Part shown: positions 1-64,000 of the stretch, piece by piece
Numbering within the stretch: the stretch's first letter is position 1
Layout: each line of letters begins with the position of its first letter
NCBI RefSeq assembly: GCF_016412875.1
Contig: NZ_JAEKPD010000009.1
Location: 124,001-188,000, forward strand
Length of the DNA stretch: 64,000 nucleotides
Direction: 5' to 3'
Source of the DNA: Palleronia pontilimi
GTDB lineage: Bacteria; Pseudomonadota; Alphaproteobacteria; Rhodobacterales; Rhodobacteraceae
The notes under the pieces: model-generated
Told to the model about the DNA's origin: nothing
What the model saw: only the letters and a program-made list of their open reading frames with translations
Database searches by the model: none
Position numbers and translations under genes: made by a program

Positions 1-729
1 ACCGGCGGTGGCCATGTCCAGGCTCAGGCCGATGACGTCCGAGTCACCGGTCTGCTGGTAGCCAAGACCGGCGCCGAAGCCGAAGCCACCGAATTCGCCT
101 TCGTAGCGAACACCAACACCCAGGACGGTGTCGTCTTCGATGTCGTCGATGGCCGCTTCGAAGTCGTCGAAGAGGTCAGCGTCAGCCGAGTCAGAGTCGT
201 CGTCGATCTCGGCCGAAGCGGCGAACGAGAAGGCGCCGAACGAATAGTCGTAACGCGCGACCTGGCCGTCATAGGTGCCGTCGAGGCCCGAGTTGCCGTT
301 GTAGCCGGCGTGCTCGTTCACGTCGTCGATGGTTCCGCCGATGATGGCTTCCTTCATCACGAAGTCCAGCGCACCGTCGGTGTCGCCCATCGACAGGTTG
401 CCGTAGGCACCCGACACGTAGATGTACGAGTCGTCGCCGCCTTCGGAGGGCACGAACGCGCCGCCTTCTTGGGTCGAGTCCAGGTCGACTTCGGCACCGA
501 AGGTCAGGCCGCCGTCGGTTTCGCCCGAAAGCGAGAAGTCAACGTCAACGTCGGTGTGGAACTGACCGTCGCGGTCGACCAACTCGTTGGCGTTATCGTC
601 TTCGTTGAGCTGGTTGACCTCACCACCGACGACACCCATTTCGGCGAAGCCGCCAAGGCTGACTTCAGCAGCCAGCGCGAACGACGTGGACGCAACGAGC
701 GCCGTGGTCGCAAGAAGAATATTTTTCAT
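1..729 (-). CDS. Gram-negative porin (C-terminus beyond window)
   Basis: Outer-membrane diffusion channel, seen as the first 243 residues; the C-terminal part lies outside the window. The start (ATG, + strand 727-729) follows a GAGGGA Shine-Dalgarno. Residues 1-20 form a classical Sec signal peptide ending ALA before AEVSLGG. The mature part is rich in Gly, Asp and alternating aromatic residues, with repeated GxLSxG/FGFGAG beta-strand patterns and very acidic loops, as in Rhodobacter-type porins. An in-frame ATG four codons upstream (741) is a less likely start. The fold call rests on composition and signal peptide, so the exact pore specificity is unknown. Confidence 0.85.
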   Translation of the reverse strand, partial: MKNILLATTALVASTSFALAAEVSLGGFAEMGVVGGEVNQLNEDDNANELVDRDGQFHTDVDVDFSLSGETDGGLTFGAEVDLDSTQEGGAFVPSEGGDDSYIYVSGAYGNLSMGDTDGALDFVMKEAIIGGTIDDVNEHAGYNGNSGLDGTYDGQVARYDYSFGAFSFAASAEIDDDSDSADADLFDDFEAAIDDIEDDTVLGVGVRYEGEFGGFGFGAGLGYQQTGDSDVIGLSLDMATAG

Positions 730-1237
730 GGTTTCCCTCATGATCTCAAGTTCCGGCCCCATGAGGACGAGCGCCTCGTGGGTACAGCGTTGGAGTGCGC
801 CTTTCACGCGGCCGTTTCAAGCAATCGCGGCCGCCCGAACTGTTTGCCGACCCGATTGGTGCATGCGTGCCACACCCGCTTTCGGGCGGCTAAAGGGGCC
901 GGGTATAACGGAAAAGGCGCAACACTTGCCGATGGCCGCTGCCGCTGCGCGAGGTCCCATGCACACTCTGCGGTCAGCGCCAGGGCGGTCGGACCGCTCC
1001 ACCAACGCCACTTCGAAGGCGGCGACACATCCTGTCTTTACAAGGGGCGCTGCGCACCGGGACAGGCCGCCATGCCCGACGCCCGAACGTGAAGGCGCGC
1101 CCGGATACGCCCGCCGCGACGCGTACAGTATAGAGTGGCATCCATCGCCGGGGCGGGGCGGGCAAACTGGTTTCTTGCCCGCGTCGCACCTCTGCGCTAG
1201 GGATGAGGCAGTTTTGACGGGCGGACGCGGGCAAACC
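730..1237. other. Intergenic region between porin and DUF3576 gene
   Basis: About 500 bp separate the divergent porin and DUF3576 genes. It should hold the porin promoter and leader and the DUF3576 promoter. I see no convincing sigma-70 boxes, strong hairpin or gene. Several open frames run through it, but they have no ribosome-binding site and are reading-frame shadows of GC-rich DNA. Confidence 0.5.
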
Positions 1238-1741
1238 ATGGCTTATTCCAAGACGATCGCGATCATCGCGCTGACGGTCGCTGCCGTTGCGACCTCGGGC
1301 TGTGGCAACCGCACCGAGTCCGACGGGCTGATTCCCGACCGGTCGCGCGACTCGATCCTGCGCCAGCGCGCCAACACGGTGGCGGGTCAGCCGCGCCGGG
1401 AAACGATCTGGGATCTCTTTTCCAATGTCGACGATCCCGACACCAAGATCGAAGTGAACAAGTATATCTGGACCGCCGCGCAGCAGGTCCTGGATTTCCT
1501 TCCCATCGAAACCGCCGATCCGTTTTCGGGCGTGATCGTCTATGGCTACGGTCGGCCGCCCGGCGGCGGGCCCGCCTATCGCGCCACCGTCTATGTCCAG
1601 GATCCCGCACTCGACGCACGGTCGCTGAACGTGGCGCTGGCGACCAGTGGCGGCCCGGTCAACGCCGACACGACCCGCGCGATCGAGGATGCGATCCTGA
1701 CCCGCGCGCGCCAGTTGCGGCTGGCCGACGCGCGGCTCTAG
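1238..1741 (+). CDS. DUF3576 family lipoprotein
   Basis: A 167-residue lipoprotein of unknown molecular function. Residues 1-21 form a lipoprotein signal with lipobox TSGC and lipidated Cys22. The mature part carries the DUF3576-type core with IWDLF near residue 67 and KYIWTAAQQVLDFLPI, GGVIVYGYG-like and RALxVALAT-like stretches. In Rhodobacteraceae a DUF3576 gene regularly precedes leuS and lptE, which suggests an envelope role, but this is inference. The stop overlaps the stop of the convergent glycosyltransferase by 4 bp. Confidence 0.8.
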   Translation: MAYSKTIAIIALTVAAVATSGCGNRTESDGLIPDRSRDSILRQRANTVAGQPRRETIWDLFSNVDDPDTKIEVNKYIWTAAQQVLDFLPIETADPFSGVIVYGYGRPPGGGPAYRATVYVQDPALDARSLNVALATSGGPVNADTTRAIEDAILTRARQLRLADARL

Positions 1742-2982
1742 ACCGCGCGGCCCGCGAACCCGGCGATCCAGTCGAACTGGGCGGGCAGGCAGACCTGCCG
1801 CAGATCGTAGGTCCGTTGCACGTGCTGCCGCGCCGCAGCCCCCAGGGCCGCGCGCCGCGAAGGATCGTCCAGCAGCGCGTCGATCCGGTCGACCAGGCCG
1901 GGGATGTCGAAGAAGTCGGACAGGATCGCCGTCTTGTCGTGAACCAGCGCCTCGCGCACGGGGGCGGTGTCGCTGGCCACGATCGCCGCTTCGCAGGCCA
2001 TGGCTTCCAGCAGCGACCAGCTCAGGACGAACGGATAGGTCAGGTAGAGATGCAGGCGCGTCACCTGCAGCAGCCGGGTGAAGTCGTCGCGCGCGATGCG
2101 GCCGGTGAAATGCACCCGCGCCAAGTCCGCGTCCGAAATCCGGTCGCGCACCTCGGCAATCATCACATCCTTCCAGGTGCCGCCCTGCTTGGGCGCGCTG
2201 CCGTAGCTGACGCCGTCCTCGCCCACCACGATGATCTGCGCGTTCGGACGCCGCTTCAGCAGGTCGGGCAACGCGCGCATGAAGATGTGGAAGCCGCGAT
2301 AGGGCTCGAGGTTGCGATTGACGAAGCTGATGACCTCGTCCGCCCGCGTCCATGAGCCGACCCCGTCCAGCGTCAGCCGGACGCCGGGGTCGGGACGGAT
2401 CGCGTCGGTGTCGACGCCGTCATGGATCACCGAGATCTTTTCGCGCAGGCCGGGCGGGTGGCTGTCGGCCTGCCAGAAGGTCGGCGAAATCCCCGCATCG
2501 GCGCTTTCCAGTTGCAGCCGCATCCCGAGGTTCTTCATCGCGACCCGGTGGACGCGCCCAAGCTCGTTCGTGGCCTGGAACTCGGGGTCGAAATCCATGT
2601 CGGCATTCGCGGCCTGGTAGAAGTATTCGCAGAAGATGCCGATCTTCGCGTCGGGCCAGATGTCGCGCAGGAACAGCGCCTCGCCCCAGCCGGAATGGGC
2701 AATGATGACATCGGGCGTCAGCCCGCGCTCTTTCAGCGCTAGGCACGCCCGCAAAACCACGGCCCCGCGATCCACCGCGCGGTTGAGGGTATTGAGCCAG
2801 GGGTGCAGCTTGTGGTCCTCGGGCTCGGCGTATTTGTAGGGGACCAGTCGCACACCGCGCCAATCCTGCGGCTTTTCGAAGCGCGAGCTCAGCGCCACGA
2901 CCCGGTGGCCGCGCTTTGCCAGCGCCGGGGCCAGATGGGCGAACTGGCCCGGAAAGTTCTGGTGCAGAAACAGAAAAACCAT
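1738..2982 (-). CDS. Glycosyltransferase family 4 protein
   Basis: A 414-residue soluble glycosyltransferase of the GT-B/GT4 type, likely adding a sugar from an NDP donor to a surface glycan or lipid. The N-terminus MVFLFLHQNFPGQF is a typical first Rossmann strand of this group. The C-terminal donor domain has FVNRNLEPYRG, IIVVGEDGVSYG and the E-rich loop SWSLLEAMACEAAIVASD near residues 321-338. I chose ATG 2982 because homology-like sequence begins there; 39 upstream codons are open but look like leader. The acceptor is unknown. It is convergent with, and overlaps, the DUF3576 gene by 4 bp. Confidence 0.8.
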   Translation of the reverse strand: MVFLFLHQNFPGQFAHLAPALAKRGHRVVALSSRFEKPQDWRGVRLVPYKYAEPEDHKLHPWLNTLNRAVDRGAVVLRACLALKERGLTPDVIIAHSGWGEALFLRDIWPDAKIGIFCEYFYQAANADMDFDPEFQATNELGRVHRVAMKNLGMRLQLESADAGISPTFWQADSHPPGLREKISVIHDGVDTDAIRPDPGVRLTLDGVGSWTRADEVISFVNRNLEPYRGFHIFMRALPDLLKRRPNAQIIVVGEDGVSYGSAPKQGGTWKDVMIAEVRDRISDADLARVHFTGRIARDDFTRLLQVTRLHLYLTYPFVLSWSLLEAMACEAAIVASDTAPVREALVHDKTAILSDFFDIPGLVDRIDALLDDPSRRAALGAAARQHVQRTYDLRQVCLPAQFDWIAGFAGRAV

Positions 2983-3130
2983 GCCATTCCCCGGGGCCCG
3001 ACCACGCTGCCGCCCATCCATAGCGCAAATTCCGGCGCGCGTAAGGCGCGGGCGGTGCCTTCGCGCTGGACCCTGTCCCACGCGCTGCCTATCAATCACG
3101 CGAACCGAAAGATCACGTTAAAGGCCGCCC

Positions 3131-5851
3131 ATGCCCCGCTATGACGCTTCCAAATCCGAGCCCTTCTGGCAGGACGCCTGGGCCAGGTCCGGCACCTTCA
3201 CCGCCCGCCGCGACGACGCCAAGCCGAAATACTACGTGCTCGAGATGTTTCCCTACCCGTCGGGCAACCTGCATATCGGCCACGTCCGCAACTACGCCAT
3301 GGGCGACGTGGTGGCGCGCTACAAGCTGGCCACGGGCCACGCCGTGCTGCACCCGATGGGATGGGACGCCTTCGGGCTTCCGGCCGAGAACGCGGCGATG
3401 GAGCGGGGCATCCACCCCGAAGGCTGGACCCGCGACAACATCGCCAACATGAAGGCGCAGTTCGCCCGGCTCGGCCTGTCGCTGGACTGGAGCCGCGAAT
3501 TCGCCACCTGCGATCCGGACTATTACGGCCACCAGCAATCCATGTTCATCGACTTCCTGGAAAAGGGACTGGTCTATCGCAAGAACGCGGTGGTGAACTG
3601 GGATCCCGTCGACATGACCGTTCTGGCCAACGAACAGGTCGAGGACGGGCGCGGCTGGCGCTCGGGCGCGCTGGTGGAACGGCGCGAGCTGACCCAGTGG
3701 TTCTTCAAGATCTCGGACTACTCGGACGAGCTGCTGTCGGCGCTGGATACGCTCGACAACTGGCCCGAGAAGGTCAAGACGATGCAGGCCAACTGGATCG
3801 GCAAGTCGCGCGGCCTGCAATTCGCCTTCGGGCTGGTGGACGCGCCCGAGGGCCACGACCGGATCGAGGTCTATACCACCCGCCCCGACACCTTGCTGGG
3901 CGCCAGCTTCGTCGGCATCTCGCCCGATCACCCGCTGGCCCGCCAGCTTGAACAGGACAACCCCGACCTGGCCGCCTTCAGCGCCGAGTGCCGCAAGATG
4001 GGCACCGCCGAGGAGGACCTGGAAAAGGCCGAAAAGCGCGGCTTCGACACCGGCCTGCGCGTGCGCCACCCGTTCGACACGGCGTGGGAGCTTCCGGTCT
4101 ATGTCGCCAACTTCATCCTGATGGATTACGGCACCGGCGCGATCTTCGGCTGCCCGGCCCACGACGCGCGCGACCTGGAATTCGCCCGCAAATACGGCCT
4201 GCCGGTCGTCTCGACCTTCGCGCCCGCCAAGGACGACGGCTCGGCCCTGCCCGAAGACGGCGGCGACGCCTACGTGCCGCCCAAGACGGAACCCGTGATC
4301 TACGTCCGCGGCTTCGCGGGCGACACCGAGCAGACCGGCAACGACGCCATCGACGCGGCCATCGCCTTTTGCGAGGAGAACGGCGTCGGGCGCGGCGTCA
4401 CCAAGTTCCGCCTGCGCGACTGGGGCCTGTCGCGGCAACGCTACTGGGGCTGCCCGATCCCGGTGGTCCATTGCGACGCTTGCGGCGTGGTGCCCGAGCG
4501 CAAGGAAAACCTGCCCGTCCGCCTGCCCGAGGACGTCAGCTTCGACATCCCCGGCAACCCGCTGGACCGCCACCCCACCTGGCGCGACACGCCCTGCCCC
4601 GCCTGCGGCAAGCCCGCCCGCCGCGAAACCGACACGATGGACACCTTCGTCGATTCGTCGTGGTACTACGCGCGCTTCACCTCGCCCGGCGCTGCGACGC
4701 CCACCGACCCGGACGAAGCGGCCTACTGGATGAATGTCGACCAGTATATCGGCGGCGTCGAGCACGCGATCCTGCACCTGCTCTATTCGCGCTTTTTCGC
4801 CCGCGCCATGAACGAATGCGGCCACCTGCCCGACAAAGCGCGCGAGCCGTTCGACGCGCTGTTCACGCAGGGGATGGTGACGCACGAGATTTATACCAAC
4901 AAGCTTTTCGGACCCGGCTATTCAGGAAAGAAAACAATACCGACCAATCCTGAAGCATCGGAGAAAGCGTGGATCAGGTCGTCGGTTGAAAAATTTTTCT
5001 TTCCCGAAGACGTCGTTTCGTTTTCACACGAAGGCAAGCGTATGGCCGTTCTCAAAGACACTCTCGAAGCAGCAGGAAGAGATCCTCAGAATATTGAGGA
5101 TCTCGTAGATCAGGAAAGAGAGGACGAAGAGACTGAATTAGGAGTTCTTGTAATCCCGTCGGCCAAGATGTCGAAGTCGAAGAAGAACGTCGTCGATCCC
5201 GGCACCATCATCGATCAGTACGGCGCCGACACCGCGCGGTGGTTCGTCCTTTCCGACAGCCCGCCCGAGCGCGACGTGGAATGGACCGCCGCGGGGGCCG
5301 AGGCCGCGTCCAAGCACCTGGGCCGCGTCTGGCGCATCGCCGAGGCCGCCAGCGACGCCCCCGACACCGGCAAGGGCGACGACGCGTTGCTGCGCGAGAT
5401 GCACAAGGCCATCCACGACGTGACCATGGGCATCGAATCCTTCGGCTTCAACACGTCCGTGGCCCGTCTCTATGCCTTCGCCAACGTGCTGCAGAAATCG
5501 CAGGCGGGCCGCGCCGCACGCACGCAAGCGGCGCGGACCATGGCGCAGCTCATGTCGCCCATGACCCCGCATCTGAGCGAAGAGATCTGGCGCCTGCTGG
5601 GCGGTGAGGGGCTGATCGCCAACGCCCCCTGGCCGCAGGCCGATCCCGCGATGCTGGTCGAAGACGAAGTGACCCTGCCGATCCAGGTGAACGGCAAGCG
5701 CCGCGCCGAAATCACGGTGCCCAAGGAGATGTCGAAAGAAGACGTCGAAGCCCGCGCCCTGGCGACGGACGCGGTGCAGAAGGCGTTGCAGGGCGGCTCG
5801 CCGAAAAAGGTGATCGTGGTGCCCGGACGGATCGTCAATGTGGTGGTCTAG
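3131..5851 (+). CDS. leuS: Leucyl-tRNA synthetase
   Basis: Charges tRNA-Leu with leucine in the cytoplasm. It is a class Ia synthetase of 906 residues. HIGH lies at residues 48-51 inside [15 protein letters not shown] and KMSKS at 679-683. The editing (CP1) domain carries [11 protein letters not shown] and [15 protein letters not shown] CxxC...CxxC zinc-ribbon (CDACG...CPACG) sits near 455-495. Residues about 588-676, just before KMSKS, are encoded by unusually AT-rich DNA (my count is 46% GC over 4921-5160 against about 75% in 5281-5340) and make the protein about 50 residues longer than I expect for this family. First gene of leuS-lptE-holA-GST; its stop overlaps the lptE start by 14 bp. 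Confidence 0.97.
4890..5160 (+). other. AT-rich in-frame segment in the leucine-specific domain region of leuS
   Basis: About 270 bp coding for LeuRS residues 588-676. GC falls to about 46% (110 of 240 bases, 4921-5160, hand count), with codons such as AAA, TTT, ATA, TTA and AGA that neighbouring genes avoid. It contains a perfect 10-bp inverted repeat, GAGATCCTCA at 5079-5088 and TGAGGATCTC at 5095-5104, and the 12-bp palindrome GAAAAATTTTTC at 4988-4999. Frame is kept into the conserved [12 protein letters not shown]. In bacterial LeuRS the leucine-specific insertion sits immediately before KMSKS, so this looks like a replaced or acquired insertion domain. Confidence 0.7.
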
Positions 5852-6377
5852 GCGCCCGCGCCTGCGTGTCCTCGCCGCGCTGGGCTTCCTGCTGGCCGCG
5901 TCCTGCGGCTTCACGCCGGTCTATGGCCCCGGCGGTGCGGCGCAGGGCCTTTACGGCGATATCGCCGTGGCCACCCCGTCCGACGTGGCGGGCTACCTGC
6001 TGGTCGAGCAGCTCGAGCGGCGTCTGGGCCAGCCCACGGGCGCGCCGCGCTACGATCTGACCGCCGATATCGCGCTCAGCGAAACCGGTCTGGGCATCAC
6101 GCCCGATCAGGAAACCACCCGCATCCGCCTGCTGGGGCGGCTCGACTACACGCTGACCGACGCCACCAGCGGCGCGCTTGCCAGGCGCGGCAGCGTGCAG
6201 AATTTCACCGCGTATTCCGCCCCGGTCTTCAGCGCCGCGCGCAACACGATCGCGGGCAACTCGGTCACCGTTCAGGCCGCCGAGGACGACGCCATCGCGC
6301 GGCTCATGGTGATCCTCGCGGACCAGCTGGTGGCCGAATTGCTGGCCACCGCACCCGACTGGCGCGCGGGCCCGTGA
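5838..6377 (+). CDS. lptE: LPS-assembly lipoprotein LptE
   Basis: Outer-membrane lipoprotein that plugs and helps assemble the LptD translocon for lipopolysaccharide export. It has 179 residues, with lipobox LAASC (Cys23) followed by GFTPVYG, the usual LptE N-terminal motif in alphaproteobacteria. Further support comes from its position between leuS and holA, a gene order conserved across proteobacteria. The ATG lies inside the end of leuS (14-bp overlap), and its stop overlaps the holA start by 4 bp, so the three are translationally coupled. Confidence 0.88.
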
Positions 6378-7396
6378 AGCTGAACAAGAACGACGCGACC
6401 GCCTGGATCGCCAAGCCGCCCGCGGATCGGCCCGGCACGCTGATCTACGGCGACGACGCCATGCGCGTCGCGCTGATTCGACAGGACCTGGTCGCCGCCC
6501 TGATCGGACCCAAGGGCGACGAGGAAATGCGCCTGACCCGCCTGCAGGCAGGCGATCTGAGCGGCGAGAAATCCGCCCTGTCGGATGCGCTGAAGGCCCA
6601 GGGCTTTTTTCCCGGCCCCCGCGCCGTGCTGGTCGAGGACGCGACCAACACCCACGCCAAGATCATCCTTGCCGCGCTCGAAGACTGGCAGTCGGGCGAC
6701 GCGCACATGGTCGTGGTCGGCCGCGCGCTTCCGAAGACCTCGCCCCTGCGCAAGGGCTTCGAGACGCATCCAAGGGCCGCCGCCATCGCCATCTACGACG
6801 AGCCCATGGGCGTGGCCGAGATGCGCGACGCGCTTGCCAAGGCGGGTCTGACCCGGATCGACCGCGACGCCGAAGGCGCGCTGCGATCGCTTGCCGCCGG
6901 GCTGGATCCCGGCGATTTCCGGCAACTGGTCGAAAAGCTGGCGCTCTACAAATCCGGCGACGACGCGCCGCTCGGGGAAGACGACGTGCGCGCCTGCGCG
7001 CCTGCCTCGACCGAGGCCGACATGGACGAAATCGTCGCCATCGTCGCCGATGGCCGCTCCGACCTGATCGGCCCCGTCATGCGCCGCCTGTGGTCGCAGG
7101 GCGCGCAGCCCGTCGCCTTGTGCATCGCCGCCCAGCGCCATTTCCGCACCCTTCTGACCGCCGCCAGCGATCCCGGCGGCGCGGGCGCGGGCGTGGGACG
7201 GCTGCGCCCGCCGGTCTTCGGGCCCCGCCGCGACGCGGTGCTGCGCCGGGCGCAGGGCTGGGGAGCGCCGCGGCTGGAACAGGCCATGCGGCTTCTGACC
7301 GACACCGACCTGACCCTGCGCTCGGCCAGCCGCGCGCCGCACATGGCGGTGCTGGAACGGGCCTTCATTCGCCTTGCCATGATGGGAAAACACTGA
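6374..7396 (+). CDS. holA: DNA polymerase III delta subunit
   Basis: Clamp-loader delta subunit, which opens the beta sliding clamp during replication. It has 340 residues, the usual length. The start is GTG at 6374 within a GTGA overlap with the lptE stop. The N-terminus [15 protein letters not shown], then LIYGDD, RLQAGDLSG and the later MRRLWSQGAQPVALCIAAQRHFRTLL match the alphaproteobacterial HolA pattern. The stop overlaps the next start as TGATG. Confidence 0.9.
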   Translation: MKLNKNDATAWIAKPPADRPGTLIYGDDAMRVALIRQDLVAALIGPKGDEEMRLTRLQAGDLSGEKSALSDALKAQGFFPGPRAVLVEDATNTHAKIILAALEDWQSGDAHMVVVGRALPKTSPLRKGFETHPRAAAIAIYDEPMGVAEMRDALAKAGLTRIDRDAEGALRSLAAGLDPGDFRQLVEKLALYKSGDDAPLGEDDVRACAPASTEADMDEIVAIVADGRSDLIGPVMRRLWSQGAQPVALCIAAQRHFRTLLTAASDPGGAGAGVGRLRPPVFGPRRDAVLRRAQGWGAPRLEQAMRLLTDTDLTLRSASRAPHMAVLERAFIRLAMMGKH

Positions 7397-7983
7397 TGCT
7401 GACACTCTACGGAACCCCGAAGTCGCGCGCGTTCCGCCCGCTCTGGCTGCTCGAAGAGCTTGAACTGGATTTCGTCCACAAGCCCGTCCCGCCCCACGAT
7501 TCGGCGCTGAAGAAGCTGAACCCGTCGGGCAAGGTGCCGGTCCTCGTGGCCAACGGCGTCACGATCACCGATTCGACCGCGATCCTGACCTATCTGGCCG
7601 ACCGCGAGGGCAAGCTGACCCATCCTGCGGGCTCGCTCGATCGGGCCAAGCAGGACGCGGTGATGTTCCAGGCCCTGGACGAGCTCGACAGCTGCCTGTG
7701 GACCGCCGCGCGCCATTCCTTCGTGCTGCCCGAAGACCGGCGCGTGCCGGAAGTGAAGGACAGCCTGAAATGGGAATTCAGCCGCGCCATCGACCGCATG
7801 GCGACGCATCTGAAGGACCGCGAATTCGTCACCGGCGACGACATGACCATCGCCGATATCGTCGTGACCCATTGCGGCGGCTGGGCGGTGACGGCGAAGT
7901 TCCCGCTCGAGAACGATACCTTCCGCGCCTATCTCGACCGGATGCGGGCGCGCCCGGCCTATATCCGCGCGGCGGGCCGCTAG
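7396..7983 (+). CDS. Glutathione S-transferase family protein
   Basis: A 195-residue cytosolic GST. The N-terminal thioredoxin fold begins MLTLYGTPKSRAFRPLWLLEELEL; the GSH-binding cis-Pro loop GKVPVL and the EDS-like pair TDSTAIL follow. The all-helical C-terminal domain ends with FRAYLDRMRARPAY. The residue at the usual Ser/Cys/Tyr position (SRAFR) suggests a bacterial beta/nu-like enzyme. Substrate unknown. It overlaps the holA stop by 1 bp, so it is the last gene of the leuS operon. Confidence 0.88.
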   Translation: MLTLYGTPKSRAFRPLWLLEELELDFVHKPVPPHDSALKKLNPSGKVPVLVANGVTITDSTAILTYLADREGKLTHPAGSLDRAKQDAVMFQALDELDSCLWTAARHSFVLPEDRRVPEVKDSLKWEFSRAIDRMATHLKDREFVTGDDMTIADIVVTHCGGWAVTAKFPLENDTFRAYLDRMRARPAYIRAAGR

Positions 7984-8045
7984 GCGTCGGAACGAAGCGC
8001 GGCGGCGGCGGTTGACCCTTCGACACGCAGCCCGGAGGATCCGTC

Positions 8046-9002
8046 TTGTCCCAGAAATCAGCTATCGTCTGCGGCGGCAGCGCCGGTGTTGGCCGCGCCG
8101 TGGTCGCGGCCCTTGTCGACCGCGGCTACAAGGTCGGCGTGATCGCGCGCGGGCAGGACCGCCTGGACCGGATGGCCCAGGACGACACCATCGTCACCGC
8201 CAGCGCCGACGTGGCCGATGCCGACGCGCTGGCCGCCGCCGTCGATACCCTGGTGGACCGGATCGGCACGCCGACGGTCTGGGTCAACTCGGCCATGCTC
8301 ACGAGCTTTTCGCCCTTCGAGCAAGTCGGCGCCGACGAATTCCGCCGCATCGTGGACGTGACGCTGATCGGCCAGGCCAACGGCACGCGTCTGGCGCTTC
8401 GACACATGAAGCGGGGCAACATCGTCAATGTCGGATCGGGCCTGGCCTATCGCCCGGTGCCGTTCCAGGCGGCCTATTGCGCGTCGAAACACGGGATCAA
8501 CGGCTTCTCGTCGTCGGTCCGGTCCGAGCTTCTGCGCGACAAGCGGCCCATCACCTTGTCGCTGGTGCAGCTTCCCGCGATCAACACGCCGCAATTCGAC
8601 TGGGCGCTGAACCGGCTTAAGATGAAGCCGCAGCCCGCGCCGCCGATCTACCAGCCCGAGGTGCCCGCCCGCGCCGTCATGCAGGCCATCGACAAGAACG
8701 CGCGCGAGCTCTTCGTGGGCACGTCGGTGCTGAAGCTGGTGCTGCCGAACTTCTTCCTGCCCGACTGGCTGGACCGCAAGCTGGCGGATAGCGGCGCCGA
8801 GATGCAGAAATCCGACCGGGACGAGCCCGGCGGGCGGCCCAACAACCTGTACGATCCGGTCGATTACGACGCGACCGCCCATGGCAGCTTCGACGACCGC
8901 GCGAAGGACAGCGGGTTGATCGTCGACGCGGATCTCGTGCGCAAGGCGGCGCTCGCCGCGTTGGTGGGCGTGCCGTTCCTGCTGGGCCTGCTGATCGGCT
9001 AG
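8046..9002 (+). CDS. SDR-family oxidoreductase with C-terminal membrane segment
   Basis: NAD(P)-dependent short-chain dehydrogenase of 318 residues. The start is TTG at 8046 behind GGAGG (8033-8037). The nucleotide-binding loop is GGSAGVG (10-16) and the catalytic set is Ser131, Tyr144 and Lys148 (YCASK). After the Rossmann domain comes a charged linker (EMQKSDRDEPGG) and a hydrophobic tail (about residues 299-318, AALAALVGVPFLLGLLIG) that probably anchors it in the membrane. Such long SDRs often act on lipid or sterol-like substrates, but the substrate here is unknown. Its stop overlaps the end of the convergent alpha-glucosidase gene by 4 bp. Confidence 0.88.
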   Translation: MSQKSAIVCGGSAGVGRAVVAALVDRGYKVGVIARGQDRLDRMAQDDTIVTASADVADADALAAAVDTLVDRIGTPTVWVNSAMLTSFSPFEQVGADEFRRIVDVTLIGQANGTRLALRHMKRGNIVNVGSGLAYRPVPFQAAYCASKHGINGFSSSVRSELLRDKRPITLSLVQLPAINTPQFDWALNRLKMKPQPAPPIYQPEVPARAVMQAIDKNARELFVGTSVLKLVLPNFFLPDWLDRKLADSGAEMQKSDRDEPGGRPNNLYDPVDYDATAHGSFDDRAKDSGLIVDADLVRKAALAALVGVPFLLGLLIG

Positions 9003-10531
9003 ACGCGGCTCAGGCGCGCGGCAAAGCGCGACGGGCCGGTCACCTCGACGATCGTCTCGCCGTCCTCGGGCAGCGCGATGCGGTCGCCGAAATCGAACAC
9101 GCCGCGCCACGATGCGCCGCCCGCCTCGATCGCCAGGCGCAACACCGCGCCCTCGACATCCGCCGAAACCGTGTCGGGGTCGGGAAACCCCGCCTGCCCG
9201 CGCAACGCCAGCACGCGGCGATAGAACGACAGCACCGATTGCGGATCGCTGTCCTGAGCCGCCACCGACAGTCCCGCGGGCCAGCCCATCGGCAACCAGG
9301 GCGTCCCGCTGGAAAACCCGCCATTCGGCCCGTCGTCCCACGGAAGCGGCACCCGCGCGCCGTCGCGGCCCGGCCCGTCGGGCCAGTAGAGCAGGTCGTG
9401 CGGGTCGCGCGTGGCCTCTTTCGACAGCGTGGGATGGGGCAATCCAAGCTCTTCCCCCTGGAACAGCATCAGCGACCCGGGCAGCACCGACAACAGCAGC
9501 GCGAAGAACTTCGCCGCCTGCGCCGTCCCGTCGCCATGGGCCGAGACGTGGCGCGCCACGTCGTGGTTCGACAGCCACCAGGGCGCGATCCAGTCACCGT
9601 CCATCCGCGCGATCAGGTCGGCATAGGTCCGCGGATCGCCGCCGCCCTCGCCCAGCAACAACGGATAGGCCGCGTCGAGCCGTCCCTCATGGGTGAAATT
9701 CCGCGACAGCTCGATGGCGCGGTTGCCGGAATTGTTCTCGCCCACGATCCACTTGTCCGGCCCCGCCCAGTCGCGCACCGTGGCGCCGAAAGCCGCACCG
9801 TCGCCGGGCAGCATGTCGTAGACGTGGTCCTGCCAGGTATAGGGGTTGAAGTCCGCGCCACTGACCTTGGCCTTCACCTCGGGCGACGCGGGCGGGTTGT
9901 CCTTCATCGACGTGTCGAACAGGTAGGAGGTGATCGCGTCCATGCGGAAACCGTCGACACCCCGCGCGCACCAGAACTCCACCGTCTCGCGGTGGTCGTC
10001 CTGCACCGGCCCGTGGCGCAGGTCCAGCGATGGCTGGCAGGACAGGAACTGGTGGAAATAATACTGCCGCCGCTTGTGGTTCCAGGTCCAGGCGGGCTGG
10101 CCGAAGAAGCTGAGCCAGTTGTTCGGCGCCGTGCCGTCGGGCTTGGGGTCACGCCAGACATAGCGCGCCGCCGCGTCCTCGTCGCCGTCGATGGCGGCCA
10201 GGAAGTTCGGATGCTCGCAGGAGGTGTGGTTGAACACCAAGTCGAAGATCACCCCCAGACCCATCCCGTGCGCCGTCTCGATCAGCGCATCCACGTCGTC
10301 CAGCGTGCCGAAGCGCGGATCGACCGCGCGGTGATCGGCGATGTCGTAGCCACCATCGTCCATGGGCGAGACGTAGAAGGGCGCGAGCCACACCGCATCC
10401 ACCCCCAAATCGCGAACGTGGCCCAGATTGTCGATCACGCCGCGCAGATCGCCCTCGCCCGTTCCGGTCGTGTCGCGGAACGAGCGTGGGTAGATCTCGT
10501 AGATTGTCGGGTTCTTCAGGCTACGCGCCAA
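8999..10531 (-). CDS. GH13 alpha-glucosidase / alpha-amylase family
   Basis: A 510-residue glycoside hydrolase of family 13 that cleaves alpha-glucosidic bonds in small sugars. The (beta/alpha)8 barrel shows region I FDLVFNHT, region II GFRMDA with nucleophile Asp198, region III IVGENN with acid/base Glu265, and region IV SNHD with Asp324. There is no signal peptide, so it acts in the cytoplasm. The start appears to be TTG at 10531, 8 bp after GGGGG and inside the end of the upstream SDR gene (11-bp overlap); no ATG lies near the N-terminal motif NPTIYEIYPRSF. Trehalose- or sucrose-type substrates cannot be separated by eye. Confidence 0.9.
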   Translation of the reverse strand: MARSLKNPTIYEIYPRSFRDTTGTGEGDLRGVIDNLGHVRDLGVDAVWLAPFYVSPMDDGGYDIADHRAVDPRFGTLDDVDALIETAHGMGLGVIFDLVFNHTSCEHPNFLAAIDGDEDAAARYVWRDPKPDGTAPNNWLSFFGQPAWTWNHKRRQYYFHQFLSCQPSLDLRHGPVQDDHRETVEFWCARGVDGFRMDAITSYLFDTSMKDNPPASPEVKAKVSGADFNPYTWQDHVYDMLPGDGAAFGATVRDWAGPDKWIVGENNSGNRAIELSRNFTHEGRLDAAYPLLLGEGGGDPRTYADLIARMDGDWIAPWWLSNHDVARHVSAHGDGTAQAAKFFALLLSVLPGSLMLFQGEELGLPHPTLSKEATRDPHDLLYWPDGPGRDGARVPLPWDDGPNGGFSSGTPWLPMGWPAGLSVAAQDSDPQSVLSFYRRVLALRGQAGFPDPDTVSADVEGAVLRLAIEAGGASWRGVFDFGDRIALPEDGETIVEVTGPSRFAARLSRV

Positions 10532-11378
10532 CCACCATGCCCCCGTTGGGATGCAGGCATTGCCCGGTGTAGTAATTGCCGTCGTCGCTGGCCAGGAACA
10601 GGAAGGCGGTCGCGACTTCCCACGGTTGCCCCGCGCGGCCCATGGGCACGCCCGAGCCGAAATCCTCGACCTGTGCGGCGGGCATGGTGCCGGGGATGAA
10701 CGGCGTCCAGATCGGGCCCGGCGCCACGGCGTTCACGCGGATGCCACGCTCGGCCAGGTTCGACGCCAGGGACCGCGTGAAGGCCAGCGACGCGCCACGC
10801 GTGGTGGAATAGGTCACCAGCGATCCCATGCCCGCGAAGGCGTTGACCGACGACGTGTTCACGATGGCTGCCCCTTCGCCCAGGTGCGGCAGCGCGGCCT
10901 GGGTGCAGAAGAAATACGACATGACGTTGCTGTCCATCATCCGGCGCAGCTTGTCTTCGCTGATCTGCGCGAAATCCTCGTCGATCCATTGCTGGGCCGC
11001 GTTGTTGACCAGGATATCCAGCTTGCCGAAGCGGTCCACGGTCTTTTGCACCGCGGCTTCGCAATTGGCTTTCTCGGCCAGGTCGCCTTCGATCAGCAGC
11101 GCCTCGCCGCCCTCGTCTTCCTCGACGATGCGCTTGGTTTCCTCGGCATCCTGGCTTTCGTGCAGGTAGGCGATGGCCACCTTCGCGCCCTCGCGCGCGA
11201 ACAGGGCCGCGACGGCGCGGCCGATGCCACTGTCGCCGCCGGTGATCAGCGCGACCTTGCCGTCCAGCTTGCCCGCGCCGGGATGGCGCGGCGTGTAGTC
11301 GGGTGCCGGGTCCATCTTGTATTCGTCCGCGGGCATCGCGTCCTGATGCTGGGCGGGGATCTTCACGGAATCTTGCAT
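10521..11378 (-). CDS. SDR-family oxidoreductase (YghA/YdaD-like) with Arg in place of catalytic Lys
   Basis: A 285-residue short-chain dehydrogenase of the stress-associated group that has a Pro/Asp-rich N-terminal extension (about residues 1-38) before the Rossmann fold. The cofactor loop TGGDSGIG lies at 46-53, NNAA at 125-128, catalytic Ser near 177 and Tyr190. The usual Y-x-x-x-K reads YSTTR, with Arg194 encoded by CGT. The rest of the family signature (GIRVNAVAPGPIWTP) is intact, so this may be an active variant or an altered one. It forms a minus-strand run with the flanking SDR and alpha-glucosidase genes. Confidence 0.9.
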   Translation of the reverse strand: MQDSVKIPAQHQDAMPADEYKMDPAPDYTPRHPGAGKLDGKVALITGGDSGIGRAVAALFAREGAKVAIAYLHESQDAEETKRIVEEDEGGEALLIEGDLAEKANCEAAVQKTVDRFGKLDILVNNAAQQWIDEDFAQISEDKLRRMMDSNVMSYFFCTQAALPHLGEGAAIVNTSSVNAFAGMGSLVTYSTTRGASLAFTRSLASNLAERGIRVNAVAPGPIWTPFIPGTMPAAQVEDFGSGVPMGRAGQPWEVATAFLFLASDDGNYYTGQCLHPNGGMVVGA

Positions 11379-11389
11379 GGGGATCTCCT

Positions 11390-12184
11390 TCAGGTGTTCA
11401 TCGTGGCGACGGCGCCGCCATCGACGCGATAGGCCGAGCCGGTCACGAAGCTCGCGCGGTCCGAGCAGAGCAGCGCGATCACGGCGGACACCTCTTCGGG
11501 CTGGCCGCGGCGGCCGATCTTCAGGAACGGACGCTCTTCCTTCAGGAAGCTTTCGACCGCTTCTTGCTTGCTGACGCCCAGCTCTTCCGAGCGCATGTCC
11601 ATCATGTAGTCGGTCATGGGCGTCTCGATGAAGGCCGGGGCGACGGTGTTGGCCAGCACGCCATGGGGCGCGTAAACCTGCGCCAGACCCTTGATGAAGT
11701 TCAAAAGCGCGGCCTTCGAGGTGTTATAGACCGCCTCGTCCTCGTAGGGTTGCACGGCGTTTTCGGACGTCACGCAGACGATCCGCCCCCAGCCCTTGTC
11801 GGTCATCTGGGGCATCATCGCCCGGATCACGCGCACGGCGCTCAGGAAGTTGGTTTCCCACACGCGGTGGTATTCCTCGTCCGTCATTTCCAGCGGATCG
11901 CCCTTCTTGCCGGTAACGCCCGCGGCATGGACCAGGATGTCGATGCCACCCGCATCCGCCACGAAGGCGCGCAGGCGCTCGATATGGTCCGTATCCGTCA
12001 GGTCGGCCGCCATGTACGCCACGTCCCCGTCCAGCGATCCGGCGGCGTCCTTCAACTCGCCCTCGTCCAGGTCCGTCAGCGTCACCGTCACGCCCTCGGC
12101 GACCAGGTCGCGCGCGGCGGCCAGCGCCAATCCGCCGCTGCCACCGGTGACCAGCGCGTGTTTTCCCTTGATCTTCAGATCCAT
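11390..12184 (-). CDS. SDR-family oxidoreductase
   Basis: A 264-residue short-chain dehydrogenase. It has cofactor loop TGGSGGLA (13-20), HAAGV at 86-90, catalytic Ser140, Tyr153 and Lys157 (YNTSK), and the C-terminal glycine-rich VDGGAVATMNT. The start ATG 12184 follows GAGG. It resembles 3-oxoacyl-ACP reductase/sorbitol-dehydrogenase-type SDRs; the substrate is unknown. It lies 11 bp upstream of the next SDR gene on the same strand, so the two are probably cotranscribed. Confidence 0.9.
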   Translation of the reverse strand: MDLKIKGKHALVTGGSGGLALAAARDLVAEGVTVTLTDLDEGELKDAAGSLDGDVAYMAADLTDTDHIERLRAFVADAGGIDILVHAAGVTGKKGDPLEMTDEEYHRVWETNFLSAVRVIRAMMPQMTDKGWGRIVCVTSENAVQPYEDEAVYNTSKAALLNFIKGLAQVYAPHGVLANTVAPAFIETPMTDYMMDMRSEELGVSKQEAVESFLKEERPFLKIGRRGQPEEVSAVIALLCSDRASFVTGSAYRVDGGAVATMNT

Positions 12185-12249
12185 TCCGAAATCCTCGTTC
12201 TGTGTCTCGTTCGCCGGACAACGGACCGGGGCACCCCGTGTTCCGTATT

Positions 12250-13143
12250 TCAGAACTGGTCGAGAATATGTCGCGCCGTCATCAGGTCCAGATGCGCGCC
12301 ACCGCCATTCTTGAAGACAGTGATCTCGTCGTCCGACGCGCGGGCGAAGGCGTCGGGCTGGTAGTAATCCGCCACGATATCGTCCTCGGCGATCTCGCCT
12401 GCCTCCAGCGGGATCTTCAATTCTCCGATATGCGCCAGCGTCGTGTCGCGGCTGTCGACGAAGATGCGCCCGCGCCGAAGCACTTCGGTATCGGCCTCGC
12501 GCATGTCGGGACGGTAGGCGCCGATCAGGTCCACGTGTTGGCCGGGCTGCAGCCAGGCGCCGTGCAGGATCGGCCGGGTCGCCATGGTGGCGCAGGCGAT
12601 GATGTCGGCCGCGCCCACGGCGGATTGCAGATCGTCCGCCACCGCGACCCCGTAACGATCGGCGGCCAGGGCTTCGGCACTGGCGCGGGTGCGGTTCCAG
12701 ACGGTGAACCGCGCGTCCGGGAACGCCGCGCCGTAAGCGTCGACCAGCGACCCCGCGACCGTGCCCGCGCCGACGATCAGGATCTTGCGGCTGCCCGGCC
12801 GCGCCAGCCTGCGCGCCGCCAGCAGCGAATCGCCCGCCGTCTTCCACTTGGTCAGCAGGTGAAAGTCGATAACCGCCTCGAGGGTGCCGTCGGTATCGGA
12901 ATACAGACACGCGCCGCCATTCACGCTGGGCAAATCGCGGTTGCCGGGAAAGATGGTGGCCGATTTCACCAGCAGCCCCAACCCGTCGATCCACGCGGCC
13001 CGGTTCAGCAGCGTGTCGTCGCCGCGGTAGAGAAATCCGTCGGTGATCTGCGCCTTCGGCAGCTTGTGCCCCTCGGCCAGCGCGTCGGTCAGCGCCAGCC
13101 AGTCCAGCCGCGCCTCGCCTTCCTCGAAGTCGATGATCCTCAT
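12250..13143 (-). CDS. Ornithine cyclodeaminase / mu-crystallin family protein
   Basis: A 297-residue NAD(P)-dependent enzyme of the OCD/mu-crystallin family, whose members include ornithine cyclodeaminase, ketimine reductases and iminosuccinate reductase. The Rossmann glycine motif VGAGTVAG lies at about 124-131, preceded by KWKTAGDSLLAARRLARP, the typical helix before it. The substrate-pocket Lys60 and VDLIGAYRPDMREAD follow the family pattern. Substrate assignment is not possible from sequence alone. Its start overlaps the stop of the HAD gene upstream by 4 bp. Confidence 0.88.
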   Translation of the reverse strand: MRIIDFEEGEARLDWLALTDALAEGHKLPKAQITDGFLYRGDDTLLNRAAWIDGLGLLVKSATIFPGNRDLPSVNGGACLYSDTDGTLEAVIDFHLLTKWKTAGDSLLAARRLARPGSRKILIVGAGTVAGSLVDAYGAAFPDARFTVWNRTRASAEALAADRYGVAVADDLQSAVGAADIIACATMATRPILHGAWLQPGQHVDLIGAYRPDMREADTEVLRRGRIFVDSRDTTLAHIGELKIPLEAGEIAEDDIVADYYQPDAFARASDDEITVFKNGGGAHLDLMTARHILDQF

Positions 13144-13763
13144 GGCGCGGCCTCGGCGGGCGACAGCAGTCCCTCGGCCACCAGCCGGTCGGCCCAGCCT
13201 TCGGGCCCGGTGAAGGGATGCGTCTGCCAGCCCCGCGCGGCGGCGGCGGTGATGTTGTCGGCGCGGTCGTCGGTGAAGAGCAGCCGGTCGGGCGCGAAAG
13301 GCGACGCGGCCTCGACCATCTCGTAGATGCGCGGATCTGGCTTGATGACGCCCATATGCCCCGACACGAAATCACGGTCGAACTCGGACAGGAAGTCGAA
13401 TTGCGTCGCGGCATAGGCGAAGCTTTCGACGCCGAAATTCGTCAGCGACCAGACCGGCACCCCCTTCGAGCGCAGGCGCCGCATCAGCGCCACCGAATGG
13501 GGGATCACCGGGTGCGCCAGCTCGATCCAGCGGTCGTGCCACATGCGGATCTCGTCGCGCCAGTCCGGCGTCGCGTCCGCCACCTCGTAGATCACGTCGC
13601 GGAACGGCTCGCCCCGGTCCACCCGGTCGTTCATGCCGTGCAGGTCCACCTCGGCGAACATGGCCTCGCGCCGGTCGCGCCCGATCTCGCGGTCGTAGAA
13701 CCGTTCGGGCTGCCATTCGATCAGAACGTTGCCGATGTCGAAGATCACCACGTCAACCGCCAT
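13140..13763 (-). CDS. HAD-family hydrolase
   Basis: A 207-residue haloacid-dehalogenase-type phosphatase, probably acting on a small phosphometabolite. Motif I is FDIGNVL with nucleophile Asp9 (the second Asp of DxD is replaced by Gly, as in the YihX/epoxide-hydrolase-N subgroup). Motif II is SLTN, motif III Lys in [11 protein letters not shown], and motif [11 protein letters not shown] helical cap lies between motifs I and II. It is coupled to DUF188 upstream (11-bp overlap) and the OCD-like gene downstream (4-bp overlap). Confidence 0.88.
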
Positions 13764-14214
13764 CGGACACCTCTTTTGCCGCCGCGCGCATGGCCGCTTC
13801 CAGCGCGTTGGAAAAGCGCGACCGGTCCGCCTTGGAAAACGGCCTGCCGCCGCCCTGCCGGAACGGATCGGCGGCGCGCAGGTCGGTCATCAAATCGCGC
13901 GTCGCCAGAACGTTGCCGATGTTGACGGCCGTCAACGCCTCGCCATCGGGGCGCAGCACGCGCGCACCCGCCTCGACGCATTTCGCAGCCAGTGGGATGT
14001 CATTGGTCACCACCACGTCGCCCGCCTTCGCGCGCTCGGCGATCCACATATCGGCCACGTCGGGGCCATCGGGGACGAACACCATCTCGACCAACGGATT
14101 GCGCGACGGCCGCAGCCCGCCATTGGACACCATGTAGGCCTGGATGCGGTGGCGCGTGGCGACCGCTTCGACCTCGGCCTTCACCGGGCAGGCGTCGGCG
14201 TCCACGTAGATCAC
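13753..14214 (-). CDS. DUF188 (YaiI/YqxD) family protein
   Basis: A 153-residue UPF0178 protein; the family resembles PIN-like nucleases but has no settled function. The N-terminus [12 protein letters not shown] is the family signature, followed by [20 protein letters not shown] and the C-terminal [19 protein letters not shown]. It starts at GTG 14214 within a GTGA overlap with the fghA stop and overlaps the HAD gene by 11 bp, so fghA - DUF188 - HAD - OCD looks like one operon. Confidence 0.9.
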
Positions 14215-15041
14215 GCCCAAAGCGCCTCGGCATGCAGGGCCATGTGGTCGTCGATGAAGGACGACACGAAGAAATAGCTGTGGTCGTAGCCCTTCTGCAT
14301 CCGGAACGTGGCGGGCTGGCGGCGCCGCGCGATGGCCGACGCCAGAGCTTCGGGCTTCAGCAGGTCCAGGAACTGGTCGTCGGTGCCCTGGTCGATCAGC
14401 ATGGGTCCGCGGAAGCCGCGCTCTTCCACCAGCACGCTGGCGTCGTGCTTGCGGCGCTTCTCGCGATCCTCGCCCAGATAGGCGGTCAGTTGCGGCTTGC
14501 CCCAGTCGCTGTCCAGCGTGTTCGCCATGGGCGCGAAGGCCGACACGCTGCGGAACCGGTCGGGCAGGTTCATCGCGATGGTCAACGCGCCGTGCCCGCC
14601 CATGGAATGTCCGGTGATCGCCTGCCGGTCCATGTCCAGCGGGAAATTCTCGGCCAGAAGCGCGGGCAATTCGTCGGTGACGTAGCTCCACATCTTGAAG
14701 TGCTTGGCCCACTTGCCCTTGGTCGCGTCCACGTAGAAGCCCGCGCCCTGGCCCATGGCGAAATCGTCCGCGTCGGGCACGCCGTCGCCGCGCGGCGAGG
14801 TGTCGGGAAACACCACCGCCACGCCGACCTCGGACGCGAAAGCCTGCGCGCCCGCCTTGGTCATGGCGTTCTCGTGCGTGCAGGTCAGGCCCGACAGGAA
14901 CCACAGCAGCGGCACCGGCCCCGACTGCGCCTCGGGCGGCAGGTACAGACCGAAGGTCATGTCGCAATTGCAGGCGGTGCTGGCGTGGGAATGGACGCCT
15001 TGCACACCGCCGAAGCTGACGTTTTCGGACAGGGTCTTCAT
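14211..15041 (-). CDS. fghA: S-formylglutathione hydrolase
   Basis: A 276-residue esterase-D-type serine hydrolase that splits S-formylglutathione into formate and glutathione, the second step of glutathione-dependent formaldehyde oxidation. Nucleophile Ser146 is in GHSMGG, Asp in DQGTDDQFL and His in GYDHSYFF. The N-terminus [17 protein letters not shown] and HENAMTKAG are typical of the family. The partner dehydrogenase adhC is in the same window at 19274-20386, on the same strand but not adjacent. Confidence 0.93.
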
Positions 15042-15100
15042 CGCGCGCCTCCGGTTGGGTCACCCCATCAGCTAGCGCGCGGGCGCCGCCCCGTAAAGCG

Positions 15101-16021
15101 TCACACCAGCCACGCCAGCACCGCCGTCACGGTCGCCACCGACACGGCGGTCGAGATCAGGATCGCCGCCGACGCGCGCTGCGGGGCCACGGCATAGCTT
15201 TGCGCCAGGATGAACACGTTGCCCGCGACGGGTAGCGCGGCGGCGGCGACCATGACGCCCGCGGAGAAGGGCTCGACCGCGAAGACCCAGAAGGCCATCG
15301 CCGCCACGGCCGCCGGGTGCAGCACCAGCTTGCAGAAGGACAGCCACCCCGCGACCGACAGCCGCTCGGCGGACTTGTCGGCCAGCGACGCGCCGATAGC
15401 GAACAGCGCGCCTGGCGTCGCCGCGTTGCCCAAGATGCGCAGGAAGTCGTCGGCGGGCCCGGGAATGGGCAGCGCCAGGCCGGACCAGACCAGCCCCAGC
15501 GCGATGGACACGATCATGGGGTTCTTCAGCAGGCCCCGGGCGACCTTGCCCAGCACCGCGCCGGGCGAGCCACCCCCGCGCGACCAGGTGATCAGGATGA
15601 CGATCAGCGAGCCGAACACGATCAGGTCCACCACCAGCACCTGCAACACCGGGCCCACCGCCGCGTCACCCAGAAGCTGGCCCAGCATGGGGATGCCCAG
15701 GAAGCCCACGTTGCCGATAACGGCGCATTGCGCCTCGACCGCGGTTTCGGCCATGCCGCGACCGCGCCAGATCCCCACCAGCGTCGCCAGCCCATAGATC
15801 GCCAAAGTGCCCGCCAGGTAGGCGGCCATGAAATCCACGCTCAGCACGTCGCCCAGGTCCAGCCCCGCGGTGAAGCGGAACAGCAGCGCCGACAGCGCGA
15901 AGTAGAACACGAACGCCGTCAGCGCGGCGGTCGCGCGGGCGTCGAACATGCCCGTTCGGCCCGCGCCGTAACCCAGCCCGATCAGCGCGAAGAATGGCAA
16001 GGTCTGGGCCAGCACGTCCAT
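15101..16021 (-). CDS. AEC-family transporter (auxin efflux carrier-like)
   Basis: A 306-residue inner-membrane permease with about ten hydrophobic segments in two five-helix halves, as in the AEC/BART superfamily; bacterial members carry malate, malonate or other carboxylates. The conserved [16 protein letters not shown] near residue 98 and [14 protein letters not shown] mark the two halves. The start at ATG 16021 removes 24 upstream open codons that lack hydrophobic character. The substrate is not predictable. Confidence 0.85.
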
Positions 16022-16130
16022 GGTGGCCCCTGCGCTAGCGCGGCCTATCGCGACGCGCAACCGCCCGTTGCACCTTCGAACCGTTCCGACCACGCCCCGC
16101 CCGGACTTCTTGCGCGATCCTTGTCATCAC

Positions 16131-16160
16131 TGGTCTGCAAATACCTGACACACCGACTGC
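16131..16160. repeat. Short intergenic repeat (copy 1 of AGGTATTT/GACCAGTGATG family)
   Basis: Read on the minus strand this stretch gives AGGTATTTGCAGACCAGTGA then TGACAAGGA. A near-identical copy lies at 38394-38422 (one substitution, one indel) and a more diverged one at 63499-63527. It lies between mbfA and the AEC transporter gene. Such dispersed short repeats are common in Rhodobacteraceae intergenic DNA; function unknown. Confidence 0.6.
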
Positions 16161-16203
16161 CGCCAGCGCAGCGTCGGCAAGACGCGTCCGTCGCTCTAAA
16201 AGC

Positions 16204-17181
16204 TCAACCCGACCCGATCAGGATGCCCGCCGCCAGCACCAGCCCACCGCCCGCCACCACCTGCAGCGCCGCGCGCACGAAGGGGGTTTCCATGTAGCGG
16301 TTCTGGATCCACGCGATGGCCCAGAGCTCGACGAAGACCACGATGCCGGCGATGGTCGTCGCGGTCCAGAAATCGGGGATCAGGTAGGGCAGCGCGTGGC
16401 CCAGCCCGCCGATCGTGGTCATGATCCCCGACGCGAATCCCCGCTTCCAGGGCGAACCGCGCCCCGAGATCGCGCCGTCGTCGCTGGCCGCCTCGGTGAA
16501 GCCCATGGAAATGCCCGCGCCCACCGACGCCGCCAGCCCCACCAGGAACGTCTGCCATGTATCGCCCGTGGCGAAGGCCGCCGCGAAGATCGGCGCCAGC
16601 GTGCTCACCGACCCGTCCATCAAACCCGCCAGACCCGGCTGCACCCAGGTCAGCACGAATTGCCGGTGGGCGTTGCGCGCCTCGCTGTCGCGCGCGTCCT
16701 CGCCCAGGTGTTCTTCGGCCAGTGTCCGGGCCAGCTCGCCGTGCCCCGCCTCGGCCGACGCCAGGTCGCCCAGCAGCGCGCGGGTCCGCGCGTCGGTGCT
16801 GCGCGCGGCGGCGCGGGTGTAGAAGGCTTCGGCGTCGTGCTCCATGCGCTCGGCCTCGTCGCGGATCCGCTCGATCCCGAGGTTGTCGATCAGCCAGACC
16901 GGGCGGCGGGCGTAGAACCCCGCCACGTGCTCGCGCCGGATCAGCGGGATCGTCGGGCCGAAGCGCGCCTCGTGCGCCTCGATCAGGCGGCGGCGGTGGC
17001 TGTCTTCCTCGACGGCCATGCCTTCGAAGACCCGCGCGCTGGCCGGGTACTCGTCGCGCAACCGCGCGGCATAGGTTCGGTAGATGCGGGCGTCGTCCTC
17101 TTCGCTGGAAATGGCCAGCGCCAGGATCTCCTGCTCGCTCAGATCGGCGAAGCGGCGGCGGTTGGACAGGGCCGGGATCAT
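16204..17181 (-). CDS. mbfA: Membrane-bound ferritin-like iron exporter (ferritin + VIT1 fusion)
   Basis: A 325-residue fusion of an N-terminal cytoplasmic ferritin-like domain (about 1-150) and a C-terminal VIT1/CCC1-type transporter domain (about 165-325). Iron-ligand carboxylates and His are visible in SSEEDDARIYRTY (Glu27, Glu28) and AVEEDSHRRRL (Glu58, His62), with the second pair in SAEAGHGEL. The transporter part has GLMDGSVSTLAPIF and five hydrophobic helices. In Bradyrhizobium and Agrobacterium MbfA exports iron and is repressed by Irr; I could not find a clear Irr box upstream. The tetR-type gene starts 203 bp away in the opposite direction. Confidence 0.9.
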   Translation of the reverse strand: MIPALSNRRRFADLSEQEILALAISSEEDDARIYRTYAARLRDEYPASARVFEGMAVEEDSHRRRLIEAHEARFGPTIPLIRREHVAGFYARRPVWLIDNLGIERIRDEAERMEHDAEAFYTRAAARSTDARTRALLGDLASAEAGHGELARTLAEEHLGEDARDSEARNAHRQFVLTWVQPGLAGLMDGSVSTLAPIFAAAFATGDTWQTFLVGLAASVGAGISMGFTEAASDDGAISGRGSPWKRGFASGIMTTIGGLGHALPYLIPDFWTATTIAGIVVFVELWAIAWIQNRYMETPFVRAALQVVAGGGLVLAAGILIGSG

Positions 17182-17384
17182 CGCAGGGCGTCCTTCATGC
17201 AAGGGGGCCGTGCCGCGACGATGCCGCCCGCGCGGCCCCGCGACAAACGAAAAATCACGCAGCGTCCCCGCGCGGCCCCGGTCGGCCCACCCTTCCAATC
17301 GGTCAGGCGGGTCGCCATCTAAGGGATGTGCTTGCCGGTGGCGTGATCCCACGCCTATGGTCGACGGAACGAAGTGGGGGGCGC

Positions 17385-17999
17385 GTGAACAAGCCTGCAG
17401 AGATCAAGAAGGGTCGCAAATACGACCAGGTCCTGAACGGGGCACGCCAGGTCTTCATGTCCGACGGGTTCGAAGGCGCAAGCGTCGACACGATCGCCAA
17501 ATGCGCGGGCGTCAGCAAGGCGACGCTCTACAGCTACTTCGCCGACAAGCGCCTGCTCTTCATGGAAGTCGCCACCTGCGAATGCGGCAAACAGGCCGCC
17601 GCCGCCATCGACAGCCTGGACATGGACGACAAGCCCGAGCACGTTCTAAGCACCGCCGGATCGCACATGCTGCGCTTCCTTCTGTCCGAGTTCGGCCAGC
17701 GCGTCTTCCGCATCTGCGTGGCCGAAACCGACCGCTTCCCCGAGCTGGGCCAGCGGTTCTGGGACTCGGGCCCCGGCCAGGTCGAACGCACGCTCAGGCG
17801 CTATTTCGACCACGCCATCGCGCGCGGCGAGCTGAAGATCGACGACAAGTCGCTGGCCGCCCACCAATTCGCCGAGCTCTGCAAGGCCGAGCTGTTCCCG
17901 CGGCTGGTCTTCGGGATGCAGACCGAGTTCTCCGAGGCCGAGCGCGCCCGCGTGGTCAAGGGCGCGGTCGAAATGTTCATGGCCCGCTACGGAACCTGA
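17385..17999 (+). CDS. TetR/AcrR-family transcriptional regulator
   Basis: A 204-residue repressor-type regulator. The N-terminal helix-turn-helix spans about residues 33-58 (VDTIAKCAGVSKATLYSYFADKRLLF). A helical TetR C-terminal ligand domain follows, with FRICVAETDRFPELGQRFWD, as in the AefR-like group. The start is GTG at 17385 after GGGGG (17376-17380). It is divergent from mbfA, so it may control mbfA or itself, but the ligand and target are unknown. Confidence 0.88.
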   Translation: MNKPAEIKKGRKYDQVLNGARQVFMSDGFEGASVDTIAKCAGVSKATLYSYFADKRLLFMEVATCECGKQAAAAIDSLDMDDKPEHVLSTAGSHMLRFLLSEFGQRVFRICVAETDRFPELGQRFWDSGPGQVERTLRRYFDHAIARGELKIDDKSLAAHQFAELCKAELFPRLVFGMQTEFSEAERARVVKGAVEMFMARYGT

Positions 18000-18008
18000 C
18001 GCGCGGGC

Positions 18009-18734
18009 TCAGTCCACCCGGCGCAGGTGCAGCTGGTTGCCGATCTTCTTTGTCTCGAAGCGCTTGAGGTCCTGCACCAGGTCGCTCAGCTTGCGCTTGC
18101 CATAGGTCCGCGTGTCGAAATCCGGTGTCTCGGCGGTGATGTACTGGCCCAGCTGGCCCAGCGCGTACCACTCGTCGTCCTGCTGGATCTTGTCCATGGC
18201 GCGCAGGATCAGCGGCACCGCCTCGACCGGGGCGACCTTGCCCGCGGGCGCGCGGCCGCTGTCCACGGATTTGGGCTGCACCGGCTCGTCGACGATGTTC
18301 TCGATCAGGATGAAGCGGTTGCACACGTTGCGCAGCGCCTCGGGGGCCTTCTTCTCGCCGATGCCGATGACGTCCAGCCCCTGCTCGCGGATGCGGTTGG
18401 CCAGCGCGGTGAAATCGCTGTCCGAGCTCACCAGCACGAAGCCGTCGAAACGGCCGGTATGCAGCACGTCCATGGCGTCGATGACCAGCCCGATATCGGA
18501 CGCGTTCTTGCCCACGGTGTTGGCGGTCTCCTGGTGCGCCACCAGGCCCAGGTCGCGCACGGTCTTCGACCAGTTCGACAGCCGCCCCGACGACCAGTCG
18601 CCATAGACCCGGCGCAGCGCGGGCTCTCCGAACGACGTGATCTCGCGCAGGATCGGCTCGGCGAACTTTGCGGGAATGTTGTCGGCGTCGATCAGGACGG
18701 CGTAAAGCGGGCGGTCGCGGTCAGAGGTGGGCAT
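18009..18734 (-). CDS. NYN-domain protein with C-terminal OST-HTH/LOTUS domain
   Basis: A 241-residue protein. The N-terminal NYN (PIN-like ribonuclease) domain has acidic metal-ligand residues in LIDADN (Asp16, Asp18), DIGLVIDAMD and SSDSDF. A linker (VQPKSVDSGRAPAGK) leads to a winged-helix OST-HTH/LOTUS-like domain of about 70 residues ending LHLRRVD. LabA-like family members are thought to process RNA. ATG 18734 follows GAGAGG and is preferred over a TTG four codons upstream. Confidence 0.85.
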   Translation of the reverse strand: MPTSDRDRPLYAVLIDADNIPAKFAEPILREITSFGEPALRRVYGDWSSGRLSNWSKTVRDLGLVAHQETANTVGKNASDIGLVIDAMDVLHTGRFDGFVLVSSDSDFTALANRIREQGLDVIGIGEKKAPEALRNVCNRFILIENIVDEPVQPKSVDSGRAPAGKVAPVEAVPLILRAMDKIQQDDEWYALGQLGQYITAETPDFDTRTYGKRKLSDLVQDLKRFETKKIGNQLHLRRVD

Positions 18735-18742
18735 GGGGCCTC

Positions 18743-19216
18743 TCAAAGGAAACGGTGCAGGATCAGCGCGTCGGTCATCCCGTGCGCGGGGTGGCGGAAC
18801 GCCTGCGGCACGCGGCCCACGATGTCAAACCCGTAATCCGCCCAGATCTTCAGCGCCCGCGTGTTCGACGCCACCACGAAGTTGAACTGCATCGCCGCGA
18901 AACCGCGCTCCCGAGCCCGATCCAGCGCATGTTCCAGCATCGCCCGCGCCACGCCCTTGCCGCCCCCGCCCGGCGCGGTCACGAAGGCCGCGTTGCACAC
19001 GTGGTCGCCGCCGCCCGCCTGGTTGGCGCGCAAATAGCACGTGCCCAAACCATCGCCCGCCATCCACACCTCGTGCGCCGCATCGCACCAATAGGCCAGC
19101 GCCGCCGCGCGCCCCATGTCGCGCGGCAGGCAATAGGTCTCGCCCGCCCGCAGCATCGGCTCCAGGATCGCCCAGAGCGCATCCGCATGATCCTCCGCGT
19201 ATCGCTCCAGCTTCAT
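18743..19216 (-). CDS. GNAT-family N-acetyltransferase
   Basis: A 157-residue acetyl-CoA-dependent transferase. It has the GNAT core with acetyl-CoA loop TAPGGGGKGVARAML, the strand/helix NFVVASNTRALKIWADYGFDIVGRVPQAF and C-terminal DALILHRFL. The substrate is unknown. It ends 8 bp before the NYN-gene start, so the two are probably cotranscribed. Confidence 0.88.
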   Translation of the reverse strand: MKLERYAEDHADALWAILEPMLRAGETYCLPRDMGRAAALAYWCDAAHEVWMAGDGLGTCYLRANQAGGGDHVCNAAFVTAPGGGGKGVARAMLEHALDRARERGFAAMQFNFVVASNTRALKIWADYGFDIVGRVPQAFRHPAHGMTDALILHRFL

Positions 19217-19219
19217 CTT

Positions 19220-19266
19220 TTCCCAAGTATCCCGGGGGAGTCCGAAGGACGGGGGCAGAGCCCCCC
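19220..19266. repeat. Intergenic repeat with AAGTATCCCGGGGG core and G-rich hairpin
   Basis: Between adhC and the GNAT gene. It reads CCCAAGTATCCCGGGGGAG followed by a GGGGGC-AGA-GCCCCC hairpin. It matches the layout of copies at 24540-24603, 31295-31343, 50917-50944 and 55409-55436 (core CTTTGTTCTTCCAAATATCCCGG). Dispersed intergenic element, function unknown. Confidence 0.65.
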
Positions 19267-19273
19267 GCCGCCC

Positions 19274-20386
19274 TCAGAACTCGACGACGGCCCGGATCGA
19301 TTTGCCCGCATGCATCAGCTCGAACCCCTCGTTGATGTCGTCGAGGCTCAGCTTGTGGGTGATCATCGGGTCGATGTCGATCTTGCCCTGCATGTACCAA
19401 TCCACGATCTTCGGCACGTCCGTGCGGCCCCGCGCCCCGCCGAAGGCCGATCCGCGCCAGCTGCGCCCCGTAACCAGCTGGAACGGCCGGGTGGAAATCT
19501 CCTGCCCCGCGCCCGCCACGCCGATGATGATGCTCTCGCCCCAGCCCTTGTGCGCGCATTCCAGCGCCTGGCGCATGACGTTGACGTTGCCGATGCACTC
19601 GAAGCTGTAATCGGCACCGCCCCCGGTCAGCTCGACCAGGTGCGCCACCAGGTCGCCCTCGACCTTCTTCGGGTTCACGAAATGGGTCATGCCGAACTGC
19701 TCGGCGAAGCTCTTCTTGTCCTCGTTCAGATCGACGCCCACGATCATGTCGGCGCCCACCAGCCGCAGCCCCTGGATCACGTTCAGACCGATGCCGCCCA
19801 GCCCGAACACCACGCAATTGCTGCCCGGCTCGACCTTGGCGGTGTTGATGACGGCGCCCACGCCCGTGGTCACGCCGCAGCCGATATAGCAGATCTTGTC
19901 GAAGGGCGCGTCGCGGCGCACCTTCGCCAGGCTGATCTCGGGCAGCACGGTGTGGTTGGCGAAGGTCGAGCAGCCCATGTAGTGGTGGATCATCGTCCCG
20001 TCGGGCATCGAAAAGCGCGAGGTGCCGTCGGGCATCACGCCCTTGCCTTGCGTCGCGCGCACCTTCTGGCACAGGTTCGTCTTGGGGTTCAGGCAGTATT
20101 CGCATTCCCGGCACTCTGCGGTGTATAGCGGGATCACGTGGTCGCCCACTTCCAGCGACGTCACGCCCTCGCCCACCTCGACCACGACGCCCGCGCCCTC
20201 GTGGCCCAGGATCGCGGGGAACAGGCCTTCAGGGTCATCGCCCGAGCGGGTGAATTCGTCGGTGTGGCAGATGCCGGTGGCCTTGATCTCGACCAGCACC
20301 TCGCCCTTGCGGGGGCCTTCCAGGTTGACCTCCATCATTTCCAGCGGTTTTCCGGCCTCGACGGCGACGGCGGCACGAGTCTTCAT
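19274..20386 (-). CDS. adhC: S-(hydroxymethyl)glutathione dehydrogenase / class III alcohol dehydrogenase
   Basis: A 370-residue zinc- and NAD-dependent dehydrogenase that oxidises the formaldehyde-glutathione adduct to S-formylglutathione. The catalytic zinc set starts GICHTDEF (Cys40) with [15 protein letters not shown]. The structural zinc cluster is [15 protein letters not shown]. The cofactor motif is [17 protein letters not shown] 20386 has AAGGAG 7 bp upstream, so 22 further open codons upstream are excluded. It pairs functionally with fghA at 14211-15041. Confidence 0.95.
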
Positions 20387-20489
20387 GGCAAATCTCCTTG
20401 CAAGCGGTGTCGCGCCGATCCTCAGACCCCGGCGCACGAATTGCAATGGCAAGCTGGCGGCGGGCCGGATTTCGCCCTACACCAAGCCG

Positions 20490-21149
20490 ATGACAATACG
20501 CCTTCCCGCCCTGATCGCCCTGCTCGGGGCCCTTGCCGCCCCCGCCACGGCGCAAGAGGCGCGATTCGACATCCGCCTTGCGGGCGCGACCCTCGGCCAG
20601 ATCGCCGTCGGCCGCGCGGGCGACAGCGCGACGCTGACCACCGTCATGGACAACACCCCGCTGGGCGTGGGCGATGGCCGTTTCGATGCGACGTTCACGA
20701 ACGGCGCCTATCGCAGCCTGAGCGTGTCGTCGGATGAAAGCCGCAGGATCGACATCGACTTCGCGGGCGACCGCGTCGCGAATGTCGCCATCGTGCCCCC
20801 ATCGGAAGCGACGGACGCGTCGGTCCCGGCCGCCGTGCCCGCGGGCGTCCTGGATCCCGCGCGCGGCTTCGCGCGGGTGGCGCTGGCCCCGGATTGCGTG
20901 GGCGCGTTCCGGATCTACGACGGGCGGCGGGTCGTGACGGTGTCGCTGGGCGCGCGCAGGCTCGGCGCAGAGAGCATCGATTGCATCTACGATTACCGCG
21001 TGACCGGCGGGCCCGGACACCTGTCGCCCTTCCGCTTTCGCAAGGTGTCGATGGTGGCCCGCTACGCGGTGACGAACGGCACGCAAGGGCCGCTTCAGGA
21101 CATTGCGCTCGGGGCCGGGCCGTTTACGGTGCGCCTGATCCGCCGCTGA
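20490..21149 (+). CDS. DUF3108-like exported protein
   Basis: A 219-residue protein with an N-terminal signal peptide (residues 1-22, cleavage after ATAQ). The mature part is all-beta in character (RFDIRLAGATLGQIAV, TFTNGAYRSLSVSSDE, DCIYDYRVTGGPGHLSPF), as in DUF3108 periplasmic proteins. No catalytic motif is visible. It is divergent from adhC with 103 bp between them, and 19 bp upstream of the small I78 lipoprotein gene, so the pair is likely one envelope operon. The family match is from memory. Confidence 0.65.
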   Translation: MTIRLPALIALLGALAAPATAQEARFDIRLAGATLGQIAVGRAGDSATLTTVMDNTPLGVGDGRFDATFTNGAYRSLSVSSDESRRIDIDFAGDRVANVAIVPPSEATDASVPAAVPAGVLDPARGFARVALAPDCVGAFRIYDGRRVVTVSLGARRLGAESIDCIYDYRVTGGPGHLSPFRFRKVSMVARYAVTNGTQGPLQDIALGAGPFTVRLIRR

Positions 21150-21168
21150 CCCCCGAAAAGGACCCCCC

Positions 21169-21450
21169 ATGCGCACAGCCCTGATCCTGCCGTTCCTTGC
21201 CCTGGCCGCCTGCCAGACCAGCCCCGCCGACGCCCCGTCGGCAAGCCCGGTCGTGGCCCCCGCCGCTTGTGGCGCGGACCGCTACCAATCCTTCGTGGGC
21301 GGCCCGGTCGCGGCGGCGCAACAGGCGGCGGGCCAGTCGATCACGCGGGTCTATGCCCAGGGAGATCCCGTCACGATGGACCTGATCCCCGAGCGGATCA
21401 ATTTCGTCACCGATGGCAACGGCACGGTCGTGCAGATCGCCTGCGGCTGA
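21169..21450 (+). CDS. Small lipoprotein with peptidase-inhibitor I78 fold
   Basis: A 93-residue lipoprotein. The lipobox is LALAAC (Cys15). The mature part has the I78 inhibitor pattern CGADRYQSFVGGPV, then RVYAQGDPVTMDLIPERIN, with a C-terminal VVQIACG giving a likely disulfide with the first Cys. It may inhibit serine proteases in the periplasm. RBS AAAAGGA lies about 12 bp before ATG. Confidence 0.8.
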   Translation: MRTALILPFLALAACQTSPADAPSASPVVAPAACGADRYQSFVGGPVAAAQQAAGQSITRVYAQGDPVTMDLIPERINFVTDGNGTVVQIACG

Positions 21451-21572
21451 ACCGCATCGCGCGGGCCGGTGGCAGACGCCTTCCTTCCGTCCTCAGGCGT
21501 CCCACCACCCGACCCGCGAGCGCGCGGGCCGGGCAGCGGCGGGCCAGAGCATCACGACGTCCGCGCCGCGGC

Positions 21573-22205
21573 TCAGCCCATGGCGGGCTCGGTCTTTGCG
21601 AAATCGGGATCCGCGCTCAGCCGCTCCCACCAGGCGCGCAGGCCGCCGATATCCAGCAGTTCGTCCTTGTGCGGCGTCATGTTGGTGTAGAACAGGATCG
21701 GCCCCAGGTAGTAATCGGCCAGCGACACCGACCCGCCCGCCAGCCAGTCGTCGCCCGCCCGGATCTCGTCGATCAGGGTCAGCACCTTCTTGGCCTCGTC
21801 CAGCGTCTTGTGATGCTGCTCTTCGCTGGGATTGCCGATGAATTCGGGCATGATGTGATAGAACGCCGTGCCCACCAGCGCGTCGTAGCCGTAGGAACCG
21901 ACGATCGACATGACCTCGTTCATGCGCGCCCGGTCCCAGGCGGATTCGGGGATCGCCGACGGTCCGCCCCGGCTTTGCTCGACATAGAAGACGATCGCGG
22001 TCGTCTCGAGGATGCGGTGGCCGTCGATATCCAGCACCGGCACCTTGCCGAACGGGTGGCGCTTCAGGTGCTCGTCCTGGTGCGTCTCGCCTTCGAGCAC
22101 GTTGACCTGGACCTGGTCGTAATCCACGCCCTTGCGGTTCAGGATGGTCTTGGCGGTGCGGACATAGGTCGATCCGTCGAAGCCATAAAGTGTCGTGTCG
22201 GCCAT
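21573..22205 (-). CDS. Glutathione S-transferase family protein
   Basis: A 210-residue GST. The N-terminal domain is TLYGFDGSTYVRTAKTILNRKGVDY with Ser/Thr near the GSH thiol, FGKVPVLDIDG as the cis-Pro loop and ETTAIVFYVEQ as the glutamyl-binding pair. The helical C-domain carries GGSVSLADYYLGPILFY (N-capping box). ATG 22205 follows AAGGAG. It is divergent from imuB. Substrate unknown. Confidence 0.9.
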   Translation of the reverse strand: MADTTLYGFDGSTYVRTAKTILNRKGVDYDQVQVNVLEGETHQDEHLKRHPFGKVPVLDIDGHRILETTAIVFYVEQSRGGPSAIPESAWDRARMNEVMSIVGSYGYDALVGTAFYHIMPEFIGNPSEEQHHKTLDEAKKVLTLIDEIRAGDDWLAGGSVSLADYYLGPILFYTNMTPHKDELLDIGGLRAWWERLSADPDFAKTEPAMG

Positions 22206-22294
22206 GGGGCTCTCCTTCATTTGCGTTGCGCAACAGGTAGGCCACGGGGCCGATCTGGCGACTCGACTCGGGGGGGCGCGTGCCATATTAAAAA

Positions 22295-22309
22295 GAACGT
22301 AAAGTGAAC
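22295..22309 (+). promoter_or_regulatory. LexA (SOS) box GAAC-N7-GAAC
   Basis: GAAC at 22295-22298, spacer GTAAAGT, GAAC at 22306-22309. This is exactly the alphaproteobacterial LexA operator. It lies 19 bp before the imuB ATG in an AT-rich stretch of otherwise GC-rich DNA, so imuB is very likely under SOS control. The site also lies 90 bp from the divergent GST start. Confidence 0.85.
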
Positions 22310-22328
22310 ATCTGCTGTCACAGGTGCC

Positions 22329-23981
22329 ATGCCCCATCGTCGAATCCTGTCGCTCTGGTTTCCGCGCCTGGGCGCCGAACGCCTGCTGCGGCTGGAACGC
22401 CCGGTCGAGGACGCGCCCTTCGCCGTCGTGGCCGACCGGGGCCAGATGCAGGTGCTGTCGTCGCTGAACCGCGCGGCGTCGGCCGCCGGGCTGCGCCGCG
22501 ACCAGCCGCTGGCCGACGCACAGGCCATGTGCCCCGGTCTGATCACGCGCTGGCAGAACGCCCGCGCGGAAGAGGCGTTCTTGCTGGTGCTGCGCCGCTG
22601 GGCGGGGAAATTCTCGCCCTGGGTGTCCACGCAGCCGCCCGCGTCGCTGATCGTGGACCTCACGGGCTGCGCGCATCTGTTCGGCGGCGAGGCGGAGCTG
22701 CTGGACCAGGTGCGCCAGGATTGCGACGACCTGCAGTTGACGGTGCTGTCCGGCATCGCCGACACGGTGGGCGCGGCCTGGGCGCTGGCGCGCTACGCGG
22801 GCCGCGCGGCGACATCGGACCGGACCGGCGACGCCATCGACCAGGAAGCCTATGCCACCCGATCGCGCGCCGCGAAACGGCGCAACTGGGAACGCGGCGG
22901 CCCCGCGCCCGCGCAATTCCAGACGCCGCCCGACGCCGCGCGCATCGCGGCGCCCGGCAAGACCTACCAGGCCATCGCGCCGCTGCCCGTGGCCGCGTTG
23001 CGCCTGCCCGCGGACCAGGTCGCCGAACTGGGGCGGCTGGGCCTGCGCCGCATCAAGGACCTGGCCGACCAGCCCCGCGCGGGGCTGGCGCGGCGCTTCG
23101 GGCGCCCGCTGGTGCAGCGGCTGGACCAGGCCATCGGGGCCGAGCCCGAGCCGGTGTCGCCCGCCGCCCCCGAGATCAGCTTCGCCATGCGCCTGACCCT
23201 GCCCGAGCCGATCGGGCTGGAATCGGACGTGCTGGCCGCCATCGACCGGCTGCTGATCCCGCTGTCGGACAAGTTGCGCAGCAATGGACGCGGCGCGCGC
23301 CGGGTGCGGCTGGAATGCCACCGCACCGACGGGACCATGGGCTTTGCCGAGGTCGGGCTGGCGCGGCCGTCATCCGATCCGGACCGCATCCGGCCCCTGG
23401 TGGCGATGAAGGTGGGCGACATCGACGCAGGCTTCGGCATCGACATGGTGCGGCTGGTGGCCAACCAGACCGAACCGGTGAGCCAGGGCCATCGCGGCCA
23501 CATGGCCGCCGCCGACGCCGCCCGCGCGCGGCAGGCGGACCCGGCACCGCTGGATGACCTGGTGGGACGGCTGGGCGCGCGCGTGGGGCTCGAGGCGCTG
23601 ACCCGCCACCACCCCGCCGACACCCATATCCCCGAGAAATCCGCCCGCGTCATGGCCGCCGCCTGGTCCGAGCCCGCCACCCACTGGCCCGCAGCGCCCA
23701 CGCCGCGCCCGGTGTTCCTGTGGCCGTCCGAGCCGGTGAACGCGCCCGCCACGCCCGTCCTGGCCGCGTCGTTCCGGTGGCGCGGGCGCGACCTGCGGGT
23801 GGCCACGCGCGAAGGGCCGGAACGGATCGCACCGGAATGGTGGTTCGACGATCCCGAATGGCGCTCGGGCCTGCGGGACTACTGGCGCGTCGGCTGCGCG
23901 TCGGGCGATTGTCTGTGGATGTATTACGCCCACGGCGCCGATATCTCGCCCGGCTGGTATTGCCAGGGCAGTTTCGGCTGA
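22329..23981 (+). CDS. imuB: Y-family polymerase-like protein ImuB
   Basis: A 550-residue Y-family DNA-polymerase homologue that scaffolds the ImuA-ImuB-DnaE2 mutasome for damage-induced mutagenesis. The N-terminus RILSLWFPRLGAERLLR is the ImuB signature. Palm and finger elements (VVADRGQMQVLSSLNRAA, LIVDLTGCAHLFGG) are present with the degenerate active site usual for ImuB. The HhH region LGRLGLRRIKDLADQPRAGLARRFG and the C-terminal EWWFDDPEWRSGLRDYWRV also fit. Unusually it stands alone: no imuA precedes it (the neighbour is a divergent GST gene) and no dnaE2 follows. It has its own LexA box at 22295. Confidence 0.92.
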   Translation: MPHRRILSLWFPRLGAERLLRLERPVEDAPFAVVADRGQMQVLSSLNRAASAAGLRRDQPLADAQAMCPGLITRWQNARAEEAFLLVLRRWAGKFSPWVSTQPPASLIVDLTGCAHLFGGEAELLDQVRQDCDDLQLTVLSGIADTVGAAWALARYAGRAATSDRTGDAIDQEAYATRSRAAKRRNWERGGPAPAQFQTPPDAARIAAPGKTYQAIAPLPVAALRLPADQVAELGRLGLRRIKDLADQPRAGLARRFGRPLVQRLDQAIGAEPEPVSPAAPEISFAMRLTLPEPIGLESDVLAAIDRLLIPLSDKLRSNGRGARRVRLECHRTDGTMGFAEVGLARPSSDPDRIRPLVAMKVGDIDAGFGIDMVRLVANQTEPVSQGHRGHMAAADAARARQADPAPLDDLVGRLGARVGLEALTRHHPADTHIPEKSARVMAAAWSEPATHWPAAPTPRPVFLWPSEPVNAPATPVLAASFRWRGRDLRVATREGPERIAPEWWFDDPEWRSGLRDYWRVGCASGDCLWMYYAHGADISPGWYCQGSFG

Positions 23982-24077
23982 TGCTGGGCTGGGGTTGATC
24001 CCCGATGCCGCGCGCTGGTGGGGGCAATGTTGGCGCGACATCGGGGTCTAGCGGTTTCTCGCTATGAAGACCTTATG

Positions 24078-24108
24078 GCGGTGCCGCGTGGCTGTCGTGC
24101 GGCACCGC
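24078..24108 (+). terminator. Strong hairpin after imuB
   Basis: Perfect 10-bp stem GCGGTGCCGC (24078-24087) and GCGGCACCGC (24099-24108) with an 11-nt loop, followed by ATAAACTTTTC. It is placed between imuB and the DUF2794 gene. The T-run is weak, so termination efficiency is uncertain. Confidence 0.5.
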
Positions 24109-24184
24109 ATAAACTTTTCAGCGGTCTTTTCGTGGCAGGAACGTGGCGCTTGCCAAACCCCGCCCGCGCGCCCAGTCTAGCGCC

Positions 24185-24529
24185 ATGAACGCACCCACGC
24201 CCTTTCCCGGACGCCCCGATCCGGACGACCGGATCACCTTCGACCGCACGGAACTGGGCCTGATCCTGACGCTTTACGGACGCATGGTCGCGGCGGGCGA
24301 ATGGCGCGATTACGGGATGTCGTTCCTGAAGGAAGTGGCGATCTTCTCGGTCTTTCGGCGCACCGCCGAGCATCCCGTCTATCGCATCGAGAAGCGCCCC
24401 CGCCTGCGCGCGCGGCAGGGCCAATACGCGGTGATCGGGATGGACGGCCAGATCTTGAAGCGCGGGCAGGACCTGCGGGCCGTGCTGCGCGTGCTCGAGC
24501 GCAAACTGATCCGCGCGGTGGGCGACTGA
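24185..24529 (+). CDS. DUF2794 family protein
   Basis: A 114-residue conserved alphaproteobacterial protein of unknown function. It has ITFDRTELGLILTLYGRMVAAGEWRDY, FSVFRRTAEHPVYRIEKRPRLRARQGQY and a C-terminal helix LRAVLRVLERKLIRAV, the DUF2794 pattern. There is no signal peptide or membrane segment. ATG 24185 is preferred; the upstream in-frame extension is Pro/Arg-rich and not family-like. Confidence 0.82.
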   Translation: MNAPTPFPGRPDPDDRITFDRTELGLILTLYGRMVAAGEWRDYGMSFLKEVAIFSVFRRTAEHPVYRIEKRPRLRARQGQYAVIGMDGQILKRGQDLRAVLRVLERKLIRAVGD

Positions 24530-24539
24530 GCGGGCGACG

Positions 24540-24603
24540 GACGGGGGCTCTGCCCCCGCGCAGCAAGCTGCGTCCCCCGGGATATTTCCAAGAACAAAGA
24601 AGG
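24540..24603. repeat. Intergenic repeat with G-rich hairpin and AAATATCCCGG core
   Basis: A GGGGGC-TCT-GCCCCC hairpin (24543-24557), then CCCCCGGGATATTTCCAAGAACAAAGAAGGAT. Read on the minus strand this is the CTTTGTTCTTggAAATATCCCGGGGG repeat found elsewhere in the window. It lies between two convergent genes and may serve as a bidirectional terminator. Confidence 0.65.
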
Positions 24604-24604
24604 A

Positions 24605-25444
24605 TCAGGCGCCCGGAAGGCGGCGGCGCGCGGTGACCGGTCCATCGCCTTGCCCGGCGATGCGCGCGATGGCGTCGGCGATGGGCTCGTAGGCGGTGGC
24701 CATGTGGTGGGCATTGGCGTGGACCAGCACGGCGCCGTCGACCGCCATCGCCACGTGGCCCTTCCAGAAGTAGAGGTCGCCGCGCAGCACCGGGCTGTCG
24801 AGCGCGATCGCGTCGCCCACGACGCCTTCCTGCAGGTCGCTGTCGCCCGGACAGGGATGGCCGCAGGCCAGCAGCGCCGCCTGCACCAGCCCCGAGCAAT
24901 CGATCCCGTCCGCGCTGTTGCCGCCCCAAAGATAGGGCACCCCGAAGAACAGCTGCGCCACGCTGGCGGGATCGGTGAAGGGCTTGTTCGCGGGCCGCAG
25001 ATGCGGGCGCGGGACGTGGCTGCCGTCGTCGAGCTCGAAAAACCGCTCGGACGCGGCGACCACCCGCAGGCGGGCCCCGAAGGACAGCCGCGCGAGGGCG
25101 GGCATCTTGATGTCGGGCATCGGATAGAGATGCGAGGCGGGCACGCCCACGATATGGGTGATCGCGACCGGATCGCCCAGATCGCTTTCGCGCACGTATC
25201 CCACGTAGCCGTCCCGGTCGGCGCGGATGAAGGCCATGCCGCCGCGCCGCTCGTAGATCCGGACCGCTTCGCCGCGGAGCAATTGCCGGTCGCGCGCGGT
25301 GGCGTCGGGGGTCGTCCAGATGTCGGTGAGCGGTGCTGTCACCGCGGCGGGCGTGCCGTCGGTGAAGGTCATCGCCTCGACCATGCCTTTCAGATGCGCC
25401 GCCGCCACGCGCCCGTTGGCCGGTGTCAGACGCCGGTCGCTCAT
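24605..25444 (-). CDS. NlpC/P60 family cysteine peptidase with SH3 domains
   Basis: A 279-residue C40 endopeptidase, probably cutting D-Glu-meso-DAP bonds in peptidoglycan fragments. Two bacterial SH3-like regions come first (about 40-90 and 110-150). The catalytic domain follows, with Cys183 in GIDCSGLVQAAL, His230 in WKGHVAM and His242 in LVHANAHH. There is no signal peptide, so a cytoplasmic recycling role (YkfC-like) is likely. Its ATG overlaps the stop of the leucyl-aminopeptidase-type gene (ATGA), which fits coupled degradation of cell-wall peptides. Confidence 0.9.
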   Translation of the reverse strand: MSDRRLTPANGRVAAAHLKGMVEAMTFTDGTPAAVTAPLTDIWTTPDATARDRQLLRGEAVRIYERRGGMAFIRADRDGYVGYVRESDLGDPVAITHIVGVPASHLYPMPDIKMPALARLSFGARLRVVAASERFFELDDGSHVPRPHLRPANKPFTDPASVAQLFFGVPYLWGGNSADGIDCSGLVQAALLACGHPCPGDSDLQEGVVGDAIALDSPVLRGDLYFWKGHVAMAVDGAVLVHANAHHMATAYEPIADAIARIAGQGDGPVTARRRLPGA

Positions 25445-26841
25445 AGCTTCAGCACCTGTGGCAGCGCCGCGAGCAACGCCCGTGCCCCCTGCCCGACGCC
25501 GCCCTTCGGACGCGCCGGAGCGGCGGTGGGCTGCCAGCCATAGATGTCGAAATGCACGTAGCGCGCCGCGCCTTCGGTGAACCGGCGCAGGAACAGCGCG
25601 GCGGTGATCGCGCCCGCGAAGCCGCCTTTCGGGGCATTGTCGAGATCGGCGATGCCCGGCTCGATCATCGGCTCGTAGGGCTCCCAGAAGGGTAGGCGCC
25701 AGACCGGGTCGCGCACGCGGCGCGCGCCTGAATAAAGCGCGTCGGCCAGCGGATCGTCGTCGCAGAAGAAGGGCGCGAGATCGGGGCCGACGGCGACCCG
25801 CGCCGCCCCGGTCAGGGTGGCCATGGACACCATCAGGTCGGGCGCGTCTTCGGCGCCGAAGGCAAGCGCGTCGGCCAGCACCAGCCGCCCTTCGGCGTCG
25901 GTATTGTTGATTTCGACCGACAGGCCCTTGCGCGAGGGCAGGATATCCCCGGGCCGGAACGCGTCGCTGCCCACCGCGTTCTCGACGGCCGGGATCAGCA
26001 CCCGCAGGCGCAAGGACAAACCGAGCGCCATGATCATGTGGGCCAGGCCCAGGACCGTCGCCGCACCGCCCATGTCCTTCTTCATCAGGCCCATGGACGA
26101 TCCGGGCTTCAGGTTCAGCCCGCCCGTGTCGAAGCAGACGCCCTTGCCGACCAGCGTCAGGGTCGGCCCGGCACCGCCCCAGCGCAGGTCGATCAGTCGC
26201 GGTGCGCGATGCGGTGCGGCGGCGCGTCCGACCGTGTGGATCAGCGGGAAGTTCCGGTCCAGCAGCGCATCCGACCCGATCACGTCGATGGCGGCGCCGT
26301 GCCGGTCGGCCAGGTCGCGGGCCGCCTGCTCCAACTCGGCCGGGCCCATGTCGTTGGCCGGCGTGTTGATCAGGTCGCGGGTCAGCGCCTCGCCGTTGGC
26401 GATCGCCAGGACCCTTGCGCGGTCGCAGCTGCTCGGCGGGACAAGGCGGGTGTTCGGCGCCTGCGCCTCGGCGTAGCGGTCGAAGACATGGCCCGCCAGC
26501 AGCCAGCCCAGCGCGGCCTCGTTCGCGGCATCGGTGTCGAACTCGGTCAGAAGGCGCCAGTTGCCCTGGGGCAGCGCGGCGCGCGCCTGGGCCAGAAGAA
26601 AGCGGTGTCGTCCGTGCTTGTCGGGATCGCCCAGGCCCACCAGCGCACCGGCCAGGGTGCCATCCAGTGCCGGAATCGTCAGGACCCGTCCGGCCTGCGC
26701 CGTGAAGCCCGCATCTTTCACCCAATCGCGGGTCACGCTGTCCTGCTCTTTCATCCACGCGTCCAGCCCCGAAGGGTCGAGCATGTGGATCGGACGCGCC
26801 GAAGCATCGTCGGGCGCGAAGCCGCTGGACAGGTCTTGCAT
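25441..26841 (-). CDS. M17 leucyl aminopeptidase family protein
   Basis: A 466-residue cytosolic metallo-aminopeptidase. The di-zinc catalytic domain has VGKGVCFDTGG (231-241, Lys233), KKDMGGAA, and the family signature NTDAEGR at 313-319. The N-terminal domain is short compared with PepA, as in the PepB/YwaD-like leucyl-aminopeptidase group of alphaproteobacteria. Start at ATG 26841. Coupled to the NlpC/P60 peptidase gene, it probably trims peptides or muropeptides. Confidence 0.9.
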   Translation of the reverse strand: MQDLSSGFAPDDASARPIHMLDPSGLDAWMKEQDSVTRDWVKDAGFTAQAGRVLTIPALDGTLAGALVGLGDPDKHGRHRFLLAQARAALPQGNWRLLTEFDTDAANEAALGWLLAGHVFDRYAEAQAPNTRLVPPSSCDRARVLAIANGEALTRDLINTPANDMGPAELEQAARDLADRHGAAIDVIGSDALLDRNFPLIHTVGRAAAPHRAPRLIDLRWGGAGPTLTLVGKGVCFDTGGLNLKPGSSMGLMKKDMGGAATVLGLAHMIMALGLSLRLRVLIPAVENAVGSDAFRPGDILPSRKGLSVEINNTDAEGRLVLADALAFGAEDAPDLMVSMATLTGAARVAVGPDLAPFFCDDDPLADALYSGARRVRDPVWRLPFWEPYEPMIEPGIADLDNAPKGGFAGAITAALFLRRFTEGAARYVHFDIYGWQPTAAPARPKGGVGQGARALLAALPQVLKL

Positions 26842-26928
26842 GGCGATGGCGGCTCCGCTGGAACAGGGTCGCGGCCAATTTATCCCGCCACGCCGGACGC
26901 GCAAGGCGGGCGTGATCGGAACCGTCGG

Positions 26929-27315
26929 CTAGAAGCAGCTGTCGCGCTGTTCCCAGACCGAGCTGAGCGCGGCGTCGCCCAGCCGCATCAGCCGCGCGAT
27001 GTTGGCGGCCAGCGCCACGTCGTCGCCCTGCGTCGACAGCACCGATACGGCCTGGCCAACGCGGAAGGCGCGGTTCAGGCCCAGGTGGCGGGCCTGCTCC
27101 GCGGCGTCACGGGCCGCCTGGGCCACGACCCGCAGCTTGCGCGCGCGATAGGCGACCGCGATTCGGCTGAGCGTTTCGGCCCATTCCTCCATCGCGGTGT
27201 CCATTTCGGTCGCGACGATATCGGCCTCGTCCCCGGTGCGGTCGTTGACCGCCAGCAGTCTTTCCAAATCGCGGCTCATGCGCTCGCGCGGCATCAACAT
27301 GACGACGTCACCCAT
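26929..27315 (-). CDS. Hypothetical all-helical protein
   Basis: A 128-residue protein that I do not recognise. It is predicted mostly alpha-helical: an Arg/Glu-rich N-terminal part (PRERMSRDLERLLAV), then an amphipathic stretch rich in Ala (RKLRVVAQAARDAAEQARHLGLN) and a C-terminal Cys. It has no signal peptide, transmembrane segment or His-phosphotransfer motif. It is divergent from the carbonic anhydrase gene, 137 bp apart. Normal GC3 and an ATG behind GGGAGTG support that it is coding. Confidence 0.7.
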   Translation of the reverse strand: MGDVVMLMPRERMSRDLERLLAVNDRTGDEADIVATEMDTAMEEWAETLSRIAVAYRARKLRVVAQAARDAAEQARHLGLNRAFRVGQAVSVLSTQGDDVALAANIARLMRLGDAALSSVWEQRDSCF

Positions 27316-27451
27316 CGGACACTCCCTTCATCCCCGGATCGAAGGTGCCACGATGCGGCTAACAAAGCGTCAAGTCGGACCGTCGATGGGGGGTCGAAAT
27401 ACCGCCAGTTTCAGATATTCAGGTGACAGTCGGATAACCAAGGTGGCCCCC

Positions 27452-28099
27452 ATGATCCCAGCGAAACCGCTTCCGTCCTTCCTGACCCAACGGTTCGAGG
27501 GCTGGAAGGCGACGACCTTCGCCGAAAACAAGCACTGGTACAAACGCCTGGCCGTGGAAGGCCAGCGCCCGCGCGTCATGGTGATCTCGTGCTGCGACAG
27601 CCGGGTGCACGTGACGTCGATCTTCGGCGCCGAGCAGGGCGAGTTCTTCATCCACCGCAACATCGCCAGCCTTGTGCCGCCCTATCAGCCCGACGGCGAA
27701 CAGCACGGAACGTCGGCGGCGGTGGAATACGCGGTCACGGCGCTGCAGATCACGAACCTTATCATCATGGGCCATTCGCGCTGCGGCGGCGTGCGCGGCT
27801 GCTACGACATGTGCTCGGGCAACGCGCCGGAATTGGAAGAGAAGTCCAGCTTCGTGGGGCGCTGGATGGACCTGCTGCGCCCGGGCTTCGAGGCGCTGGA
27901 AGACGGCGACGAGGCGACGCGCGTCGACGCGCTGGAAAAGGAAGCGGTGAAGGTGTCGCTGCGCAACCTGATGACCTTCCCCTTCGTCGCCGAGCGGGTC
28001 GATGACGGCCGTCTCAGCCTGCACGGGCTGTGGAACGACATCGCGGAAGGCGAATTGCACGGCTACAACGCGGCAAACGACCGGTTCGTGAAGGTCTGA
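27452..28099 (+). CDS. Beta-carbonic anhydrase
   Basis: A 215-residue beta-class carbonic anhydrase that interconverts CO2 and bicarbonate in the cytoplasm. The zinc ligands are Cys48 (in SCCDSR), His108 and Cys111 (in GHSRCGG), with the Asp49/Arg51 dyad. The rest (IHRNIASLVPPY, TSAAVEYAV, NLMTFPFV, LHGLWNDI) matches the family. The ATG at 27452 is the first in frame before PLPSFLTQRFEGWK. A strong hairpin follows the stop. Confidence 0.95.
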   Translation: MIPAKPLPSFLTQRFEGWKATTFAENKHWYKRLAVEGQRPRVMVISCCDSRVHVTSIFGAEQGEFFIHRNIASLVPPYQPDGEQHGTSAAVEYAVTALQITNLIIMGHSRCGGVRGCYDMCSGNAPELEEKSSFVGRWMDLLRPGFEALEDGDEATRVDALEKEAVKVSLRNLMTFPFVAERVDDGRLSLHGLWNDIAEGELHGYNAANDRFVKV

Positions 28100-28110
28100 A
28101 GTCTTCGGAC

Positions 28111-28150
28111 GCGGCGATCCGTGGCCCACCCCTGACCCACGGATCGCCGC
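28111..28150 (+). terminator. Perfect 14-bp stem after the carbonic anhydrase gene
   Basis: GCGGCGATCCGTGG (28111-28124) pairs with CCACGGATCGCCGC (28137-28150) around a 12-nt loop, starting 11 bp after the stop codon. It has no T-run, so it may be a 3'-end stabiliser or Rho-linked terminator. It is the first of three hairpins in 150 bp. Confidence 0.6.
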
Positions 28151-28186
28151 ACCCGGTGCCCGGTCGCATCCCCATGCGACGGCTGA

Positions 28187-28259
28187 CAAGAACCACGCGT
28201 CCCCACGCGCCGCGTTCTTGTCCATGATCCGGGCAGGTCGGCCTTCCCCAAGGCCGACC
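28187..28259. repeat. Two further hairpins with CCCC loops
   Basis: Hairpin A: CAAGAAC (28187-28193) pairs with GTTCTTG (28214-28220), with an inner CGCGT-CCCC-ACGCG stem. Hairpin B: GGTCGGCCTT (28236-28245), loop CCCC, AAGGCCGACC (28250-28259). Together with the stem at 28111 they fill the gap between the carbonic anhydrase gene and the small-gene pair. Possibly a structured RNA or bidirectional terminator region. Confidence 0.6.
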
Positions 28260-28322
28260 CTTTCCGGATATGCCGCGCGCCACTTGGGGCAGCGCGCGTC
28301 TGGTGCTTCGCCTTGGCGCGGC

Positions 28323-28517
28323 TCAGGCGGCGCGGCGCACGATGGCGCGTCCGCGGGCGCCGGACTGGCTGGGCAGGTTCGCCAGCATTTCCAGGACCGA
28401 GCCGCGGGCGCTGGGCTGCGCGTCGCCTTCGGGATCGAAGAACACATTGGCGCGCAGGCCTTGCGTGACCCGCAATGCGGCGGCGCGACGGTGACGGGCT
28501 TTTTCGATGAGTGTCAT
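28323..28517 (-). CDS. Small basic hypothetical protein (64 aa)
   Basis: A 64-residue protein of unknown function, Arg/Ala-rich at both ends (MTLIEKARHRRAAALRV ... GRAIVRRAA), with the central LRANVFFDPEGDAQPS. A good RBS, AAAGGAG, lies 7 bp before ATG 28517. It has no signal peptide or membrane segment. It follows a 51-residue gene on the same strand by 26 bp, so the two likely form a small operon reading out of the AT-rich region at 28700-29000. I do not recognise the family. Confidence 0.6.
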   Translation of the reverse strand: MTLIEKARHRRAAALRVTQGLRANVFFDPEGDAQPSARGSVLEMLANLPSQSGARGRAIVRRAA

Positions 28518-28543
28518 TTTCAGGCTCCTTTGCTTTTCGTGGT

Positions 28544-28699
28544 TCAGGCGGCCAAGGGCGGCAGCGCGCTCAGCTCTGCGGCCAGCAACGTCTCGATCTC
28601 GCGCCGCTCGACCTTGCGGGACCTGTCTGTCCCACCGCTCAGTTGCGTGTCGCTGTCGATCCGGCGCTTCAGGCCAGCGTTGAAAATCATCTGCATCAT
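28544..28699 (-). CDS. Very small hypothetical protein (51 aa)
   Basis: A 51-residue protein: N-terminus MMQMIFNAGLKRRIDSD, a charged middle RKVERREIETLLAAEL and a short hydrophobic tail. An RBS-like GGAGAGGGG lies about 8 bp before the ATG pair at 28699/28696. It is the first gene of a putative two-gene operon behind an AT-rich leader. There is no known domain. It is called coding because of its RBS, third-position GC bias and tight spacing to the next small gene. Confidence 0.55.
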   Translation of the reverse strand: MMQMIFNAGLKRRIDSDTQLSGGTDRSRKVERREIETLLAAELSALPPLAA

Positions 28700-29004
28700 T
28701 TGGTTCACCCCTCTCCAAGGCGATGCTCGAAGATACGAACACCGTTGGGACCAAGTTTCACCACAAACAGGTTTTCACGGGATTTCCGAATTTTGCACGA
28801 TTGAAAACGTTCGCGTTAACCATACTAAAATACGGATAAATAACGAACTTTAAAAATTTCGAGATCCGGAAAATTTATCTCAAATTTTTCGGATCACCCT
28901 GTGTTCCCCGACGTTAACCGCGTGGAAATCACGACCTGCCGAAATCTTTACCGCGCGCTAACCGATATGAGCCGGTGCGCGCCGCGCGCGATTCGCCCGG
29001 GGCC
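28700..29004. other. AT-rich intergenic region with palindromes
   Basis: About 300 bp of clearly AT-rich DNA between the small genes and the asd terminator. It should hold the promoter for the minus-strand small genes. It contains a 14-bp imperfect inverted repeat (28863-28895), TTAACCAT at 28816-28823 and two more GTTAAC/GTTAACC-type motifs. I see no gene in it. Confidence 0.6.
28863..28895. repeat. AT-rich inverted repeat
   Basis: GATCCGGAAAATTT (28863-28876) faces AAATTTTTCGGATC (28882-28895) across a 5-nt spacer; 13 of 14 positions pair. It resembles the GAAATT-type hairpins found after stop codons elsewhere in the window, but here it lies upstream of the small-gene operon and could be an operator or cruciform. 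Confidence 0.65.
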
Positions 29005-29036
29005 AAGAAAAAACGCGCCCGACGGAATCGGACGCG
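29005..29036 (-). terminator. Rho-independent terminator of asd
   Basis: On the minus strand CGCGTCCGA, loop TTCCG, TCGGGCGCG is followed by a run of six T (plus strand 29008-29013). The 9-bp GC-rich stem with one G-T pair lies 25 bp after the asd stop, a textbook intrinsic terminator. Confidence 0.88.
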
Positions 29037-29060
29037 CTAAATCTGCCGAAGATCGTGGCG

Positions 29061-30083
29061 TCAGCCCTTCTTCAGGACCTCGCGGCCCAGCAGTTCCGCG
29101 ATCTGCACCGCGTTCAGCGCAGCACCCTTGCGCAGGTTGTCGCTGACGCACCACAGGTTCAGGCCGTTGTCGATGGTGCTGTCCTGGCGGATGCGGCTGA
29201 TATAGGTGGCGAAATCGCCCACGCATTCGATCGGCGTGACGTAGCCGCCGTCCTCGCGCTTGTCGACGACCATGATGCCGGGGGCTTCGCGCAGGATGTC
29301 GCGGGCCTCGTCCTCGTCCAGGTGATCCTCGAACTCGATATTGATCGCCTCGCAATGGCCGACGAAGACCGGCACCCGCACGCAGGTCGCCGTGACCTTG
29401 ATCTTGGGGTCGACGATCTTCTTGGTCTCGACGACCATCTTCCATTCTTCCTTGGTCTCGCCGCTATCCATGAACACGTCGATATGCGGGATCACGTTGA
29501 AGGCGATCTGCTTGGTGAACTGGCGCGGCGGCTTGCTGTCGGTGGGGTTGTAGATCGACTTGGTCTGGTCCCACAGCTCGTCGATGCCGTCCTTCCCTGC
29601 ACCGCTGACCGACTGGTAGGTGCTGACCACCACGCGCTTGATCGTGGCGCGATCGTGCAGCGGCTTCAGCGCCACCACCATCTGCGCGGTCGAGCAGTTC
29701 GGGTTGGCGATAATGTTCTTCTTGTCGTAGCCGTGGATCGCCTGCGGGTTCACCTCGGGCACGATCAGCGGCACGTCGTTGTCATAACGATAGAGCGAGC
29801 TGTTATCTATCACCACGCAGCCCGCCTTGGCGGCGCGCGGCGCGTGCACCTTCGTCGCCTCCGAGCCGATGGCGAACAGCGCGATATCCCAGCCCGCGAA
29901 GTCGAACTGCTCGAGATCCTTGGTCTTCAGGGTCTTGTCGCCGAAGCTGATCTCGGTCCCCTGCGACTTGCGCGACGCCAGCGCCACGATCTCGTTCACG
30001 GGAAACTGGCGCTCGTCCAGGATGTTCAGCATTTCGCGGCCCACATTGCCCGTGGCACCGACGATGGCGATCCGATAGCCCAT
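29061..30083 (-). CDS. asd: Aspartate-semialdehyde dehydrogenase
   Basis: A 340-residue NADPH-dependent enzyme that reduces aspartyl phosphate to aspartate semialdehyde, the branch point for lysine/DAP, threonine and methionine. The cofactor motif GATGNVG is at 9-15, nucleophile Cys130 is in ANPNCSTAQM, and VVSTYQSVSGAGKDG and His in the C-terminal substrate region are present. ATG 30083 is the natural start (34 upstream codons are open but not family-like). Single gene with its own terminator. Confidence 0.96.
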   Translation of the reverse strand: MGYRIAIVGATGNVGREMLNILDERQFPVNEIVALASRKSQGTEISFGDKTLKTKDLEQFDFAGWDIALFAIGSEATKVHAPRAAKAGCVVIDNSSLYRYDNDVPLIVPEVNPQAIHGYDKKNIIANPNCSTAQMVVALKPLHDRATIKRVVVSTYQSVSGAGKDGIDELWDQTKSIYNPTDSKPPRQFTKQIAFNVIPHIDVFMDSGETKEEWKMVVETKKIVDPKIKVTATCVRVPVFVGHCEAINIEFEDHLDEDEARDILREAPGIMVVDKREDGGYVTPIECVGDFATYISRIRQDSTIDNGLNLWCVSDNLRKGAALNAVQIAELLGREVLKKG

Positions 30084-30205
30084 AACGACCCTCTTTGCGA
30101 TAAGACGGACCCCCTTAGACCAATTGCTGCAAGGGCGAAAGTCCCGGCGATGGACAAATCCGCGCGCGCGGCTATCCTTCACCAAATCAACAGGAGAGCT
30201 TCCGC

Positions 30206-30283
30206 ATGTATTTCATCGTTCTGATCATCCTCATCGCGCTGCTGGCCCTGGCGGTCTTCAACTACATGGCCTCGGGCAACTAA
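30206..30283 (+). CDS. 25-residue single-span membrane protein
   Basis: A tiny gene coding MYFIVLIILIALLALAVFNY then MASGN, so almost the whole chain is one hydrophobic helix. RBS AGGAGAG lies 8 bp before the ATG. It is followed 9 bp later by a second small membrane-protein gene on the same strand, suggesting a micro-operon. Function unknown; it could be a regulatory micropeptide of a membrane complex or a small toxin-like peptide. Confidence 0.6.
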   Translation: MYFIVLIILIALLALAVFNYMASGN

Positions 30284-30292
30284 GCCGGACGG

Positions 30293-30493
30293 ATGCCGAA
30301 CCACGGCCCCGGCAAAGGCGAGCTGGTTTTCCGGCTCGCCTTTTCGCTGGTCGGACTGGGTGTGCTGGTCGTCGCACTGCTCGTGCGCGGTATCCCCGCG
30401 GGCCCCGCCTTCTTCGAGGTGATCGTGCTCGCGGGCGGCTTTTTCGGCGCGTCGGCGATCTGGACCCTGCTCAGGCTGAAGAGCCGAGATTGA
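30293..30493 (+). CDS. Small two-span membrane protein (66 aa)
   Basis: A 66-residue protein with two hydrophobic helices (about residues 13-33, FRLAFSLVGLGVLVVALLV, and 40-60, FFEVIVLAGGFFGASAIWTLL) and a basic C-terminus, so probably N-in/C-in. Family unknown to me. It follows the 25-residue gene by 9 bp and overlaps the convergent phosphoesterase gene by 23 bp at its 3' end. Confidence 0.68.
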   Translation: MPNHGPGKGELVFRLAFSLVGLGVLVVALLVRGIPAGPAFFEVIVLAGGFFGASAIWTLLRLKSRD

Positions 30494-31271
30494 GCGCCAC
30501 GCGCCCGCGCGGCGTCAGCGCGAATGCGTCGCGCCCCTCGATCGCGACCGGCACCAGCGGGTTGCCATAACCCGCCCCGGCATCGGTGTTCAGCCGGTTG
30601 CCGTAATGCTGCGGAAAATCCAGCGCGGTGTGGCCATGCACCACCAGCGGTCCGTGATCGCGCGGATCGTCCAGCCAGCCGTCCCGGATCCACAGCAGAT
30701 CGTCCTCGTCCTGGTCTTCCAGCGCGACGCCGGGCCGAAGGCCCGCATGGACGAACAGCAGCCCCTCTTCGCGGTGCCACAGTGGCCGCTGCGCCAGGAA
30801 CTGCTTGTGGGCCTGCGGCACGGCCTCGCGCGCGCGCATGACGAGCTCCTCGCGGTCCAGCGGAGATCCTGCCACGTCGTAGGATGCCAGCGTCTCGACC
30901 CCGCCATTGGCGGCTTGCAGGAACGCCGCGCCCTCGCCGCCCAGCCCGTAGCTGCCCAGCGTCGACGGTCCGCCCAGCCGCTTGTTCATCCACGACAGCC
31001 CCGACTTGATGCGGCTGTCGTTCTCGCGCCCCTCGGTCAGGAAGCGCAGGAACATCCGGTCGTGGTTGCCCTGGATCGCGATCCAGTTGCGCCGCGCGGT
31101 CAGCCCTTCGATCAGCCGGTCCAGCACGCCGCGGCTGTCGGGGCCGCGGTCGGTATAGTCGCCCATGAACACGATCCGGGCGTCCGGCCCGCCATCGGCC
31201 TCGATCAGGCCCAGCGCCCGGTCCAGCTCGTCGGCATAGCCGTGGATATCTCCTACCGCATAGATCGTCAT
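30471..31271 (-). CDS. Calcineurin-like metallophosphoesterase
   Basis: A 266-residue PPP-type phosphoesterase with the motifs GDIHG (7-11), GDYTDRG (37-43), GNHD (68-71), and later VHAGLRPG and VHGHT. The di-metal centre is complete. It is related to serine/threonine phosphatases and ApaH-type diadenosine tetraphosphatases; the substrate cannot be decided by eye. Single gene on the minus strand, preceded by a dispersed intergenic repeat. Confidence 0.9.
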   Translation of the reverse strand: MTIYAVGDIHGYADELDRALGLIEADGGPDARIVFMGDYTDRGPDSRGVLDRLIEGLTARRNWIAIQGNHDRMFLRFLTEGRENDSRIKSGLSWMNKRLGGPSTLGSYGLGGEGAAFLQAANGGVETLASYDVAGSPLDREELVMRAREAVPQAHKQFLAQRPLWHREEGLLFVHAGLRPGVALEDQDEDDLLWIRDGWLDDPRDHGPLVVHGHTALDFPQHYGNRLNTDAGAGYGNPLVPVAIEGRDAFALTPRGRVALNLGSSA

Positions 31272-31294
31272 AGCCCGGATCCTTCAATGAAACG

Positions 31295-31343
31295 GGGGGC
31301 GACACAAGCGCCGCCCCCCATCTTTGTTCTTCCAAATATCCCG
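31295..31343. repeat. Intergenic repeat, CTTTGTTCTTCCAAATATCCCGG copy
   Basis: A G-rich hairpin (GGGGGGCG ... GCCCCCC) is followed by ATCTTTGTTCTTCCAAATAT then CCCGG. The core is identical to the copy at 55409-55436. It lies between serA and the phosphoesterase gene. Confidence 0.7.
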
Positions 31344-31376
31344 GTGCGACACCCGCAGGCGCGCGCGACGGCGGCG

Positions 31377-32972
31377 TTACTCGACCGCGAATTGCAGGGG
31401 CCGGATCGACTGGAACAAGCCGGTCGCGTGCAACTTGTCCAGCACCGGCTGCGGCGGCTGCTCGTCGAGGTAAAGCAAAGCGATGGCGTCCTTGCCCCGC
31501 TCGGCCCGGCCCAGGGTGAAGTTGGCGATGTTCACGCCGTTCTCGCCCATGGTCTGGCCCAGTGCGCCGATGATGCCCGCGCGGTCCTCGTTGGTGGTAT
31601 AAAGCATGTGCGCCCCCACCTCGGCGTCGATGTTGATGCCCTTGATCTGGATGAAGCGCGGCTTGCCGTCCGAAAACACCGTGCCCGCGATGGACCGGGT
31701 GCGATCGGGCGTCTTCACCGTCAGCTTGATATAGGCCTCGAACACGCCGGTCTGGTCCTGCGTGGTCGTGGACACGTCGATGCCGCGATCCTTGGCCAGA
31801 AGCGGCGCGCTGACCATGTTCACGTCCGGGTTCACCGACCGCATCAGTCCCGCGATGGCCGCCGTGTTCAGCGCGGCGGTGTTCATCCCGGCCACCGCAC
31901 CGTCGTAGAGCAGGTTGATCTCGTCGATGCCCTCTTCCGTCAGCTGGCCGCAGAACGCGCCCAAGTGCTCGGCCAGCTTCAGCCACGGGCCCATGACCTT
32001 GGCTTCCTCGGCGGTGACGGAGGGCATGTTCAGGGCGTTGGTCACGGCGCCCGTCAGCAGGTAGTCCGACATCTGCTCGGCCACTTGCAGCGCCACGTTT
32101 TCCTGCGCCTCGGTCGTGGCCGCCCCCAGGTGCGGGGTGACCACCACGTTGGGCAGGTTGAAGAGCGGCGAGTTCGTCGCGGGCTCTTCCGCGAACACGT
32201 CGAAGGCGGCACCGGCGACGCGGCCGTCCTTCAGCGCCTCGGCCAGCGCCTCTTCGTCCACCAGCCCGCCGCGCGCGCAGTTGATGATGCGCACGCCCGG
32301 CTTCAGCTTGGCGATGGCCTCGCGGCTCAGGATGTTGCGGGTCTTGTCGGTCAGCGGGACGTGGAAGGTGATGAAGTCCGACTTGGCCAGAAGCTCGTCC
32401 AGCTCGACCTTGCGCACGCCCAGGTGGTCGGCGCGTTCTTCGTTCAGGAAGGGATCGTAGGCGATGACCTTCATGCGCAGCCCGTGCGCGCGGTCGATGA
32501 CGATCGAGCCGATATTGCCCGCGCCGACGACGCCCAGCGTCTTGCCGGTGACCTCCACGCCCATGAAGCGCGACTTTTCCCACTTGCCCGCATGGGTGCT
32601 GGCATTGGCCTCGGGGATCTGGCGGGCGACGGCGAACATCATGGCGATGGCGTGCTCGGCGGTGGTGATCGAGTTGCCGAAGGGCGTGTTCATGACGATC
32701 ACGCCCTTCTTGGACGCGGCGGCGATGTCGACATTGTCGACCCCGATCCCGGCGCGGCCGATCACCTTCAGGTTGGTGGCCTGTTCCAGCAGTTTGGCGG
32801 TGGCCTTGGTGGCCGAGCGGATGGCAAGCCCGTCATACTGGCCGATCACCTCGGCCAGCTTGTCCTTGTCCTTGCCAAGGGACGGCTCGAAATCCACGTC
32901 GATCCCGCGGTCGCGGAAGATCTGCACGGCGGTTTCACTCAGTTTGTCGGATACAAGTACTTTGGGGGCCAT
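31377..32972 (-). CDS. serA: D-3-phosphoglycerate dehydrogenase
   Basis: A 531-residue enzyme that commits 3-phosphoglycerate to serine synthesis. It has the catalytic N-domain, the Rossmann motif LGVVGAGNIGS, Arg in NCARGGLVDE, Glu in DVFAEEP and His in TPHLGAAT. The length and C-terminal part (an ASB domain, then ACT domain NEDRAGIIGALGQTMGENGVNI) mark the long type-1 form, which is usually serine-inhibited. RBS AGGAG precedes ATG 32972. It is downstream of serC on the same strand. Confidence 0.96.
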   Translation of the reverse strand: MAPKVLVSDKLSETAVQIFRDRGIDVDFEPSLGKDKDKLAEVIGQYDGLAIRSATKATAKLLEQATNLKVIGRAGIGVDNVDIAAASKKGVIVMNTPFGNSITTAEHAIAMMFAVARQIPEANASTHAGKWEKSRFMGVEVTGKTLGVVGAGNIGSIVIDRAHGLRMKVIAYDPFLNEERADHLGVRKVELDELLAKSDFITFHVPLTDKTRNILSREAIAKLKPGVRIINCARGGLVDEEALAEALKDGRVAGAAFDVFAEEPATNSPLFNLPNVVVTPHLGAATTEAQENVALQVAEQMSDYLLTGAVTNALNMPSVTAEEAKVMGPWLKLAEHLGAFCGQLTEEGIDEINLLYDGAVAGMNTAALNTAAIAGLMRSVNPDVNMVSAPLLAKDRGIDVSTTTQDQTGVFEAYIKLTVKTPDRTRSIAGTVFSDGKPRFIQIKGINIDAEVGAHMLYTTNEDRAGIIGALGQTMGENGVNIANFTLGRAERGKDAIALLYLDEQPPQPVLDKLHATGLFQSIRPLQFAVE

Positions 32973-33005
32973 GATCGGCACTCCTGTCTGAAATCGGGGG
33001 AACGC

Positions 33006-33064
33006 ACCCCGGACGTGCTCCGGGGTCGCGCGGGGATGGGAATGCCCCGGATCTGCGTCCGGGG
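33006..33064. repeat. Paired CCCCGGA hairpins between serC and serA
   Basis: Two hairpins: ACCCCGGA (33006-33013)/TCCGGGGT (33019-33026), and CCCCGGA (33045-33051)/TCCGGGG (33058-33064). They share the same CCCCGGA arms. They fill the 104-bp serC-serA gap and may be an intergenic repeat or tune serA expression. Confidence 0.6.
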
Positions 33065-33076
33065 CGCAGGGTCGGC

Positions 33077-34228
33077 TCAGGCGGCGCGGGCCTGCGCAAG
33101 CTCGGCGTGATAGGCCCAGTCGATCCAGGGCATCAGCGCGGCCAGGTCGTCGGCTTCGACCGTGCCGCCGCACCAGATCCGCAAACCGGCGGGCGCGTCG
33201 CGGTAGCTGCCGATATCGAAGGCCACCCCTTCTGCTTCCAGCCGCTTGGCCACCGCCTTGGCGAAGGCGGCATCACCGGCCACGGCGGGGTCGGTGAAGT
33301 GCAGGCAGACCGACGTGTTCGACCGCAGCTCGTCCGATACCGCCAGGTTGGCGATCCAGTCGCGCGCGGCGACGAAATCCCACACGACCTGCGCGTTGCG
33401 GTCCGCGCGGTCCATCAGGCCGCGCAGCCCGCCGACCGAGCGGGCCCAGGCCAGCGCCTGCAGGTAATCCTCGACGCACAGCATCGACGGCGTGTTAATC
33501 GTCTCGCCCCGGAAGATGCCCTCGATCAGCTTGCCGCCCTTGGTCAGGCGGAAGATCTTCGGCAGCGGCCAGGCGGGGGTGTAGGATTCGAGCCGTTCGA
33601 CGGCGCGGGGGCTCAGGATCAGCATCCCGTGCGCGGCCTCGCCACCCAGCACCTTCTGCCAGCTGAACGTCACCACGTCGAGCTTGTCCCACGGCAGCGG
33701 CTGCGCGAAGGCGGCGCTGGTCGCGTCGCACAGGGTCAGGCCCGCACGTTCGGCGGGGATCATGTCGCCATGGGGCATCTTCACGCCGCTGGTGGTGCCG
33801 TTCCAGGTGAAGCACACGTCGCGGTCGTAATCGAGCGACGCCATGTCCACGATCTCGCCGTAAGGCGCCTCATGCACGCGAGCGTCGAACTTCAGCTGCT
33901 TCACCGCGTCCGTGACCCAACCCGCGCCGAAGGATTCCCACGCGACCATCTCGCAGGGGCGCTCGCCCAGCATGGTCCACATGGCCATCTCGTAGGCGCC
34001 GGTGTCGGACGCGGGCACGATGCCGATGCGGTAATCGTCGGGCACGCCCAGGATCTCGCGCGTCTCGTCGATGGCCTGGGCCAGCTTGGACTTGCCGATG
34101 GCGGCCCGGTGCGACCGGCCAAGCGGCGCGTCGGACAGGTTCGTCAGATCGAAAACGGGGGGCTTGGCACAGGGGCCAGAAGAAAAACGCGGATTTGCCG
34201 GCCGCGTGGCCGGAAGCGGGGTGCTCAT
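33077..34228 (-). CDS. serC: Phosphoserine aminotransferase
   Basis: A 383-residue PLP enzyme of the second step of serine synthesis, also used in vitamin B6 synthesis. The N-terminus [19 protein letters not shown] is the alphaproteobacterial SerC signature. The PLP Lys lies in [14 protein letters not shown], with DATSAAFAQ before it. ATG 34228 follows AAGGA. It is divergent from serB and followed by serA. Confidence 0.95.
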
Positions 34229-34330
34229 GCTGGTATCCTTGCAGATATGTGCCCTTCGTTGGGGAAGGGTGTCCCGCCGCCGCACTTAGGGCCGCGTGCG
34301 GGTCTAGGCAAGCGGAATCTGGGACGCCCA
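34229..34330 (-). promoter_or_regulatory. Structured leader upstream of serC
   Basis: The minus-strand leader folds into at least two hairpins: CCGCAC/GTGCGG (plus 34280-34285 and 34296-34301) and CCCTT/AAGGG (34252-34256 and 34265-34269), the second ending close to the Shine-Dalgarno. The alphaproteobacterial serC RNA motif (Rfam RF00517) is known at this position. The match here rests on location and the presence of the hairpins. Confidence 0.5.
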
Positions 34331-34388
34331 CATTGTGTTTGCGGCCGCATCCGGTCTATTCCGCGCGCGTCGCCCGGAAAGGACCGCC

Positions 34389-35252
34389 ATGCTCGTCGTC
34401 ACCCTGATCTCGCCCGCCCTCGATCCCGCCTTCGCCGACGCGCTGCGCAACGCCTGGGGCGGCGGCGACGCCCAGTGGCTGGCCCCGGATCGCGCGGTCG
34501 AATTCGCGGTCACCGCGCGCCCCGACAACCTGTGGGAGGTCTGGGCCGAGGCGCAGAAGATGCAGACCGACCTGGTGCTGCAACCCGCCGAGGGGCGGCG
34601 CAAATCCGTCCTTCTGGCCGACATGGACAGCACCATGATCGGCCAGGAATGCATCGACGAGCTCGCCGACATGGCGGGCGTGGGCGAACGGGTGTCCGAC
34701 ATCACGGCGCGCGCGATGAACGGCGAGCTGGATTTCGAAGGCGCGCTGCGCGAACGCGTGGGCCTTCTGGCAGGGCTCGACGCGGACGTGATCGACCGGG
34801 TCTGGCGCGAACGCATCACCCTGACGCCGGGCGGCGACGTGCTGCTTGCGACGATGAAGGCCCATGGCGGCTACACCGCGCTGGTATCGGGCGGCTTCAC
34901 CGCCTTCACGACGCGGGTGGCCGAGCGGCTGGGATTCGACATGCACCGCGCCAACGAGCTGCCGCAGGAGGGGGGCAAGATCACCGGCGCGGTGGCCGAG
35001 CCGATCCTGGGGCGCGAGGCGAAGGTACAGGCGCTGAAAGATATCTGCGCGACCCGCGGGCTGACCCCCGACGACGTGATGGCGGTGGGCGACGGGGCAA
35101 ACGACCTGGGCATGTTGCAACTGGCGGGCGCGGGTGTCGCGCTGCACGCCAAGCCGTCGGTCGCGGCACAGGTCGAGCGGCGGATCAACCACGGCGACCT
35201 GACGGCGCTGCTGTACCTGCAAGGCTATGCCGAGGACGAGTTCGTCCGCTAG
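34389..35252 (+). CDS. serB: Phosphoserine phosphatase
   Basis: A 287-residue HAD phosphatase that releases serine from phosphoserine. It has motif I DMDSTMIGQECIDELAD (Asp78, Asp80), motif II VSGGFTAFT, Lys in GREAKVQALKDI and motif III VGDGANDLGMLQLAGAGVA. A short N-terminal regulatory-type domain precedes it. RBS AAAGGA lies before ATG 34389. It is divergent from serC-serA, giving a compact serine locus. Its TAG stop lies inside a palindrome shared with the next, convergent gene. Confidence 0.95.
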   Translation: MLVVTLISPALDPAFADALRNAWGGGDAQWLAPDRAVEFAVTARPDNLWEVWAEAQKMQTDLVLQPAEGRRKSVLLADMDSTMIGQECIDELADMAGVGERVSDITARAMNGELDFEGALRERVGLLAGLDADVIDRVWRERITLTPGGDVLLATMKAHGGYTALVSGGFTAFTTRVAERLGFDMHRANELPQEGGKITGAVAEPILGREAKVQALKDICATRGLTPDDVMAVGDGANDLGMLQLAGAGVALHAKPSVAAQVERRINHGDLTALLYLQGYAEDEFVR

Positions 35253-35305
35253 GCACGTTTTCCTCGAGGAAAACGGACCGGAATTCTCGAGAATTCCGTG
35301 CCTAG
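35249..35305. repeat. Three-armed palindrome spanning both convergent stop codons
   Basis: Outer arms CTAGGCAC (35249-35256) and GTGCCTAG (35298-35305) contain the TAG stops of serB and of the convergent asparaginase gene. Inside are two hairpins: CGTTTTCC-TCGA-GGAAAACG (35256-35275) and CGGAATTC-TCGA-GAATTCCG (35279-35298). It can fold as a three-way junction or cruciform on either strand and probably ends both transcripts. Confidence 0.8.
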
Positions 35306-36288
35306 CTGGGAAAGCCCGGCGCGGGCCTCATCCGTCCGACCTGGGCCCCCGCGCGGTTGACGATGGGCGTGTCGAGCATCGTTTGCGCCGTCGGATGCGC
35401 GCGGTCCAGCACGCCCAGCTCCGCCAGGATTGCCGCCACCGCCTGTGCCGCCGCCCGGTCCGCGCCATCGACGATCTTCACCGCGACGCCCAGCCGCTTT
35501 TCGGGCAGGATCGCGACGAAGACGCCCTCGGCCCCGCTTTTGGCGGCGACGCGCCCGTCCATGGCGCGCATCAGGTCCGTGGCCGGGTCCGCCTCGCCGC
35601 CCACCAGGTCGGGATGCAGGCACATGGCGTCGCGCAACGCGGCCATCGCGGTACCGCGCGCTCCCTGCCCGTCGCGCGCCGCCGCGAAGGCCGCCATGGC
35701 GCGGCCAAGGCCGGTCACGGTCGTCGCAAAATTCGGCGCCGCGCAGCCGTCGAAGCCGAAGGCGGGGCTGTCGATGCCCGTCAACTCGTCCTGCGCCGCG
35801 TGGATGGCGCGTTGCACCGGGTGATCGGGCTGCACGTAGTCGCGCCCCGCCTTAAGGTGCTGCGTGTAGGCCAGGAAGCCCACGTGCTTGCCCGAGCACT
35901 GGTTGTGGACCTGGCGCGGCGCGACGCCGTCGCGGATCATCCGGTGGCGCGTCTCGCGGTCGCGGCTGGCTTCGGTGCCGCACAAAAGGTCACCGTCGCC
36001 CAGTTCCAACGCGTCCAGCCACGCCTGCACCTTGGCGACATGCTTGGCGGCACCCCGATGCGACGAGCAGGCCAGCGCCAGCCGGTCGGTGGACAGGGGC
36101 AACCCCGCCTCGACCATCGGCAGCGCCTGGATCATCTTCACCGACGAGCGCGGGAAGATCACGGCATCCGCATCCCCCCAGGCCCGCACGACCTGGCCCC
36201 GCGCGTCGCACACCACCGCGTGCCCGGCATGGACCGATTCGCACAAGGGGCCGCGCCAAAGCTCGACCATGGGCTGTGGACCTGGCAT
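35302..36288 (-). CDS. Asparaginase, Rhizobium etli AnsA type
   Basis: A 328-residue L-asparaginase of the type found in R. etli (ReAV), unrelated to E. coli AnsA/AnsB. ReAV-like catalytic elements are visible: Ser48 and Lys51 in RSSVKMIQ, Cys131 and Lys134 in QCSGKHVGF, and Cys182 in FDGCAAPNF, plus ACSSHRG. It hydrolyses asparagine to aspartate and ammonia in the cytoplasm. I chose ATG 36288; Met at 36270 is possible. It is convergent with serB. Confidence 0.88.
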   Translation of the reverse strand: MPGPQPMVELWRGPLCESVHAGHAVVCDARGQVVRAWGDADAVIFPRSSVKMIQALPMVEAGLPLSTDRLALACSSHRGAAKHVAKVQAWLDALELGDGDLLCGTEASRDRETRHRMIRDGVAPRQVHNQCSGKHVGFLAYTQHLKAGRDYVQPDHPVQRAIHAAQDELTGIDSPAFGFDGCAAPNFATTVTGLGRAMAAFAAARDGQGARGTAMAALRDAMCLHPDLVGGEADPATDLMRAMDGRVAAKSGAEGVFVAILPEKRLGVAVKIVDGADRAAAQAVAAILAELGVLDRAHPTAQTMLDTPIVNRAGAQVGRMRPAPGFPS

Positions 36289-36465
36289 CGGATCTATCCC
36301 TTCAACTCTGAGCGATTTATTGCCGCAGGGGCTTTCGTGTGTCGGCGATTTGCCGTTAAGGTCGCACCGCTTTAGACAGAAGAAACCGGGCTTGTCACGC
36401 GCTCCGAAGACGGGTGCTGCCAGGTCCGGCACAGAGGCAGTTGATGGCTGGAGGCCGATAGAGAC

Positions 36466-36984
36466 ATGAAAGCGATCGTGACAGGACTTATCGCGGGGGC
36501 GGCATTCGCGTTCGGCGCGGCAGCCCAGGATGAAAGCACCAACCGCGTCGCCGTAGAAACGGCCTGGAGCGTGTTCGTCGAAGAAGATCCCAAGGAATGC
36601 TGGTCGGTCAGCAGCCCCACCCAGACCGTCAACACCCGCGGCGGACAGGTCGTTTCGGTGCGTCGCGGCGATATCCTGCTGTTCGTGACCTTCCGGCCCG
36701 GATCGGGCTCCAACGGCGAAGTGTCGTTCACTGGCGGCTATCCGTTCGCCGACGGCTCGACCGTCGACCTGGACATCGGCGGCACCGTCTTCAACCTGTT
36801 CGTGGACGGCGAATGGGCCTGGCCCGCCTCGGCCGCGGACGATGCCAGGATCGTGGCCGCCATGAAGCGCGGCGCGGACGCATCGCTGACCGCGCGCTCG
36901 GCCCGCGGGACCCAGACGAAGGACACGTTTTCGCTGTTCGGCTTCACCGCCGCGCTGGACGAGGCGGCAAGCCGCTGCGAGTGA
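36466..36984 (+). CDS. Invasion-associated locus B (IalB)-like exported protein
   Basis: A 172-residue protein with signal peptide (1-20, GAAAQ). The mature part has the IalB-type opening WSVFVEEDPKECWSVSSPTQ, then the beta-rich LLFVTFRPGSGSNGEVSF and DGEWAWPASAADDARIVAAMKRG, with a Cys pair that may form a disulfide. In roseobacters such proteins often precede rlmN; the function is unknown. An intrinsic terminator follows. Confidence 0.8.
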   Translation: MKAIVTGLIAGAAFAFGAAAQDESTNRVAVETAWSVFVEEDPKECWSVSSPTQTVNTRGGQVVSVRRGDILLFVTFRPGSGSNGEVSFTGGYPFADGSTVDLDIGGTVFNLFVDGEWAWPASAADDARIVAAMKRGADASLTARSARGTQTKDTFSLFGFTAALDEAASRCE

Positions 36985-37009
36985 TCCCGTCACTTCCGTG
37001 ACACGCAAG

Positions 37010-37034
37010 GGCGGCCATCTGGGTCGCCTTTTTT
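37010..37034 (+). terminator. Rho-independent terminator after the IalB-like gene
   Basis: GGCGGCC (37010-37016), loop ATCTG, GGTCGCC (37022-37028), then six T. A 7-bp stem with one G-T pair and a T-run, located 25 bp after the stop. Confidence 0.85.
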
Positions 37035-37161
37035 GCGGGCCCCTGCCGACACGGCCGCCCGCGCCGCGCTTGCGGCGATCGCGCACAGCAAATAGCGCGG
37101 GGCTTTATCGATCGGCCAAGATAGCCTATATCGCGCGTGTTCCGACAAGAAGGTGACCCAG

Positions 37162-38349
37162 ATGACCGCCGCCCCCGACGCGCCGATCACCCAAGACGTT
37201 CTGACCCTGCCGCGCAAGCCGGACGAGGGCGGGCCGATCAACCTGGTCGGCCTCACGCGCGACGCGTTGCGCGAGGCGCTGATCGCGGCGGGCACCCCCG
37301 ACAAGCAGGCGAAGATGCGCGCCGGTCAGATCTGGCAGTGGATCTACCAGAAGGGCGTACGCGATTTCGACGCCATGACGAACCTGGCCAAACCCTATCG
37401 CGCCCTGCTGGCCGAGCACTTCACCATCGCCGTGCCCGAGATCGTGCGCCGCGAGGTGTCCACCGACGGCACCCGCAAGTACCTGCTGCGCATCGCGGGC
37501 GGGCACGAGGTCGAAGCGGTGTACATCCCCGAGGAAGGCCGCGGCACCTTATGCGTGAGCTCCCAGGTGGGCTGCACGCTGACCTGTTCTTTCTGCCACA
37601 CCGGCACCCAGCGGCTGGTGCGCAACCTGACGGCGGGCGAGATCGTGGGCCAGATCATGGTCGCCCGCGACGACCTGGGCGAATGGGTGCCCAGCGGCAC
37701 CGGCAGCGACGCGGCCCCGCGCCTTTTGTCGAACATCGTGCTGATGGGCATGGGCGAGCCGCTTTACAATTTCGAGAACGTCCGCGACGCCATGAAGATC
37801 GCCATGGACGGCGAAGGCATTTCGCTGTCGCGTCGGCGGATTACGCTTTCGACCAGCGGCGTGGTGCCGGAAATCCACCGCACCGCCGCCGAGATCGGCT
37901 GCCTGCTGGCGGTATCCTTCCACGCCACCACGGACGAGGTACGCGACCGGCTGGTGCCGATCAACAAGCGCTGGAACATCGCGGCCCTGCTGGACGCGCT
38001 GCGCGACTATCCCAAGGCCAGCAATTCCGAGCGGATCACGTTTGAATACGTGATGCTGAAGGGCGTGAACGACAGCGACGATGACGCGCGGCGGCTGGTC
38101 AAGCTGATCGAGGGCATCCCGGCCAAGATCAACCTGATCCCGTTCAACGAATGGCCCGGTGCGCCCTACGAGCGGTCGTCGGGCAACCGCATCCGCGCCT
38201 TCGCCGACATCATCTACAAGGCGGGCTACGCGTCGCCCATCCGCACCCCGCGGGGCGAGGACATCATGGCCGCCTGCGGCCAGCTGAAATCCGACACCGA
38301 ACGCGCCCGCAAGTCCAAGCGCCAGATCGAGGCCGAGGCCAGGCTCTGA
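37162..38349 (+). CDS. rlmN: 23S rRNA (adenine2503-C2)/tRNA (adenine37-C2) methyltransferase RlmN
   Basis: A 395-residue radical-SAM methyltransferase. The 4Fe-4S motif CTLTCSFC has Cys138, Cys142 and Cys145. [35 protein letters not shown] and the C-terminal catalytic Cys in [12 protein letters not shown] match RlmN. ATG 37162 has AAGG at suitable spacing; an in-frame GTG at 37153 is too close to it. Confidence 0.95.
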
Positions 38350-38393
38350 TCCGCGGTTACCCTTCCCGCGCGCGCGTGGCAGGCCGGACGACA

Positions 38394-38422
38394 TAGGTAT
38401 TTGAAGACCAGTGATGCAAGGA
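38394..38422. repeat. Short intergenic repeat (copy 2 of AGGTATTT/GACCAGTGATG family)
   Basis: AGGTATTTGAAGACCAGTGA then TGCAAGGA. It is nearly the same as the minus strand of 16131-16160. It lies after rlmN in an otherwise featureless gap of 170 bp. Confidence 0.6.
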
Positions 38423-38525
38423 GCGCGGTCGCGGGACGGCGGTGTGTCGCCACGTGTGATCCTGCGCGGGAACGGATCGGTGGCCCGGACGTAGATCAGG
38501 CGAGTGCAGCGAAAGGGCCCACGCG

Positions 38526-38744
38526 ATGAGCAAGCATTACAGCGAAGGCGACAAGGTGGAATGGGATTGGGGCAACGGCACCGCCACGGCCACCGTGAAG
38601 CAGAAATACACCCAGAAGCGGACGCTGAAGATCGACGGCAACGAGGTCACGCGCGACGCGGACGAGGACAACCCCGCCTACCGGCTGGAACAGGACGACG
38701 GCAGCGAAGTGCTGAAATCCCATTCCGAGCTGCGCAAGGCCTGA
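38526..38744 (+). CDS. DUF2945 / hypervirulence-associated TUDOR-domain protein
   Basis: A 72-residue soluble protein: YSEGDKVEWDWGNGTATATVKQKYTQK followed by DGNEVTRDADEDNPAYRLEQDDGSEVLKSHSEL. This is the DUF2945 pattern, a small SH3/TUDOR-like barrel common in soil and marine bacteria. The role is unknown, possibly stress-related. Single gene. Confidence 0.85.
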   Translation: MSKHYSEGDKVEWDWGNGTATATVKQKYTQKRTLKIDGNEVTRDADEDNPAYRLEQDDGSEVLKSHSELRKA

Positions 38745-38754
38745 CGTCGCGCGC

Positions 38755-39600
38755 CTAGCGACCCGGGATCGACGCGCGTTTCGATCCGGTCGTGTCCCAG
38801 CCGTCGATCACCTCGACCGCTTCTTGCGCCGTCTCCACGAAGCGGAACAGCGCCAGATCCTCGTCCGCGATGGTGCCCGCCCGGGCAAGTGCATCGAAAT
38901 TGATCACGCCGTCCCAGAAGTCGCGGCCGAAAAGGAGCACCGGGATCGGCTGCATCCGGCCCGTCTGGATCAGCGTCAGCGTCTCGAAGAGCTCGTCCAT
39001 GGTGCCGAAGCCGCCGGGAAAGACGCACATGGCCTTCGCGCGCATCAGGAAATGCATCTTGCGGATGGCGAAATAGTGGAAGTTGAAGCACAGGCCCGGC
39101 GTCACGTATTCGTTGGGCGCCTGTTCATGCGGCAGCACGATGTTCAGCCCGATGGAATGCCCGCCCGCATCCACCGCGCCGCGATTGCCCGCCTCCATCA
39201 CGCCGGGGCCGCCGCCGGTCGCCACCACGTGCTGTCGGCCGTACGTCTCCATGCTGCGCAGGGTCATCAGCCGGGCGAATTCGCGGGCCTCGGCGTAGTA
39301 TTTCGACAGGCCCGCCAGGGTCTCGGTGCGCGCGTTGCCCTTGTGCTCGGGCGCGGGAATGCGGGCCCCGCCGAACATCACCACGGTGGATTCGATGTTC
39401 TGCTCGGTCAGCACCATTTCGGCCTTGAGCAGCTCCAGCTGCAGGCGCACCGGGCGCAGCGCGTCGCGGCACAGGAAGTCGTCGTCGGCGAAGGCCAGCC
39501 GGTAGGCGGGCGCGCGGGTCTGCGGCGTGTCGGGGATGTCGCGGGCGGTCTCGATATCCTCGTGCGCACCGCGAAACGGCGATTGGCGGTCGTCTTTCAT
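38755..39600 (-). CDS. LOG-family nucleotide phosphoribohydrolase (TIGR00730)
   Basis: A 281-residue protein of the LOG family, which cleaves the N-glycosidic bond of nucleoside monophosphates and activates cytokinins in some bacteria. Motifs: GGGPGVMEA at 129-137 and PGGFGTMDE at 195-203. The N-terminal 70 residues are an extension found in the long (type II) subgroup. The physiological substrate here is unknown. RBS AAAGGAG lies upstream of ATG 39600. Confidence 0.88.
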   Translation of the reverse strand: MKDDRQSPFRGAHEDIETARDIPDTPQTRAPAYRLAFADDDFLCRDALRPVRLQLELLKAEMVLTEQNIESTVVMFGGARIPAPEHKGNARTETLAGLSKYYAEAREFARLMTLRSMETYGRQHVVATGGGPGVMEAGNRGAVDAGGHSIGLNIVLPHEQAPNEYVTPGLCFNFHYFAIRKMHFLMRAKAMCVFPGGFGTMDELFETLTLIQTGRMQPIPVLLFGRDFWDGVINFDALARAGTIADEDLALFRFVETAQEAVEVIDGWDTTGSKRASIPGR

Positions 39601-39657
39601 GGATGGCTCCTTTGTCGCGCGCGACCATGGCGCGGGCGGCGCGGATAGACCAGCCTT

Positions 39658-40587
39658 TCAGTCCAATCGCACGTCGACCGCGACGGGATAGTGATCGGTC
39701 GGCCATTCCCCGTCGAACCGGCGGCGCAGCACGACCGGATCCGACACCAGCGTCACGTCGTCGGTGAAGGCGATATGGTCGATGGCGCGGAACAGGTTCA
39801 GACCGCGGTCGAAGTGATAGGTCGCCCCCCGCACCGGCGCGAAGGTCAAACCTGCGTTTTCCACGATCTCGAGCGTCCGGTCGCCCAGCCGCGCGTTCAG
39901 ATCCCCGGTCAGGAACACGGTGTCGCCCGCCGCCACGCGCGGGGCGATCCGCCGGGCGATCAGCTCGGCCGAAAGCAGCCTGTTCTGGCGGCTGGCGTAA
40001 TCGGTATGGGCGTTGACGACGGTGAAGACCGCGCCGTCGCGCTTGTCGCGGAACTGCCCCCAGCTGGCAAAAGCGGGATACGAGCCGTTGAAGGTCCGCG
40101 AATACAGCTGGTCCGGGGTTTCCGAGAAGAAGAACCACCCCTGGTCCAGCGGCTCGAGCCGGTCGCGGCGATAGAGCATGGGCTGGGTCGACGGGAACTC
40201 GGTCCAGTCGCCCGACACGTGCAGCCCGTAGCCGGGGTTGCGGTCCAGCAGCCAGTCGCGCGCCAGGTTGACCGACCCGTCGCTGCCGCTTCGGAAGCTT
40301 TCCATTTCCTGGAAGGCCACCAGATCCGCGTCGAGCGCCTTGAACGCCTGGTCGAGCGGGCCCTTGCGCCGCTCCCAGTCGCCCACGGACCAGGGCCCGG
40401 TCTGATCCGCCAGCACGATGTAATGGACGTTATAGGTGGCGATCCGCAGCGCAGAGCCGTCGCGGGCGCGCAGCTCCTGCTTGCCGGACAGGCGCAGGTT
40501 CTGGCATCCCACGACCAGCGCCGCCAGAAGTGCCATCAGCAGGGCGGTCTTGCTCACCAGTTTCACCATCTCTTTCCCTGTCGCCAT
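39658..40587 (-). CDS. Endonuclease/exonuclease/phosphatase-family lipoprotein
   Basis: A 309-residue EEP-fold hydrolase. The N-terminal signal has lipobox VVGC, so it is probably membrane-anchored in the periplasm. The catalytic motifs are [38 protein letters not shown] and the terminal [10 protein letters not shown] (catalytic His). Substrates of this group range from nucleic acid to phosphoinositides and cannot be told here. Met at 40569 is an alternative start. Confidence 0.85.
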
Positions 40588-40646
40588 CCGCCCCTTATAG
40601 AACGGCGCAACCCGATCCGACAGATCCCGCCATCCAGGAGCCGCCC

Positions 40647-41471
40647 ATGTCCAACGCCCAGCTTGAAGCCGCCATCGAATCCGCCTGGGACAGCCGCGAC
40701 CAGATCACCCCCGCCACCGGCGGCGAGACGCGCGCGGCCATCGAGGACACGCTGAACGCGCTGGATTCCGGCAAGCTGCGCGTGGCCGAGAAGCGCGGCG
40801 ACGACTGGCACGTGAACCAGTGGGCCAAGAAGGCGGTGCTGCTGGGCTTTCGCATCAAGGACATGGAGATGCAGCCGGGCGGCCCGCAGGGTGCGGGCTG
40901 GTGGGACAAGGTGGACAGCAAGTTCCTGGGCTGGGGCGAGGCCGAGTGGAAGGGCGCGGGCTTCCGCGCGGTGCCCAATTGCTTGGTGCGCAAGTCCGCC
41001 TTCATCGCGCCCGGCGTGGTGCTGATGCCCAGCTTCGTGAACCTGGGCGCCTACGTGGACGAGGGCACGATGGTCGACACCTGGGCCACGGTGGGCAGCT
41101 GCGCGCAGATCGGCAAGAACGTGCACCTGTCGGGCGGCGTCGGCATCGGTGGCGTGCTCGAGCCCATGCAGGCGGGCCCCACGATCATCGAGGACAACTG
41201 CTTCATCGGTGCGCGCTCGGAAGTGGTCGAGGGCTGCATCGTGCGCGAAGGGTCCGTGCTGGGCATGGGCGTGTTCATCGGAAAGTCCACCAAGATCGTC
41301 GACCGCGAGACGGGCGAAGTGATGTACGGCGAAGTGCCGCCCTATTCCGTGGTCGTGGCCGGATCCATGCCGTCGAAGAACAACGTGAACCTCTATTGCG
41401 CGGTGATCGTGAAGCGCGTGGACGAACGCACCCGCTCGAAGACGGCGATCAACGAATTGCTGCGCGACTGA
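40647..41471 (+). CDS. dapD: 2,3,4,5-tetrahydropyridine-2,6-dicarboxylate N-succinyltransferase
   Basis: A 274-residue left-handed beta-helix acyltransferase of the succinylase branch of lysine/DAP synthesis. It has hexapeptide repeats ([41 protein letters not shown]) and the C-terminal [23 protein letters not shown], with usual length. RBS AGGAG precedes ATG 40647. The stop is followed within 11 bp by a pair of AT-rich hairpins. Confidence 0.96.
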
Positions 41472-41481
41472 GGGCGGGGCG

Positions 41482-41524
41482 CGAAATTCTTGAGAATTTC
41501 GTCACGATTTTCTCGCGAAAATCG
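41482..41524. repeat. Tandem AT-rich hairpins after dapD
   Basis: CGAAATTC-TTGA-GAATTTCG (41482-41501) and CGATTTTC-TCGC-GAAAATCG (41505-41524), separated by 3 nt. They lie between dapD and a convergent small gene. They have the same design as the elements at 35249, 45202 and 59801. Likely a transcript end or stabiliser. Confidence 0.8.
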
Positions 41525-41532
41525 CGTCTCTC

Positions 41533-41760
41533 TCACGTCAGGCGCCGCAGGGGTTCGCGGTTGCAGAAGATCACCAGTTGATCGGCATTGGCCACCACGG
41601 TGAAACCGCGGCGCCGCATGTCCTGCAGAAACGGCTCCAGCCCGACATACCGCTCGATATCGCGGCGCTGGCGCCGCACGATTCCGCCCCGCCGCGCGGA
41701 CCTGGTCTTGAACAGGTCTGCCAGGAACGCATCGGGGCTGAGATATGTCGGAACGCTCAT
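41533..41760 (-). CDS. Small conserved hypothetical protein (75 aa)
   Basis: A 75-residue soluble protein: SPDAFLADLFKTRSARRGGIVRRQRRDIERYVG, then FLQDMRRRGFTVVANADQLVIFCNREPLRRL. The C-terminal half looks like a beta-alpha-beta unit. I recall that similar proteins beside dapD in roseobacters are often mislabelled as phosphoribosylanthranilate isomerase, a label with no support in this sequence. Upstream is a GTTAA-N7-TTAC motif (41783-41798). Confidence 0.7.
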   Translation of the reverse strand: MSVPTYLSPDAFLADLFKTRSARRGGIVRRQRRDIERYVGLEPFLQDMRRRGFTVVANADQLVIFCNREPLRRLT

Positions 41761-41847
41761 CCGCGCAGCTTGCGACAGGATGGTTAACGCCCGGTTACGG
41801 AAACCATTCCGGCTCCAAGGGGTTCAGTCCCGACATGGATACCCTGC

Positions 41848-42876
41848 ATGATCTCTGAACTACCGACCCTGTGGCTCTTCGCCGTCTTCGCAGTTGCGGG
41901 CGCCGTCGTCGTGCTGGCGTCGGTCAAGGCCACGGGGCTGGCCGACGTGATCGCCGACCGGACGCGGCTGGGCGAGGCGCTCGTGGGCGGCATCCTTCTG
42001 GGGGCCGCCACGTCGCTGGCGGGCGTGGTCGTCTCGGTCAACGCGGCGCTCGACGGCGACGCCAGCTTCGCCTTCTCGAACGCGGTGGGCGGGATCGCGG
42101 CGCAGACGCTGTTCCTGGCGCTGGCCGACCTGCTCTATCGGGGGCCCAACCTGGAACACGCCGCCGCCGAGCCCGCGAACCTGTTCCAAGCCGTCGCGCT
42201 GATCGTGCTGCTCAGCCTGCCGATCTGCGCCATCGCCGGGCCGGACATTGCTTATTTCGGGGTCCACCCCGTATCGGTCGTGCTGTTCCTCGCGTACCTG
42301 ACCTGCGCCAAGGCGGCCACCGTCGTCGGCGAAAGCCCCATGTGGCAGGCGGTCGAGACCAGCGACACCCGCCACGACGAGCCCGAGGACGACAGTGAAC
42401 CGGACAAGTCCGTGAAAGAGCCCGCGCTTTATTTCGTGGCCCTGGTCGCGCTCATGGGCATGGGCGGCTGGGTCATCAGCCAGGTGGGCGGGACGTTCAT
42501 CAGCCGGTTCGGGCTGTCGTCCAGCCTGGTCGGCTCGCTCATCACCGCCGTCGTCACGTCCCTGCCCGAACTTGTGACGACGCTGGTCGCCGTGCGCCGC
42601 AACGCTTTGCAACTGGCCGTCGGCGGCATCATCGGCGGCAACACCTTCGACACGCTGTTCCTGGTGGCGTCGGACGTGGCTTACCGCGACGGCTCGCTGT
42701 ACCATGCGGTCGATACCTCGAACCTCTACTGGCTGGGCACCGGATTGCTGATGACGGCGATCCTGCTGGGCGGCCTGATCCTGCGACAGCGCGAGGGACC
42801 GGCGCGGATCGGCATCGAGTCGGTGCTGATGATCGGGATCTACCTGACCGCCGTATCGGTCCAGGTCTGGTCATAA
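41848..42876 (+). CDS. Sodium/calcium exchanger (CaCA family) membrane protein
   Basis: A 342-residue cation/Ca2+ antiporter with about ten transmembrane helices in two inverted repeats. The alpha-repeats are visible as GAATSLAGVVVSVNAA and SLITAVVTSLPELVTTLVAV, but the first has a Ser-Leu-Ala in place of the canonical SxPE acid, so transport may be altered. An acidic loop (EPEDDSEPDK) near residue 180 is cytoplasmic. ATG 41848. Confidence 0.82.
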   Translation: MISELPTLWLFAVFAVAGAVVVLASVKATGLADVIADRTRLGEALVGGILLGAATSLAGVVVSVNAALDGDASFAFSNAVGGIAAQTLFLALADLLYRGPNLEHAAAEPANLFQAVALIVLLSLPICAIAGPDIAYFGVHPVSVVLFLAYLTCAKAATVVGESPMWQAVETSDTRHDEPEDDSEPDKSVKEPALYFVALVALMGMGGWVISQVGGTFISRFGLSSSLVGSLITAVVTSLPELVTTLVAVRRNALQLAVGGIIGGNTFDTLFLVASDVAYRDGSLYHAVDTSNLYWLGTGLLMTAILLGGLILRQREGPARIGIESVLMIGIYLTAVSVQVWS

Positions 42877-42950
42877 GTCTTTCATGCGTCTGGAACTTTC
42901 GGGCGGTGCGGCAGTTTGACACGGGAATGCACATCTAGAAAGGACATCGC

Positions 42951-43205
42951 ATGGGCTGGCTTGCAGCTATCATCGTCGGGGGTCTTGCCGGTTGGTTGGC
43001 CGAGAAATTCATGAAGTCCAACATGGGACTTCTGATGAACATCATTCTGGGCATCATCGGTGCCATCGTGTTCAACTTCATCTTCGGCTCGCTTCTGGGC
43101 CTTTACGCCGCGGGCGCCAGTTTCAGCATCGGCTACCTGGTCGCGGGCTTCATCGGCGCCTGTATCCTGATCTTCGTCGTGCGCGCCGTTCGCGGGCGCG
43201 CCTGA
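42951..43205 (+). CDS. GlsB/YeaQ/YmgE-family small membrane protein
   Basis: An 84-residue protein with three hydrophobic helices and Gly-rich turns: GWLAAIIVGGLAGWLAEKFMKSNMGLLMNIILGIIGA, as in transglycosylase-associated (YeaQ) proteins. The family is stress-related in some bacteria; no enzyme activity is established. RBS AAAGGA lies before ATG. Confidence 0.9.
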   Translation: MGWLAAIIVGGLAGWLAEKFMKSNMGLLMNIILGIIGAIVFNFIFGSLLGLYAAGASFSIGYLVAGFIGACILIFVVRAVRGRA

Positions 43206-43243
43206 GGCTTGTAAAAACCAGCCATGGCTGGCATCCGCCTGCC

Positions 43244-43591
43244 ATGGCGAAATCCGAAAAACCCCACCACGTCTTCACGCTTCTGGTCGAAGTCGGCCGC
43301 GCGCCCGACGATGGCCTGCCCAAGGACGCGACCGGTGCGGCGCTGATGTGCTACGCCTCGGGCGTGGACGAGGCCGAGGCGGTGCGCGAAACGGTGGCCC
43401 TGCTGAAACAGGCGGACATGTCGCCGCTGGACGTGACCGGCTACGGCACCCTGGAAGAACGACTGGCCGACGGGCACGACATCGACGCGGACGAGCGCGG
43501 CCTGATGGAACGCGCGCGCGCCGAAAACGCGGTGATCGTCGCCCAGGTGACCCCTTTCTTCAACAACCCGGCCACGCGGGGCGAAGATTGA
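43244..43591 (+). CDS. Conserved hypothetical protein (115 aa)
   Basis: A 115-residue soluble protein: [50 protein letters not shown], then [37 protein letters not shown]. It has alternating beta and alpha character, like a small ferredoxin-like fold. No known family or catalytic residue. The 14-bp palindrome CCAGCCATGGCTGG lies just upstream (43218-43231). Confidence 0.7.
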
Positions 43592-43643
43592 AGGCGCCCT
43601 GCGGCACACTATCATTTGCCGCACGATGCCCAGGAGCCCCGCG

Positions 43644-44777
43644 ATGAACACCGACCCGGTCGAGCTGACCGCCCAGCTGATCCGCTGCCCGTCGGTCACC
43701 CCCGAAGAAGGCGGCGCGATCCAGCTATTGCATGGGCTTTTGCAGGACGCGGGCTTCACCTGCACGCGGGTCGATCGCAACGGCATCGCCAATCTCTATG
43801 CCCGCTGGGGCACCGAAGGTCCGGTGCTGGGCTTCAACGGCCACACCGACGTGGTGCCGACCGGCGATCCCGCGACCTGGCAGCACGATCCGTTCGGGGC
43901 GGCCATCGTGGACGGGTGCATGTACGGTCGCGGCGCGTGCGACATGAAATCCGGCGTCGCGGCCTTCGCGGCGGCGGCCATCGACCACGTGGCCGGGACG
44001 CCGCCCGGCTCGGTCGTGCTGGCGATCACCGGCGACGAGGAAGGCGACGGCGTCGACGGAACGGCGGCGATCCTGGACTGGATGCAGCAGACCGGCGAGC
44101 GCCTGGACGCCTGTATCGTGGGCGAGCCGACCTGCCCCACGAAGATGGGCGAGATGATCAAGATCGGGCGGCGCGGCTCGATGACCGTCTGGATCACGGC
44201 GCAGGGCAGGCAGGGACATTCGGCCTATCCGCAGAACGCGCGCAACCCGATCCATGCTTTGATCGCCCTTCTCGACACGCTGATCGCCTTCGATCTGGAC
44301 GATGCGTCGGATCATTTCGAGCCGACCAGCGTGCAGGTCACCGGCTTCGACACCGGCAACACCGCCAACAACGTGGTGCCCGCCACCAGCAAGGCCATGC
44401 TGAACATCCGGTTCAACGACGCCCATACCAGCGCGGGTCTTCTGGACTGGATCGACGCGGCCGTCGCCGACGTCACCGCGCAGACGGGCGTGACCTTCAC
44501 GCTCGAGACCAAGGTATCCGGCGAAAGCTTCGTGACGCCGCCCGGACCGCTGTCGCGGATGATCCAGGACGCGGTCGCCGCCGAGACGGGCGTGACCCCG
44601 GTGCTGTCGACCTCGGGCGGGACCTCCGACGCGCGGTTCATCCGCAGCCATTGCCCGGTGGTCGAGGTCGGGCTTGTGGGCCAGTCCATGCACCAGGCGG
44701 ACGAGCACGTGCGCGTCGACGACATCCAGACGCTCAAAGCGATCTACAGCCACATCCTGCAGGATTTCGCCCCATGA
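43644..44777 (+). CDS. dapE: Succinyl-diaminopimelate desuccinylase
   Basis: A 377-residue M20 di-zinc hydrolase producing LL-diaminopimelate. Motifs: [33 protein letters not shown], and the C-terminal [12 protein letters not shown] and [15 protein letters not shown] chose ATG 43644 because AGGAG lies 7 bp upstream; ATG 43626 adds six residues. Coupled to the following GNAT gene by ATGA. Confidence 0.95.
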
Positions 44778-45193
44778 CCCGCCTCATCGCCGTGACCGAA
44801 GACGTCGAAACCTGCCGGGCGCTGCGCCGCGCGGTCTTCATCGAGGAGCAGCACATCTCCGAGGCCGACGAATGGGACGACCTGGATGCCGACGCCCTGC
44901 ATCTTCTGGCCCGCGAGAACGGCTTGCCGGTGGGCACGGCGCGGATCTTCATCGAGGGCGACACCGGCAAGATCGGGCGCGTCTGCGTCCTGGCCACCCA
45001 GCGCGGATCGGGCCTGGGGCGGGACCTGATGGAGCACGCCCTGGACGTGCTGCGCAAGCGGGACGTGAAGATTGCGAAGCTGGGCGCGCAGCTGCCGGTG
45101 CTGGAGTTCTACCGCGCCCTGGGATTCGAGGCCGAGGGCCCGATCTACGACGATGCAGGCATCCCGCACCGCGACATGACGCGCGCGCTATGA
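44774..45193 (+). CDS. GNAT-family N-acetyltransferase
   Basis: A 139-residue acetyltransferase of the ElaA-like group: [42 protein letters not shown], acetyl-CoA loop [18 protein letters not shown] and [23 protein letters not shown]. The start overlaps the dapE stop (ATGA), so the two are cotranscribed, but the substrate is unknown. AT-rich hairpins follow the stop. Confidence 0.9.
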
Positions 45194-45201
45194 GCGGCGG
45201 G

Positions 45202-45244
45202 CCGAAATTTTCGAAAATTTCGGACGGAAAACGCATGTTTTCCG
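45202..45244. repeat. Tandem AT-rich hairpins between GNAT gene and rnr
   Basis: CCGAAATTT-TCGA-AAATTTCGG (45202-45223) and CGGAAAAC-GCAT-GTTTTCCG (45225-45244), starting 8 bp after the stop codon. Both stems are perfect. Same family as 35249, 41482 and 59801. Confidence 0.8.
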
Positions 45245-45284
45245 CGCCCCTGTCGCCTGCCCGCGTGCCGTGGTAGCCGGGCGC

Positions 45285-47540
45285 ATGGCCCAGATCCCTT
45301 CCAAGCAGCAGATCCTCGACTGGATCGCCGACAATCCCACCCAGACCGCCAAGCGCGACATCGCGCGGGCCTTCGGGATCAAGGGCGCGGACCGCATAGA
45401 CCTGAAACGCCTGCTCAAGGAGCTGGAGGCCGAAGGCCACCTGGCCAAGCGCGGCAAGTCCTATCGCGACCCAGACACGCTGCCGCCCGTCACGGTCTGC
45501 GAGGTCACGGGCCCCGATGCGGACGGCGATCTCTTCGCGCGCCCGATGGAATGGCACTCGGACAGCCCCGCGCCGCGCATCCTTCTGGTGCTGCGCGACG
45601 CCGATCCGGCGCTGGGCCAGGGCGACCGGGTGCTCTTGCGCCTGCAAGCCATCGAGGGCGGCGATCACGCCTATCAGGGCCGCCTCATCCGCAAGATCGG
45701 CGCCACGGCGCGCCGCCTGCTCGGCCTTTACCGCGCGGGCGCCGAAGGGGGCCGGATCCAGCCCATCGACAAGGGGCAGGACCGCGAATGGAGCGTTTCG
45801 TCCCGCGACAGCCACGGCGCGAAGGACGGCGAACTGGTCGAGGCCGAGCAGGTCGGCCCCAAGGACCGCATGGGGCTGCCCCGGGCGCGCATCGTCGCGC
45901 GGCTGGGCGATCCGACCGCGCCCAAGGCCGTGTCGCTGATCGCCATCCACCAGCATGGCATCCCCGATCAATTCCCCGACGACGTCCTGGCCGAAGCCGA
46001 AGCCGCCGAGCCTGCCGGGCTGGACGGGCGCGAGGATCTGCGCGACCTGCCGCTGATCACCATCGATCCCAGCGACGCGCGCGACCGCGACGACGCCTGT
46101 TTCGCCCAGGCCGACGACGATCCGGCCAACGAGGGCGGCCATATCGTCTGGGTCGCCATCGCCGACGTGGCCCATTACGTCCGCCCCGGGTCCGAGCTGG
46201 ACCGCGAGGCGCGCAAGCGCGGCAATTCCACCTATTTCCCGGACCGGGTGGTGCCGATGCTGCCCGACGCGCTGTCGGGCGATCTGTGCTCGCTGCACGA
46301 AGATGTCGATCGCGCCTGCATCGCCGTGCGCATGGTGCTGGACGCCAACGGCACCAAGATTTCGCACCGCTTCACGCGCGGGCTGATGCGGTCGCGCGCC
46401 TCGCTGGCCTACCAGGATGTCCAAGCCGGGCGGGACGGCCAGCCGTCGGACCGGGTGGCCCCCTTGATGGAGGGCGTGATCGCCCCGCTCTACGCCGCGT
46501 TCGAGGCGCTGCGCCACGCGCGCACCCAGCGCCAGCCGCTGGACCTGGACCTGCCCGAGCGCCGCATCGTGCTGTCGCCCGAGGGCCGCGTGACCAGCGT
46601 CGATTTCCGCGACCGGCTGGACGCGCATCGCCTGATCGAGGAATTCATGGTCTCGGCCAACGTGGCCGCCGCCGAAGAGCTGAACCGCCGCAAGTCCCCG
46701 CTGCTCTTCCGGGTCCACGAAGAGCCCACGACCGAGAAGATGGAAGCCCTGCGCGAAGTGGCGCAGGCCGCGGGCTTCAACCTGACCAAGGGGCAGGTGC
46801 TTCAGACCCGCCACCTCAACAAGCTGCTGGCCCAAGCCGAGGGCAGCGAGTTCGACGAGCTCATCAACCTGTCCACCCTGCGCGCCATGACGCAGGCCTA
46901 TTACAGCCCGCAGAATTTCGGCCATTTCGGACTGGCGCTGCGCAACTACGCGCATTTCACCTCGCCCATCCGCCGCTACGCGGACCTTATCGTGCACCGC
47001 GCGCTGATCGCGGCCCATGGCTGGGGCGATGACGGGCTGGACGACGCGCAGGTCGAGATGCTGGACGAGACCGCGCAGCTGATCTCGGACACCGAACGCC
47101 GCTCGATGGTGGCCGAGCGCGACACCACCGACCGCTACCTTGCCGCGTATCTCAGCGAACGCGTGGGCAGCGAGATGACCGGCCGGATCTCGGGGGTGCA
47201 GAAGTTCGGGCTGTTCGTGAAGCTCGACGAGACCGGCGCCGACGGCCTAGTGCCGATCCGCTCGATCGGGCGCGAATTCTTCGTGTTCGACGCCGAGGCG
47301 CAGACCCTCATGGGATCCGACAGCGGCCGGAAACTGGGCCTGGGGCAACGGGTCACCGTGCGCCTGGCCGAAGCGGTGCCGGTCACCGGCGGGCTGATGC
47401 TGGAACTGCTCGAGGTCGAAGGCGACGCGCTGCCACGGGGCGGCGCGGGCCGGTCGCGCGGGGCACCGAAACGCGCGCGGGGCAAGGCCAAGGCGAAATC
47501 CGCCAAGGCGGCGCGCAAGGTCAAGCGCACGCGGCGCTGA
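45285..47540 (+). CDS. rnr: Ribonuclease R
   Basis: A 751-residue 3'-5' exoribonuclease of the RNB family that degrades structured RNA. An N-terminal winged helix (about 1-70) leads to cold-shock domains. The RNB domain has the catalytic DPSDARDRDDA, NSTYFPDRVVPMLP and RNYAHFTSPIRRYADLIVHR. The S1 domain is SEMTGRISGVQKFGLFVKL, with a Lys/Arg-rich tail at the C-terminus. ATG 45285 is preferred over GTG 45270. Confidence 0.95.
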   Translation: MAQIPSKQQILDWIADNPTQTAKRDIARAFGIKGADRIDLKRLLKELEAEGHLAKRGKSYRDPDTLPPVTVCEVTGPDADGDLFARPMEWHSDSPAPRILLVLRDADPALGQGDRVLLRLQAIEGGDHAYQGRLIRKIGATARRLLGLYRAGAEGGRIQPIDKGQDREWSVSSRDSHGAKDGELVEAEQVGPKDRMGLPRARIVARLGDPTAPKAVSLIAIHQHGIPDQFPDDVLAEAEAAEPAGLDGREDLRDLPLITIDPSDARDRDDACFAQADDDPANEGGHIVWVAIADVAHYVRPGSELDREARKRGNSTYFPDRVVPMLPDALSGDLCSLHEDVDRACIAVRMVLDANGTKISHRFTRGLMRSRASLAYQDVQAGRDGQPSDRVAPLMEGVIAPLYAAFEALRHARTQRQPLDLDLPERRIVLSPEGRVTSVDFRDRLDAHRLIEEFMVSANVAAAEELNRRKSPLLFRVHEEPTTEKMEALREVAQAAGFNLTKGQVLQTRHLNKLLAQAEGSEFDELINLSTLRAMTQAYYSPQNFGHFGLALRNYAHFTSPIRRYADLIVHRALIAAHGWGDDGLDDAQVEMLDETAQLISDTERRSMVAERDTTDRYLAAYLSERVGSEMTGRISGVQKFGLFVKLDETGADGLVPIRSIGREFFVFDAEAQTLMGSDSGRKLGLGQRVTVRLAEAVPVTGGLMLELLEVEGDALPRGGAGRSRGAPKRARGKAKAKSAKAARKVKRTRR

Positions 47541-47606
47541 GGCGTCGGTCTTCGCTTACTCGCGGAACAGGGATCGGGTAGCGGCACACCGCTCCGAGCC
47601 GCGCGC

Positions 47607-48872
47607 TCAGGCGGGCGCGGGTCGCGCGACCAGATCGGGCAGCTTGCGCGCGCCCCACCAGCTCATCAGCGCCATCGCGCCCGCCACGGCCAGGCACAGC
47701 GGCAGGCCGCCCAGCTGGTAGCTGAGCCCCGACAGCAGCGTTCCCGCCAGCCGCCCCGCCGCGTTCGACATGTAATAGAACCCCACATCCATCGTCACCC
47801 GCGCGTCGTTGCTGAAGGCGAGGATCAGGAACGAGTGCAGCGACGAGTTCACCGCGAAGATCGCTCCGAAGACGAAGAGGCCCGCTACGACCAGCGCGAT
47901 CAGCGGCGCCCCGTCCATCAGCGCGGCGGCCAGCGCCAGCACCAGCGGCGGGATCGCCACCAGCAGCGCCCAGCGCGCCGCCAGCGACGCCAGCTCCGCC
48001 AGCGGCCGGTCCCGCGCCCGCAGCACCTTGGGCGCCACCGACTGCACCGCGCCGTACAGGATCACCCAGACCGCCATGAACCCGCCCACGGCGAAGAACG
48101 CCGCGCGCGGGTCCCAGCCCAGCGGGCCCGACAAGGTGGATTGGAAGAAGACCGGGATGCCCACCACGAACCACGTGTCGCGCGCCCCGAACAGGAACAG
48201 CCGCGCCGCCGACAGGCGGTTGATGGACGCATCCTTGCTGAACACCTCGGAAAACTTCGTGCCCTTGCGCCCCCGCGGCAGGCCGCCCGGCATCAGCGCC
48301 AGAACCGTCACCAGGATCGCGCCCAGCGTCGCCGCCATGACCCAGAGCGCTGGCGCGAATCCCAGCCAGCCCAGCAGCGCCGCGCCCACGAAGAAGCCCG
48401 CGCCCTTCACGGCGTTCTTCGATCCGGTCAGCACCGCCACCCAGCGAAACAGCGCCCGGTCGCCCGATGGCGCCAGCAGTTTCACGGCGCTCTTGGCCGA
48501 CATCTTGGTCAGGTCCTTGGCCACGCCCGACGCGCCCTGGGTCAGCATCACGAAGGTGACCGACGCGGCCACCGCCCAGCCCGGATCCAGCCGGGTCAGC
48601 GCGGCCAGCGCCACCACCTGCAACCCCAACCCCAGGTACAGCGTCAGCGTCAGCCCGAACCGCGCGGCGATCCAGCCCGCGCCAAGGTTCGTCGCCATGC
48701 CCGCCACCTCGTAGAGCGTGAACAGGAACGCCAGCTGCACCGGGGTGAAGCCCAGCTCGTGGAAATGCAGCAGCACCAGCATCCTGAGCGCGCCATCGGT
48801 CAGCATGAAGGCCCAGTAGGCCGCCGTGACCGTGGCATAGGCGGCCAGCGGGCGGTCGGTCACCGCTGCCAT
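47607..48872 (-). CDS. arsJ: ArsJ-type MFS exporter of 1-arseno-3-phosphoglycerate
   Basis: A 421-residue MFS transporter with about 12 hydrophobic helices. TDGALRMLVLLHFHELGF, LTQGASGVAKDLTKMSAKSAVK and FFVGAALLGWLGF are typical of ArsJ. ArsJ exports 1-arseno-3-phosphoglycerate, made when GAPDH uses arsenate, giving arsenate resistance. The ArsJ-linked GAPDH gene lies 13 bp upstream on the same strand, which makes the assignment strong. No arsR is nearby. Confidence 0.9.
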   Translation of the reverse strand: MAAVTDRPLAAYATVTAAYWAFMLTDGALRMLVLLHFHELGFTPVQLAFLFTLYEVAGMATNLGAGWIAARFGLTLTLYLGLGLQVVALAALTRLDPGWAVAASVTFVMLTQGASGVAKDLTKMSAKSAVKLLAPSGDRALFRWVAVLTGSKNAVKGAGFFVGAALLGWLGFAPALWVMAATLGAILVTVLALMPGGLPRGRKGTKFSEVFSKDASINRLSAARLFLFGARDTWFVVGIPVFFQSTLSGPLGWDPRAAFFAVGGFMAVWVILYGAVQSVAPKVLRARDRPLAELASLAARWALLVAIPPLVLALAAALMDGAPLIALVVAGLFVFGAIFAVNSSLHSFLILAFSNDARVTMDVGFYYMSNAAGRLAGTLLSGLSYQLGGLPLCLAVAGAMALMSWWGARKLPDLVARPAPA

Positions 48873-48885
48873 GGCGCGCCCCCGC

Positions 48886-49878
48886 TCACGACATCATCGC
48901 CGCGATATCGGCCATCCGGCAGGCATAGCCCCATTCGTTGTCGTACCAGGCATAGACCTTCAGCTGCGTGTCATTGACGACCATGGTGGACAGCGTGTCG
49001 ATGATGGCCGAGCGCGGATCGTTCACGAAATCGGTCGAGACCAGCGGCCGGTCCTCGACCCCCAGGATGCCCTTCAGCGCGCCTTCCGCGGCGTCGCGGA
49101 ACAGGGCGTTGACCTCGTCTGCCGTCACCGCGCGCTGCATCTCGAACACGCAATCGGTGAGCGACGCGTTCAGCAGCGGAACCCGCACCGCGTGGCCGTT
49201 CAGCCGCCCCGCCAGCTCCGGGTAGATCACCGTGATCGCCGTGGCCGAGCCTGTCGTGGTCGGGATCAGCGCGTTCAGCGCCGAGCGCGCGCGCCGCATG
49301 TCCTTGGCGGGCCGGTCGACGATGGTCTGGGTGTTGGTCACGTCGTGCAGCGTCGTGATCGACCCGTGCCGGATGCCCACGCTGTCGTGCAGCACCTTGA
49401 TGACCGGCGCCAGGCAATTGGTCGTGCAGCTCGCCGCCGTCACCAGCTTCTGCGTGCCGTCGTAAAGGGCGTGGTTGACGCCATAGACCAGGTTCAGCGC
49501 GCCCTCTTCCTTGATCGGCGCGCTGACCAGCACCCGGTCCACGCCCGCGTCGAAATAGGGCTGCACCCTGGCCACGCTCTTGAAGGTGCCGGTGCAGTCG
49601 ATCACCAGGTCGATGCCCGCCAGGTCCATGTCTTCGATCTGGGCGGCATTCCCCAGCGCCATGGTGTGACCTTCGACCGTCAGGCGGCCCGGCGCGTGGC
49701 CGATCGCGCGCGGCCAGCGCCCGTGCACGGTGTCGAATTCCAGCAGCAGCGCGTGCTGCTCGGCATCGCCCATCCGGTCGTTCAGCGCCGCGATGCGCCC
49801 GCCCAGTCCCGCGTCGAACAGCGCCCGCAGCAACAGCTTTCCGATCCGGCCCAGGCCGTTGATGGCGATGTTCGTCAT
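48886..49878 (-). CDS. ArsJ-associated glyceraldehyde-3-phosphate dehydrogenase
   Basis: A 330-residue NAD-dependent GAPDH. The N-terminus NIAINGLGRIGKLLLRAL binds NAD; catalytic Cys151 is in ASCTTNC and His178 in TTLHDVTN; the C-terminal WYDNEWGYACRMADIA is typical. With arsJ 13 bp downstream it most likely uses arsenate to form 1-arseno-3-phosphoglycerate for export. ATG 49878 follows GGGAG. It starts 28 bp after the trhO stop, so transcription may begin upstream of or within trhO. Confidence 0.92.
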   Translation of the reverse strand: MTNIAINGLGRIGKLLLRALFDAGLGGRIAALNDRMGDAEQHALLLEFDTVHGRWPRAIGHAPGRLTVEGHTMALGNAAQIEDMDLAGIDLVIDCTGTFKSVARVQPYFDAGVDRVLVSAPIKEEGALNLVYGVNHALYDGTQKLVTAASCTTNCLAPVIKVLHDSVGIRHGSITTLHDVTNTQTIVDRPAKDMRRARSALNALIPTTTGSATAITVIYPELAGRLNGHAVRVPLLNASLTDCVFEMQRAVTADEVNALFRDAAEGALKGILGVEDRPLVSTDFVNDPRSAIIDTLSTMVVNDTQLKVYAWYDNEWGYACRMADIAAMMS

Positions 49879-49905
49879 GGCGGCTCCCACGTTTCGATCC
49901 CCGTG

Positions 49906-50835
49906 CTAGCGGGTCTTTGTAACGGTTTTGCGAAACGCATCCGGTCCCAGATGCGCCGCGCCGCGCGCTTCGGCCAGAAGGACCTGCCGATGACGCTCGC
50001 GGAAGCGCGCGCGCTGGTCCTCGGTGAAGGCGTCGGCGCAACGGTGACAGCGCACGCCGTCCTCGAATTCGGGTCGCGCGCGATCCTCGGTGGTCAGCGG
50101 GCGACGGCACGCATGGCAAAGCGTGGCCGACCCCTGCGCAAGCCCGTGGCCCACGCTGACGCGCTGGTCGAAGACGAAGCATTCGCCTTGCCACAGGCTG
50201 TCCACCTCGGGCACTTCTTCCAGGTATTTCAGGATCCCACCCTGCAGGTGATGCACGTCCGCGACGCCCTCTGCCTTCAGGAAAGCGGTGGATTTCTCGC
50301 AGCGGATGCCGCCGGTGCAGAACATGGCGATGCGCTTGCCCGCCAGCCGGTCGCGGTTGGCCGCCCACCAGCCCGGAAAGTCGCCGAACGCGTCCGTGCC
50401 CGGATCGATCGCGCCCGGAAACGACCCGATCGCCACCTCGTAGGCATTGCGCGTGTCGATCAGCGCCACCTCGGGGTCGCGGATCAGCGCGTTCCAATCC
50501 GCAGGTGAGACGTAATCGCCGACCAGATCGGGGTCGATCGCCGCGCCCATGGTCACGATCTCGCGCTTCAGCCGCACCTTCAGCCGGCCGAAAGGCGTGG
50601 CCTCGGCGGTGCTTTCCTTCCAGTCCAGCGCGCCGCAGTCCGGCCATGACCGGATATGGTCCAGCACCGCCGCCACGCCCGCGCGTGGCCCCGCGATGGT
50701 GCCGTTCACGCCCTCGCCCGCCAGCAGGATCGACCCGCGCACGCCCTCTGCCTCGGCCAGCGCGCGCAAGGGGCCGCGCCGCGCGTCGGGCGCGTCCAGC
50801 GTGACGAACGTGTAGAAGGCGGCGACGGTGACCAT
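49906..50835 (-). CDS. trhO: tRNA uridine-34 hydroxylase TrhO (YceA, rhodanese-like)
   Basis: A 309-residue rhodanese-family enzyme that makes 5-hydroxyuridine at tRNA position 34 without oxygen-dependent prephenate. The N-terminal acylphosphatase-like domain (ILLAGEGVNGTIAG) is followed by the rhodanese domain with LIDTRNAYEVAIGSF and active Cys173 in MFCTGGIRCEKS. A C-terminal CxxC...CxxC zinc-like segment (CHAC...CHRC) is usual for the family. Start ATG 50835. Confidence 0.92.
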   Translation of the reverse strand: MVTVAAFYTFVTLDAPDARRGPLRALAEAEGVRGSILLAGEGVNGTIAGPRAGVAAVLDHIRSWPDCGALDWKESTAEATPFGRLKVRLKREIVTMGAAIDPDLVGDYVSPADWNALIRDPEVALIDTRNAYEVAIGSFPGAIDPGTDAFGDFPGWWAANRDRLAGKRIAMFCTGGIRCEKSTAFLKAEGVADVHHLQGGILKYLEEVPEVDSLWQGECFVFDQRVSVGHGLAQGSATLCHACRRPLTTEDRARPEFEDGVRCHRCADAFTEDQRARFRERHRQVLLAEARGAAHLGPDAFRKTVTKTR

Positions 50836-50916
50836 GCCCGCGCTGATACCGCCGCCGCGCCACGCCCACAAGCCGGGGCAGCCCGCACCACGGTCTCCCC
50901 CCTCGCGCCAACACCC

Positions 50917-50944
50917 CCATCTTTGTTCTCATAAATATCCCGGC
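50917..50944. repeat. Intergenic repeat, CTTTGTTCTnnnAAATATCCCGG copy
   Basis: CATCTTTGTTCTCATAAATA then TCCCGG, in the divergent gap between trhO and pncA. It differs from the 31319 copy by a few bases in the middle. Confidence 0.65.
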
Positions 50945-51041
50945 CCGGCGCCTGCCCCGCGCGCGCGGGCCCCCTGACGCGGGCCGCGGTTGACTTGGCC
51001 CCGGCCCCGCGCCTAGCTGAGCCGTGAAACAGGAGGCCGCC

Positions 51042-51644
51042 ATGCACGACCGCACCCACGCCCTGATCGTCATCGACATGCAGAACGATTTCTGCCCCGG
51101 CGGCGCGCTGGCCGTCGCGGGCGGCGATGCCATCGTCGCGCCGATCAACGCGCTGATGGACGATTTCGCCACCGTGATCCTGACCCAGGACTGGCACCCG
51201 GCGGGCCATTCGTCCTTCGCGTCATCGCATCCCGGTCACTCGCCCATGACCATGATCGACATGCCCTACGGACCCCAGGTCCTGTGGCCCGACCATTGCA
51301 TCCAAGGCTCGAAGGGCGCGCGGTTCCATCCCGACCTGCGCACCGATGGCGACCTCATCATCCGCAAGGGCTTCAACCCCGCCATCGACAGCTATTCGGC
51401 GTTTTTCGAGAACGACCACGCCACGCCCACCGGGCTCGAAGGCTATCTGCGCACGCGCGGCATCACCACGCTGACCATGGTGGGCCTGGCGCTGGATTTC
51501 TGCGTGAACTACTCGGCGGTGGACGGCGCGAAGCTGGGCTTCGACGTCACCGTCCGGCCCGATCTCAGCCGCGCCATCGACCTCGATGGATCGGAAAAAG
51601 CGGCGCTGGACGGCATGAAGAACGCGGGCGTCACGCTCGCCTGA
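51042..51644 (+). CDS. pncA: Nicotinamidase (isochorismatase-like hydrolase)
   Basis: A 200-residue cysteine hydrolase that converts nicotinamide to nicotinate in NAD salvage. The triad is Asp12 (VIDMQNDF), Lys in IIRKGFNPAIDSYSAF and Cys in GLALDFCVNYSA. The metal site is DWHPAGHSSFA. RBS AGGAGG before ATG 51042. It overlaps the EamA gene by 1 bp, so it heads a five-gene run whose later genes are not NAD-related. Confidence 0.93.
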   Translation: MHDRTHALIVIDMQNDFCPGGALAVAGGDAIVAPINALMDDFATVILTQDWHPAGHSSFASSHPGHSPMTMIDMPYGPQVLWPDHCIQGSKGARFHPDLRTDGDLIIRKGFNPAIDSYSAFFENDHATPTGLEGYLRTRGITTLTMVGLALDFCVNYSAVDGAKLGFDVTVRPDLSRAIDLDGSEKAALDGMKNAGVTLA

Positions 51645-52516
51645 TGGACGCCCGCGCGCTCTTGCTGGGCCTCGCCTTCGCGGTGATGTGGTCCAGCGCC
51701 TTCACCTCGGCCAAGTTCATCGTCGCCGACGCGCCGCCGCTGACAGCACTGGCCTTCCGCTTCGCGCTGTCGGGCGCGCTGGCCGTCGGCATCGCCTGCG
51801 CCCTGGGCCAGTCCTGGCGGCTGACCCGCACCCAGTGGCGGCTGACCTTCCTCTTCGGCCTCTGCCAGAACGCGCTGTACCTGGGGCTGAACTTCATCGC
51901 CATGCGCAGCATCGACGCGGGCCTCGCGTCGATCATCGCGTCCACCATGCCGCTTCTGGTGGCCTTCACCGGCTGGACGCTGCTGGGCGAGCGGTTGCAG
52001 ACCAGCGCCATCGCGGGGCTCTTCGCCGGGCTGGCGGGGGTCACGCTGATCATGGGCAGCCGCATCTCGGGCGGGGTCGATCCGCAGGGGCTGGCTTTGT
52101 GCATCGCCGGCGTGCTGGCGCTGACGCTGGCCACGCTCACGCTGCGCGGCGCGTCGTCTGGCGGCAACGTGCTGATGGTCGTGGGCCTGCAGATGCTGGT
52201 CGGATCGGCGCTTCTGGCTGTCGCCGCGCTGATGCTCGAGCGCTGGCAGGTCGATTGGTCGATCCCGCTGGCCGTCGCCTTCTTCTACACGACGCTGGTG
52301 CCGGGCCTTGCCGCGACGCTGACCTGGTTCGTGCTGGTGCGCCGCATCGGCCCCACCCGCGCGGCAACCTTCCACTTCCTCAACCCGTTTTTGGGCGTCG
52401 CCATCGCCGCCGCCGTCCTGGGCGAGCGGATCGGCCCGCTGGACGTGCTCGGTGTCGCCATCATCATGGTCGGAATCCTGGCCGTCCAGCTGTCGAAAGC
52501 GCAGGCCCCCGCTTGA
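51644..52516 (+). CDS. EamA-family (DMT) exporter
   Basis: A 290-residue inner-membrane protein with ten hydrophobic helices in two EamA repeats (LGLAFAVMWSSAFTSAKFIV ... and LCIAGVLALTLATLTLRG ... VLGERIGPLDVLGVAIIMVGI). Such transporters export amino acids and metabolites. Coupled to pncA by TGATG and 31 bp before the PLP-lyase gene. The substrate may be an intermediate or toxic analogue linked to the downstream enzymes. Confidence 0.88.
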   Translation: MDARALLLGLAFAVMWSSAFTSAKFIVADAPPLTALAFRFALSGALAVGIACALGQSWRLTRTQWRLTFLFGLCQNALYLGLNFIAMRSIDAGLASIIASTMPLLVAFTGWTLLGERLQTSAIAGLFAGLAGVTLIMGSRISGGVDPQGLALCIAGVLALTLATLTLRGASSGGNVLMVVGLQMLVGSALLAVAALMLERWQVDWSIPLAVAFFYTTLVPGLAATLTWFVLVRRIGPTRAATFHFLNPFLGVAIAAAVLGERIGPLDVLGVAIIMVGILAVQLSKAQAPA

Positions 52517-52547
52517 CCGGCGCGCCCATTGCGCGTCGAGTGAAGGC

Positions 52548-53570
52548 ATGGAGATCCTTGAAAACCCGTTCCGAGGCTACGGCCTCGACCATCCCGATCT
52601 CGGCGACATGCCGTGGCCCAGCGTCGACGCCGCCCGCGCCGCCGCGCTGACCCGCCGCTGCCCGCGTCACGCCGAAACGCGGCTGCGCTGCTCCCCGGCA
52701 CTTGCCTCCCGGATCGGCATCGGCGCGCTGCACCTGAAAGACGAACGCGACCGGATGGGCCTTGGCAGCTTCAAGGCGCTGGGCGCGGCCTATGTCATCG
52801 CGCAGCACGCCCAAGGAGGCCAGGCGAAGGGGCGCACCTACGTCACCGCCAGCGCGGGCAATCACGGCCTGTCGGTCGCGGCGGGCGCGCAGGCATTCGG
52901 AGCCCACGCGGTGATCTACCTGGCCGACACCGTGCCCGAAGCCTTCGCGGACCGGCTGCGCGGGCTGGGCGCCCAGGTGGTGCGCGCGGGCGCGGTCTAC
53001 GAGCAGTCGATGGAAGCCGCGGCCGAAGCCGCCACGGCCAGCGGAGACACGCTGCTCTCCGACAGCTCGTGGCCCGGATACGCCGAGCTGCCGCACCTGC
53101 TGATGGAGGGATACCTGGTGATGATGTCCGAGGCCATCGACCAGATGCCCGCGCCGCCCTCGCACATCTTCCTGCAGGCGGGCGTCGGCGGCCTGGCGGC
53201 ATCGACGGCGACGCTGGCGCGTGCGGCCTGGGGCGACACGCCCCGGGTCATCGTGGTCGAACCCGATGCCGCCCCCGCCCTGCACGGCTCGATCGCGGCG
53301 GGGGAGCCCACGCAATCGCAGGGTCCCGCGTCGGCCATGGGACGGCTGGACTGCAAGATGCCGTCGCTCATCGCGCTGAAGGGTCTCGCCCGCGACGCCG
53401 ACGCCTTCGCCCTGATCTCGGAAGCCGAATGCGCCAACGCCGCCTACACCGCCGCCGAGCAATCGCTGCCCACGACACCCTCGGGCGCGGCCGGTCTGGC
53501 GGGTGCGCTGGCGATGGATCCCGATCCGGGCGCCCGCGTGCTCTGCATCCTCAGCGAAGGCCCCGAATGA
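52548..53570 (+). CDS. PLP-dependent lyase, diaminopropionate ammonia-lyase-like
   Basis: A 340-residue fold-type II PLP enzyme. The PLP Lys76 is in GLGSFKALGAAYV, the phosphate/Asn loop is TASAGNHGLSVAAGAQAFGA, and SSWPGYAELPHLLMEGYLVM together with AGVGGLAAS match diaminopropionate ammonia-lyases. It is about 60 residues shorter than E. coli DpaL. It could act on another alpha,beta-diamino or hydroxyamino acid. Coupled by ATGA to the M24 gene. Confidence 0.78.
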   Translation: MEILENPFRGYGLDHPDLGDMPWPSVDAARAAALTRRCPRHAETRLRCSPALASRIGIGALHLKDERDRMGLGSFKALGAAYVIAQHAQGGQAKGRTYVTASAGNHGLSVAAGAQAFGAHAVIYLADTVPEAFADRLRGLGAQVVRAGAVYEQSMEAAAEAATASGDTLLSDSSWPGYAELPHLLMEGYLVMMSEAIDQMPAPPSHIFLQAGVGGLAASTATLARAAWGDTPRVIVVEPDAAPALHGSIAAGEPTQSQGPASAMGRLDCKMPSLIALKGLARDADAFALISEAECANAAYTAAEQSLPTTPSGAAGLAGALAMDPDPGARVLCILSEGPE

Positions 53571-54697
53571 CACCGCGCGGCTTCGCGCCGGACGAAATCC
53601 GCGCCCGCGCCACCGCCGCGCAAGACCTGATGGCCCGGGCACGGATCGACGCGCTTCTGCTGACCACCGAGCCCGAAATCCGCTACTTCACCGGCTTCCT
53701 CACCCGGTTCTGGGAAAGTCCCACGCGCCCCTGGTTCGTGGTGCTGCCGCAAGGCGGCGATCCCATCGCCGTCATCCCGTCCATCGGGGCCGAGCTGATG
53801 GCGCGCGCGGGTGTCAACGACATCCGCACCTGGCCCTCGCCGCGCCCCGGCGACGACGGCACCACCCTTCTGGCCGCGACGCTGAACGCGCACGGCCCGC
53901 GCATCGGCCTGCCCATGGGCGACGAGACCCACCTGCGGATGCCGCTGGCCCAGTTCGACGCGCTGCGCGGCCTGTGCCCGGCGCTGGACTTCACCCATGA
54001 CGCAGGCATCACCCGCACCCTGCGGATGGTGAAATCCGACGCCGAGATCGCCAAGATCGCCACCGCCTGCGCCATCGCCGACCGCGCCTTCGCCCGCGTG
54101 CCGGACATCGCCGCACCCGGCGTGCCGCTCGCGACCGTGTTCCGCGACTTCCAGGCGCTGTGCCTGGCCGAAGGCGCCGATACGGTGCCCTACCTGGCGG
54201 GCGCTGCGGGACAAGGTGGCTACGACGACGTCATCTCGCCCGCCACCGACGCGCCCCTGATGCCAGGCGACGTGCTCATGCTCGATACCGGGCTGACCTT
54301 CGACGGCTATTTCTGCGATTTCGACCGCAACTTCGCGCTGGGCGACACCGGCCTGGACGCCGATCACGACCGCCTGGTCGCGGCCGTCGAGGCGGGCCGC
54401 GCCGCTGCCATGCCCGGCGCGCGGGCCAGCGACGTCCACGCGGCCATGCGCGCCGCCGAAGCGCCCGCCCCCGGCGCGGCCGTGCGCCTGGGGCATGGCC
54501 TGGGGATGCAGCTGACCGAATGGCCGTCACTGTCGCCCTTCGACCAGACGGTGTTGCAAGCGGGGATGGTCCTGACGCTGGAGCCTTGCGTAGCGACGGA
54601 AGCGGGCCGGATCCTGGTGCTCGAGGAAAACATCGTCCTGACCGAAACCGGCAACCGGGCCTTGTCGACGCCCGCGACACGGATGGTGCGCCTATGA
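53567..54697 (+). CDS. M24-family metallohydrolase (aminopeptidase P / creatinase / ectoine-hydrolase type)
   Basis: A 376-residue pita-bread enzyme. The N-terminal creatinase-like domain has LLLTTEPEIRYFTGFLTRFWESPTRPWFVVLP. The C-terminal domain carries all five metal ligands: MLDTGLTF and FCDFDRNF (Asp), GHGLGMQ (His), LEPCV and LEENIV (Glu). Substrate unknown. Some family members (DoeA/EutD) open ectoine, and the neighbours here echo that pathway. Overlaps both neighbours by 4 bp. Confidence 0.85.
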   Translation: MTPRGFAPDEIRARATAAQDLMARARIDALLLTTEPEIRYFTGFLTRFWESPTRPWFVVLPQGGDPIAVIPSIGAELMARAGVNDIRTWPSPRPGDDGTTLLAATLNAHGPRIGLPMGDETHLRMPLAQFDALRGLCPALDFTHDAGITRTLRMVKSDAEIAKIATACAIADRAFARVPDIAAPGVPLATVFRDFQALCLAEGADTVPYLAGAAGQGGYDDVISPATDAPLMPGDVLMLDTGLTFDGYFCDFDRNFALGDTGLDADHDRLVAAVEAGRAAAMPGARASDVHAAMRAAEAPAPGAAVRLGHGLGMQLTEWPSLSPFDQTVLQAGMVLTLEPCVATEAGRILVLEENIVLTETGNRALSTPATRMVRL

Positions 54698-55389
54698 TCC
54701 TGCAGCCGCGCTTTCGCGACACGGCCCGCACCGCCCTGGGGCTGGTCGTGCTTTCCGCCGAAGAAACGCTGGAACGCGTGGCCCGCGCCGCGATCCCACC
54801 CGACACCGACCTCTTCGTCAGCCGTGTGCCCTCGGGCACGTGGGTCACGCCCGACACGCTTGCCGCGATGGAGGCCGATCTGCCCGCCGCCGCCTCCCTT
54901 TTCCCGGCCGGTCGCAAGCTCGACGCGGTGGGATATGCCTGCACGTCGGGCGCGGCGCGGATCGGGCCCGCGCGCGTGGCCGAAATCCTGAAGGCGGCCA
55001 CCGGGTGCCCGCGCGTCACCGATCCGCTCAGCGCGCTCATCACCGCCTGCCGCGCGCGAAAGCTGACCCGGCTCGGGATCGTGTCGCCCTATACCGAAGA
55101 TGTCTCGGACTTTCTGCGCCGCCGCCTGTCCGACGCGGGCATCGCCACGCCCGCCTTCGCCAGCTTCGACACCGCCGAGGAAACGAAGGTCGCCCGCATC
55201 ACCCCCGACGCCATCGCCGAAGGGGCCATCGCCCTTGCCGGAAGCGCCCGGATCGACGCCGTCTTCCTCAGCTGCACCAATCTCGACACCGCCGACGCGC
55301 GGCCCCAGGTCACGCGCGCCACCGGCCTGCCGTGCCTCTGCTCGAACTCGGTGCTTCTGGATCACCTGCTGGCACTGGGCGCGGGCTGA
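54694..55389 (+). CDS. Asp/Glu racemase superfamily (maleate isomerase / AMDase / EutA-like)
   Basis: A 231-residue enzyme with the two catalytic cysteines of the arylmalonate-decarboxylase/maleate-isomerase group: Cys83 in GYACTSGAARIG and the Cys in VFLSCTNLDT (about residue 193), plus LGIVSPYTEDVSDFLRRRL. EutA of hydroxyectoine catabolism belongs here. It is the last gene of the operon, with an ATGA overlap with the M24 gene. The substrate is unknown. Confidence 0.85.
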   Translation: MILQPRFRDTARTALGLVVLSAEETLERVARAAIPPDTDLFVSRVPSGTWVTPDTLAAMEADLPAAASLFPAGRKLDAVGYACTSGAARIGPARVAEILKAATGCPRVTDPLSALITACRARKLTRLGIVSPYTEDVSDFLRRRLSDAGIATPAFASFDTAEETKVARITPDAIAEGAIALAGSARIDAVFLSCTNLDTADARPQVTRATGLPCLCSNSVLLDHLLALGAG

Positions 55390-55408
55390 CCGCCCCGGCG
55401 CCCTCATC

Positions 55409-55436
55409 CCCATCTTTGTTCTTCCAAATATCCCGG
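55409..55436. repeat. Intergenic repeat, CTTTGTTCTTCCAAATATCCCGG copy
   Basis: CCATCTTTGTTCTTCCAAAT then ATCCCGG, core identical to 31319-31343. It lies between the convergent racemase-like and VOC genes. Confidence 0.7.
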
Positions 55437-55466
55437 CGCAGCATCCGCAAGCGGCGGGACGGCCGC

Positions 55467-56024
55467 CTAGTCGCTCAGGCTGCGTTGGTTGCGCTTCGAC
55501 AGCCGCTCGATCGCGATGGCCAGGTGCGCGTCGCCGATCGCCTTGTCGCCCTGCTCGACCCGGATCAGGTGCGCCTCGAACAGCACGTCCGTATGGGTCG
55601 CACCCACCGGCGGTTCGAAACGATAGGACGCAAGCTCGATCAGCGTGCCCAGCGGATCGCGGAAATAGATCGAGTTCATGAAGCCGCGATCCTTCTCGCC
55701 GGAATGCTTGATCCCGCGTTCGTCCAGTCGCGCGGCCAGTTGCGAATACATCGACTGGCTGACCGCGAAGGCGATGTGATGCACGTCGCCGGGATTGTCG
55801 GGCGCGGCCCTGCCGGTGGGCTTGCGGCTTTCGGCGCAGAAGATGGTGATCAGCCGCCCGTCACCGGGATCGAAATACAGGTGCGACTGGTCGGGATCGT
55901 CCAGGTTCGGCTGCTCGAAGACGAAGGGCATGCCCAGCACCCCCTCCCAGAAATCGATGGATGTCTGCCGGTCGGCCCCGTTCAGGGTGATGTGGTGGAC
56001 GCCCTGGCTTTGTAACTTGTGCAT
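55467..56024 (-). CDS. VOC-family protein (glyoxalase/dioxygenase fold)
   Basis: A 185-residue protein with two beta-alpha-beta-beta-beta modules. Metal-ligand candidates are His in VHHITLNGADRQ, His in GDVHHIAFAV and Glu in GTLIELASY, as in extradiol dioxygenases and fosfomycin-resistance-type enzymes. Start ATG 56024 after AAGGGAG. Substrate unknown. The C-terminal 35 residues beyond the second module are charged and unusual. Confidence 0.85.
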   Translation of the reverse strand: MHKLQSQGVHHITLNGADRQTSIDFWEGVLGMPFVFEQPNLDDPDQSHLYFDPGDGRLITIFCAESRKPTGRAAPDNPGDVHHIAFAVSQSMYSQLAARLDERGIKHSGEKDRGFMNSIYFRDPLGTLIELASYRFEPPVGATHTDVLFEAHLIRVEQGDKAIGDAHLAIAIERLSKRNQRSLSD

Positions 56025-56098
56025 GATCGCTCCCTTCGCAGTCCTCCCGGGAAAGGTAGGCCATGGGCACGTTTTTGACACGTCCATGGCCCTTCAGA

Positions 56099-56776
56099 TC
56101 ACAGCACCGCCTGGATGGCCTCGCGCAATTCCGGGTGGGCGATCCAGAGGTCCGGATCCCCCGCGCCTTCCGGCTCGGCCCGGAACCCCATGATCGATCG
56201 CGCGTCCGGATCGCCGGACGGATCGGTCGAACCCGCCTCCGACGACAGATACTCGGCGATCAGCAGGCCCGCGCTCGTGAAGGATCTCGCACCGGACGCC
56301 TGCGACTTGTAGCCCGCCGCGGACGCCATTTGCGTCTCGGTCAGCCCGGTCGCGCCGGACAAGGCCAACGCCAGCAGCATCGCGCGCTGCGGGCGCGTCA
56401 GGGCGACATGACCGATCGCTTCCACGTATTCCTCGACGCTCGGCACCGACGCGCCCGTGTGTTCGTCCGTCCTGCGGTCTTCGGCCCGGCGCTGCTCACG
56501 CGAGTCGAGCACTTCGTGCAAGGCGATGATCGCCGCTTCTTCCGTCGCGCCGCTGGCCTCGGCGATCAGGCCGCGCGCCTGCGTCGGCGGCTTGGGGAAG
56601 GCGCGCGCCACGAACGTGCCCGCAAGATTGCCGGACTTGATCTGGTATCGGTGATGTTCGCCCACCTGCACCGGGGACTGCTTGTCCTGCTTGCGATCCT
56701 TGGTCTTCTTCTTCGCCATGCCCTGGAAGACGCCATGGCCCATTTCCGATCGGGTTTCTGCACTCGAGCGTGTCAT
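56099..56776 (-). CDS. Hypothetical protein with C-terminal helical (HTH-like) domain
   Basis: A 225-residue protein that I do not recognise. After a very basic N-terminus (AKKKTKDRKQDKQ) comes a beta-rich part (HHRYQIKSGNLAGTFVARAFPKP), then EEAAIIALHEVLDSREQRRAEDRR and a helical domain with LTRPQRAMLLALALSGATGLTETQMASAAGYKSQASGA, reminiscent of helix-turn-helix segments found in some HNH/restriction-type proteins. ATG 56776 has AAAGGA; ATG 56716 is an alternative start. It may bind nucleic acid. Confidence 0.65.
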   Translation of the reverse strand: MTRSSAETRSEMGHGVFQGMAKKKTKDRKQDKQSPVQVGEHHRYQIKSGNLAGTFVARAFPKPPTQARGLIAEASGATEEAAIIALHEVLDSREQRRAEDRRTDEHTGASVPSVEEYVEAIGHVALTRPQRAMLLALALSGATGLTETQMASAAGYKSQASGARSFTSAGLLIAEYLSSEAGSTDPSGDPDARSIMGFRAEPEGAGDPDLWIAHPELREAIQAVL

Positions 56777-56999
56777 TGGAATCCTTTCAAGGATTGCGGA
56801 ATATCTTGGTTCGAAATGGTCGGGTCGTGACCCCGTCCGCCGCGCGTCTGCGCCGCAGATATGGTGTTGGTGCGTCTCGCGCCCCCGACGCCAATCCCGT
56901 ATCGCGACCAGCCGAGCCGCGCCCGCCCGGAGCCGGTTGCGTATCTGGACGGCTGGCCCAATCAAGACAGCGGCCGTCCAGCGGGCACCGTCAAAGCAT

Positions 57000-57024
57000 T
57001 CGGGCGCCCCGTGGGAGCGCCCGA
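57000..57024 (-). terminator. Hairpin after the cold-shock gene
   Basis: On the minus strand TCGGGCGCTCC, loop CAC, GGGGCGCCCGA, starting 10 bp after the csp stop; 10 of 11 positions pair. It is followed by AATGCTTTGAC, a weak T-run. Probable terminator. Confidence 0.65.
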
Positions 57025-57033
57025 TCGTTCAAT

Positions 57034-57240
57034 TCAGGCGAGCGCCAGGTTGGTCGCGCTTTCGCGGCCATCGCGACCGGACTCGACGTCATAGGTCACT
57101 TTCTGATCGTCCGCGACGCTGGTCAGACCGGCCCGCTCGACAGCCGAGATGTGCAAGAACACATCCTTGCCGCCGGTTTCAGGCGCGATGAAGCCGAAGC
57201 CTTTTGAAGAATTGAACCATTTCACTGTGCCATTGGCCAT
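57034..57240 (-). CDS. Cold-shock protein (CspA family)
   Basis: A 68-residue single-domain nucleic-acid chaperone. N-terminus MANGTVKWFNSSKGFGFIAP with RNP1 KGFGFI, then RNP2 VFLHIS and the acidic loop DQKVTYDVESGRDGRESA. RBS AAGGA before ATG 57240. The upstream 290 bp are AT-richer than average and probably form a long leader, as is usual for csp genes. Confidence 0.95.
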   Translation of the reverse strand: MANGTVKWFNSSKGFGFIAPETGGKDVFLHISAVERAGLTSVADDQKVTYDVESGRDGRESATNLALA

Positions 57241-57528
57241 GTGAGTTTTCCTTGATCTATCGCTGCCCACGAAATGCGGCAGCCCGGCTTCTCACGACTG
57301 AGGACGAGCGCTGTGAGCCGATGAAGGAAAACAGAGAATCGAAAAATGAAGTCAGTAGCAAACTACAGATGGCGATTTATCGACGGGGTTACAAGGTGCG
57401 AACGGGTTTCACCGCCACATTCCCCGTGCGCCGGATACGGCCCCGCGGACAGCTTGGACGCGAAACGTCACCTAACCGCGGCAGCGATCCGTCACGATCC
57501 GCCTAGGTGCCGTCGATGTGGGACAAGA
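57241..57528. other. Leader/promoter region of the cold-shock gene
   Basis: 288 bp between the csp start and the tRNA-Lys gene. Moderately AT-rich (57320-57400), with no conserved gene. An open frame on the plus strand has no RBS or family and is not called. It should hold the csp promoter and a cold-sensitive 5' leader. Confidence 0.45.
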
Positions 57529-57604
57529 TGGTGAGCCCGCAGGGGTTCGAACCCTGGACCTACTGATTAAAAGTCAGTTGCTCTACCAACTGAGCTACAG
57601 GCTC
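57529..57604 (-). tRNA. tRNA-Lys(UUU)
   Basis: A 76-nt tRNA on the minus strand. The acceptor GAGCCTG pairs with CGGGCTC (one G-T), the D-arm has GTAGCTCAGTTGGTAGAGC, the anticodon arm is CTGACTTTTAATCAG with anticodon TTT, and the T-arm is GGGTTCGAACCC. Discriminator A and CCA are encoded. No intron. It decodes AAA/AAG. Confidence 0.97.
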
Positions 57605-57709
57605 ACGAGGCGGGTGACTAAAGACCGGGCCATTCTGCGTCAAGACGAAAAAGCCCCGGCCCTTGCCGCCCCCTTTCGCAAGCCGATCGTCGGGCGTATA
57701 TGCCAGCCG

Positions 57710-58540
57710 ATGAACCAGGCTTCGACAGATGTGCCCTTCATGAAGATGCATGGGCTGGGCAACGATTTCGTGGTGATCGACCGCCGGGCGGCGCCGTTGG
57801 AGGTCACGCCCGACTTCGCCCGGATCCTGGGCGATCGGCATCGCGGCATCGGCTTCGACCAGCTGGCCACCATCGACACCTGCCCCGACACCGACGCGCG
57901 GCTGACCTTCTGGAATCGCGACGGCTCGCTCTCGGCGGCGTGCGGCAACGCCACCCGCTGCATCGCGCGCCTGTTGATGGAGGACGGACGCCAATCACTG
58001 GTCCTGCGCACCGAGCGCGGCGATCTCGCGGCCCGCGACGCGGGCGACGGGCTGACGGCGGTCAACATGGGTCCGCCCGTGCTGGACTGGCAGGGCATCC
58101 CCCTGCTGCACGATTGCGACACGCTGCACCTGCCGATGGACGGCGATCCCGTCGCCACCGGCATGGGCAACCCGCATTGCACCTTCTTCATGGACGATAT
58201 CGACGCGGTCGACCTGACCAGTTTCGGCCATACCCACGAATATCACCCGTTGTTTCCCCAGCGCACGAATGTCCAGCTGGCCCAGCTCGTGGGCCGCGAC
58301 CACCTGCGGGTGCGGGTTTATGAGCGGGGGGCCGGTCCGACGCTGGCCTCGGGGTCGTCCTCCTGCGCCGTGGCCGTGGCCGCCGCGCGGCGCGGCCTGA
58401 CGGGCCGGGCCGTGCGCGTGGATCTGACGGGCGGCACACTGGACATCGACTGGCGCGACGACGGTGTGTGGATGACCGGGCCGACCGCCCACGTGGCCGA
58501 TGGCGTCCTGCGCGCCGACTGGCTGGCGTCGGTGCTATGA
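57710..58540 (+). CDS. dapF: Diaminopimelate epimerase
   Basis: A 276-residue PLP-independent epimerase that makes meso-diaminopimelate. Catalytic cysteines are Cys78 (AACGNATRC) and Cys219 (GSSSCAVAV). KMHGLGNDFVVID, NPHCTFF and ERGAGPTLASG are family motifs. The second Cys lies in GSSSC, not the common GTGAC. Its stop overlaps the mtaB start (ATGA). Confidence 0.94.
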   Translation: MNQASTDVPFMKMHGLGNDFVVIDRRAAPLEVTPDFARILGDRHRGIGFDQLATIDTCPDTDARLTFWNRDGSLSAACGNATRCIARLLMEDGRQSLVLRTERGDLAARDAGDGLTAVNMGPPVLDWQGIPLLHDCDTLHLPMDGDPVATGMGNPHCTFFMDDIDAVDLTSFGHTHEYHPLFPQRTNVQLAQLVGRDHLRVRVYERGAGPTLASGSSSCAVAVAAARRGLTGRAVRVDLTGGTLDIDWRDDGVWMTGPTAHVADGVLRADWLASVL

Positions 58541-59790
58541 GCGCGCCCGTCTTCTCGAACCATGGCTGTCGGCTGAACGCCTACGAGACCGAGGCGATGA
58601 AAGACCTCGCGTCCCGCGCCGGGCTGCGGGACGCGGTGGTGGTGAACACCTGCGCCGTCACCGCCGAAGCGGTGCGCAAGGCCCGCAAGGACATCCGCCG
58701 CCTCGCGCGCGAAAATCCCGGCGCGCCCGTGATCGTCACCGGTTGCGCCGCGCAGACCCAGGCCGAAACCTTCGCCGCCATGCCCGAAGTCACCCGCGTC
58801 ATCGGCAATTCCGAAAAGATGCAGCCCGCCACCTGGGAAGCCCTGGTGCCCGACCTGATCGGCCGGACCGAGCGCGTGCAGGTGGACGACATCATGTCGG
58901 TGACCGAGACCGCGGGCCACCTGATCGACGGGTTCGGCACCCGCGCCCGCGCCTATGTGCAGGTCCAGAACGGCTGCGACCACCGCTGCACCTTCTGCAT
59001 CATCCCCTACGGCCGCGGCAATTCCCGCTCGGTGCCCGCAGGGGTCGTGGTGGACCAGGTCAATCGCCTTGTCGCGCGCGGCTACAACGAGGTGGTGCTG
59101 ACCGGCGTGGACCTGACGTCGTGGGGGGCGGACCTGCCGGGCGGGCCGCGGCTGGGCGACCTGGTGGCGCGCATACTGAAGCTGACCGACGTGCCGCGGC
59201 TCCGGATCAGCTCGATCGATTCCATCGAAGTCGACGACGCGCTGATGCGCTGCATCGCCGACGAGCGGCGCCTGATGCCGCACCTGCACCTGTCGCTGCA
59301 GCACGGCAGCGACCTGATCCTGAAGCGCATGAAGCGGCGCCACCTGCGCGACGACGCGATCCGCTTTTGCGAAACGGCCCGCCGCCTGCGCCCGGACATG
59401 ACCTTCGGCGCCGATATCATCGCGGGCTTCCCGACCGAGACCGAGGACCACTTCATCGACTCGCTGCGCCTGGTCGAGGACTGCGACCTGACCTGGCTGC
59501 ACGTGTTCCCCTACTCGCCCCGCAACGGCACGCCCGCCGCCCGGATGCCCGCCGTCGACGGGCGGGCGATCAAGGAACGCGCGGCCCGGCTGCGCGCCGC
59601 GGGCGACCGGGCCATCGCCGCGCACCTGTCGGCGCAGACGGACCGGACGCACCATGTCCTGATGGAAAGCCCCCGCATGGGCCGCACCGCGCAATTCGCC
59701 GAAGTGCACTTCGCCACCGACCGACCCGTGGGCCAGGTCGTCGAGACGCGCATCACCGGGCACACCGACACCCACCTGACCGCCGCCTGA
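58537..59790 (+). CDS. mtaB: tRNA t6A37 methylthiotransferase MtaB
   Basis: A 417-residue radical-SAM enzyme that converts t6A37 to ms2t6A37 in tRNA. The N-terminal UPF0004 cluster uses Cys11, Cys39 and Cys70; the radical-SAM cluster is CDHRCTFC (Cys147, 151, 154). FSNHGCRLNAYETEAM is the MtaB N-terminus. The C-terminal TRAM-like part is short. Coupled to dapF. Three AT-rich hairpins start 11 bp after its stop. Confidence 0.93.
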   Translation: MSAPVFSNHGCRLNAYETEAMKDLASRAGLRDAVVVNTCAVTAEAVRKARKDIRRLARENPGAPVIVTGCAAQTQAETFAAMPEVTRVIGNSEKMQPATWEALVPDLIGRTERVQVDDIMSVTETAGHLIDGFGTRARAYVQVQNGCDHRCTFCIIPYGRGNSRSVPAGVVVDQVNRLVARGYNEVVLTGVDLTSWGADLPGGPRLGDLVARILKLTDVPRLRISSIDSIEVDDALMRCIADERRLMPHLHLSLQHGSDLILKRMKRRHLRDDAIRFCETARRLRPDMTFGADIIAGFPTETEDHFIDSLRLVEDCDLTWLHVFPYSPRNGTPAARMPAVDGRAIKERAARLRAAGDRAIAAHLSAQTDRTHHVLMESPRMGRTAQFAEVHFATDRPVGQVVETRITGHTDTHLTAA

Positions 59791-59800
59791 TCCGCCGGGC

Positions 59801-59866
59801 CGGAATTCGTGAGAATTCCGTCACGAATTTCTCAAGAAATTCGGCACGGAAAATTCGAATTTTGCG
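59801..59866. repeat. Three tandem AT-rich hairpins after mtaB
   Basis: CGGAATTC-GTGA-GAATTCCG (59801-59820), CGAATTTC-TCAA-GAAATTCG (59824-59843) and a palindrome with core AAAATTCGAATTTT (59850-59863). Same family as 35249, 41482 and 45202. It lies between two co-directional genes, so it may attenuate transcription into the GST gene. Confidence 0.8.
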
Positions 59867-59896
59867 GCGCCGCGCGGTTAGACTGCCGCCGACTCA

Positions 59897-59909
59897 CCCC
59901 CCCCCCCCC
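59897..59909. repeat. C13 homopolymer tract upstream of GST gene
   Basis: Thirteen consecutive C (59897-59909), directly before the Shine-Dalgarno GAAGGA and 12 bp before the ATG of the following GST. Such a tract can slip during replication and so alter spacing in the promoter or leader. Confidence 0.8.
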
Positions 59910-59921
59910 GAAGGATCTTCC

Positions 59922-60518
59922 ATGGACCTCTATTTCGCCGCCGCCTCGCCCTTTGTCCGCAAGGTCATGGTGGTCCTGCACGAAACCGGCCAACTGGCCG
60001 ACGTCAACGTGATCGACTCGGTCCAGACGCCGCTGGCCCCCAATCCCGCCAACAAGAACCCGCTGGGCAAGATCCCGAGCCTCACGCGCCCCGAGGGCCC
60101 CGCGCTCTACGACAGCCGCGTGATCTGCCGCTACCTGGCGGACCGCGCCGGGGCCGATCTGATCCCCCCCGCCCGGCAATGGGAGGTGCAGACCTTGGAA
60201 GCCACCGGGGACGGCATCATGGATGCGGGCGTGCTGATGGTCTACGAGCACCGTTTCCGCCCCGCGGAGCTGCAATACGGCGCCTATGTCGACGGCCAAT
60301 GGGCCAAGATCGCGCGCGCACTCGACGCCTTGGAAGAGCGCTGGATCAGCCACCTGTCCGGCCCGCTCGACCTGGGACAGATCTCGGTCGGCTGCGCCCT
60401 GGGATACTTGGACTTCCGGCACCACGACCGCGGCTGGCGCGACGGGCGCGACGCCCTGGCGCGCTGGTTCGAGCGATTCGGTGCGCGTCCGTCGATGCAG
60501 GAAACGCGGCCCGTTTGA
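59922..60518 (+). CDS. Glutathione S-transferase family protein
   Basis: A 198-residue GST. The N-domain is LYFAAASPFVRKVMVVLHETG with Ser8 at the usual catalytic site, GKIPSLTRPEG as the cis-Pro loop and LYDSRVICRYL as the gamma-glutamyl-binding pair. The helical C-domain has LGQISVGCALGYLDFRH. RBS AAGGA before ATG 59922. Substrate unknown. It is preceded by a C13 tract and three hairpins, so its expression may be uncoupled from mtaB. Confidence 0.9.
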   Translation: MDLYFAAASPFVRKVMVVLHETGQLADVNVIDSVQTPLAPNPANKNPLGKIPSLTRPEGPALYDSRVICRYLADRAGADLIPPARQWEVQTLEATGDGIMDAGVLMVYEHRFRPAELQYGAYVDGQWAKIARALDALEERWISHLSGPLDLGQISVGCALGYLDFRHHDRGWRDGRDALARWFERFGARPSMQETRPV

Positions 60519-60595
60519 CGAAAAAGGCGCCGATTTGGGTGCATCTGCGCGGGTTTGTCCGCTGGACCGGACCCGATCAAGGCGCTAGACACTTT

Positions 60596-60631
60596 CGCAA
60601 AGCCGCCGGGCGCACTCCGTCCGGCTTTGCG
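60596..60631. repeat. Hairpin upstream of petA
   Basis: CGCAAAGCCG (60596-60605) pairs with CGGCTTTGCG (60622-60631) around a 16-nt loop. It lies 55 bp before the petA start. Could be the terminator of the GST gene or a leader element of petABC. Confidence 0.5.
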
Positions 60632-60686
60632 CGAATCGCCCGACCCCCTTACGCTTCGGGCATCTGACAGAACGGAGACGCAGACC

Positions 60687-61262
60687 TTGTCCCACGCAGA
60701 CGATCAGGACGGCACACGCCGCGATTTTCTTTACTACGCCACCGCCGGCGCCGGGGCCGTGGTCACCGGGGCCGCAGTCTGGCCGCTGGTGAACCAGATG
60801 AACCCGACCGCGGACGTGCAGGCGCTGTCCTCGATCCGCGTCGATGTGGGCGGGGTCGAGCCGGGCACGCAGCTGACCGTGCAATGGCTGGGCAAGCCCG
60901 TCTTCATCCGCCGCCGCACCCAGGAAGAGATCGACGACGCCAACTCCGTCGACCTCTCCGACCTGCCCGATCCGCTCGCGCGCAATGCTAATATCGAAGA
61001 CGGCGCCCCGGCGACCGATGCCAACCGCGCCCTGTCCGTCCCCGGCGAAGAGGGCAACGAGGAATGGCTGGTCCAGATGGGCGTCTGCACCCACCTCGGC
61101 TGCGTGCCGCTGGGCAATGCCGGTGATTTCAACGGCTGGTTCTGCCCCTGCCACGGCAGCCACTATGATACTGCGGGCCGCATTCGCCGCGGTCCGGCAC
61201 CGGAAAACCTTCCGGTCCCCGTCGCCGAATTCGCCGACGCCTCCACCATCGTTCTGGGATAA
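60687..61262 (+). CDS. petA: Ubiquinol-cytochrome c reductase Rieske iron-sulfur subunit
   Basis: A 191-residue Rieske protein of cytochrome bc1. The N-terminal Tat-like [14 protein letters not shown] is followed by one transmembrane anchor. The 2Fe-2S ligands are Cys134 and His136 (CTHLGC) and Cys153 and His156 (CPCHGS); Cys139/Cys155 form the disulfide. The start is TTG 60687 with GGAG 9 bp upstream; no ATG fits. First gene of petABC. Confidence 0.95.
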
Positions 61263-61274
61263 GGAGACTACCTC

Positions 61275-62618
61275 ATGGCCGGAATTCCCCACGACCATTA
61301 CAAGCCCAATTCCAACGGCGAGCGGTGGCTGCACAAGCGCCTGCCCATCGTCGGGCTGCTCTACGACACGATCATGATCCCCACGCCCAAGAACCTGAAC
61401 TGGATGTGGATCTGGGGCATCGTGCTGACCTTTACCCTGGTGCTGCAGATCGTCACCGGCATCGTGCTGGTGATGCACTACATCCCGTCGGTCGATCAGG
61501 CCTTCGCGTCGGTCGAGCACATCATGCGCGACGTCAACGGCGGCTTCATGCTGCGCTACATGCACGCCAACGGCGCGTCGCTGTTCTTCGTGGCGGTCTA
61601 TGCCCACATCTTCCGCTCGCTCTACTACGGCTCCTACAAGGAACCGCGCGAAGTGACGTGGATCATCGGCATCCTGATGTACCTGCTGATGATGGGCACC
61701 GCCTTCATGGGCTACGTTCTGCCCTGGGGCCAGATGTCCTTCTGGGGCGCCACCGTGATCACCGGCCTTTTCGGCGCGATCCCCTTCGTGGGCGAGAGCT
61801 TGCAGACCTGGCTGCTGGGCGGACCGGCCGTGGGTGAATACACCCTGACGCGCTTCTTCTCGCTGCACTACCTGATGCCGATGATCCTGGTCGGACTGAC
61901 GGCCGTGCACATCTGGGCCTTCCACACCACGGGCAACAACAACCCCACGGGTGTCGAAGTGCGCCGGACCAGCAAGGAAGACGCCCAGAAGGACACGCTG
62001 CCCTTCTGGCCCTACTTCGTCATCAAGGACCTGTTCGCGCTGGCGATCATCCTGGCGGTGTTCTTCGCCATCGTCGGCTTCATGCCCAACTACCTGGGCC
62101 ACCCCGACAACTACATCGAAGCCAACCCGCTGGCGACGCCCGCACATATCGTGCCCGAATGGTACTTCCTGCCGTTCTACGCGATCCTGCGCGCCTTCAC
62201 GTCGGAAGTCTGGGTGGTGCAGATCGCCAGCTTCCTGACCGGCGGCATCGTCGACGCCAAATTCTTCGGCGTGCTCGCGATGTTCGGCGCGATCCTGGTC
62301 ATGGCGCTGGCGCCGTGGCTGGACACGTCGTCCGTGCGCTCGGGCCGCTACCGCCCCATGTTCAAGTGGTGGTTCGCGCTTCTGGTCGTCGATTTCTTCG
62401 TGCTGATGTGGGTGGGCGCCATGCCCGCGGAAGAGCCTTACGCCACGATCTCGCTGATCGCGTCGGCTTACTGGTTCGGCTACTTCCTGGTCATCCTGCC
62501 GCTGCTCGGCGTGGTCGAGAAGCCGCTGCCGCAGCCCGCGACGATCGAAGAAGACTACGCATCGCACTACGCGCCGCAGACCGGTGGCACCAAGACCATC
62601 GTCAACCCGGCCGAGTGA
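61275..62618 (+). CDS. petB: Cytochrome b
   Basis: A 447-residue integral membrane subunit with eight transmembrane helices, binding haems bL and bH and the Qo/Qi quinone sites. The haem His pairs sit in helices B and D (about 97/111 and 198/212). The Qo motif PEWY is in [18 protein letters not shown]. It starts 12 bp after petA. The C-terminal tail ([14 protein letters not shown]) is typical of Rhodobacter-type enzymes. Confidence 0.97.
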
Positions 62619-62630
62619 GAAAGGACCGAC

Positions 62631-63446
62631 ATGCTTAAGAAAATCGCTCTCGGCGCGGCGCTCTCGCTGGGTCTGGCCTCCGGGCCGGCCCTGGCCGCCG
62701 AATCCGAGGCTCATACAAACGATTACGACTTCTCGTTCGAGGGTCCGTTCGGCAGCTACGACCAGATGCAGCTGCAACGCGGCCTGCAGGTCTATACCGA
62801 GGTCTGCTCGGCCTGCCACGGACTGCGCTACGTGCCGTTCCGGACGCTGGGCTACGAAGGCGGGCCCAACCTGCCCGAGCCCCAGGTGCGCGCCTACGCC
62901 GAGTTCTACGAGGTGTATGACGAGTCGCTCCTGGACGGCGAAGGCGACTTCCGCCCCGCCAAGCCCACCGACCACTTCCCCGAATCGTCGCTGTCGAACG
63001 CACCGGACCTGTCGCTGATGGCCAAGGCCCGCGCGGGCTTCCACGGTCCCTACGGGCTGGGCATCAACCAGTTCGTCAAGGGCATGGGCGGCCCGGAATA
63101 TATCGTGTCGCTGCTGAACGGCTATACCGGTGAAGACAAGGAAGAAGCGGGCGCGGTGCTTTACGAAAACACCGCCTATCCCGGTGGCTGGATCGCCATG
63201 GCACCGCCGCTTTACGGCGACGACGTGACCTACGCGGACGACACCGAGGCCTCGCTCGAGCAGGTGTCGAAGGACGTGGCCGCGTTCCTGATGTGGACGG
63301 CCGAGCCGAAGCTCATCGCGCGCAAGCAGGCGGGCTTTACCGGCGTGCTGATGCTGAGCGTTCTGGCGGTGCTTCTGTACCTCACCAACAAGCGGATCTG
63401 GGCGCCCCACAAGCGCAAGGTCAAGGACAGCGTTCCGGGCGAGTGA
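62631..63446 (+). CDS. petC: Cytochrome c1
   Basis: A 271-residue subunit that passes electrons from the Rieske protein to cytochrome c. Signal peptide 1-22 (ALAA), haem-binding CSACH (Cys59, Cys62, His63), and the Met ligand probably in [14 protein letters not shown]-terminal transmembrane helix ([18 protein letters not shown]) anchors it. It starts 12 bp after petB and is followed by a strong terminator. Confidence 0.96.
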
Positions 63447-63473
63447 TTGCCACCGCTGCACCCGGTTGATGGA

Positions 63474-63499
63474 AGCCGCCCTTCGGGGCGGCTTTTTTT
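63474..63499 (+). terminator. Rho-independent terminator of petABC
   Basis: AGCCGCCC (63474-63481), loop TTCG, GGGCGGCT (63486-63493), followed by a run of seven T. A perfect stem with the stable UUCG tetraloop, 28 bp after the petC stop. Confidence 0.93.
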
Positions 63500-63527
63500 A
63501 GGTATTTTTGGAAAGATGAAGCAAGGG
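63499..63527. repeat. Short intergenic repeat (diverged AGGTATTT family copy)
   Basis: TAGGTATTTTTGGAAAGATG then AAGCAAGG. It shares AGGTATTT and the GATG...CAAGG end with 16131-16160 and 38394-38422. It lies in the convergent gap between petC and the ABC ATPase gene. Confidence 0.5.
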
Positions 63528-63535
63528 GCCGCGCC

Positions 63536-64000
63536 CTAGCCCGCGAGATAGGCGCCAAGGGCGGGCGGCGGATCGGCGAGCAGCGCGTCGGTGTCCTGCG
63601 GCTGGTGGGCCCGCCCGTCGGCGACCACGATGGTCTGGCCCTTCAGACGCCGCGCATCGTCGGGGTCGTGGGTGATCATCAACAGGGTCAGATCCCGCGC
63701 TTGGGCCAGCCGCAGCACCAGGTCGATCATCTCGGATTTCAGCGCCGGTCCCAGGGCCGAAAACGCCTCGTCCAGCAGCAGGATCGGCTTGTCCTGCAAT
63801 CCCGCCCGCGCCAGCGCCACGCGGCTTTGCTGCCCGCCGGACAGATCCCCTGGCTTGCGGTCGCCCATCCCGGCCAGCCCCACATCGCGGAGCGCGTCCG
63901 CGACGCGCGCCCGGTCGTCGGCGCTGAGCCGTCCGTTCGGCCGCAGGCCCAGGCCCACGTTCCGGGTCACGGTCAGGTGCGGGAACAGGTTGTTGTCCTG
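63536..64000 (-). CDS. thiQ: ABC transporter ATP-binding protein, ThiQ-like (N-terminus beyond window)
   Basis: The C-terminal 154 residues of an ABC ATPase; the Walker A part lies beyond the window edge. Visible are the Q-loop QDNNLFPHLTVTRNVGLGL, signature LSGGQQSRVALARA, Walker B ILLLDEAFSALGPALKSEM and the switch His in LLMITHDPDD. The NNLFPHLT and FSALGPAL stretches are typical of ThiQ of the thiamine/TPP importer. Subunit neighbours (ThiB/ThiP) would lie upstream, outside the window. Confidence 0.85.
   Translation of the reverse strand, partial: QDNNLFPHLTVTRNVGLGLRPNGRLSADDRARVADALRDVGLAGMGDRKPGDLSGGQQSRVALARAGLQDKPILLLDEAFSALGPALKSEMIDLVLRLAQARDLTLLMITHDPDDARRLKGQTIVVADGRAHQPQDTDALLADPPPALGAYLAG

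What the first reader, a model, noticed from the sequence alone, without database searches (positions are those of the whole stretch)
4890..5160. Foreign-looking, palindrome-bearing segment inside LeuRS just before KMSKS
Seen: in a gene of about 70% GC, 240 bases (4921-5160) count to 46% GC with codons rare in neighbours, and contain a perfect 10-bp inverted repeat (5079-5088/5095-5104) and a 12-bp palindrome (4988-4999). The frame continues into KMSKS, and the protein is about 50 residues longer than I expect for the family. Known: the leucine-specific domain sits at this place and contacts tRNA-Leu. Inference: domain replacement by transfer, or an in-frame selfish palindromic insert as in Rickettsia. 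It might also give resistance to a LeuRS-directed antibiotic.
Basis: partly seen in the sequence, partly recalled or inferred. Interest (0 to 1): 0.7.

Follow-up and report, generated by a model that had tools for sequence, protein, structure and literature searches.

The report
Swapped domain in an essential tRNA-charging enzyme
One small domain of the essential enzyme that loads leucine onto its tRNA has been replaced by a longer, foreign-looking version here, and the same domain is repeatedly exchanged among related bacteria while the rest of the enzyme stays nearly unchanged.

Summary
The LeuRS gene (window 3131-5851) has a 98-residue leucine-specific (LS) domain before KMSKS, against 42 in its two nearest relatives; GC3 is 0.46 there and 0.91 in the flanks. 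The genome is a Palleronia-type Rhodobacteraceae. This proved family-wide. Of 143 readable LeuRS genes chosen without using the LS domain, 19 are long (>=57 aa); of 56 from other alphaproteobacterial families, none. Three Celeribacter with LeuRS 97-98.5% identical outside the domain carry LS domains only 11-30% identical. Most scattered long forms are poor in G/C-ending codons whatever the host, with borders sharp to a few codons. The window's C-terminal module is homologous to those of other genera: a module family is being swapped. tRNA-Leu acceptor and D arms are unchanged in the Celeribacter trio, arguing against co-evolution. One copy in the genome speaks against a Rickettsia-type element. 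Best reading: repeated import of the LS domain as an exchangeable unit; no donor was found. Selection to escape an agent touching this face of LeuRS is plausible but untested.

The parts
3131..5851 (+). leuS, leucyl-tRNA synthetase, 906 aa
   Evidence: Pfam editing domain PF13603 (E 5e-54), tRNA-synt_1, Anticodon_1; PDB LeuRS matches to E 3e-242; Foldseek of the model, best hit N. gonorrhoeae LeuRS
4871..5164 (+). leucine-specific (LS) domain region, GMVTHEIY...PSA, 98 aa (residues 581-678), scattered long type
   Evidence: of 13 same-genus relatives seen, 12 have 41-47 aa here and G003 has 81
4889..5152 (+). stretch of foreign-like codon use (residues 587-674)
   Evidence: borders taken from codon-by-codon GC-ending frequencies of 41 scattered long genes; in this gene GC3 of the LS domain is 0.46 below the flanks
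4895..4984 (+). N-terminal variable module, residues 589-618, mostly predicted disordered
   Evidence: AF2 pLDDT <50 over 593-606 and 608-618
5015..5155 (+). C-terminal variable module, residues 629-675: two strands, two helices, end strand
   Evidence: AF2 E628-633 E636-641 H642-647 H655-667 E672-680; block pLDDT 64-93 in the full model, 86-95 in the LS-only model; leave-one-out profile score 24.3 bits against at most 8.2 in 500 shuffles
5165..5179 (+). KMSKS signature loop (conserved right border)
   Evidence: invariant in the 74-sequence alignment A3
5079..5104 (+). 10-bp perfect hairpin with 6-nt loop; isolated
   Evidence: among 54 other long forms only L117 has an arm of 9 bp or more
4988..4999 (+). 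12-bp palindrome GAAAAATTTTTC in AT-rich DNA; no sign of function

Best explanation
The segment is the LS domain of an otherwise normal, essential LeuRS. In this lineage the short LS domain was replaced, as a unit, by a long form from a diverse family of LS modules that I found only in Rhodobacteraceae. SHOWN: long and short forms occur within the genus; most long modules tested are homologous across genera; sister species carry unrelated or short forms; composition of the scattered long forms is decoupled from the host; borders are sharp. INFERRED: recombination with imported leuS DNA, crossing over in or near the conserved blocks on either side ([14 protein letters not shown] and [15 protein letters not shown]), made the swaps. 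INFERRED: the new domain still does the LS job of buttressing the mobile KMSKS loop and guiding tRNA-Leu, with a two-helix extension before the last strand. INFERRED and weakest (about 0.35): turnover is favoured because changing this exposed face frees LeuRS from a toxin, antibiotic or phage factor that touches it; permissive drift is the alternative.
For: Nearest relatives (90% identical flanks) have 42 aa, 13-14% identical in the domain. Celeribacter trio: flanks 97.2-98.5% identical, LS domains 84/78/46 aa and 11-30% identical. Like pairs: Aliiroseovarius (97.8%), Litoreibacter (96.2%), Roseivivax (90.6%); in Litoreibacter the 60 bases just upstream differ at 20 positions against 6 in the next bin, as an imported tract would. 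LS GC3 against flank GC3: short n=187 slope 1.04, r 0.85, 3 more than 0.15 below; scattered long n=41 slope 0.31, r 0.25, mean -0.25, 33 more than 0.15 below; stable long n=14 slope 1.09, none. At like flank identity (bins 0.75 and 0.80) mean LS identity is 0.53-0.58 for short, 0.69-0.73 for stable long and 0.24-0.29 for scattered long pairs. Long/short changes at least 42 times on a flank tree of 242 rows with 55 long; shuffled labels 49.8 on average, minimum 43 of 200. Leave-one-out profiles recognise 13 of the 14 long modules tested (of 32) above all of 500 shuffles. Conserved Ile-7 of GMVTHEIY has A/T-ending codons in 17 of 38 scattered-long against 36 of 177 short genes, p=0.003. No other gene among those inspected in 10% of the genome shows it.
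Against: No donor found: the 85-aa segment has no relative in plasmids, phages, viral contigs or genome contigs, and its closest known module (G003, same genus) is 35% identical. Over 44 long genes, fourfold-site divergence in the flanks is not raised except slightly in the 30 codons just upstream (-0.011 +- 0.023 against -0.073 +- 0.013 in 100 controls), so crossovers would mostly lie very close to the domain. In Celeribacter the adjoining 60-base bins differ at only 2-6 positions; a more diverged stretch 60-480 bases downstream in C. ethanolicus (up to 13 per 60) may be a tract or just a less conserved region. AT-richer hosts too have long forms AT-richer than themselves (e.g. 0.39 against 0.65), which a simple low-GC donor within the family does not explain. 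Eight of 41 scattered forms are not strongly low in GC3. Tyr-8 codons differ less clearly (p=0.08) and module L249 was not clearly recognised (3 of 500 shuffles as good). A FastTree tree of one gene can inflate changes. Nothing here tests selection or function.
Confidence: 0.7

Rival explanations
1. In-place hyper-divergence: no import; the LS domain is nearly free of constraint in this family, so it grows, shrinks and mutates fast toward an AT-rich equilibrium.
For: No donor; compositional change stops within a few codons of the domain; no general rise of divergence in flanks.
Against: Celeribacter flanks differ at about 6-10% of bases while the domain is wholly different; 13 of 14 tested modules are homologous to those of other genomes; the segment (46% GC) is far below even non-gene DNA of this genome (63%); short and stable-long forms keep host codon use.
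Confidence: 0.17
2. Arms-race module (a cause, compatible with import): the domain is swapped because an antibiotic, toxin or phage protein acts on the LS/KMSKS face; new forms block it.
For: Fast turnover seen only in Rhodobacteraceae: 0 of 56 readable LeuRS from other alphaproteobacterial families are long. LS grafting into an AgnB2 triple mutant raised TM84 sensitivity (PMC5059758, passages).
Against: No agent is known here; linked immunity or biosynthesis genes were not sought systematically; AgnB2 lacks the domain rather than lengthening it; grafting it into wild-type AgnB2 changed nothing and H. pylori LeuRS without it is still inhibited.
Confidence: 0.35
3. Co-evolution with tRNA-Leu: the LS domain changes to fit changed tRNAs.
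For: The LS domain lies near the tRNA D-loop base and helps bind tRNA-Leu (PMC6588880 section 9; PMC5059758 passages).
Against: In the Celeribacter trio all five tRNA-Leu have identical acceptor stems and D arms; the few differences lie in the anticodon, variable and T arms, and tRNA-Ser varies at least as much. Only this trio was tested.
Confidence: 0.04
4. In-frame selfish palindromic element (Rickettsia-type).
For: A 10-bp hairpin and a 12-bp palindrome inside the segment.
Against: Single copy in the genome; it replaces the domain; hairpins of this size are not shared; a homologous module with a confident core model.
Confidence: 0.02

Closest known systems
LS domain of bacterial LeuRS, LS1 topology (E. 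coli) and LS2 topology (T. thermophilus)
   Same: Same place before KMSKS; beta-rich plan in the model; a helix before the last strand recalls LS2, where ECOD describes a helix between strands 4 and 5 near the tRNA D-loop (PMC6588880 section 9).
   Different: 98 aa; two-helix insert plus a disordered N-terminal part; differs wholly between sister species; the LS-only model has no PDB match with E below 0.86.
AgnB2, plasmid-borne self-immunity LeuRS for agrocin 84, and H. pylori LeuRS
   Same: LeuRS whose LS region departs strongly from the norm.
   Different: Those lack the domain (PMC5059758); here it is enlarged, KMSKS is intact, and the gene looks like the normal single leuS.
Rickettsia palindromic elements (recalled)
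   Same: In-frame, palindrome-bearing, in a housekeeping protein.
   Different: No second copy in the genome; domain replacement rather than insertion.
Recombining hypervariable modules of surface proteins and restriction specificity subunits (recalled)
   Same: Sharp-edged exchange of a variable segment between conserved blocks.
   Different: Here in an essential cytoplasmic housekeeping enzyme.

Membership tests
Bacterial-type LeuRS | Catalytic, CP1 editing and anticodon-binding domains, KMSKS motif | tested here: met
LS domain of LeuRS | Lies directly N-terminal to KMSKS, between conserved GMVTH and PSA blocks | tested here: met
LS domain of LeuRS | Sheet of strands 1, 2 and 5 with a hairpin of strands 3 and 4 | tested here: inconclusive
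   Strands and order fit in the AF2 model, but no superposition was run and Foldseek of the domain alone found nothing
LS2 topology | Extra helix in the later inter-strand region, near the tRNA D-loop base | tested here: inconclusive
   Helices 642-647 and 655-667 before the last strand; the A2 profile matches no LeuRS chain in the PDB up to E 10
AgnB2-type immunity LeuRS | LS domain missing, KQSKS loop | tested here: not met
   98-aa LS region and KMSKS
Rickettsia palindromic element | Several related copies across genes of one genome | tested here: not met
   one match in the genome
Horizontally exchanged module | Distribution at odds with the flanking gene, foreign composition, homologous copies elsewhere | tested here: met
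Horizontally exchanged module | Identified donor or near-identical copy in another lineage | tested here: not met

The most novel reading that the evidence does not exclude
Rhodobacteraceae keep a diverse pool of LS modules that is shuffled into the essential LeuRS gene under antagonistic selection: an essential tRNA synthetase with an antigen-like hypervariable domain, pointing to an unknown agent in their habitats that attacks LeuRS through this face.
Probability: 0.3. Interest if true: 0.85.

Novelty: new variant of a known kind. Interest (0 to 1): 0.62.

Why it matters
Variation of the LS domain is known between distant bacteria, and its function is called unclear in PMC6588880 (section 9). 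Finding it wholly different between species whose LeuRS is otherwise 97-98% identical gives natural chimeras that isolate this domain, so its role becomes directly testable. It also suggests that LeuRS is under attack, or unusually free, at this face in one large bacterial family. I found no report of such swapping in the searches. I saw their listings, plus passages and single sections of three papers (PMC5059758, PMC6588880, PMC9424281); the library lacks most subscription papers.

Tried and rejected
Donor search with the segment as protein in genome contigs, viral contigs, plasmids and phages: nothing; the wider LeuRS stretch in viral contigs: nothing confirmed. Long-LS profile A2 in 385 genomes of the class: this genome plus one 24-position match in a 172-codon frame at E 0.0025, too short a frame for LeuRS. 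A2 against the PDB: no LeuRS, best E 0.08. Shared RNA structure in long forms: mean z -0.18 over 55, 5 below -2, the window's own -2.04. A general rise of flank divergence as a sign of long imported tracts: not found, with the exceptions told under evidence. In one search far-upstream counts for Roseivivax and for Palleronia G000/G007 jump to about 40 per 60, which I take for misalignment by an indel, and were not used. Plasmid leuS of Cereibacter: ordinary leuS-lptE-delta order on a replicon.

Counts and their limits. First totals were corrected on recount: a looser reading gave 20 of 143 long forms because one start was misread; the stricter gives 19 of 143 (window's own included; 1 of 144 loci, L182, unreadable). 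The 144 loci come from the listed rows, best flank matches first, of 377 matching genomes among 394, and leave out a few rows already held or on short contigs. My notebook's 33 of 80 named long forms is 32 of 80; those 80 loci were found with a query that includes the LS domain, so that fraction is inflated. Other families: 18 of 24 genomes had two readable pieces (39-48 aa) and 40 of 45 (41-47 aa), 56 distinct genomes together. 'Stable' long forms (14) were set apart by ad hoc motifs and lengths; 262 records, 6 dropped as too short, 14 duplicates, 242 used.

Full report
What is there. Window 3131-5851 (+) encodes a 906-aa leucyl-tRNA synthetase. The two ORFs after it (5838-6377 and 6374-7396) fit by position the leuS-lptE-DNA polymerase III delta order annotated in Cereibacter; I did not search them. 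Between the conserved blocks GMVTH and PSA-KMSKS lie 98 residues (4871-5164), the leucine-specific (LS) domain region. Bases 4901-5157 have GC1/2/3 of 0.59/0.37/0.42 against 0.68/0.48/0.86 in gene proxies of this genome and 0.63 GC in non-gene DNA. In 370 kb (about 10%) of the genome LeuRS ranks second of 242 ORFs for an internal GC3 drop; the first and four others inspected with Pfam have their low part outside the recognised domain and are probably false extensions.

Which organism. One search drew 60 relatives, 13 of the same genus. One of these, G012, has its LeuRS on a contig of 321,249 bases at the place where the Palleronia marisminoris CECT 7066 contig of the same length has it, so the window is taken as a Palleronia-type Rhodobacteraceae.

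Relatives. Of the 13 same-genus genomes, 12 have LS regions of 41-47 aa and one (G003) has 81. The two nearest, G007 and G013, are 90% identical outside the domain and have 42 aa. To estimate frequency I searched 394 family genomes with the 100 residues upstream of the domain only (377 matched) and took 144 loci from the listed rows: 143 could be read and 19 are long (>=57 aa), the window's own included. In other alphaproteobacterial families none is long: 18 readable of 24 genomes have 39-48 aa and 40 readable of 45 in two families have 41-47 aa, 56 distinct genomes. A profile of long forms, built from some of them, matched 20 of 394 family genomes at E below 1e-6 and nothing convincing elsewhere in 385 genomes of the class. 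Hypervariability is thus a feature of Rhodobacteraceae in this sample.

Two kinds of long form. Fourteen genes of Tabrizicola, Cypionkella, Pseudorhodobacter, Xinfangfangia and unnamed relatives have a conserved 71-72 aa form with host-like codons. Forty-one are scattered, mutually very different and mostly poor in G/C-ending codons. For short forms LS GC3 follows flank GC3 (n=187, slope 1.04, r 0.85; 3 more than 0.15 below); for stable long ones likewise (n=14, slope 1.09); for scattered long ones it hardly does (n=41, slope 0.31, r 0.25, mean difference -0.25; 33 more than 0.15 below, 8 not). Codon by codon, the change starts at about Ile-7/Tyr-8 of GMVTHEIY and ends about five codons before KMSKS. 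The near-invariant Ile-7 has A/T-ending codons in 17 of 38 scattered-long against 36 of 177 short genes (Fisher p 0.003; Tyr-8 p 0.08), as expected if an imported piece often begins there.

Turnover. On a FastTree tree of the flanks (242 genes, 55 long) long/short changes at least 42 times; shuffled labels give 49.8 on average and never fewer than 43 in 200 trials. The clearest cases are sister species: Celeribacter sp. HF31 (84 aa), C. ethanolicus (78) and C. naphthalenivorans (46) are 97.2-98.5% identical outside the domain and 11-30% inside. Pairs in Aliiroseovarius, Litoreibacter, Roseivivax and Palleronia show the same. Nucleotide differences beside the domain in Celeribacter are 2-6 per 60 bases, like the gene average (145 of 2340 for HF31 against naphthalenivorans); C. 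ethanolicus has a more diverged stretch 60-480 bases downstream, and in Litoreibacter the 60 bases just upstream differ at 20 positions, so tracts may sometimes run beyond the domain. At equal flank identity (bins 0.75 and 0.80), LS identity averages 0.53-0.58 for short, 0.69-0.73 for stable long and 0.24-0.29 for scattered long pairs.

Are scattered long forms related to each other? Most of those tested are. Leave-one-out profiles of the C-terminal module, trained on 28 others with the same-genus module left out, score the window's module 24.3 bits against at most 8.2 in 500 shuffles. I tested 14 of 32 modules: 13 beat all shuffles, L249 does not (3 of 500 as good). So they are mostly members of one diverged family rather than random sequence. 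N- and C-terminal halves vary separately: by a simple length cut 15 genes have both long, 17 only the C-terminal and 9 only the N-terminal.

Structure. AlphaFold2 with 74 sequences (mean pLDDT 85.2) gives strands 620-623, 628-633 and 636-641, helices 642-647 and 655-667, and strand 672-680, with block pLDDT 75-93 over 621-670 and 64 over 671-680; 593-606 and 608-618 are below 50. The domain alone folds alike, with blocks 51-100 at 86-95, and has no PDB match with E below 0.86. ECOD describes two LS topologies, calls the function unclear because of variability, and puts an LS2 helix near the tRNA D-loop base (PMC6588880, section 9 read). The LS domain moves with KMSKS during catalysis (PMC9424281, passages).

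Mechanism. I take exchange of the domain as a unit as well supported and import of foreign leuS DNA, with crossovers in or near the flanking conserved blocks, as the likeliest route. Two GTA_TIM genes in this genome offer a possible vehicle, a gene transfer agent, though such genes are said to be well conserved in Rhodobacterales (PMC9836097, abstract start in a listing) and prove nothing here. No donor was found. The driver is open. tRNA co-evolution is unlikely: all five tRNA-Leu of the Celeribacter trio share acceptor stems and D arms. An outside agent is plausible because grafting an LS domain onto an AgnB2 triple mutant raised TM84 sensitivity; against it, grafting onto wild-type AgnB2 had no effect and H. 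pylori LeuRS without the domain was still inhibited (PMC5059758, passages). Permissive drift remains possible.

Verdict. Real and not an assembly artefact, since long forms recur in independent named genomes. The LS domain is known; its rapid, sharp-edged swapping inside an essential enzyme was not found in the library searched.

Noticed in passing
window 3113-4885, minus strand: A 590-codon antisense ORF lies opposite leuS; with such high GC this is probably a by-product of codon use and not a gene.
   Followed up: no
L250, L255, L263, L267, L271 and similar: A conserved 71-72 aa LS form with host-like codons in Tabrizicola, Cypionkella, Pseudorhodobacter and Xinfangfangia; perhaps a scattered form that became fixed and ameliorated.
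   Followed up: partly
L077, L191, L196, L198, L306, L322: Long forms in which only the N-terminal half of the LS domain is enlarged while the C-terminal half looks standard, so the halves can change separately.
   Followed up: partly
L343, L344 (G000:C17 and C12): Two separate GTA_TIM genes, suggesting two gene-transfer-agent or related clusters in one genome.
   Followed up: no
L412 (Cereibacter azotoformans plasmid pORIO5): The leuS-lptE-DNA polymerase III delta genes sit on a 104-kb extrachromosomal replicon.
   Followed up: no
window 51017-54694: Two neighbouring stop-to-stop frames contain 80-codon stretches of low GC3 (0.44-0.46); not examined further.
   Followed up: no
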